Assembly (NCBI GenBank): GCA_012031565.1
Contig: JAAUUM010000015.1
Location: forward strand, 1 to 37,422
Reading direction: 5' to 3'
Length of the DNA stretch: 37,422 nucleotides
Origin: Synechococcaceae cyanobacterium SM2_3_2
GTDB lineage: Bacteria > Cyanobacteriota > Cyanobacteriia > Thermostichales > Thermostichaceae
The translations under genes and the position numbers were made by a program. The stretch's first letter is position 1. The number at the start of each line of letters is the position of its first letter. Shown piece by piece: positions 1 to 37,422 of the stretch. The notes under the pieces are model-generated. The model saw only the letters and a program-made list of their open reading frames with translations, was not told the origin of the DNA and did not search any database.

Positions 1-115
1 GAGCCAGAAAAAGTGAGGTCGATCGGAGCTGGGGGCGATCGTCTTGACTGGGGCAACCTGAGGCTGGGGATCCCTTGGTCTCAACGATCTTTGCTTCTGA
101 GGTTAACGCACTCAT
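1..115 (-). CDS. Start of a further minus-strand ORF, open to the window edge (hypothetical protein)
   Basis: ATG (complement of 113-115) overlaps the TGA of the upstream ORF (112-114) in an ATGA arrangement. Reads MSALTSEAKIVETKGSPASGCPSQDDRPQLRSTSLFLA... with no stop to position 1. Confidence 0.35.
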   Translation of the reverse strand, partial: MSALTSEAKIVETKGSPASGCPSQDDRPQLRSTSLFLA

Positions 116-1161
116 GTAGGGGGCGGCATCTCGGCCCAGATGGAGGGGGCACTTTGAGCAGACCGGCTGGAGAGCGGATCACTCAGACTATTGCGGCTGG
201 CCTTGGCCAAGGGGTTGAGCAGGGGATTTACCTCAGGTTCTGGCTCAGGGGGAGAGTGACGGGCGATGGTAAAGGTGACGCTGGTGGGCAACTGATCATT
301 GGCAGGATGGAGCATCAGGGTACCGACCAAATCCTGCTGCCAAGGCCGGACGGGGAGAGGAATCGGCAAGCTGAAAACAGCGGTACGGGCTTCCGGCGGA
401 AATTGAATCGACCGTTGGCTCTCGTAGACCACCTCACCGGCTGAATAGACCCGCGCTTCCATATCTCCAGGGCCACCAATTCGCCCCGTCAATACCACCA
501 CTTCACCGGGATCCCCTTGCAATTGACTATGAAGCAGGGTGAAAGAGATGGGTTCTAGGTTGCTGATCTGAGCCAGATCAGGGCCGGTCAAAGCTGGCTC
601 AACGGTGGCTACTCCTGATGGTGAAGGTTGAGGGGCCTCAAGATAGTCCGTCTCCCCCCAAAAGGGATCTGGGTCTGAGTTTGGCTGGGCCTCATCAAGG
701 GTCTGGTCATGTTCCCCAACCTGATCGATAGGCTGGGGATCCCTGGACATCAGAGTGGCATCTTCTTGGGCGGCATCTTCCGGGGCGACATCTTCCTGGA
801 TAGACAGGCGCAGCACATCGGAGCGGGTTTCCCCAAACAGCTCGGCGATCAGATCCGCATCATGGCAGTAAAATTCCCAGACCCCAGCCCCCAGATCCGT
901 GGCGGGCAGGATCACCCCCACCCCTTCGTCATTGGTACGAATGGAGCGACGTTCTTGCAGAGAAGGAGAGACGCCAGCGGTGGGCCGATCGGTGGGACTG
1001 GGATCCCCTGGTTGGAGATGATGGATGTCCACCGTGATGGTGAAGTGGGGCTGAGGTGAGCGGGCGATGATGGTGTAGGTGCCTGCGGTGAGGCTGCCAC
1101 CTTCGTGGGGAACGGCTTCCCATTGGTCTTGCCCGTCAGCGCGAACCCAGAAGTTCATCAT
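112..1161 (-). CDS. Hypothetical protein, proline/acid-rich middle region
   Basis: Long ORF (349 aa). Its start overlaps the hisS stop by 4 nt, suggesting translational coupling. Family not recognised. Confidence 0.65.
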   Translation of the reverse strand: MMNFWVRADGQDQWEAVPHEGGSLTAGTYTIIARSPQPHFTITVDIHHLQPGDPSPTDRPTAGVSPSLQERRSIRTNDEGVGVILPATDLGAGVWEFYCHDADLIAELFGETRSDVLRLSIQEDVAPEDAAQEDATLMSRDPQPIDQVGEHDQTLDEAQPNSDPDPFWGETDYLEAPQPSPSGVATVEPALTGPDLAQISNLEPISFTLLHSQLQGDPGEVVVLTGRIGGPGDMEARVYSAGEVVYESQRSIQFPPEARTAVFSLPIPLPVRPWQQDLVGTLMLHPANDQLPTSVTFTIARHSPPEPEPEVNPLLNPLAKASRNSLSDPLSSRSAQSAPSIWAEMPPPT

Positions 1162-2444
1162 CGTTCTATCTCCCGTTTGGCCTGTTGCAAGGTTTGAGTC
1201 AGGGTTTCGATCAGTTGCGACTGAGGCAGCGTTTCCTGCTGGCCGGTCTGTAGGTTTTTGAGCTGGACGGTTTGGGCTGCTGCTTCAGCCTCTCCCACAA
1301 TCACAGCCCACTGAGCCTGGTAGCGGTCGGCCCGTTTGAACTGTTTGCCAAACGCACTGCCACTCAAGTCCACCATCGCTGGGATCCCTTGATGACGCAG
1401 CTGATGGGCCAGTTGTAAGGCTTGGGCTTCTGCCAAGGCTCCTCTTGAGATCATATAGACCTGTGGGTCGCTCCGATCGACCGTCTGTTGAAGAGATTGC
1501 AACACCAGCACCAGCCGTTCTAATCCCATCGCCCAGCCCACTGCCGGGGTCTCGGATCCGCCCAGTTCCTGCACTAGGCCATCATAGCGGCCCCCACCAC
1601 AGACGGTGCTTTGGGCTCCCAGTTGGGCCGATTGGATTTCAAAAGCGGTGTGGGTGTAATAGTCTAGCCCCCGCACCAGGCGATGATCGATCTGAAACGG
1701 GATCCCGAGGCCGCTGAGATGGGCCTGTACCTGCTCAAACCGCTGGCGAGAGTCGGATCCCAGGTGCTCCAGCAGCTTGGGGGCCTCCACCACAATCTCT
1801 TGGGTGCGTTTGTCTTTGCTATCCAGGATGCGGAGGGGATTGCGCTGTAGTCGATCTTGAGAATCGGGATCCAGCTCTGCATGATAGGGGATAAGAAAAT
1901 CCACTAGGGCGGCTCGATAGGCTTGGCGGTCGGTGGGATCCCCGACTGAGTTGAGCAGGAGTACCAGATCTTTTAGACCCAGATCCCGCAATAACTCCCA
2001 GCCCAGGGCAATGGCTTCGGCATCGGCGCGGGGATCGGAGCTGCCCACTAGCTCTAGGCCCAATTGGTGGAACTGCCGTTGTCGGCCCGCTTGGGGGCGC
2101 TCATAGCGAAACATGGGGCCGGTGTACCACAGCCGTTGCACATCGCCTGTGGCTTGCAGGTTGTGTTGGATATACGCTCGCACCACTCCGGCGGTATTTT
2201 CGGGCCGTAGGGTGATCTCCACATCCCCTCGGGTGGTGAAGGAATACATCTCTTTGCCCACCACATCGGTGGCGGTGCCAATGCCTCGGGCGAACAGGTC
2301 TGTCACCTCAAAAATGGGGGTACGAATCTCCCGATAGCCCGCCCGCTGGAGATGATCTTGGGCCACCTGTTCGATGTGCTGCCAAAGGTCTGATTCTCCG
2401 GGCAAAATGTCTCGTGTGCCCCGTACCGCCTGAATGTTTTGCAT
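1158..2444 (-). CDS. hisS: Histidyl-tRNA synthetase
   Basis: 428 aa; class II aaRS motifs, e.g. AVRGTRDILPGE, MFRYERPQAGRQRQFHQLGLE, VRGLDYYTHTAFE, CGGGRYDGL. Confidence 0.96.
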   Translation of the reverse strand: MQNIQAVRGTRDILPGESDLWQHIEQVAQDHLQRAGYREIRTPIFEVTDLFARGIGTATDVVGKEMYSFTTRGDVEITLRPENTAGVVRAYIQHNLQATGDVQRLWYTGPMFRYERPQAGRQRQFHQLGLELVGSSDPRADAEAIALGWELLRDLGLKDLVLLLNSVGDPTDRQAYRAALVDFLIPYHAELDPDSQDRLQRNPLRILDSKDKRTQEIVVEAPKLLEHLGSDSRQRFEQVQAHLSGLGIPFQIDHRLVRGLDYYTHTAFEIQSAQLGAQSTVCGGGRYDGLVQELGGSETPAVGWAMGLERLVLVLQSLQQTVDRSDPQVYMISRGALAEAQALQLAHQLRHQGIPAMVDLSGSAFGKQFKRADRYQAQWAVIVGEAEAAAQTVQLKNLQTGQQETLPQSQLIETLTQTLQQAKREIER

Positions 2445-2489
2445 AGGGTGCTAGTCAATAGAATAGAGCTTTGCTGGCCGGGATCCGGG

Positions 2490-3464
2490 CTAGAATCCGC
2501 ACTGGTCACTGATCTGATCGAGGGCACTCACTTCAGCCGAGGACAGCCGCCAGCCCAATGCCCCAGCGTTCTCCTCAGCCTGCCGCAGCGTCTTAGCTCC
2601 TGGGATCGGCAACGCCCCTTTGCAAATCACCCAGTTGAGGGCGACTTGGGCTGGGGTTTTATGGTCATGCCCTGCCCCGATCTCTCTGAGTAAGGCCACC
2701 AGCGGTTGAACGGTTTCTAGCTTGTTACGCATCGTCACCCCCCTTGCCCCCGTCGGTGGATGCTCAGGGCTGTATTTGCCCGTCAGCAAGCCCATGCCCA
2801 GCGGGCTGTAGGCGATCAGGGTGATGCCCAGATCTTGGCAGGCTTTGAGCAGGTCATTGCGTTCGGGATCCCGGCAGAGGAGGCTGTATTGCACCTGATT
2901 AGACGCTAATGGGATCCCTCGTTTGTGCAGGGTTTCGTGGCTGCGGCGCATCTGATCAGTGCTGTAGTTGGAGACCCCGACCGCTTGGGTTAATCCGGCA
3001 TTGACAGCATCGGCCAGGGCATTGGCCCAGACTTCTAATGAGATGGGGGGCAGCGGCCAATGGATTTGGTAAAGTTCTACCCGCGCCCGTCCCAAGCGGC
3101 TGAGGCTGTGGCGGAGGGCAGATTGCAGACTGCTGGATGACCAGCGCCACGGCACGGGCATGAATTTGGTGGCAATGGCCACAGGATTGTCGGCATAACC
3201 ACTGGCAAAGGATCCCAGCAGTTGTTCTGACTGACCCAGCCCGTAGATCTCGGCGGTGTCAAAGAAGTTGATCCCAGCGTCTAGACAGGTGCTAAAGACC
3301 TGGGCCAGATCGGTCTCGCCATAGCCACTGCCATAGCCCCAAAAGACTTTATCGCCCCAGGCCCAGGTGCCAATTCCCAGTGGGCTGACTTGAATATCCG
3401 TGGATCCAAGGCTGATCAGATCGGTGGGGGGCATGGTAGCTGTGCAAAAACATCCGCTCCCCAT
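2490..3464 (-). CDS. Aldo/keto reductase family protein
   Basis: 324 aa; GTWAWGD, FDTAEIYGLGQSEQLLG, GVSNYSTDQMRR, NQVQYSLLCR, IPGAKTLRQAEENAGAL are typical AKR motifs. Confidence 0.92.
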   Translation of the reverse strand: MGSGCFCTATMPPTDLISLGSTDIQVSPLGIGTWAWGDKVFWGYGSGYGETDLAQVFSTCLDAGINFFDTAEIYGLGQSEQLLGSFASGYADNPVAIATKFMPVPWRWSSSSLQSALRHSLSRLGRARVELYQIHWPLPPISLEVWANALADAVNAGLTQAVGVSNYSTDQMRRSHETLHKRGIPLASNQVQYSLLCRDPERNDLLKACQDLGITLIAYSPLGMGLLTGKYSPEHPPTGARGVTMRNKLETVQPLVALLREIGAGHDHKTPAQVALNWVICKGALPIPGAKTLRQAEENAGALGWRLSSAEVSALDQISDQCGF

Positions 3465-3572
3465 TGTGGCACTTTGTTTTCTCGCTCTTGTGGCGGGATA
3501 GGTATGTCAAACTGAGGGAAATGATTTACTTTTGTTCACATTTTTTGTTCACCTTTTCTATTCACCTTTTCT

Positions 3573-4535
3573 GTGATGGCTATGGATCCCCTCTCTTTGA
3601 GTCCTTGGTGGTGGCTGGCTTTGGTTCCGGTGGGGCTGGGGTTGCTCTATGTTGTGACCGCTCGTCGCTATCAGTCGGGCAGCTCGGTGGCCAATGCCTA
3701 TGACGAATGGACTCAAGACGGGATCCTGGAGTTCTATTGGGGTGAGCATATTCACTTGGGGCACTATGGTTCGCCACCGGCAGGCAAAGATTTCTTGGCG
3801 GCGAAAGCGGATTTTGTCCATGAGATGGTCAAGTGGGGTGGGCTGGAGTCTCTGCCAGCGGGGACGACTGTGCTGGATGTGGGCTGTGGGATTGGCGGGA
3901 GTAGTCGCATTCTGGCCCGCGAGTATGGCTTCGATGTGACGGGTATCACGATTAGCCCTGCTCAGGTGGCTCGGGCGCAAGCCTTGACCCCAGACGGGAT
4001 CCCGGCGCAGTTTCAGGTGGATGATGCCATGAATCTATCGTTTGAGGCGGATAGCTTTGATGTGGTCTGGTGCATTGAGGCGGGGCCACATATGCCCGAC
4101 AAGGCTGTGTTTGCTCAAGAACTGTTGCGGGTGCTGAAACCGGGTGGGATCCTGGTGGTGGCGGATTGGAATCAGCGGGATGCCCGTCAGCAGCCACTCA
4201 ATCTTTGGGAGGGCTGGGTGATGCGACAGTTGTTGGATCAGTGGGCCCATCCCGAGTTTGCCAGCATTGAGGGCTTTGCCGAATTGTTGGCGGCTACCGA
4301 ATGGGTGCAAGGGGACGTGACCACAGCCGATTGGACGCAGGAGACATTGCCCTCTTGGTTGGATTCCATCTGGCAAGGCATCATTCGGCCCCAGGGGTTG
4401 GTCAAATTCGGGATCCCTGGGTTTGTCAAGTCGCTGCGGGAGGTGCCGACATTGTTATTGATGCGGCTGGCTTTTGGGCAGGGGTTATGTCGATTTGGTA
4501 TGTTCCGAGCGGTGAAGTCGGGATCCCAGGCGTAG
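3573..4535 (+). CDS. 2-methyl-6-phytyl-1,4-benzoquinone (MPBQ)-type methyltransferase, Slr0418-like
   Basis: SAM motif VLDVGCGIGGSSRILAREYGFDVTGITISPAQV. N-terminal ARRYQSGSSVANAYDEWTQDGILEFYWGEHIHLGHYG and the C-terminal region resemble cyanobacterial MPBQ methyltransferase from memory. Confidence 0.88.
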   Translation: MMAMDPLSLSPWWWLALVPVGLGLLYVVTARRYQSGSSVANAYDEWTQDGILEFYWGEHIHLGHYGSPPAGKDFLAAKADFVHEMVKWGGLESLPAGTTVLDVGCGIGGSSRILAREYGFDVTGITISPAQVARAQALTPDGIPAQFQVDDAMNLSFEADSFDVVWCIEAGPHMPDKAVFAQELLRVLKPGGILVVADWNQRDARQQPLNLWEGWVMRQLLDQWAHPEFASIEGFAELLAATEWVQGDVTTADWTQETLPSWLDSIWQGIIRPQGLVKFGIPGFVKSLREVPTLLLMRLAFGQGLCRFGMFRAVKSGSQA

Positions 4536-4568
4536 GGAATGAAAGAGGGATCTCTGTAAGGAGCTGAT

Positions 4569-5336
4569 TTAGTCCAGTGGTTCGAGCCGATAGCGACTGA
4601 GCCAGCGATCTAGCTCCATCTCTTCTTCGTCCAAGAGTTGAGAATTGATCAAGCCCCGATGGAAGGCTAGCCGGATGGCTCGTGCCCGCAGGCTAAAGGT
4701 GGTGCCCCATTCATCGCTTTCGATTTGGTCATTGCTGACTTCTAACTTGTCGTAGAGGTTGCGAAGTCGGTTGGTCACTCCGCGGCGGGATAAAAATCGG
4801 CGGGCAGCAATGGCTTGATCGGTGAGACCCAAGGCAATATCCATCAAGACCTCATATTCGGCATCACTGAGGCCGGTGATCTTGTTTTGGGAGCGAGAAT
4901 CAACCCCTCTTACCTCTCGGTCTATTACGCATTGCTCGTCCAATACCACCGCTTGAATGGCGCTGAGCAATTTTTCATCCGAACAGTTTTTTAATAGGTA
5001 GCCATAAACCGTCTGGGGGGGCACAATTTTATGCAGTTCCCGCACATAAACTTCGTCGGCAAAATGAGACCAAAAGATAATTCGCACATTAGGACGAGCA
5101 GCCCAGACCTGCCTAGCCACGTCGATCCCGTTCATTTCGGCCATGCGAATATCGAGCAATAAAAACTCAGGTTGATATTGCGTCGAAAGATCTAGGGCTT
5201 CTGACCCGTTGGTCGCCACATAGATCGGCCCAAATTGAGGCAGTTTTTGTTCGATCAACCCCTGAATATAGTTGCGATAGAGGGCATCATCTTCGGCTAA
5301 AAGGGTACTCACTGTCGGGATAATTTTCATGGACAT
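4569..5336 (-). CDS. Response regulator (REC domain plus C-terminal HTH-like region)
   Basis: REC features LLAEDDALYRNYI, LLLDIRMAEMNGID, GYLLKN; C-terminal GLSDAEYEVLMDIALGLTDQAIAARRFLSRRGVTNRL. Divergent from the adjacent histidine kinase. Confidence 0.85.
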   Translation of the reverse strand: MSMKIIPTVSTLLAEDDALYRNYIQGLIEQKLPQFGPIYVATNGSEALDLSTQYQPEFLLLDIRMAEMNGIDVARQVWAARPNVRIIFWSHFADEVYVRELHKIVPPQTVYGYLLKNCSDEKLLSAIQAVVLDEQCVIDREVRGVDSRSQNKITGLSDAEYEVLMDIALGLTDQAIAARRFLSRRGVTNRLRNLYDKLEVSNDQIESDEWGTTFSLRARAIRLAFHRGLINSQLLDEEEMELDRWLSRYRLEPLD

Positions 5337-5455
5337 CCTTACTTTAAGAACATAATAGAACCCAAAACAAGGTATGAGTCAGTGCTTGCCACTGTGTTTT
5401 GAGGGGCTGCGGTGAAGAAAACGGTGTAGTGCGTTGACGGGATTCAACTGTATCT

Positions 5456-8403
5456 ATGCCTAGAATAGAAGTATATTACGCTTCTCTTTGTCTTGATTGG
5501 AGTCTGAGAATGGTATTCCTGGCCGATCAGCCTTTTCGAGTGGTGTTTGCTGCGGCCTTGGATGCAATGGTGGTATCTGATGCCCAGGGGCGGTTGCTGG
5601 AGGTTAATGCCGCCGCGTCTGAACTGCTGGGATCCCCGTTGGAGGCATTGGCGGGACGGGAGTGGGGATCCCTGGTGAGTTGTCCTCAACAATTATCTGG
5701 ACTATTGGGTCTTTTGGCGGTGGGGCAATCGGGCCGAGGAGCGCTGGAGCTAAATCTGACGGGTGGGGTGAGCAAGACGGTGGAGTATTCTCTCTCTGCC
5801 GCTGGTGATGGATCCCTTGGTCTGCTGATCTTGCGGGATGTGACTGAGCGGATCCAACGGGAGAGGGAACTGCTGGCGGATCAGCAAAAATTTCAGACTC
5901 TATTTCAGATCTTGCCGGCTGGGGTGGCGATTACCGATGCTGTGGGCACCTTGATTGAGGTCAATCCCGCGTTTGAGAGAATTTTTGGCCTCTCAGCTTC
6001 TCAACAGTTGGATCTCACCTACGACGTTAGTGATTGGCAGATCATCTATCCCGATGGCAGTCCCATGCCCCCGGAAGACTTTGCCAGTGTGCAGGCACTC
6101 CAACAGCAGCGTCCCATTCTTGGCAAAGAAAAAGGCATCTTGCGCCCCAATGGAGAGATCGCGTGGATTGAGGTCAACGCAGCCCCGATTCCTCTGGAGG
6201 GGTATGGGGTGGTGATCACCTATATTGATCGGACAAAGCGTAAAGCTGCTGAGCTGGCCCTCCAAAACAATGAGCTGCGTCTACGTCAGATTATCGAAGC
6301 CATTAATGTACATGTTTTTCTTAAGAGTGCTGATGACGACCAAGTTTTGTATGTGAGTCCTGCTTACGAACAGCTCTATGGGCAAACTGTTGGTGACTTT
6401 AATCAGGATCCCAATGGCTGGCTTGAGCGAGTTCACCCCGAGGATCGAGATGTTCTGAGGGCAATCGTAGAACAAGATTGGAACTTAACCTCGTTACAAT
6501 CCAAGGAATATCGCATTATCAGACCGGATGGATCCTACATTTGGGTGTTGGATTCGGTCGCTCCCATTGTTGGAGATACCGGGCAAAATCAATTTATTGC
6601 TGGTATTGCTTTCGATATTACCGACCGAAAAGAGGCGCAACTGGCCTTGGTAGAGCAGGCTGAACGGGAATGGCTATTAAGAACACTAACCCACCAGATC
6701 CGTCGGTCTCTGAATATTGATGAGATCTTGGACGAGGCAGTTGAGAATTTTCGACACTTGTTAAAGGCTGATCGGGTGGTTATCTGTCGCCTTCTGCCGA
6801 ATACAAATGGTGACATGATCACAGAATCAACTGGTGTAGACTGGCCAGCGGTGAAGGGATCCGATACAAAAAATTCTTTTTTTAGGGAAATTTGGGGTAA
6901 GCCCTACTGTCCAGAAATGTTTGTTGCCATTGACGATATTCAACAGGTTAATCTGTCAGATGCCGATCGGCAGTTATTGAAAAAGTTTAACATTCTTGCC
7001 CATTTAGAGGTTCCTATTGTCATCGATAATGCTGTGTGGGGTCTGTTATGTGTCCATTATTGTGGATCCCCTCATGGTTGGCAAGACTGGGAGATCCACC
7101 TTCTGCAAACCGTAGCGGATCAATTGGCCATTGCTATTTACCAAGCTGATTTATTTCACGACTCTCAGGTGTGGGCTGAAACTTTAGAACATCAAGTGGA
7201 GGATCGTACAGCCGATTTACAACAAGCTTTAGCGTTTGAATCTACTTTGCGATATGTCACCGATCAGGTGCGATCCAGTCTTGATGAGGCTGAGATCTTA
7301 CAGGCCGTGGTGGAGGGTTTAGGTCGGGGATTAAAAGCCGATGGCTGTTATGTCAGTCGTTATCACGAAGATAGTCTTTACTACACGGTTGATTATGAAT
7401 GGACTTTGGTTCATCCCTCCATCAAGGGACGTACCTACACCGCCAATCTAGACATCATGAAACAGTTTTTTCAACATCAGGGGATCCAATACTGCATCAA
7501 TCATCCTGATGCCAGTTGGGTCACTATCGCCGTTTTTCTAATTTCCTTTGATCCAGGGATCCAGTATGGCTTTATGACCATAGCTCGACCCAAAACATCG
7601 TTTTTTTCGCCGGGGGAGATCCGTTTGGCGGAGCAGGTGGCTATGCAGTGTTCCATCGCTATTCGACAGGCACGCCTCTACCAAAGTTCTCAATCTCAAG
7701 TGGAAAAACTTCAAGAACTCAATCGCCTCAAACAGGATTTTATCGATACGATCTCTCATGAGTTACGTACTCCTCTCACCAGCATGAAATTAGCAATTAC
7801 AATGCTGGAAAAGTTTCCACACAACCCGGCAAAACAGGAGCAATATCTCGCTATTCTCAAGTCTGAGTGGAATCGTGAGCTGAATTTGGTCAATGGCTTG
7901 TTAGAGCTACAGTCTCTAGAATCTAGCAATAGGATTTATACCCAGAGCATCGTGGATGTTGGGGCTTGGTTGTCTTCACTGGTTGAGCCTTTTCGCGTAC
8001 GATGTGAGCAACACCAGCAAGTCTTACAGATAGAATGGGATCCGAGATTGTGACCCTTAATTCTGACATTTTTGGGCTCGATCGCATTTTATCTGAGTTG
8101 CTCACTAATGCCTGTAAATATACGCCTTCTCGGCAGTTAATTCAATTGACTGTCAGCAAACTTGAGAATGGCACCCGTTTCCAAGTCACGAATACGGGAG
8201 TAACCATTCCTATCGATAAATTGAGCCATATCTTCGATAAATTCTATCGGATAGCAGATTTGGATTATTTCAATCAAGGGGGCACAGGATTAGGATTAGC
8301 CTTGGTACAAAAAATGGTTGCTTTGCTAGGGGGGAGCATTGTGGCTGAAAGCGCGAATAATATCACCACTTTTAGATTTGATCTGCCTTCTGTCAAGATC
8401 TAA
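5456..8403 (+). pseudogene. PAS/GAF multi-domain sensor histidine kinase, split by a one-base frameshift (ORFs 5456-8053 and 8035-8403)
   Basis: First ORF has PAS and GAF regions and a HisKA box (DFIDTISHELRTPLTSMK). Second ORF supplies the HATPase_c part (ILSELLTNACKYTP, GTGLGLALVQKMV). Adding one C after GGGATCC (8037-8043) joins the frames as EWDPEIVTLNSD. Confidence 0.85.
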
Positions 8404-8498
8404 AGAAAAACGTCAATAGTTTGGTTGCTCGGCCCAAAAGCTCATGAGATGTTAGAGTTCGCTTACGGTTCAAAACGCTCTTTGTTGGCAGTGGTGCT

Positions 8499-8594
8499 AT
8501 GACAAACCCGAAGCAGCTAAGGATCCTGACCAGTGGCGCGGATTGTGGCGGGCTCAATGCGGTCAGCCGAGGTGAGGTGGGATCCCGTGTCTGA
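8499..8594 (+). pseudogene. N-terminal remnant of 6-phosphofructokinase, now a 31-codon upstream ORF
   Basis: Reads MTNPKQLRILTSGADCGGLNAVSRGEVGSRV*, resembling the PFK N-terminal ILTSGGDCAGLNAVIR motif. Stops overlapping the start of the CpcT-like ORF. Confidence 0.6.
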
Positions 8595-9168
8595 ACTGGC
8601 TTACAACCAAGTGATCCACTGGCTAGAGGGCACCTATAGCAATCGGGAGCAAGCCCTGAAGGATCCCGTTTGGTTTATTCCAGTCAGCCTTTGGTATGTG
8701 AAGCTGCCAAGCCTGTTTGAGCAGGGAATCGGCTTTTTTACAGAGCAGGTCAATCAACATACCCCCCAAGCTTTTTACCGCAGCCGGGTTTTGCAACTGA
8801 TGCGGGATCCCTTGCGGTTGGAGAACTACAAGCTCAAGGATCAAGCCGCCTGGGCAGGAGCTTCTCAACAAGCTGAGCGATTGGGTCAGATCACCCTCGC
8901 GGATCTGGATCATTTACCGGACTGTACCATCTACCTGACTCCAGAGACCGACCTGTTCGAGGGGAAAATGAGTCCCGGCCACCGCTGCAAGCTCAACCCC
9001 ACAGATACGGTGGCGATTGAAATCAGCTTTGAACTCTATGCTGATCGCTTCCTCACCTTAGATCGAGGCATCGACATCGCCACGGGTCAACAAACCTGGG
9101 GATCCAGACTGGGATCCTACGACTACCGCAAGCAAGGCCCTCCGCCCGTAGTGGTTGAGCCCAATTAG
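8587..9168 (+). CDS. CpcT/CpeT-family phycobiliprotein chromophore lyase
   Basis: WLEGTYSNREQALKDP, YRSRVLQL, ENYKLKDQAAWAGA, SFELYADRFLTLDRGIDIATGQQTWGS match the CpcT/CpeT pattern. GTG start at 8587 follows GAGGTG; the tracked ORF opens at 8533. Confidence 0.85.
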   Translation: MSELAYNQVIHWLEGTYSNREQALKDPVWFIPVSLWYVKLPSLFEQGIGFFTEQVNQHTPQAFYRSRVLQLMRDPLRLENYKLKDQAAWAGASQQAERLGQITLADLDHLPDCTIYLTPETDLFEGKMSPGHRCKLNPTDTVAIEISFELYADRFLTLDRGIDIATGQQTWGSRLGSYDYRKQGPPPVVVEPN

Positions 9169-9198
9169 TTGAACCCAATTAGTTGACCCTAATTAATC
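9157..9198 (+). repeat. Three near-identical tandem 14-bp units overlapping the CpcT-like stop codon
   Basis: GAGCCCAATTAGTT / GAACCCAATTAGTT / GACCCTAATTAATC. Confidence 0.75.
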
Positions 9199-9294
9199 GG
9201 CTTACCCGTTTGCCCCGTCGCCCCATAAGTTGCACACTATACTCTTGCAGAATGCACAGCCGTTTAGGCTAGCAACGTCATCAGGAGAAATGGT

Positions 9295-10122
9295 GTGGAC
9301 GGACTCGAAGCGTTGATTTTAGGCATTGGTGGAGCGATCTCTGGCATCCTGGCCGGGATCCTCGGAATTGGGGGGGGTGTCTTGCTTAACCCCTTACTGG
9401 TGGGGGTGGGAACTACGCCGGTACAGGCAGCAGCGACCAGCAGTTTAGCCATCTTGATGACGGCAACAGCGGGCACCTTCCAGAATTGGCGGATGGGGTT
9501 TCTGCAAATCGAGAAGACCCTTTACCTCGGGATCCCGGCGATTTTGACGGCACAACTGGGGGTACTGCTGGGCAGCAATGCTCCCGACTATCTATTGGCA
9601 TTGGGCTTTGGGTTGCTGCTGATCATCAATATCTATCTGGTGGGGCTCAAGAAAAAGGCCATCACGAAAGCCCAGTCTCTTACAGGGGATCCCGAGGCTC
9701 AGGTGGACTCGCTGCCGGCTGTAACTCCACCCCAGTCCTTTTGGCGAACACCCTTGGTGGCGCGACTGACCACAGGGGGCTTAGCCGGACTTTTGGCAGG
9801 ACTATTTGGGGTTGGCGGTGGGGTTGTGATGGTGCCAATGCAAATCCTGTTGCTCAACGAGCCCATCAAAGATGCCGTTCGTACCAGCTTGAGTGTGATT
9901 GTAATTACGGGCATCTCTGCCTGTGTGGGTCACGCCTTGCGGGGCAATGTCTTGGTTCTCTATGGCCTGGTTTTGGGGTTGGCGGGCATGATCGGAGCAC
10001 AAGCTGGCACCCGCTTCTTGCCAAAACTATCCGATCGGACGATTAGCATTGCTTTTCGGCTCTTGATGGCGGTGCTCTCCACCTACATGTTTTGGAAAGC
10101 TTGGGCACTGGTAAATAGCTAG
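9295..10122 (+). CDS. Sulfite exporter TauE/SafE-family membrane protein
   Basis: 275 aa with two Gly-rich repeats (GILGIGGGVLLNPLL and GLFGVGGGVVMVPMQILLL) typical of TauE/SafE. GTG start after AGGAGA. Confidence 0.88.
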   Translation: MDGLEALILGIGGAISGILAGILGIGGGVLLNPLLVGVGTTPVQAAATSSLAILMTATAGTFQNWRMGFLQIEKTLYLGIPAILTAQLGVLLGSNAPDYLLALGFGLLLIINIYLVGLKKKAITKAQSLTGDPEAQVDSLPAVTPPQSFWRTPLVARLTTGGLAGLLAGLFGVGGGVVMVPMQILLLNEPIKDAVRTSLSVIVITGISACVGHALRGNVLVLYGLVLGLAGMIGAQAGTRFLPKLSDRTISIAFRLLMAVLSTYMFWKAWALVNS

Positions 10123-10173
10123 ATAGTTTTGCAGGGCTCTGGCTGGATACGGTCAAAGCCCTCTTTATTCATC

Positions 10174-10212
10174 TATATAGTCCAGATAATTGATACTTAT
10201 CTGGACTATATA
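10174..10212. terminator. Perfect AT-rich inverted repeat (16-bp arms, 7-nt loop) between convergent genes; possible bidirectional terminator
   Basis: TATATAGTCCAGATAA - TTGATAC - TTATCTGGACTATATA, arms perfectly complementary. Lies between TauE/SafE (+) and the DUF2470 gene (-). Confidence 0.5.
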
Positions 10213-10243
10213 AGCCTTTTCAGCTGGCGGGAAGGCGCTTAGA

Positions 10244-10505
10244 CTACCGTTCCAGACTCAAAAATCGTAATCTCGCTGCAATCAAGATCCGCTCAGCCTT
10301 GAGGGTGTCCCCCTGCGCCAGGAAACTTTCAATTGGATCCCTGCCCATAACTTGACTCAACGGCGGTCATCCGCACCCAAAGTCAATTGCAATTGGCTCA
10401 TCAGTTAGCTCCACCCAAGCAATCAGGTGCTGTTGCCAAAACCAATCACGAAGTCGGGTGCCACACAAAATTAGGCAATCTTGTACAGATGGAGTAGCAG
10501 TATCT
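10244..10505 (-). pseudogene. Possible ORF relic with one internal TGA
   Basis: One frame reads DTATPSVQDCLILCGTRLRDWFWQQHLIAWVELTDEPIAIDFGCG*PPLSQVMGRDPIESFLAQGDTLKAERILIAARLRFLSLER*. Family not recognised. Confidence 0.3.
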
Positions 10506-10537
10506 TAATCCTTTAGATTGCGTTCATAAATCAGCTG

Positions 10538-10828
10538 TTAAGAACGGGCTTGCTTGATCATGGCAATCAGAGTGTGGTGAGCATCTTCTGAATCTTGTAG
10601 TGGGTGATCAAATGGGATCCTAATCTGGACAGGATCCGCTGCGGCCTCTGAACGGGTATTTAAGGTCATGCCATCGGCATCAATCGATATCATTTCCGCC
10701 GACAGGACCGGCTCAATCTGGCCATAGACACGAGCATAGAGGGCCACAGCCTCAGCATGATCCTCATTCATATGCTTGCAAATACGGTCGCTTACCGCAG
10801 GAGTCAAAAGGTCGGCCATACTAAGCAC
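10538..10828 (-). CDS. DUF2470-domain protein
   Basis: 96 aa; ICKHMNEDHAEAVALYARVYG and SIDADGMTL match the DUF2470 pattern seen in heme-related proteins. Confidence 0.8.
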   Translation of the reverse strand: MLSMADLLTPAVSDRICKHMNEDHAEAVALYARVYGQIEPVLSAEMISIDADGMTLNTRSEAAADPVQIRIPFDHPLQDSEDAHHTLIAMIKQARS

Positions 10829-10994
10829 TCGGTAAATTCGGTAAAGAAGGTAATGTGCCGCCCGTAGACTGGATCAAACCTTGGGCAGGCTCAATAAGGC
10901 GATTCTAACCCCCAAGCCATTCCCCCTCACAAGCCCAAAACAAAGGGATCCCGATATCAGGATCCCTGAGCAGTCTTAAAACTGAGAATCCAAT

Positions 10995-11198
10995 TCACAG
11001 CAAGCCCACATCCATCCCAGGCTTACCGGTGGCCAATTCCACTTTGACAATGCGACCTCCAGCTTTCTGGATCCGCTGCTGCTCTTTGAACCAGTTTTCG
11101 TAAGGCACCAACTTGGTAAAGAAGGTATTTTGTAGCTCACGCTGCGTACGAATCCGGGTTTGACTCGGCACACAAGCCGTCACTTTAAACATCCGCAT
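10995..11198 (-). CDS. apcC: Allophycocyanin core linker (Lc)
   Basis: MRMFKVTACVPSQTRIRTQRELQNTFFTKLVPYENWFKEQQRIQKAGGRIVKVELATGKPGMDVGLL. Internal ATG at 11198 chosen over the longer ORF. Confidence 0.95.
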   Translation of the reverse strand: MRMFKVTACVPSQTRIRTQRELQNTFFTKLVPYENWFKEQQRIQKAGGRIVKVELATGKPGMDVGLL

Positions 11199-11382
11199 GG
11201 CTTTGATCTCAGTAATGTAACAGATACAAAACAGGCAACCCGCCCCAGAAAGCTCGCGCACAGCACGCACACCAGATTCCCGTCACAAGCTGCCTGTCGT
11301 TGGGCCATTTTTGTGAGAGGCTAGCTCAGATCTTACGAATCCCTAACCACACAATCCTGGATGGAATGGCGATCAAGTGTGA

Positions 11383-11868
11383 CTAGCTCAAGCCAGAGCA
11401 GATGTAGTCGAAGTACACGCCCATTTCTTTGCCAGCATCAGAACCCACCAAGGAGGCGGTTACTTCTTTCATGGCTTGGATGGCTTGTACGGTGGAACCC
11501 ACAGGCACGCCCAAGGAGTTGTAGGTCTCTTTGAGTCCGTTCAGCACCCGCTCATCCAGGATAGAGGCGTCACCCGCCAACATGGCATAGGTGGCATAGC
11601 GGAGATAGTAGTCCATGTCGCGGATGCAGGCAGCATAGCGACGGGTGGTGTACATATTGCCACCGGGACGGGTCAAGTCAGAATACAGCAACGCTTTAGC
11701 GGCGGCATCCTTGACGATGGTGGAGGCATTGGCGGCGATGGTGCCAGCTGCGCGCACACGGATTTCGCCGGTGGCGAAGAAGGACTTCAGTTTATCGATG
11801 GCAGAGCTATCGAGATACTTGCCCTGCACGTCGTAGCTGTTGATAACAGAGGTGACTGCGTCTTGCAT
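11383..11868 (-). CDS. apcB: Allophycocyanin beta subunit
   Basis: 161 aa; [20 protein letters not shown]...[25 protein letters not shown], bilin-binding Cys motif. Confidence 0.97.
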
Positions 11869-11968
11869 GGTTTTGTCCTGAAAATCGTTTTTTGTCTTTT
11901 AACTCAAATAACTCGAAGAATGCTGAGTGATTCCTAAGGATGCAACACTGAACGGGATCCCCAAAGAT

Positions 11969-12454
11969 CTAGTTCAGGCCACCGACCACGAAGTCGAAGT
12001 AGTAGCCAGCTTCGGTGGCATCGTCGCCAGACAACAAGCTCATGGCCGCAGACTTCATCTGACGAACACTTTCAGCCACCGCCGGCAAGGGGGTGCCCAA
12101 AGAGTTGTACATTTCTTTGACGCCCACCAAGCCGATCTCTTCGATGGGGGTGACATCGCCCGCGATCACACCATAGGTGACCAAACGCAGGTAATAGTCC
12201 ATATCCCGCAAGCAGGTGGCGGTCATCTCTTCACCGTAGGCATTGCCGCCGGGAGACACGACATCAGGCCGCTTTTGGAACAGAGAATCAGCAGCTTGCT
12301 TGACGATCCGTTCACGGGATTCGGTCAAAACTTGAGCAATCCGCAACCGAGCTTCACCTTTGGTAACAAAAGACTTGATCCGATCGAGTTCACCGGGGCT
12401 TAAATAACGCGCTTCCGCGTCAGCATTCACAATTGATTTTGTGACAACGCTCAT
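11969..12454 (-). CDS. apcA: Allophycocyanin alpha subunit
   Basis: [30 protein letters not shown]...[21 protein letters not shown] at 12454 preferred over the tracked start at 12463. Confidence 0.97.
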
Positions 12455-12967
12455 GGATATCAATCCTCAGACGATATTTATAGGAGTGTGACAGACCTAC
12501 ACTCGCACAACATTGTCGGACAAAGGGCCAAGTTCCCGCTTAGACTCTTCATAGTTCTTAAACTTTTTGCCCCAGTTCGACCTCAGAATTTTGGCGGACG
12601 ATACTGATCTGGACAGGGATCCTAGTCTCTGGGGGCAAGGCTCTCGTCTCCTCAGAAAACTGCCCCTCAATGCCCCAAGCCCGACTTGTAGCTCTAGCTA
12701 TCTCTTTTGTTAGGAGCCAGGGATCCCTGCGGCGGAGCTGGGGCTTGTTAGCAGGGAGAAAGGTGCAGTTACAATTGTTAATAGCTGTTTAATCCCTGTT
12801 GAGAGTTTCTCATCCCTGAGCTGTGGGAGCCTGGGACGAGCCAGTGCTGAGGGGGTGCCCGATTTTGTCCTTCTTTTGTACTTTGGTCTTGTCCTTACGA
12901 TGGTTACATCGACCTTGGGCAGCTTGGGCTCTTTGCAGCTGAGATTTCCACCCGTTCTCTACCTGAA

Positions 12968-13897
12968 TTGATGATGGTTGACCTATCCCTGACCCCGGCT
13001 GTCTCCAACGACTTTGACCAACTGATCCGGGCAACCGCCGCTGATGGCTTTATCCGAGCGGTGGGGGTGGTCTCAACCCATACGGTGCAAGAGGCAAGGC
13101 AACGGCATCACCTGTCTTATGTGGCAACGGTAGCCCTGGGGCGCACCATCAGCGCTGGATTACTGCTGGCGGCTAACCTCAAGCAAGAGCAGGCCCGCAT
13201 CAATTTGCAAGTTAAAGGGGATGGCCCCTTGGGATCCCTTTGGGTGGACGCGGGATCCGATGGCACGGTGCGGGGTTATGTGGAGCATCCGGCGGTAGAA
13301 TTGCCCCTAACCGAGTCCAGCCAACTGAATGTGGGGCAGGCGGTGGGCCGTTACGGCTATCTGCATGTGATCCGCGATCAGGGCTATGGGATCCCGTTTA
13401 GCAGTTCCACCGAATTGGTCAATGGCGAGATTGGTGAGGATATCACTCGTTTTCTGGCCAGTTCTGAGCAAACACCGTCCATCATTGTCCTGGGGGTGTT
13501 GGTGGATACCCACGGGGTCAAAGCGGCTGGAGGCCTGTTGTTCCAACTCCTGCCAGATGCCCCATTGTCTTTGATTGCAGAACTAGAGGAACGGATCAGC
13601 AAGGTGGAAACCCTCAGCCCAATGTTGGCGGCGGGCAAAACCCTACCGATGATTTTGGAGGAGTTTATCGGGGATCTTGAGCTGACCATTTTGCCGGGAC
13701 TCCAGCCGGTGCGGTTTCACTGCAAATGCAGCCGGGGTCGGGTCAAGGGGGCGCTGCGGATCCTGGGAGAACAGGAGCTACGCAGCATGATTGTGGAGGA
13801 CAAGGGAGCTGAGGCCACCTGTCATTTTTGCAATGAGGTCTACCAAGTCACGGAAGCTGAGCTAGAAGAATTGGTGCAGCAGCTTCAGGCCAGCTAA
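12968..13897 (+). CDS. hslO: Hsp33 redox-regulated chaperone
   Basis: 309 aa; C-terminal zinc motif FHCKCSRGRVKGAL...CHFCNEVY plus Hsp33 core. Confidence 0.94.
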   Translation: MMMVDLSLTPAVSNDFDQLIRATAADGFIRAVGVVSTHTVQEARQRHHLSYVATVALGRTISAGLLLAANLKQEQARINLQVKGDGPLGSLWVDAGSDGTVRGYVEHPAVELPLTESSQLNVGQAVGRYGYLHVIRDQGYGIPFSSSTELVNGEIGEDITRFLASSEQTPSIIVLGVLVDTHGVKAAGGLLFQLLPDAPLSLIAELEERISKVETLSPMLAAGKTLPMILEEFIGDLELTILPGLQPVRFHCKCSRGRVKGALRILGEQELRSMIVEDKGAEATCHFCNEVYQVTEAELEELVQQLQAS

Positions 13898-13934
13898 TCA
13901 GGGGTGGGTGGCCTTTTACCCCAAGGACTTACCG

Positions 13935-14774
13935 TCAGGATCCCTGGGATGAGGACGGGAGGCAAGCCGACCACTTGGCCAACAGGTAACGATCAAATAA
14001 CAGCAAACTGGATCTCAGCCCTCCGGCATTGCCCGCCAAAAAGCCTACCGGTAGATGACCTGGGGGCGCTTCCAGCGTGTAGTTCAGCTCATGGTAGTAA
14101 AGCCAGCGGTCAGAGGGTAGCCAGCCCACGATGCGGCCCCAAGTCTCGATATCGCGGGGAGCTTTTGACCACAGGTGAAATTGGATCCCGAAGCCAAAGC
14201 GCCCCTGGCTATAGGCCATCCACATTTTGTCGATCAGCTGTAGCTCCTGCTTGGGAAAGGTTTTGATGGCATCCACATCAAAGTTGCCCCATGAACTGCG
14301 CCCCGTCATCTGAAGCAGCAAGGCGGTGGTTTGAGCATCCGCCTGTTGCCACTGCTGAGCCTTGAGCAGATCCCGAATCTGCATCAGTTCCTCCACATAG
14401 GCTTGGGCTGAGGGCAAGGAGCCGGATCCACTGGAATGTCTACCCGGTGAAGATGACAGGGCTGCCTTAGGGGATTCAAGCCTCTGACTAAGCACCTCTG
14501 TCGGTTCCACAAGTCTGGCCAGTTCTACAGTCTGGGGTTCTACAGGTTTTGGTGGTGCCGGGGAGGAGGGCAACTGGAGGGGGTCAGAGTAAGCTTTTAG
14601 GGTCTGCTCTTCGCTCTGAAAATCTGTGCTCTGAAAATCTGTGCTCTGAAAATCTGTGCTCTGAAAATCTGTTTTGCTTCGATTGGCTGGCCCAGAAAGA
14701 GATGTGTTGTCCTTATGAGCACTGTCTTTCAGTAGCTTTTCTAGATCTGACAAGTCGGTGGTGGAAAGGCCCAA
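13935..14774 (-). CDS. GUN4-domain protein with a low-complexity N-terminal extension
   Basis: C-terminal LLKAQQWQQADAQTTALLLQMTG...LQLIDKMWMAYSQGRFGFGIQFHLW matches GUN4. N-terminus contains (TDFQS)4. Confidence 0.9.
   Translation of the reverse strand: MGLSTTDLSDLEKLLKDSAHKDNTSLSGPANRSKTDFQSTDFQSTDFQSTDFQSEEQTLKAYSDPLQLPSSPAPPKPVEPQTVELARLVEPTEVLSQRLESPKAALSSSPGRHSSGSGSLPSAQAYVEELMQIRDLLKAQQWQQADAQTTALLLQMTGRSSWGNFDVDAIKTFPKQELQLIDKMWMAYSQGRFGFGIQFHLWSKAPRDIETWGRIVGWLPSDRWLYYHELNYTLEAPPGHLPVGFLAGNAGGLRSSLLLFDRYLLAKWSACLPSSSQGS
14613..14672 (-). repeat. Four perfect 15-bp tandem repeats encoding the TDFQS pentapeptide
   Basis: GCTCTGAAAATCTGT x4 on the + strand. Confidence 0.95.
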
Positions 14775-14835
14775 AACTGAGACTGCGGCAATCGGGGCAG
14801 AAATAGAGGGACGATAGGAGAGCAGAGGGGCTTCT

Positions 14836-15822
14836 CTAACTGCAACGGTTGGATCCTACAAAAACCCTACCGGTGGGTTCTCCAGTATCTTCCCCAGTCG
14901 AATCTAACGGTATGGGGTCAGAGGCTGAGAGCAGCTGGATCCACTCGGCGATGGACTCCGGTCGATCGTGGGCATAAAAGGCCATTCCCTGCAAAATAGC
15001 TGCTTGGGTGGCATCACTGATGGCAGGGTTGAGGGCTTGGGGCGGATCCAACTCTCGGCCCCCAACTCTGGCTGGGGCACAAAGAGGGATCTCACCAGTT
15101 AGGGCGGTATAGAGGGTGGCGGCTAACCCATAGACATCGATCCAAGCCCCGCGCCGCTGCAAAGAGTCGTATTGCTCGATGGGAGCGTAGCCATCCGTGC
15201 CAAAGCTGGTGTGGTGTTGGATCACCCCCTGAGAGAAGTCTCGAACTAGGCCAAAATCAATCAAAACCGCTTGAGCAGGATGCTCCCGCAGGATGACATT
15301 GGCGGGCTTGACATCCCGATGCAACATATCCTGCTGATGCAGCGCCGTGAGAGCGGATCCCACCTGGCGGATATAGCGCAAGGCTTCCGGCTCTGGCATG
15401 ACGCCCTGTTTTGCCACGTAGCGTTGCAGGGTCTGCCCAGGGACATATTCCATCACAATGCACCACAGCCCTGCCTCTAGGATTACCTCCTCAACCCGGA
15501 CGATGTGGGGATGGCGGCAGCGGGCTAGCCGCAGGGCCTCATTCAAAAAATCCTGCTGAAACTTCTCAAAATCGGGATCCCTTTGCAGCTCATCATTGAG
15601 GGTTTTGAGCACCACCCAATCGGCACGGCGATTATCCCAAGCCAAGTAGGTGAGGCCAAATCCACCTCGGCCCAACAGGGATTCAATGCGATAGCGACCC
15701 TCTTGCAAGCGGTCTTGGGGTGCCCAAACCATGCTGAGTCTCACGGGTAGAAGCATGCCAATGAACACAGGGTAGCCCTCTGCTGAGAGCAAGTCCAGCC
15801 TTTCGACAACCTGGATCCCCAC
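14836..15822 (-). CDS. Serine/threonine protein kinase
   Basis: Kinase subdomains: LLGRGGFGLTYLAWD, VVLKTL, HRDVKPANVIL, IDFGLVRDF, GTDGYAPIEQ. An ATG at 15732 is an alternative start. Confidence 0.92.
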   Translation of the reverse strand: MGIQVVERLDLLSAEGYPVFIGMLLPVRLSMVWAPQDRLQEGRYRIESLLGRGGFGLTYLAWDNRRADWVVLKTLNDELQRDPDFEKFQQDFLNEALRLARCRHPHIVRVEEVILEAGLWCIVMEYVPGQTLQRYVAKQGVMPEPEALRYIRQVGSALTALHQQDMLHRDVKPANVILREHPAQAVLIDFGLVRDFSQGVIQHHTSFGTDGYAPIEQYDSLQRRGAWIDVYGLAATLYTALTGEIPLCAPARVGGRELDPPQALNPAISDATQAAILQGMAFYAHDRPESIAEWIQLLSASDPIPLDSTGEDTGEPTGRVFVGSNRCS

Positions 15823-15959
15823 TCAGAGACTGCCGAGTATGGATCATCCAGGCTCAAACCAGCAAGAGGAGAGCAAAGCCACGTAGATGGGGATCCCTTG
15901 TCAAAATCAAAATCTTGACTTAGCAGGGTTGCGCTTAATTGTGCTTAAGAAGATTGTGC

Positions 15960-16688
15960 TTAAGAAGACTGAGCGGCGGCTTTGGCTGCACCAGCGGATC
16001 CCTTATTGAATTGGCTGAGCAAGGAGTTCCAGCCCAACCGAGTCATGGAGATCAACCAGTTGCCCTCTAGCTCCTTAAACAGATCCATGTTCAGCTTGAA
16101 GGCATAGTTGGCTTCCGCCACCACCCGGGCTTTGGTCTCTTCGTCTAGATCAAGAGCATCCAGAGCGGCACGGTATTGCTGCTTAAATTTGCCCTCGTGC
16201 TTGATCTGCTCAAAGTCGTAAAAGGCAGTGCCTTCCCCAGGGGTCAACCCCATCGCCCGTTGTGCCACTTTCTTGAGGATTTGGCCACCCGACAGATCGC
16301 CGATGTAGCGGGTGTAGGCATGGGCGATCAACAAAACGGGATCCGTCTCGCTCAGGGTTTGGATCCGTTCCACATAGGTGCGGCAAGCGGGCGACATCTG
16401 GACGGCGGTGCGCCACTGGGATCCACAAAAATAGTCCATATCCTGCTCTAGGCTGGGCTTACGCCACAGTTCTGGATAGTAAAGCTTGCCCACCACCTCA
16501 TGATCCCGATGGCGAGTAAAGGCTTCTTCTAAAGCTGAATAGACGAAGTAGAAATGGGTTAGATATCGGCTGTAGGAGGTTTTGTTAACAACACCCTTCA
16601 AAAAGCACTTCACAAATCCGACATTTTCCGCCATCGTGTGGGCTGTCTTGGTGCCCTCACGGAGTTGCGCCGCTAGTCCTAAGCTCAC
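15960..16688 (-). CDS. ho1: Heme oxygenase (biliverdin-producing)
   Basis: LREGTKTAHTMAENVGFVKCFLKGVV, YLTHFYFVYSALEEA, RYIGDLSGGQILKKVAQRAM match cyanobacterial heme oxygenase. Confidence 0.96.
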   Translation of the reverse strand: MSLGLAAQLREGTKTAHTMAENVGFVKCFLKGVVNKTSYSRYLTHFYFVYSALEEAFTRHRDHEVVGKLYYPELWRKPSLEQDMDYFCGSQWRTAVQMSPACRTYVERIQTLSETDPVLLIAHAYTRYIGDLSGGQILKKVAQRAMGLTPGEGTAFYDFEQIKHEGKFKQQYRAALDALDLDEETKARVVAEANYAFKLNMDLFKELEGNWLISMTRLGWNSLLSQFNKGSAGAAKAAAQSS

Positions 16689-16841
16689 AGTGCCTCCTTA
16701 AACCGTTGCAACAAACTGTTTTTAGTAGTGATCCTGAGAATAATCGACGCTAGTGTTTCTGACTGTTAATTATCCTAAAGGTAAGCCTAAGATCCTGTCC
16801 AGGCAGGGATCGTAACCCATGAGCAGTGACAGCAATCGTCA

Positions 16842-18830
16842 TCAAAAGGGGATGTCATCCTCGGGATCCCACTTGGGGTCAGGCCGGAAGTCAGATTCAG
16901 GGGGGCTGGCTTTATGGAAAACAGGCGGTAAGGGCTGGGGCTGGAGTGGCGGCAGGGATCCCTCATCGAAGTTGTCTGGGGGATCCCCAAACATCTCTGG
17001 CTCCACAGGCAAATCCCCCGGTAGGACTGCGGGATCCTCATCTGCTTGATCTGAATCTGCTTGATCTGAGATCACCGTGCCATTAAAAAAGTCAGCAAAT
17101 CGCTTCACGGCCTGCTCAAGATCGTCGGAGACCAAGCTAGCGCCTAGAGCTGGTGAGGAAAGGGGAGGTGCTTTCGGTGAACTAGTGACAGGCGAAGTAG
17201 GTGCTGGGGGGGGCGGAATTGGAGGGGGGAAGGGATCCCGGTCGATTGGGGCAGGACTGATGGGGGGCGGTGGAGAGATCTGGCTAGCTCCCGGCTTGGC
17301 CACCTCAAATCGGATCTCGACAGAACGCCCCAACAGCGCCTCAACTGCCTGTTGCACTTCCCCATGGCTGGATTTAACTTTGGTGACGAACCCGGAGGAT
17401 GGAAAGCCAATCACCACGGAGCTAGGGGTCTCTGTCATAATCTGCCCCATCCGAAGGCGAGCCGATGCCACAGGGGAGAGTCCTGCTAAGAAAGTATGCC
17501 AATGCTGGTGGAGGGTTATGGCCGGGGTGGCTGAGGGGGTAACAGTCGGTGACTCTACCGTAGGCTGGGGTGGGCTAGGTAATGGGATAGCTGGCGGGGT
17601 ACCTGGGGTTGACTGGGGGATGGATGTAGACGTAGCAGTTGCACTGGGAGTTGCACTTGGCGTTGCACTAGCAGGGGCAGGCAGGGGCTGAGGAGGGCTG
17701 GGGGTAATTCTGGCGGGAGCAGATGGAGCTGAAACCACAGCAGTCGCAGGATTTTCTAACAGCCCCATCAGGGTGATTTCTAGCCATAGCCGCGGCTGAC
17801 CGCTTTGGCGAAGCTGAGGTTCTGCCTGCCGCAAGTGCGACTGGGTGTGCAATAGATATTCAATGTCATAGTCGGGCATTCGTTGCAGGATGGCTTCCCA
17901 GGTCGGCTGGGTCAGGGCCACCATCTCCCGACGTTGGGGAGCAGTCTTGGCCAGAGCCAGATCGCGGTAGAAAGCGGCCAGATTTTGTAACACTAACAAG
18001 GGTTCCTTGCCTGCATCCATCAACTGGCGGGTTTGGCTCAACACTTGCTCGGGATCCCGGTGAGTAATGGCATCCGTCAAAGCTAGTAAATGTTGCTCTG
18101 GCACGGATCCCACCAGATCCCAGACAGCATCCACCTCGATGGTGCCATCCAACAAACTCAGCTGATCTAATAGAGCCTCGGCGTCCCGCAAGCCCCCCTG
18201 CGAGATTTGGGCGATCAGGTTAAGGGTTTCAGTCGTGGCCGGGATCCCTTCGCTGTGGGCGATATGGGCCAGATGGGCCACCATTGCTTCTAGGGGAATG
18301 CGGCGATAGTCGAACCGCTGACAGCGAGAGATCACGGTGGGCAAGACCCGCTGGGGATCCGTGGTGGCCAAGACAAACACCACCCGATCCGGCGGTTCCT
18401 CCAAGGTTTTGAGCAGAGCATTAAAAGCTGAGGTGCTGAGCATGTGGCATTCATCCACCACATAGACTTTGTAACGGCTGCTGACGGGAGAAAACTGGAC
18501 ACGCTCGATCAGCTCCCGAATGTTATCGACCCCGGTATTGCTGGCAGCATCGATCTCGATCACATCCAGGGCAGTGCCCCGTGTAATGGAGCGACATTGA
18601 TCGCAAATGCCACAGGGTTCGGGGGTGGGGCCGTTGACGCAGTTGAGGGATTTAGCCAGAATCCGGGCGCTGGAGGTTTTGCCGGTGCCACGAGGGCCAC
18701 AAAAAAGGTAAGCCGGGGCGATCCGTCCTTTGCGAATAGCATTGGACAGGGTGGCCACCACCGCCGATTGGCCCACCACATCGGCAAATCGCTGGGGACG
18801 ATATTTCAGATGAAGAGGTTCATAAGCCAT
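16842..18830 (-). CDS. dnaX: DNA polymerase III subunit gamma/tau
   Basis: HLKYRPQRFADVVGQ, Walker A CGPRGTGKTSSARILAKSLNC, VDECHMLSTSAFNALLKTLEEPP. Pro/Thr-rich C-terminal linker. Confidence 0.95.
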   Translation of the reverse strand: MAYEPLHLKYRPQRFADVVGQSAVVATLSNAIRKGRIAPAYLFCGPRGTGKTSSARILAKSLNCVNGPTPEPCGICDQCRSITRGTALDVIEIDAASNTGVDNIRELIERVQFSPVSSRYKVYVVDECHMLSTSAFNALLKTLEEPPDRVVFVLATTDPQRVLPTVISRCQRFDYRRIPLEAMVAHLAHIAHSEGIPATTETLNLIAQISQGGLRDAEALLDQLSLLDGTIEVDAVWDLVGSVPEQHLLALTDAITHRDPEQVLSQTRQLMDAGKEPLLVLQNLAAFYRDLALAKTAPQRREMVALTQPTWEAILQRMPDYDIEYLLHTQSHLRQAEPQLRQSGQPRLWLEITLMGLLENPATAVVSAPSAPARITPSPPQPLPAPASATPSATPSATATSTSIPQSTPGTPPAIPLPSPPQPTVESPTVTPSATPAITLHQHWHTFLAGLSPVASARLRMGQIMTETPSSVVIGFPSSGFVTKVKSSHGEVQQAVEALLGRSVEIRFEVAKPGASQISPPPPISPAPIDRDPFPPPIPPPPAPTSPVTSSPKAPPLSSPALGASLVSDDLEQAVKRFADFFNGTVISDQADSDQADEDPAVLPGDLPVEPEMFGDPPDNFDEGSLPPLQPQPLPPVFHKASPPESDFRPDPKWDPEDDIPF

Positions 18831-19146
18831 GACGATTGCAGGGATCCAGGTGGCAAGAAAAAGGCTGTGATCGCAGATGCCTTCAGCATGACAGATGGTT
18901 TAACTCAGGGATCCCGAAGAGACGACAGGTTGGAGCCATGAGGGATCCTGCATTCAAACGCTTCTTGATTTACTCTCTGTGCCACTCGACCTTCATTTGA
19001 TCAAACCCTCAGTTACGTTGCTGATATTTCCCAACAAGATAGGATTTTCCCGTCCAGGGAAACCAGATTTGGCTAGAGCCTATCGTCAAATCAACAAAAA
19101 TGTCGTAAGGCAGGCAAAATGAGACTAGGCAGTAATCGATTTCTCC

Positions 19147-20865
19147 TTAATCTACCCTTGGAATAGTGACGATAAATGTGGTGCCAGATCCTAAAGAGGA
19201 CTCAAATGCAATGGTTCCTTGATGAAGAAACGCGCAGGTTTGAACCACCGCTAGCCCTAATCCCGTCCCTGGAATATCCCCCACATTGGATCCCCGGTAA
19301 AAAGTATTGAAAAGATGGGCTTGATCCGACTCTGGGATCCCGATACCTTGATCCCGAATTTTGATCCAGATGTGGGTCTGATCGCAGGTGAGACTGAAAA
19401 GAATGGATCCCTTTTGAGGAGAATACTTCAGCGCATTGGACACCAAATTGACCACGATTGACTGGATTAACTTGGGATCCACAAAGACTTTCTGACAGGC
19501 TTGATCTAGGCAAATATCAATATCATGGGGATCCTCCAGACTGCTTTGTACCGCTTCAATCCACTGATTACACAACACTGTCAAATTGACCAATTCGGGC
19601 GAAAAGGCCAACTTGCCTGCTTCAGCCCGATTGAGGGTGAGCAGATCATTCAACAGCTGTGTCATCAATTTGGCTGATGAACGAATCCGGCCATAGATTT
19701 TGCTCAATTGGTCTGGCGAGAGTCGATTGGATTCCAACGATTGAGCCGAAATCAAGATCGTGCTGAGGGGGGTGCGTAGCTCATGGGAGGCCATGGCAAA
19801 GATCTTCTGTTTCAGATCGCTGAGTTGGCGAGCCTGCACCAATTCTGTCTGGGCTCGCCGCAGATATTCAAAGATCATTAAAGTCAGAGCTGCCCCCATC
19901 ATCAAGGTGGCGATTGCTGCCACAGGCATGATCCACCGATCCGCAGGCGTTTGAAACTGCACCCGCCATTCTCGCCCCGCCACCTCCAACGTCTGAGTAC
20001 AGGATTGGGGGCAAAGGTAAGACTGATGCCAAGAAACAGGATCCTGTCTCTCCCTGTCCACCTGAACCCTCTTGGTGTCAGCATCATAGTGGCCCAGATA
20101 TTGCTGAGCTGCTGAGGCGGTTTGATCATAAAGGTCAAAATCAATATCAACGCTCAGATCCGTCAGGGCTTCTTGCACCACATCGGAAACCCGAAATACC
20201 CCCAGCAGATAGCCCTGAAACAGATCGCCGTTGAGCTGGGATCCATAGAGGGGTAAAAACACCAAAAAGCCAAACTGGTCAGCCGGTTCTTGCACCAAAC
20301 GAATCCGAGCTGAAGCCACAATCTGTCGGGTTTGGCGGGCGGTCTCTAGAGCTTGGCGACGGGTCAGATCGGAGGCCAAATCAAAACCCACCGCCACCTC
20401 ATTGCCCGCCAGGGGTTGCACATAGGTCACGGGCACATAGTAGGGGCGACGGGCGGCACGACTCAATTGCCCATCGAAAGAACGCTCCGTGATGCGAAAT
20501 CCTGATATGCCTAAGGTTTGCATCTCCCGCTCGAACAAATCTCGGGTGGCATCCGGCACAAAGGGAGCCCATTCCAACGCTTGGATCCCTGGGTAAGTAT
20601 CGAGGGCACGGGCCACAAACCGGGCAAACTCCTCGGGACTGACCCGCAGCTCTGCGACCTGATAAAAATCCCCCATCGCCAGCAGGACTTCGGTATAGCG
20701 GTTGAGATTGCGCTGCAAAGCGGTGGCAAGATTGTCAATCCGCTGCTGAAACTGGAGGCGATGATTGGCCACCTCACGACTGGCCACTAGCCATGTTGCT
20801 GCACTGGTGATGCCAAACCCCACCATCAAGGTCAGAGGCAACCATCGTGTTGTTTTGCTAGCCAT
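19147..20865 (-). CDS. CHASE-domain sensor histidine kinase
   Basis: N-terminal TM then CHASE-like region (YPGIQALEWAPFVPDATRDLFEREMQ); HisKA FAMASHELRTPLSTILISAQ; HATPase GTGLGLAVVQTC. Confidence 0.9.
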   Translation of the reverse strand: MASKTTRWLPLTLMVGFGITSAATWLVASREVANHRLQFQQRIDNLATALQRNLNRYTEVLLAMGDFYQVAELRVSPEEFARFVARALDTYPGIQALEWAPFVPDATRDLFEREMQTLGISGFRITERSFDGQLSRAARRPYYVPVTYVQPLAGNEVAVGFDLASDLTRRQALETARQTRQIVASARIRLVQEPADQFGFLVFLPLYGSQLNGDLFQGYLLGVFRVSDVVQEALTDLSVDIDFDLYDQTASAAQQYLGHYDADTKRVQVDRERQDPVSWHQSYLCPQSCTQTLEVAGREWRVQFQTPADRWIMPVAAIATLMMGAALTLMIFEYLRRAQTELVQARQLSDLKQKIFAMASHELRTPLSTILISAQSLESNRLSPDQLSKIYGRIRSSAKLMTQLLNDLLTLNRAEAGKLAFSPELVNLTVLCNQWIEAVQSSLEDPHDIDICLDQACQKVFVDPKLIQSIVVNLVSNALKYSPQKGSILFSLTCDQTHIWIKIRDQGIGIPESDQAHLFNTFYRGSNVGDIPGTGLGLAVVQTCAFLHQGTIAFESSLGSGTTFIVTIPRVD

Positions 20866-21146
20866 GCCAACCTTAAATTTCAGGATCCCGCGTCCCTGAA
20901 TTTGTTCACCATAGACAGAAAAGTAGTTTTATTTCGTAGTGTTTGACACGGAAGTGGGTCATACTGAGAACTACACCACAGGCTCAGGATCCCTGACAAA
21001 CAAAGTTCACCATCAAAATTGATGAAATCGACGCATCTTCCCGATTTCTTCCCGATTTAGAGCCCAATTTCTTCACCCCTTTCTACTACAGTCTCAACAA
21101 GTTTTTCTCAGCCTAACGACTTGTTGCTACTCAGAAGGGACGACCG

Positions 21147-22805
21147 ATGAAACGACGGGATTTACTCAAGCAAGGCACTGTTTTTACCGCTGGGGTTTCG
21201 CTGGCCGCCCTTTTGGGATCCCGCCCTAGTGGACGCAATCGCGCCCTGGGTCAGGCTCCAGGCACAGCAACCCTGAGTGTGGTTCGGGGTGGCGGCTTCC
21301 CCAATGGTCTGGATCTGCACCAGGTGGGGGTCAATCGACCCGCCTATGGCACCTCCTGGGTGCTCTATGACCGCCTGCTCACCTTTGGCACCAAGACCCT
21401 GGCGGATGGATCCCTGTCCTATGACTACACCGTGCTGGAGCCAGAGTTGGCCGAAAGCTGGGAAGTGGCGGAGGATCAGATGTCAGCCACCTTCTTTTTG
21501 CGACAGGATGCCACCTTTCACAATGGATCCCCGGTCACAGCGCAGGATGTGAAATGGTCTTATGACCGGGCGGTCTCGGTGGGGGGGTTTGCCACCTTCC
21601 AAATGCAGGCGGGAGCCCTAATGGAACCGGAGCAGTTTGAGGTGGTGGATGACTACACCTTCAAGGTCAACTTTATCCGACCCGACAAGCTCACCTTGAT
21701 CGATATGGCGGTGCCCATCCCGGCCATCATCAACTCAGAATTAGTCAAGCCCCACCTCACCACCGAGGATCCCTGGGGATTGGCCTGGGTCAATGCCAAC
21801 GATGCTGGGGGGGGAGCCTACCAGCTCGAAACATTTGTGCCTGATGAGCGGGTGGTCTTGGTGCGGTTTGAGGACTGGAAGTCAGGGCCACTGCCGCAGA
21901 TTCAGCGGGTGATTGAATTAAATATCCCGGAGTCTGGCAACCGCCGCGCCCTGCTGGAACGGGGAGATGTGGATATCAACTTCGATGTGGCGGAGAAAGA
22001 CATCCAAGAGTTCATCGACATGGACAAGTTTACGGTGGTGGTCACCCCCATCGAAAATTGTCTCTACACCATCGATCTCAATACCCAGCCGGAATTGGCG
22101 GGCAGTCCCAACCCCTTCAGTGATGTCAAGGTGCGACAGGCGGTCTCGTTTGCGGTGCCCTACGAGGCGATCATGTCAACCGCTATGTATGGCCAAGGGG
22201 TGCCCATGTTTGGGGGTAGCAGCACCGAGCCCAGTTCAATCGAATGGCCGCAGCCTTTCCCCTACAGCACCGATATTGAAAAAGCCAAAGAACTCCTGGC
22301 AGAGTCGGGCTATCCCGATGGGTTTGAGACCACCTTGGCCTTTGATTTGGGCACACAAGAATGGGCTGAACCGATGTGCGTATTGATCCAAGAATCACTG
22401 GCTGAAATTGGTATTCAGGTCACACTTGAAAAAGTGCCCAGTTCAAATTTCCGAGCTGTTTTGGTGGAAAAAAGTCGGCCCATGATCTCCAACAACTTTG
22501 GGGGCTGGCTCAACTATCCCGATTACTTCTTTTTCTATGCCTATCACGGCAACAATGCCACGTTTAATGGCGGCGCTTATCAAAATCCTGAGATGGACGA
22601 GATGATCGATGCGGCTTTGGCTTCCTTTCCCGGGGATCCCGTCTATGAAGATAGCGTCAAAGGCTTTCTCAAAATAGCTTTTGAAGAAGCCCCCAAAGTG
22701 GTGATGGTACAGCCGGTTTTATCGGCGGTGATGCAGTCCACCATCGGCGGCTATCAATACTGGTTTCATCGCCAATTGGACTACCGCCAGCTGACCAAAG
22801 CCTAA
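21147..22805 (+). CDS. ABC transporter substrate-binding protein, family 5 (peptide/nickel type), with a twin-arginine-like N-terminus
   Basis: MKRRDLLKQG leader; SWEVAEDQMSATFFLRQDATFHNGSPVTAQDVKWSYDR is typical of SBP_bac_5. Confidence 0.92.
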   Translation: MKRRDLLKQGTVFTAGVSLAALLGSRPSGRNRALGQAPGTATLSVVRGGGFPNGLDLHQVGVNRPAYGTSWVLYDRLLTFGTKTLADGSLSYDYTVLEPELAESWEVAEDQMSATFFLRQDATFHNGSPVTAQDVKWSYDRAVSVGGFATFQMQAGALMEPEQFEVVDDYTFKVNFIRPDKLTLIDMAVPIPAIINSELVKPHLTTEDPWGLAWVNANDAGGGAYQLETFVPDERVVLVRFEDWKSGPLPQIQRVIELNIPESGNRRALLERGDVDINFDVAEKDIQEFIDMDKFTVVVTPIENCLYTIDLNTQPELAGSPNPFSDVKVRQAVSFAVPYEAIMSTAMYGQGVPMFGGSSTEPSSIEWPQPFPYSTDIEKAKELLAESGYPDGFETTLAFDLGTQEWAEPMCVLIQESLAEIGIQVTLEKVPSSNFRAVLVEKSRPMISNNFGGWLNYPDYFFFYAYHGNNATFNGGAYQNPEMDEMIDAALASFPGDPVYEDSVKGFLKIAFEEAPKVVMVQPVLSAVMQSTIGGYQYWFHRQLDYRQLTKA

Positions 22806-22859
22806 AGGCAGCCTGAGGGGATCCCGCTTCAATCGACCTCAGGGATCCCTAGCTTTAGG
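22801..22859 (+). promoter_or_regulatory. Nested intercistronic stem structure between binding-protein and permease genes
   Basis: Outer arms CCTAAAG (22801-22807)/CTTTAGG (22853-22859); inner arms CCTGAGG (22812-22818)/CCTCAGG (22837-22843). Two GGGATCCC copies sit between or around them. Confidence 0.4.
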
Positions 22860-22890
22860 GTGCCTGCCTCATCTTCAGGAGAATCTGTTT

Positions 22891-23919
22891 ATGTCTCGTC
22901 CCACCCTGGTCAAGACCGTTGCCCAACGGGTTTTGGATGCCATCCCCAGCATCATTGGGGTGATCATCATCACCTTTCTCTTGGCCCGCGCCCTACCAGG
23001 GGATCCCGCTGCCTATTTTGCCGGAGCGGCGGCTTCTCAAGAGGCCATCGACCAAATTCGCGTCACGTTGGGTCTAGATCGCAGTGTACCGGAGCAGTTT
23101 TTGATCTATATCGGCGATCTGGTGCAGGGGGACTGGGGTAACTCCCTCACCACGGGCCAGCCGGTCTTGACAGATTTATCCCGCCGTTTGCCTGCTTCAT
23201 TGGAACTGACATTGGCGGGCTTGATTCTGGCCATCGCGGTGGCCTTGCCCCTGGGGGTGCTGGCGGCGACCCGTCCGGGATCCTGGATGGATCATGCGGT
23301 GCGGGTCTTGGGCACAGCCGGGGTATCGTTGCCCACCTTCTTCACCGGGCTGCTGCTGATCTATGTGCTCTATTTTCGCCTGGGTTGGGCTCCTGCCCCG
23401 CTGGGTCGGCTGGGATTATTCGACTCTCCACCGCCTGGGGTGACGGGCCTGTATCTGATCGATAGCTTGCTGGCCAGACAGTGGGGCACTTTTGGGGCGG
23501 CTTTTCGGCAGCTGATCTTGCCCGCCGTCACCTTGGGGCTATTTGCCCTGGCTCCTTTGGCCCGCGTCACACGGGCGTCGATGCTGGGGATCCTATCGGG
23601 TGATTTCATCCGCACAGCCGTGGCCAGTGGTCTCTCTCCACGGATGATCCTGTTTGGCTATGCCTTTCGCAATGCCATGTTGCCGGTGCTGACCACCTTG
23701 GGCATCGTCTTCTCGTTTTTGTTGGGGGCCAACGTGCTGGTGGAAAAGGTCTTTGCTTGGCCCGGAATTGGATCCTATGCGGTCTCGGCTCTGGTGGCTT
23801 CAGACTATGCCCCGGTGCAGGGCTTTGTGCTGACCATGTCGTTGTTGTATATCGCCCTCAACCTCGCCTTGGATATTCTCTATACCGCCGTGGATCCCCG
23901 TGCAGGAGCAGACGCATGA
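22891..23919 (+). CDS. ABC transporter permease, DppB/OppB type
   Basis: 342 aa; LARALPGDPAAYFAG, LGLDRSVPEQFLIYIGDLVQGDWGNSL, NVLVEKVFAWPGIGSYAVSAL. Confidence 0.93.
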   Translation: MSRPTLVKTVAQRVLDAIPSIIGVIIITFLLARALPGDPAAYFAGAAASQEAIDQIRVTLGLDRSVPEQFLIYIGDLVQGDWGNSLTTGQPVLTDLSRRLPASLELTLAGLILAIAVALPLGVLAATRPGSWMDHAVRVLGTAGVSLPTFFTGLLLIYVLYFRLGWAPAPLGRLGLFDSPPPGVTGLYLIDSLLARQWGTFGAAFRQLILPAVTLGLFALAPLARVTRASMLGILSGDFIRTAVASGLSPRMILFGYAFRNAMLPVLTTLGIVFSFLLGANVLVEKVFAWPGIGSYAVSALVASDYAPVQGFVLTMSLLYIALNLALDILYTAVDPRAGADA

Positions 23920-24761
23920 GCCTTAGCCTTACCCATGCTCGCTATGTGATGAGCGAGAACAAAGTCACGTTTGGAGCTTTTGCTCTGTTTTTCCTCTTGG
24001 TCTTGTTTGCGCTGTTTGGGAGTGCCATCGCCCCCTACAACCCCTTGGCCAGCGACGCCAGCATTGCCCTTAGCCCCCCCTCTTGGGGACACTGGTTTGG
24101 CACCGATCAGCTGGGCCGAGATGTGCTCAGCCGAGTCATGGTGGCCACCCGTCTCGATCTGGGCATCGCTCTGGCGGCGGTGCTGTTGTCCTTTGGATTG
24201 GGCAGCGCTATGGGGGTCTCAGCGGGCTATTACGGTGGCTGGTGGGATCGCATCGTCAGCCGCATCATCGACACCATCATGGCCTTCCCGTTATTCATCT
24301 TGGCGATGGGCTTGGTGGCGGCTCTGGGCAATACTGTCGAGAACATCATCTATGCCACGGCCATCATCAACCTGCCCCTCTATGCGCGGGTGATTCGCTC
24401 GGAGGTGCTGGTGCGGCGCAAAGCGGGGTATGTGGAGGCAGCTCGCCTCAGTGGCAACCGCGACTGGCGGATCATGGCCTTCCATCTGTTTCCCAATGTG
24501 CTGCCGGTGATGATGGTTCACATCTCTCTGAATATGGGGTGGGCAATTTTGAATGCGGCGGGCCTCTCCTTCATTGGACTGGGGGTACGGCCTCCCACCG
24601 CCGAGTGGGGAATCATGGTGGCCGAAGGAGCCACCTACATCATTTCGGGAGAGTGGTGGATGGCGATGTTTCCCGGCTTGGTGCTGATGATCGCGGTGTT
24701 TTGCTTCAACTTGCTGGGGGATGGCCTGCGAGATTTGATCGATCCCCGGATGAGAACCTAG
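23916..24761 (+). CDS. ABC transporter permease, DppC/OppC type
   Basis: HWFGTDQLGRDVLSRVMVATRLDL, EAARLSGNRDWRIMAFHLFPNVLP, FIGLGVRPPTAEWGIMVAEG. ATGA overlap with the preceding permease. Confidence 0.92.
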   Translation: MSLSLTHARYVMSENKVTFGAFALFFLLVLFALFGSAIAPYNPLASDASIALSPPSWGHWFGTDQLGRDVLSRVMVATRLDLGIALAAVLLSFGLGSAMGVSAGYYGGWWDRIVSRIIDTIMAFPLFILAMGLVAALGNTVENIIYATAIINLPLYARVIRSEVLVRRKAGYVEAARLSGNRDWRIMAFHLFPNVLPVMMVHISLNMGWAILNAAGLSFIGLGVRPPTAEWGIMVAEGATYIISGEWWMAMFPGLVLMIAVFCFNLLGDGLRDLIDPRMRT

Positions 24762-24847
24762 AGATTTTGTTGTGAACAGGTTTTCCGACATCCTCCCCCC
24801 GTTTCAAAAAGAGACCTTGGGAACACAACACTTCACAGGAGTGGATC

Positions 24848-25852
24848 ATGTCATTACTCTCGGTAGACCAGCTTTCGGTTGAGTTTCGTACCCGCAGTGG
24901 GGTGGTGAGAGCCTTGGAGGATGTCAGCTTCACGGTCAATCGGGGCGAGACGGTGGCCTTGGTGGGGGAGAGCGGCTCGGGGAAATCTGTCACCGCCTTT
25001 ACCCTGATGGGGATCCTCGATCGGGCGGGCAGAGTCACCGCTGGCCAAGCGCTGTTTCGGGCTGACGGGAGCGAGATTGATTTACTCAAAGCCCCCGAAC
25101 GGCAACTGCGGCAGTTGCGGGGCAAAGATCTCTCCATGATCTTTCAAAATCCTCGCACGGCCCTCAATCCCATCCGCAAGGTGGGCAAGCAAATTGAGGA
25201 TGTCCTGCGGGCACATGCCGGACTGCCGACAGAGCAGCTCAAACCCCGCGCCATCGAGCTATTGGCCAGTGTCAGGATCCCGGATCCCGAGCGCCGCTAC
25301 AATGCCTACCCCTATGAATTGTCAGGCGGACTGTGCCAACGGATCATGATCGCTTTGGCGCTGGCCTGTGCCCCCAAGCTGCTGATTGCCGATGAGCCGA
25401 CCACAGGCTTGGATGTCACCACCCAGGCGACGGTGATGAATCTGATCCAAGAGTTGTCTCAGCAGTTTCAGATGGCCACCGTGTTGATCACCCATGATTT
25501 GGCCTTAGCGTCGGAGTACTGCGACCGCATTGTGGTCATGCACGCGGGCCATGTGGTGGAGCGTGCCCCCACCCATCGTTTATTTCGCCATCCGGCCCAT
25601 CCTTACACCGCCAAACTGATCGCCGCCACCCCAGAACCCCACAAAGGTTTTGCAGATCTGTTGCCGATCTTGGGCAATCTGCCGGACTTACGTTCGCCAT
25701 TGCTGCCCCCCTGCCGTTTTAGCCAGCGCTGCGAGCGGTTTACCTCCCTGTGTCAACAGGATCCCTTGCAACACCTTCAGATCGAACCGGAGCATGTGGT
25801 GTCCTGCTGGCATCCACTCGATGCCCAGACCTCTCAGCCTGTGGTGGCCTGA
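24848..25852 (+). CDS. ABC transporter ATP-binding protein, DppD/OppD type
   Basis: Walker [10 protein letters not shown], signature LSGGLCQR, Walker [15 protein letters not shown]-terminal oligopeptide/dipeptide Cys motif region. Confidence 0.94.
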
Positions 25853-25907
25853 TTCCCTTTGGTGCTACCAGTGCCCCTGGATCCCTGTCCTTTATTGGTG
25901 AACTGAC

Positions 25908-26942
25908 ATGAATGGAACCGTAAGCACCCACCCTCAGCCCAGCCTGACCACCGCCAGCTCCCCCAGGGATCTGCTTGGGGTGAGCAACTTAAGCAAGCGA
26001 TTTCCCGTGGGGCGGGGCCAACACCTCTATGCGGTTGACCAGTTGGATTTCTCCATTGGCCAAGGAGAGAGTGTGGGTTTGGTGGGTGAATCGGGCTGCG
26101 GCAAATCCACCCTGATTCGATTGATCACTCGATTATTGGATCCCAGTCAGGGGGAGATTTGGTTTGAGGGCACTCTGATCAGCGGGATCCCGGTGCGGCA
26201 GTTTGTTCAGCATCCAGTCCGGGCGCAGTTGCAGATGGTCTTTCAGGATCCCTCCGATAGTCTCAACCCCCGCTTTACAGCGTTGGACACCATCACCGAG
26301 CCGATCAAACGACTGACCCAGACCAGAGATGCTCAGGTACTCCGGCAACGAGCCGAAGAATTGGCGGATTGGGTGGGCCTGCCTACCGCCCTGTTGAGTC
26401 GCTATCCCCACCAGCTCTCGGGGGGTCAAAAGGCCAGAGTTGGCATTGCCCGCGCCATCGCCCTCAATCCCAAATTGTTAATCCTGGACGAACCGACCTC
26501 AGCTTTGGATGTGTCAGTCCAGGCGATCATCCTCCACTTACTGGCGGATCTAAAAGCTCGTTTGGGCATGAGCTATCTGTTTGTCTCGCACGATCTCAAC
26601 GTGGTGCGTCTGCTCTGCGATCGGATTATGGTCATGTATTTGGGCAAGATCGTGGAGACGGGGCCAGCGGAGCAGATCTTTAACCATCCTCAGCATCCCT
26701 ATACGCAGGCTTTGATCACGGCGATCCCCAGTTTTGAGGCGAAACCTAAGCCGATTGCATTGGCGGGAGAGCCTCGCAGCCCTATCGACCCCGATGCCAA
26801 GGTTTGTCGACTCTATGGCCGCTGCGCTCAGGCCACCGAGCGGTGTCAGCAAGAAAGTCCAGTGCTACGTGCCATCGCCCACGACCATAGTGTGGCCTGC
26901 CACTACCCGCTGTCTGAATCGGCTGGGGTGCCCTCGATGTGA
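25908..26942 (+). CDS. ABC transporter ATP-binding protein, DppF/OppF type
   Basis: Walker A GESGCGKST, signature LSGGQKAR, Walker B LLILDEPTSALDVSVQ. Confidence 0.94.
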   Translation: MNGTVSTHPQPSLTTASSPRDLLGVSNLSKRFPVGRGQHLYAVDQLDFSIGQGESVGLVGESGCGKSTLIRLITRLLDPSQGEIWFEGTLISGIPVRQFVQHPVRAQLQMVFQDPSDSLNPRFTALDTITEPIKRLTQTRDAQVLRQRAEELADWVGLPTALLSRYPHQLSGGQKARVGIARAIALNPKLLILDEPTSALDVSVQAIILHLLADLKARLGMSYLFVSHDLNVVRLLCDRIMVMYLGKIVETGPAEQIFNHPQHPYTQALITAIPSFEAKPKPIALAGEPRSPIDPDAKVCRLYGRCAQATERCQQESPVLRAIAHDHSVACHYPLSESAGVPSM

Positions 26943-26955
26943 TGTCGGCAAGATA

Positions 26956-27429
26956 TCAAAACGCACATCCGGGATGGACGGGATCCTGACTGGCCAGATC
27001 CACAGCAAAGTCTAGGGGTAGCTCCACCGTCTCAAATCCTTCCGCCACCGTTCCTTGCATCGCTTGAGTCCCATACCCATCCGGATCCAGGTGGGCGCGA
27101 ACAATCACCTCTTGCTCTGGTGAAAGAGCCACTGCTCCGCCTGAGCGGGTAAAGGGCTGCTCGTCCACATGGCTGTGAAACAGGATCCGTCGATAGAGCA
27201 GCTCTCCCTCTGGGGTCAGCACCTCCCACCAGTTGGCATACTGATCGCAGCCCGTATCAGGACTCTCAATGGTGACGGCGAACTGATAGGCCAAGGGATC
27301 CCCGCTGATCTCAACAGCGATCACCTCAGCTTGGGGAGACAAGGGTTGAGCTGTGCCGGGACTGCCCAGCAAAGAACTGGATATCATCAGGATTCCGATC
27401 CAGAGCCGTTTCATGAGTTTGATGATCAC
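26956..27429 (-). CDS. Hypothetical secreted/periplasmic protein
   Basis: 157 aa with N-terminal signal-like hydrophobic segment (RLWIGILMISSSLLGSPGTAQ). Confidence 0.65.
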   Translation of the reverse strand: MIIKLMKRLWIGILMISSSLLGSPGTAQPLSPQAEVIAVEISGDPLAYQFAVTIESPDTGCDQYANWWEVLTPEGELLYRRILFHSHVDEQPFTRSGGAVALSPEQEVIVRAHLDPDGYGTQAMQGTVAEGFETVELPLDFAVDLASQDPVHPGCAF

Positions 27430-27443
27430 TCTCCAACAGTATT

Positions 27444-28087
27444 CTAGGAAAATTTAGTCTGTTGCAAAACGGTCAAAACTGCCTGGGTGCGATCCCGAAC
27501 TCCCAGCTTGTGCAGGATGGAATGGACATGAACCCTGACAGTGCCCGTGCTGATGAACAAGTCTGTGGCGATCTCTTGGTTGCTTTTGCCCTGAGCCATG
27601 AGCAGCAGAATTTCTTGCGGGGGGTAAGGGTATCCCATTGGGCAGGCTGTAAAGGGGGGGTGAGACCCTGGCGCAGGGAAGCAGTGGCGGTGGGATCCCA
27701 CCAAGAGGCCCCGGCCACAATAGAGCGAATGGCCAGTAAAAGAGAGTCTGCCGGGATCCCTTTGAGACAGTAACCTGCGGATCCGGCTTGGATCAATTGG
27801 GCGATCAGGCTGGGGCGAGAGTGGGATGTGAGGATGAGGATGGGCAGTTGGGGATGGCTGTTTTGGAGTTGACGGCAGGTTTCCAGGCCGCCTAAGCCGG
27901 GTAAGCCAATGTCGAGAATCACAGCATCGAGAGGTTGCGATTGGGCGATATCGAGAGCAGTCTCGCCGTCTTCAGCCTCCAAAAGAGATAGAACATCCGG
28001 CTCTTGGCGCAAGCGGGTGGCAAGTCCGAGACGGAATAGTTCATCATCCTCGACCAGTAGTAAATGTAAGGGCTGACTCATCGTCAT
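27444..28087 (-). pseudogene. NarL/LuxR-type response regulator, frameshifted between REC and HTH
   Basis: ORF 27473-28087 carries REC (LLLVEDDELFRLGL, VILDIGLPGLGGLE) then WDTLTPR. The LuxR HTH (EILLLMAQGKSNQEIATDLFISTGTVRVHVHSILHKLGVRDRTQAV) continues in the frame of ORF 27444-27704. Confidence 0.85.
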
Positions 28088-29157
28088 CAGGGGTAAAAGG
28101 GGATCCTTACTTCCAATTTTGCGCCTCGGTGGGGGCGATTTTCGGCCCAGATTTTGCCGTGGTGGGCTTCGATGATTTGGCGACTGAGATAAAGTCCTAA
28201 CCCGGTGCCTGTGGTTTGTCGCTGATTTTCTCCTTGATAAAAACGCTCGAAGAGATGGGGCAGTTCGGGGGGAGGGATCCCTTGCCCTTGATCCAATACT
28301 TGCAGACTACAGTGATGGCCGTCGGATCCCAGCTTCAGATCCACTCGTCCGCCACGGGGGGAATGTTGGATGGCATTGATCAGCAGGTTGGAGAGGACGC
28401 GCCGCAGTTGGAGGGGATCCCCCTGCAGGAGAAGGGTGGGGCGAAATTCGGAGTGGAGGGGGCTAACCCGTAGGGTGATGCGGCGATGGGTGGCTAGATC
28501 TGTCAGGCTGGCAGCGGTGTCTTCGGCCAGGGCAAAGATATCGACGGTTTCGGGGTGCAGATGTAAGCCTTCTAGGTCGATGCGATAGACATCGACCAGG
28601 GTTTCCACCAGTTGCAGGGTGGTGCGTTGACTGCGGGCCATGATACTGAGCACCTGTTTTTGGGCGGGACTCAGGGATCCGAAGTGTCCTTGGAGAAGCA
28701 GAGATAGGGTTTCTAGGGATCCCAGCAGGGGGGTTTTTAGGTCGTGGGTGAGGGTGGCGTCAAAGTCCTCTCTAATTTGGACAAGGTGTTGGGCGGCTTG
28801 CAGTTGGGCTTGTTGTTGAAGCAAGGTCTGTTGGCGCTCTTGATTGATGGCCGCCAGGATCCCGGTGACCGCAAGGGCTAGACAGGCGATCAGGCGGTTC
28901 AAAAGATCGACACTGGAGTAAGCAGAAGGATCGGGGATCCACAGGTTGGAGAGGGTGAGGAGGATGGAGAGAGGAATGGTGAGACGGATCCAGTCTTTGC
29001 CGCTGAGCAGGATAGGGCCTGTGTAGAGATAGCCAAAGACATAGGGAACAGGGGTCAGATATTCCAGCATCAAAATAATGACAAAGAGTGCCACCAAGCG
29101 CAGTCTGTGGGGGGATGACAAAGGCATAGCGAGTATGGAGCTGCAAAGTGTTGTCAT
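28087..29157 (-). CDS. Membrane sensor histidine kinase
   Basis: Hydrophobic N-terminus; HisKA FDATLTHDLKTPLLGSLETL; N box LLINAIQHSPRGG; GTGLGLYLSRQIIEAHHG. Confidence 0.9.
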   Translation of the reverse strand: MTTLCSSILAMPLSSPHRLRLVALFVIILMLEYLTPVPYVFGYLYTGPILLSGKDWIRLTIPLSILLTLSNLWIPDPSAYSSVDLLNRLIACLALAVTGILAAINQERQQTLLQQQAQLQAAQHLVQIREDFDATLTHDLKTPLLGSLETLSLLLQGHFGSLSPAQKQVLSIMARSQRTTLQLVETLVDVYRIDLEGLHLHPETVDIFALAEDTAASLTDLATHRRITLRVSPLHSEFRPTLLLQGDPLQLRRVLSNLLINAIQHSPRGGRVDLKLGSDGHHCSLQVLDQGQGIPPPELPHLFERFYQGENQRQTTGTGLGLYLSRQIIEAHHGKIWAENRPHRGAKLEVRIPFYP

Positions 29158-29375
29158 AGCGCAAAAGGGTCAGGGTTGAGAAGAGATCCTGTGGCAAGAG
29201 TCGGGATCTATATCTCAGGGTATAGAAGGTCTATATCCAGACGTATGTTTTGACGTTCAAATGAGCGTCAGAGCATTTTTAGGGGGACATTTTCCTTCAT
29301 GATTGAACTGTGCCTAAGTTGAACTAACCCGCAGGCAGACCTTTTTAGGTTAGATGCTCCCATCTAAAACGAATT

Positions 29376-29645
29376 ATGAAAGACATTGCACCTGTAACCA
29401 TGCAGGTCTGGATTCAACCTCATAGTCTTTATGCTGGTAAACGGCTGAGCGATATTCCTCTGCCAGAGGGTTGTTACCTACTAGGATTGGTCAGAGATCA
29501 TCGACTGCTTGAAGATAATTCAGATCTTGAAATTGAGATTAATGATTACATTTTGGCCGTAGCTTTGGATCCCACTCATACCGCTCATCTTGACTCAGTT
29601 TTGAAGCGAATTGAGAAGCATATTGAGATGACTGGTGCAGAATAA
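29376..29645 (+). CDS. Small protein resembling a stand-alone RCK_C/TrkA-C domain (copy 1)
   Basis: 89 aa; [48 protein letters not shown] follows the RCK_C pattern (S-x-GK-L-L-x-Lp....R...D.ILav). Confidence 0.6.
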   Translation: MKDIAPVTMQVWIQPHSLYAGKRLSDIPLPEGCYLLGLVRDHRLLEDNSDLEIEINDYILAVALDPTHTAHLDSVLKRIEKHIEMTGAE

Positions 29646-29683
29646 AACATCTGAGATAGTCAGCGTTTCCTCAGAGATCAATT

Positions 29684-29992
29684 ATGAATGGCATGTCTCC
29701 ATTACCCATAAAATCATGGATTCAACCTTTGAGTTGCTATCGAGGCCAATGTTTAAGTCAGATTCCCATGCCTGAATCCTGTCAGATTTTGGGCATAGTG
29801 CGAGAACGGTTGGGGGACATGTCTTTATCAACTCAGCCCGATAGATCCCGGTACTTAATTTGGGCTGAGCAGGATCCAGAAATTCAGTTCAATGATTACA
29901 TTTTAGCAGTGGCGCTGAATCCAATGTATGCCCCCAAACTGGAACTGGTTTTGGGCCGGTTTGAGACTCAAGATCGTTGTTTATTGAGCTAA
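29684..29992 (+). CDS. Small protein resembling a stand-alone RCK_C/TrkA-C domain (copy 2, paralog)
   Basis: 102 aa; [32 protein letters not shown]...[15 protein letters not shown] aligns with the preceding ORF. Confidence 0.6.
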
Positions 29993-29997
29993 TTACA

Positions 29998-31693
29998 ATG
30001 CTTATCCAAGGTTTTCTCCAAATTGGGATCACGCTTTTATTGATGATTCCGACCGTCTTCTTACTCGGGCCGTATATGGCAAGAGTGTTTCTCAAAGAAA
30101 AAACAATCTTAGATCCCATTGGGATCCCGGTTGAGAGACTCATTTACGGAGTTTGCGGGATCTGGATCCATCCTGAGCTATCGATGACCGGATGGGGGTA
30201 TCTCAGGGCGGTGCTATATTCCAATCTTTGGATGACATTGTCAGTATTTTTGATCATCATGTTTCAGTGGGCGTTGCCCTTTAATCCCACAGGCTTAGAT
30301 GCCCCGAACTGGGATCTGGCCCTGCATACGGCACTTTCATTTGTCACCAATACCAATCAACAGCACTATTCTGGAGAAAATACTTACACCTATTTCACCC
30401 AAATCGGCGCGCTCGGATTCATGATGTTTACCTCGGCGGCTTCAGGAATTGCGGTGGCGATTGCCTTTATCCGTGGTCTGACAGGGCGACCTTTGGGCAA
30501 TTTTTATGAGGATTTAATTCGGGCGATCACTCGCATTTTATTGCCTATCTCCCTTGTGGGCGGGATCCTTTTGTTGATATTGGGGGTGCCGGAAACCTTG
30601 GCGGGGCCAGCAGTGGTGACCACATTAGAGGGATCCAGGCAAGCAATTGCCAGAGGCCCAGTGGCACACTTTGAGATCATCAAAGAATTGGGAGAAAATG
30701 GGGGTGGCTTTTTTGGGATTAATTCCGCCCATCCCTACGAAAATCCCACTACATTGACCAACTTGATTGAAACATTGATCATGTTGGCGATTCCGTCCAG
30801 CTTGATTGTGACCTATGAGATTTTTGCTAATAATATCAAGCAAGCCTGGTTACTATTTGGCATGGTCTTTGCCATCTTTGCATTACTGATTGGTGCGACA
30901 GCGGTTGGGGAGTTTTGGGGCAATCCGCTAGTAAATGAACGACTGGGATCCCAGTGGCCCAATATGGAGGGGAAAGAGGTTCGCTTTGGCTGGGCGCAGA
31001 CAGCTTTTTGGGCAGTTTCCACAACAGCTACTATGTGTGGGGCAATCAATGGACTGCATGATTCCCTGATGCCGCCTGGAGGATTTTCCACCCTGTTGAA
31101 TATGTTTTTGCAAATTATTTGGGGGGGGACAAGGCACAGGAACCGCCTATCTGTTCATTTTCCTAATTCTCACCGTCTTCTTGACAGGATTGATGGTGGG
31201 CCGAACGCCAGAGTTTTTAGGACGGAAAATTGAAAAACAGGAGATTGTTTTAGCCAGCGTCATCTTGTTAGTTCACCCAATCCTGATCTTGATTCCCAGT
31301 GCAATCTCGATTGGGATCCCCGATCTATCCGGCATCAGCAACCCAGGATCCCATGGGATCTCTCAGGTGGTCTATGAGTATGCTTCTGCTGCCGCCAATA
31401 ATGGATCCGGGTTTGAGGGATTGGGGGATGGCAGCTTGTGGTGGAATCTCAGCGCGGTAGGGGTGATAGCAGTGGGACGATATGTGCCCATTATGGCTTT
31501 GTTGCTGTTGGCGGATGGCATGAGTCGTAAGCAACCCGTGCCTGAAACTGCTGGAACCTTGCGGACAGACAGCGGATTATTTACCGGAGTGACGGCAGGA
31601 ACCATCTTGATTTTGGGCTTGCTGACTTTTCTACCCGTATTAGCGTTAGGGCCAATTGCCGAAGGTTTTCAACTTGCAAGTGGATTGAGATAG
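29998..31693 (+). pseudogene. kdpA: Potassium-transporting ATPase subunit A, one frameshift
   Basis: ORF to 31233 is KdpA ([38 protein letters not shown]). The remainder ([21 protein letters not shown]...) lies in the +1 frame (31181-31693). The break maps to a G8 run at 31131-31138. Confidence 0.9.
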
Positions 31694-31791
31694 CCCAGGG
31701 CCATCTATTCAGTTAGTCGGGCCTAAAAAACACCCATTAGTTGGCACTTATCCAGTTATTTATCTCAGTTTTTGTAGGAGTGACTTCAATC

Positions 31792-33879
31792 ATGCTGTCA
31801 TTTGTAAATCCTCGCCAACCACGCGGCCCTAGAGGGCTACGTCGCCATACCCCCAAAGTCAATACTCAGGGCATCTATCGTAGAGCTATCAAAGAGGCTT
31901 TTCGCAAGTTGGATCCCCGTGTTATGGTTCGCAACCCCGTCATGTTTATTGTCTGGGTCGGGACAGTTATCACATTTTTTCTCACCTTGGATCCCAATTT
32001 ATTCGGCACCGGATCTGAAGAGAATCTACGCTTATTTAACGGATTGATTACGTTTATCTTGTTTTTTACACTTGTCTTTGCCAACTTTGCAGAATCAGTA
32101 GCGGAAGGACGGGGTAAAGCTCAGGCAGATTCTCTGAAAACTATCCAATCTGACACCCTTGCCCACAAGATTTTATCTGACGGATCCCTGCAAGATATCA
32201 GCTCTACCCAACTGCGAAAAGGGGATCTGATCAAAGTGATTGGGGGTGAAATGATCCCTGCCGATGGAGAAGTTGTGCAAGGGGTTGCCTCAGTGGATGA
32301 ATCTGCCATCACAGGTGAATCAGCTCCAGTTCTCAAAGAGCCGGGATCCGATGTGGCTAGCTCAGTCACGGGAGGCACACGGATCCTGTCGGATGAGTTG
32401 TCGATTCGGGTGACGGCAGATCCTGGAAAGGGTTTTATTGATCGGATGATCGCTTTGGTGGAAGGGGCGGAACGGGCTAAAACTCCCAATGAAATTGCCC
32501 TGACAGTTTTATTAGCCGTATTGACGCAAGTATTTCTGGTGGTAGTGGCTACACTTTTACCTTTAGCGAGCTACATAGAAAACCCAGTTAGCATTGCTGT
32601 CTTGGTGGCTCTTTTGGTAGCGCTAATCCCTACAACGATTGGCGGCTTACTCAGTGCTATTGGCATTGCTGGTATGGATCGAGTGTCATAGTTTAATGTG
32701 ATTGCCACTTCAGGACGCGCAGTAGAAGCCTGTGGTGATATCAATACTTTGATTCTGGATAAAACTGGAACGATTACACTGGGTAATCGTTTAGCAGAAG
32801 AGTTTATTCCTGTTAATGGTCACACAGAGATGGAGGTGGCAGAAGTTGCCCTCAAATCTAGTCACTTTGATGAAACACCGGAGGGTAAATCCATTGTCAA
32901 ATTGGCAATTACTATGGGGATCCGCCGATCTGGCGATCTCCAATCAGCGGAAGGGATAGAATTCTCTGCCAAGACCCGCATGAGTGGCACCAATTTTCCA
33001 GATGGCACAGAATATCGTAAAGGAGCAGTGGATTCCATCAAGGGTTTTGTCCGCTCTCGTGGGGGATCCTTATCTCCTGATTTGGACAAAGCCTATGAAG
33101 ATATTTCACTTGTGGGCGGCACACCTTTGGCTGTCTGTAAAGGGGGAGAATTGTATGGGGTGATTTATCTCAAAGACATCATTAAACCGGGGATCCGGGA
33201 GCGATTTGATCAACTGCGTCGCATGGGCATCCGTACCATTATGTTGACTGGAGATAACCGGATTACAGCCCAAGTCATTGCCCGTGAAGCAGGTGTCGAT
33301 GACTATATTGCTGAAGCAACCCCCGAAGATAAAATTCGTGTCATCCAGGAAGAACAAGCTCGGGGAAAATTGGTAGCCATGACCGGAGATGGGACTAATG
33401 ATGCCCCAGCGTTAGCCCAAGCCAATGTGGGAGTGGCCATGAATTCTGGCACACAAGCTGCCAAAGAAGCAGCCAATATGGTGGACTTAGATTCGGATCC
33501 CACCAAGCTCATTGATATCGTCACGATTGGGAAACAACTTTTGATCACGAGAGGAGCTTTGACAACCTTCTCTCTGGCTAACGATATTGCCAAATACTTT
33601 GCTATCATCCCAGCCTTATTTGCGGGCATTGGGCTTGAGAGATTGAATGTGATGGGACTAGCCAGTCCAAATTCAGCTATTCTTTCAGCATTAATTTACA
33701 ATGCTTTGATCATTCCTGCCTTGATTCCATTAGCTCTAAAAGGTGTTGAGTTTCGCCCTTTGACCGCCAATGAATTATTGAGGAGAAATATCTTTATTTT
33801 TGGACTGGGCGGTGTTGTGGCCCCTTTTGTGGCGATTAAAGTGATTGATATTGTTATCGATGGGATCGGGCTTGCTTAA
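31792..33879 (+). pseudogene. kdpB: Potassium-transporting ATPase subunit B, interrupted by an in-frame TAG
   Basis: P-type ATPase motifs VDESAITGESAPV and [11 protein letters not shown] in the same frame, separated by [22 protein letters not shown] (TAG 32689-32691). Confidence 0.92.
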
Positions 33880-33926
33880 TGGATTATTCTCAGTAACGAC
33901 TTGTTGAGCTAGATATAGGTGCCAAA

Positions 33927-34187
33927 ATGAAGTCTTTCAAACATTTCTCGCGTATACCACCCGCGCTGTCCTTGACCTTCTCTGTGGGAGTTGCTCGAAA
34001 TTGGCGGCTATTGACTCAATTGCTGGTGGTCTTAATTATTTCAGATCTGTTAGTGATTACTCCCGCTGTTTGGGCACAGGGATCCCTATCCCTTCTACAA
34101 GCCTGGGCATTAGGGGTTTTGGGATTGGTAGCTGTTGGTTTATCGATCTATTTGTTTATGGTGATTTTTCAGCCAGAACGTTTTTGA
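33927..34187 (+). CDS. KdpF/KdpG-like small membrane protein
   Basis: 86 aa between kdpB and kdpC; hydrophobic segments and KdpF-like tail LSIYLFMVIFQPERF. Confidence 0.6.
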   Translation: MKSFKHFSRIPPALSLTFSVGVARNWRLLTQLLVVLIISDLLVITPAVWAQGSLSLLQAWALGVLGLVAVGLSIYLFMVIFQPERF

Positions 34188-34198
34188 GGATTTTGGTC

Positions 34199-34822
34199 AT
34201 GTTGATGCGCGAAATGAAAGCTGCAATTTTCTCTACCTTGAGTCTATTTATTTTGACAGCTGTCATCTATCCCGCTCTTTTATTGGGGATTGGATTGATT
34301 TTTCCGGTGCAAGCCACGGGTAGTTTGCTTGATGCCCAAGGCAACTTCACCACGGATCCCAATCAAGCCATTGGCTCTGCACTAATTGGACAGCCCTTTA
34401 GCCAACCCCAGTATTTTTGGAGCCGTCCCAGCGTTGTCGACCACAGCACAGCGGATCCCAATGATGATCCCAACGGGATCCTGCAAACGGGCCTATCGGG
34501 TGGCAGTAATTTGGCTCCTTCTAATCCTACCTTGCTAGAATTTGTAGATTCTCAAATTCAATCTTTGCAAGATGCCGGACAAGAGGATATTCCTGGAGAT
34601 CTGGTTTACACATCTGGATCAGGATTGGATCCCCATGTTTCTCCCCAAGGGATCCTGTTACAAGTTGAGCGAGTTGCCCAAGCACGAAATATCAGCCCTG
34701 ATCAGATTTAGCCCCTAATTAACCAAGCCACTGACCATCGTTTTTTAAGACTTTTTGGGGATCCCGGTGTCAATGTTTTGCGTCTAAATATTGCTCTCGA
34801 CCAAAACTATCCAGCAGGTTAA
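34199..34822 (+). pseudogene. kdpC: Potassium-transporting ATPase subunit C, interrupted by an in-frame TAG near the C-terminus
   Basis: KdpC motifs SALIGQPFSQPQYFWSRPS, SGSGLDPHVSPQGILLQVERVAQARNISPDQI*PLINQATDHRFLRLFGDPGVNVLRLNIALD (TAG 34709-34711). True-looking stop TAA 34820-34822. Confidence 0.92.
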
Positions 34823-34827
34823 GGGAT

Positions 34828-35985
34828 ATGTATAATCCTGATCATGATCTGGCAAAAAATTCCTCTTCTCCTGAGACACCTCCCCTCAATAACGGCATTT
34901 ATCCCTATCGACGTGGCAAACATAAAATCTTCATCGGCATGGCACCTGGGGTGGGTAAAACCTATCGAATGTTGAGTGAAGCCCGCCAACTCAAAGCTGA
35001 TGGCATTGATGTGGTGGTTGGTGTGTTAGAGACCCACGGTAGAGCTGAGACTGCTTTTCAGGCCGAGGGATTGAAGATTATCCCCCGCAAGCAGGTCACT
35101 TGGCACGGTGTCACGTTGACCGAAATGGATCCCGATGCCATCATCGCTCGGCAACCTCAATTAGTCTTGGTGGATGAGCTTGCCCATACCAATGCACCGG
35201 GATCCTTTCATCAAAAACGCTATCAAGATGTAGAACAAATCCTCGCAGCAGGCATTGATGTTCACTCAACTGTCAATATCCAACATTTAGAAAGCCTCAA
35301 TGATTTAGTCGCTCGCATCACAGGTGTCATTGTCCGAGAACGGATTCCAGACAAACTATTTGAAGATGCCGATGAAGTCTTAGTTGTCGATGTCACACCT
35401 GAAACCCTTGAAGAAAGGCTGAGGTATGGCAAGATTTATGCACTCAACAAAGTTGATCAAGCCCTAACTCATTTTTTCCAACGCCGCAATCTCATAGCCC
35501 TACGGGAGCTAGCCCTACGAGAAGTTGCCGATAATATCGAAGAAGATATAGCAGACACATCTTCCCTAACGGTGCAGGAACGATTGATAGTTTGCGTCTC
35601 CACTTATCCTAATTCCCTTCAACTGATTCGCCGGGGATCCAGGTTAGCCAGCTATCTCAATGCTAAACTTTATGGCTTGTTTGTTGCCAATCTAGATCGC
35701 TTTCTCTCCAAAGACGAAACCCTCCATATCGAAACCTGTGAACGATTGATTCAGGAATTTGGTGGCGAGTTTGTCAAAATAGCGGGATCCAATGTGGCTG
35801 AAGCCATAGCTAGAACTGCCGAGCAATGCAAAATCACCCAGGTGGTCATTGGTGAAAGCCCAAAAAAGGTTTCTTGGACATCGTTTCTTGATCTAAGAAC
35901 ATCGATGATCCGCAAACTCATTCAAAGGCTTAATGGGGTTGATATTCATATTATTTCTGTAGACAAGTCTCCCCCCAATTCATAA
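34828..35985 (+). CDS. kdpD: Truncated KdpD-type protein (KdpD N-terminal plus Usp-like region, no histidine kinase)
   Basis: GKHKIFIGMAPGVGKTYRMLSEA, VDELAHTNAPGSFHQKRYQDVEQIL. ORF ends after the Usp-like region at 385 aa. Confidence 0.9.
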   Translation: MYNPDHDLAKNSSSPETPPLNNGIYPYRRGKHKIFIGMAPGVGKTYRMLSEARQLKADGIDVVVGVLETHGRAETAFQAEGLKIIPRKQVTWHGVTLTEMDPDAIIARQPQLVLVDELAHTNAPGSFHQKRYQDVEQILAAGIDVHSTVNIQHLESLNDLVARITGVIVRERIPDKLFEDADEVLVVDVTPETLEERLRYGKIYALNKVDQALTHFFQRRNLIALRELALREVADNIEEDIADTSSLTVQERLIVCVSTYPNSLQLIRRGSRLASYLNAKLYGLFVANLDRFLSKDETLHIETCERLIQEFGGEFVKIAGSNVAEAIARTAEQCKITQVVIGESPKKVSWTSFLDLRTSMIRKLIQRLNGVDIHIISVDKSPPNS

Positions 35986-36061
35986 GTGTGCCATGTCAAT
36001 CTACCAACTACGACCAAGGGGCTTTTGCATCTTGCCAAAGCTGCTCAAAAGGAGAAAATTA

Positions 36062-36298
36062 AACCTTTGGGATCCCGCCAAGTATAGAAAGCTTTGAATT
36101 CCTCTTCCCTGATGCCCAGATATGCTGTTTGACGGCTGACCGAGAGTTTGTCAGCCAAGAGTAGTCTTGCTTTTTGCTGTTGCCCAATGCTATTGCTTTC
36201 CGCCTCCGACTACGCCACAGTGACCGCATCAGCTCTCGCAGGACTAAACGGCACGAGAAGGAGAACCGGGGCCAATCTGAAAATGCCAACATCCCTAC
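36062..36298 (+). pseudogene. IS4-type transposase fragment with an internal TAG
   Basis: Reads FGIPPSIESFEFLFPDAQICCLTADREFVSQE*SCFLLLPNAIAFRLRLRHSDRISSRR. The LTADREF segment resembles the DDE region of IS4-family transposases. Confidence 0.6.
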
Positions 36299-36339
36299 GT
36301 CTAGCTTCGATTTGAAATGCGAAGGCTTGGCAGTGCCCT

Positions 36340-36825
36340 TGAGGAATTTGGTGAATACTGCTGCTGACGATGATTCAACGGGCGCTGATACGACTACCTG
36401 CACCTTCAGAGAAGCGATTGAGCCAGTTAACAATGTCCCCACCAACATCTTCGGGGGTTGCGAGATTACGGGTGGCACCATTCAGTTTGCCCCCGCTTTG
36501 GCAAATGAGACGATTACGATTGCCAATTCTCCTTTGCCTGCCATCACCGCTAATGTGACGATTAGTGGCCCTGGGGCCGATACTCTGATCATCAGCGGCG
36601 AAGACCAATTCCGGATCTTTGAGATTGCCTCAATCAACAATCCGGAGGTAACGATTGAGAAGCTGACCTTAACTAAGGGGCTAGCAACGAATGTCAATAG
36701 TGGAGCCATCCTCAGTGTGAGCTATCAACTGCTGGCGATTGATAGTGTCACGATCTCTAACAGCACAGCTACTGGTGCCACTTATGGAGTAGGTCAGGGT
36801 GGCGGGATCTTTTCCAGCACAGCGA
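36340..36825 (+). pseudogene. Fragment of a CSLREA/beta-helix surface protein
   Basis: NTAADDDSTGADTTTCTFREAIEPVNN (CSLREA-like) followed by beta-helix repeats ITANVTISGPGADTLIISGED...VTIEKLTLTKG...GQGGGIFSST. Confidence 0.65.
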
Positions 36826-37130
36826 TTTGGCGTAGGCTGTCTCATCTTTCCCCAGCACGGTCCCAGCTTTACGCACCATTTTCAAAGCATGGAGCCGTGC
36901 CTGCACCACCGAGGATTCTTCGTCTGCTGAATCCAACTTCACGACCCGGCTCGTATCTAGCTCAAAATCTACTGTCCTCAAGGCGTCTTGACTCAAGGTG
37001 GCACTCATAAACAATGAATGAGTGAGTCCATAGGTAGAGAAGCCCTGCCGCATTCCTTGCAATTGAGCCGCAGTAAAGACCCCAACCCCCCATCAACTGC
37101 GTCTCATCAAATACCCATAAGCAATCGTTA
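36826..37130 (-). pseudogene. Cas3-like CRISPR helicase fragment (GSU0051-type, type I-U/I-G), frameshifted and truncated at both ends
   Basis: Minus strand reads NDCLWVFDETQLMG then, one base shifted, VGVFTAAQLQGMRQGFSTYGLTHSLFMSATLSQDALRTVDFELD...VVQARLHALKMVRKAGTVLGKDETAYAKSL. DE.QLMG and MSATL are helicase motifs II and III. Confidence 0.65.
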
Positions 37131-37131
37131 T

Positions 37132-37193
37132 AGCCTATTCACTTATTAACTGTTACAGTTACAGCCTGTCCACTTATTAGCTGTCACAGTAGC
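37132..37193. repeat. Two adjacent imperfect 31-bp direct repeats, probably IS630-subterminal
   Basis: AGCCTATTCACTTATTAACTGTTACAGTTAC / AGCCTGTCCACTTATTAGCTGTCACAGTAGC, 25/31 identical. Confidence 0.75.
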
Positions 37194-37413
37194 AGCACTT
37201 AGCAAACCAGTTACTGAAGGATGAAGTCTCAATCAAATACAAGCCTATTTCTACCAGCTTCTCCAATGCTGCCATCCCTCGTGTGCAATAGAGGTGAACA
37301 AAAGCTTTGATGACTGACCACATCATCTCAATAGGATTAAAGTCTGGTGAGTATGGCGGCAGATATTCAATCCTTGCCCCTTTCTCTTCAACTAGTTCTT
37401 TGATTCCTTCCAT
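37177..37413 (-). mobile_element. IS630-family transposase, C-terminal DDE region, probably continuing past the window edge
   Basis: GARIEYLPPYSPDFNPIEMMWSVIKAFV is the classic IS630/Tc1-type DDE C-terminal motif. Confidence 0.85.
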
Positions 37414-37422
37414 TTTGTGACT

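Follow-up and report, generated by a model that had tools for sequence, protein, structure and literature searches.

The window analysed here, meaning the whole stretch of 37,422 nt from contig JAAUUM010000015.1 (GCA_012031565.1) of Synechococcaceae cyanobacterium SM2_3_2, a draft assembly of 323 contigs that is 89.8% complete, contains two small open reading frames (ORFs) immediately upstream of kdpA. RCK_C protein 1 (29376..29645, +; 89 aa) and RCK_C protein 2 (29684..29992, +; 102 aa) share 41% identity over 96 columns in BLASTP (E=8e-25), protein 2 contains 14 inserted residues, and the ATG of kdpA at 29998 lies 5 nt past the stop codon of protein 2, which confirms the initial annotation of two paralogous genes directly 5' of kdpA on the same strand. 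Substitutions between the two rck copies are most frequent at codon position 3 and least frequent at position 2 (0.47, 0.24, and 0.61 at positions 1, 2, and 3, respectively), so that both copies behave like true coding genes. They are followed by kdpA (29998..31693, +; identified by tblastn with KdpA of the relative G002 and from the sequence itself), which is frameshifted within eight consecutive G at 31121-31128, kdpB (31792..33879, +) with an in-frame TAG at 32689-32691, a gene for a KdpF-type small subunit with a long N-terminus (33927..34187, +; Pfam Potass_KdpF, E=3e-11), kdpC (34199..34822, +) with an in-frame TAG at 34709-34711, and a gene for a short KdpD of 385 aa (34828..35985, +; KdpD domain PF02702, E=1.6e-96), in which Pfam detected no kinase domains. 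Upstream of the rck-kdp operon and divergent from it are genes for a histidine kinase (28087..29157, -; HisKA and HATPase_c) and a response regulator (27447..28087, -; Response_reg), the latter with a frameshift near 27630 in this assembly, as indicated by a two-frame tblastn match; the layout is the same in G002, where the kinase is also kept opposite the rck-kdp operon. A scan upstream of the operon revealed no promoter-like site. Elsewhere in the window, a large PAS/GAF-type histidine kinase gene (5456-8388) has an apparent frameshift near 8000-8050, with tblastn pieces in two frames, and an ORF at the contig end (37177-37413, -) resembles a transposase fragment by eye.

Both small proteins are homologs of the RCK_C domain and are predicted to have its fold. 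Protein 1 matches Pfam TrkA_C (PF02080) with E=1.8e-6 and 28.2 bits against a cut-off of 27. Protein 2 alone has no significant Pfam or NCBIfam match and was assigned to RCK_C because it is a paralog of protein 1, belongs to the family profile, and has the corresponding predicted fold. TrkA_C is matched by 14 of 18 members in the alignment of relatives, and a family profile including both proteins matches solved RCK_C structures, namely the C-terminal domain of Vibrio TrkA (E=3.8e-7), TM1088B, and, weakly, KtrA of Bacillus subtilis. The top PDB matches of the AlphaFold (AF2) models of proteins 1 and 2, whose confidence is moderate (mean pLDDT 70.3 and 78.6), are TrkA RCK_C domains with TMq of about 0.6. 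The RCK_C pattern noted before thus holds at the level of Pfam for protein 1 and of profile and predicted fold for both. TrkA_C was the sole domain found by Pfam and segment prediction, with no RCK_N or membrane segment in either protein, which bears out their stand-alone form.

We surveyed 391 cyanobacterial genomes, with KdpA present in 177 and absent in 214. Strong matches to the family profile were found across the class in 30 genomes, 28 of the 177 with kdpA and 2 of the 214 lacking it (Fisher p=1e-8, with the counts taken from the search results). Of the 28 kdpA-containing carriers, 27 have rck among kdp genes, mostly immediately 5' of kdpA, and only G092 (L116) does not. These 27 include two genomes in which rck stands beside degenerate kdp genes (G071 and G304) and one in which it adjoins kdpD on a separate short contig (G163). 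Recurrence of the family in kdp operons across the class implies that the observation in the window is not due to chance, and neither of the two outcomes that could have overturned the initial annotation, absence of an RCK_C fold or of a kdp association in other genomes, occurred. When 104 kdp loci were fetched and searched with the iterated family profile, a short RCK_C ORF was detected in 20 of them, 15 upstream of kdpA and 5 on its downstream side, where the ORF follows kdpC, follows kdpD, or stands between these two genes, suggesting that rck shifts within the kdp cluster yet remains in it; the other 84 loci, some of which end at contig ends, had no such ORF. A pattern search based on a more restricted alignment yielded 7 named loci, and named carriers include Nodosilinea, Halomicronema, Phormidium, and Tildeniella; a contig search with protein 1 alone as query gave no match. 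Away from kdpA, rck was found in L116 and on plasmid A of Trichormus variabilis, where it is beside two short KdpD-like genes.

On the KdpA tree the presence of rck is patchy, with 14 gain or loss changes, and besides f1, f14, f24, f26, and f34 it extends to deep branches (f15 and f33). These changes rule out a single clade of rck-bearing kdpA; the distribution is consistent with an association that is old and has been lost or gained repeatedly. Considering also that most kdp operons have no rck, the gene appears to be dispensable for Kdp. Several neighborhoods showed additional features. In both L132 (Trichormus variabilis plasmid A, 7971-9241) and L116 (5980-7656), the neighbors of rck encode a conserved protein (IYFLS...DPEMI) and a small membrane-like protein rich in Cys (CxxCxFF). 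In L113 (G304, about 10200-11700) and L112 (G071, about 7400-9900), kdpB and kdpC have been deleted, so that kdpA is followed by kdpD, and rck is kept; the deletion junction in L113 is an in-frame KdpA-KdpD fusion.

A single copy is the norm in rck-bearing kdp operons. No second family copy was seen in any other kdp operon examined, and the tandem pair was seen only in SM2_3_2, whose protein 2 is nearer than protein 1 to the single copy of G002 (98.6 vs 77 bits in BLASTP). The duplication therefore looks private to the SM2_3_2 lineage. A heteromeric ligand sensor, as previously proposed for the pair, is ruled out as a conserved system by the single copies elsewhere, and the interest appears to lie in the linkage of single-copy RCK_C to kdp across cyanobacteria, the pair being a lineage-specific duplication. 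L035 has one rck copy and a separate full-length TrkA-type protein nearby; at this locus (L035:12644-14638, oriented to kdpA), rck follows kdpD and stands just before the gene for this RCK_N/RCK_C protein, an arrangement that links the Kdp and Trk systems.

All 36 collected members, including both window copies, have the motif [LIM]P-x2-C, although they were gathered by profile and this count is not fully independent; one of the 36 is a frameshifted remnant in which LL replaces LP. The invariant Cys is residue 33 in protein 1 and adjoins the position that corresponds in the alignment to Asn, a ligand contact of S. aureus KtrA. We propose a Kdp-linked RCK_C family characterized by co-location with kdp and this motif, and both features are present in the window. 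Some members (L074, L119, and L120) also have a hydrophobic N-terminal segment, which would suit a role at the membrane. In the L120 paralog (L120:4732-6845), a predicted transmembrane (TM) segment is combined with RCK_C; its gene lies directly 5' of an Na_H_Exchanger gene and downstream of one for a full-length KdpD kinase. The description of these proteins as having no membrane partner is thus valid for the window proteins themselves in that they have no TM segment, but not for this paralog, with its predicted TM segment and adjoining Na+/H+ exchanger gene.

RCK domains are regulators of K+ channels and antiporters. We consider it an even prospect that the free-standing RCK_C protein is an accessory regulator dedicated to the Kdp K+ pump of cyanobacteria. 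By analogy with other RCK_C domains it would form a homodimer; it would be co-transcribed and co-expressed with KdpFABC, and it may tune the pump, or the accompanying short KdpD, in response to a signal from the cytoplasm, similarly to the control of KhtU by KhtT. The position of the L120 paralog 5' of an Na_H_Exchanger gene reproduces the gene pairing of KhtTU (PMC10117811) and was counted in favor of such a regulatory role. A more specific version, which we put forward tentatively and with clearly less confidence, is that a dimeric, Cys-marked RCK_C regulatory subunit binds KdpFABC physically and gates K+ pumping via a ligand or redox signal, with a putative ligand bound at a site other than the classical c-di-AMP site.

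For SM2_3_2 itself, we see a somewhat less than even chance that the operon is being lost and that both rck genes are functionless leftovers, a reading that concerns this strain only and is compatible with the others. The intact Kdp pump assumed in the initial annotation is not what the assembly contains, since kdpA, kdpB, and kdpC are each damaged by a frameshift or an in-frame stop, implying that this kdp locus may be decaying; together with the response regulator there are four lesions within about 7 kb. Six sampled genomes of the same family (G001 and G003-G007) have no kdpA, and L112 and L113 likewise pair rck with degenerate kdp genes. However, the two rck genes as well as kdpF and kdpD have open reading frames, kdpA and kdpB are 75-84% identical to those of G002 apart from the single lesions, and the run of eight G that carries the kdpA lesion is a typical site of assembly error; in such a draft, both decay and sequence error are possible.

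It is also conceivable, but in our view rather unlikely, that the RCK_C protein acts on expression by binding to the short KdpD, to the divergent histidine kinase, or to both, and thereby sets kdp transcription. In L025, L048, and L123, rck indeed stands between kdpC and kdpD with kdpD as the next gene, it accompanies KdpD-like genes and no kdpA on the Trichormus variabilis plasmid, both the window and G002 have the divergent kinase-regulator pair opposite the operon, and RCK_C is used in the transcription factor BusR (PMC8517857). Nevertheless, the commonest site of rck is directly before kdpA rather than kdpD, the RCK_C proteins have no DNA-binding domain, and membrane-anchored versions as well as the antiporter-linked paralog point to transporters.

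The suggestion that the ligand is c-di-AMP, such that the RCK_C protein would shut Kdp at high c-di-AMP in a KtrA-like manner, fared less well, and we regard it as quite improbable. SM2_3_2 has a gene for a diadenylate cyclase (DAC, E=3.8e-40), c-di-AMP is bound by the RCK_C domains of KtrA, KhtT, CpaA, and BusR and by KdpD of S. elongatus (PMC5897029), and RCK structures with bound c-di-AMP (5f29, 4ys2, and 4xtt) are among the AF2 fold matches. However, these structures rank lower, the best fold and profile matches being TrkA RCK_C domains. The c-di-AMP contacts of S. aureus KtrA are I163, I164, D167, I168, R169, A170, N175, I176, and P191 (PMC7288161); in a mapping inferred via the KtrA alignment, D167, R169, and N175 are replaced, falling on variable residues and an invariant Pro, and the loop of the family is 2 residues shorter than that of KtrA. 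The RCK_C dinucleotide signature (I/L)(I/L)X2DX1RX5N(I/L)(I/L) (PMC10117811) occurs in 0 of 21 RCK_C-matching ORFs and in neither window protein. As B. subtilis KtrA, which is reported to bind c-di-AMP (PMC5573677), also has no such contacts or signature in the aligned stretch, the missing contacts are weak evidence against c-di-AMP sensing. Finally, a thiol-redox switch, in which the invariant Cys, situated close to the dimer pocket, would sense the thioredoxin or oxidative state and couple photosynthetic redox to K+ uptake, seems very improbable: the Cys is present in all collected members, and its position is occupied in the profile alignment by Thr in TrkA, Ser in TM1088B, and Val in KtrA, but the residue may be structural and the family has no second conserved Cys.

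The open-access literature searched yielded no account of cyanobacterial RCK_C or TrkA-C proteins linked to kdp. Should a conserved stand-alone RCK_C indeed be tied to Kdp across cyanobacteria, RCK control would for the first time be linked to a P-type K+ pump, and the protein would offer a concrete candidate for how phototrophs control Kdp quickly. Its gene occurs in sequenced strains that are open to testing. If RCK_C gates KdpFABC, channel-type RCK control would be extended to a pump, and such a subunit of a P-type ATPase is not known to have been described.

Among known systems, the kdp-linked family shares fold and sequence homology with the RCK_C domains of TrkA and KtrA (PF02080) and is closest to TM1088B and to the C-terminal domain of Vibrio TrkA. 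Unlike those proteins, the window proteins are free-standing and have no RCK_N nucleotide-binding half, and therefore do not qualify as gating-ring proteins; genes of the family accompany those of a P-type ATPase instead of a TrkH/KtrB channel (TrkH is also encoded in the SM2_3_2 genome), and the family differs in its invariant Cys and, from KtrA, in its shorter loop. One member is already annotated at the domain level, namely RefSeq WP_011316490.1 from Trichormus variabilis plasmid A ('TrkA C-terminal domain-containing protein'), which has 45% identity to the query used, is located beside KdpD-like genes in the absence of kdpA, and carries no functional annotation. Control of Kdp is known through c-di-AMP binding to KdpD-USP, a kdp c-di-AMP riboswitch, and phosphorylation of KdpB Ser162 (PMC8214093, PMC6488665, PMC7535926); these mechanisms target the same pump, but none employs a separate RCK_C protein. 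KhtT and CpeA of the K+/H+ antiporters KhtTU and CpeAB are likewise small cytosolic proteins with an RCK_C regulatory module encoded in a K+-transporter operon. In contrast to them, the kdp-linked family consists of an RCK_C core with short tails in which further domains were not detected, is devoid of the c-di-AMP signature, and has Kdp as its most frequent partner: the window copy adjoins kdpA, and only the L120 paralog lies beside an antiporter-type gene, Na_H_Exchanger. Judged by analogy, the closest functional counterpart of the kdp-linked RCK_C protein is nonetheless KhtT in its relation to KhtU.
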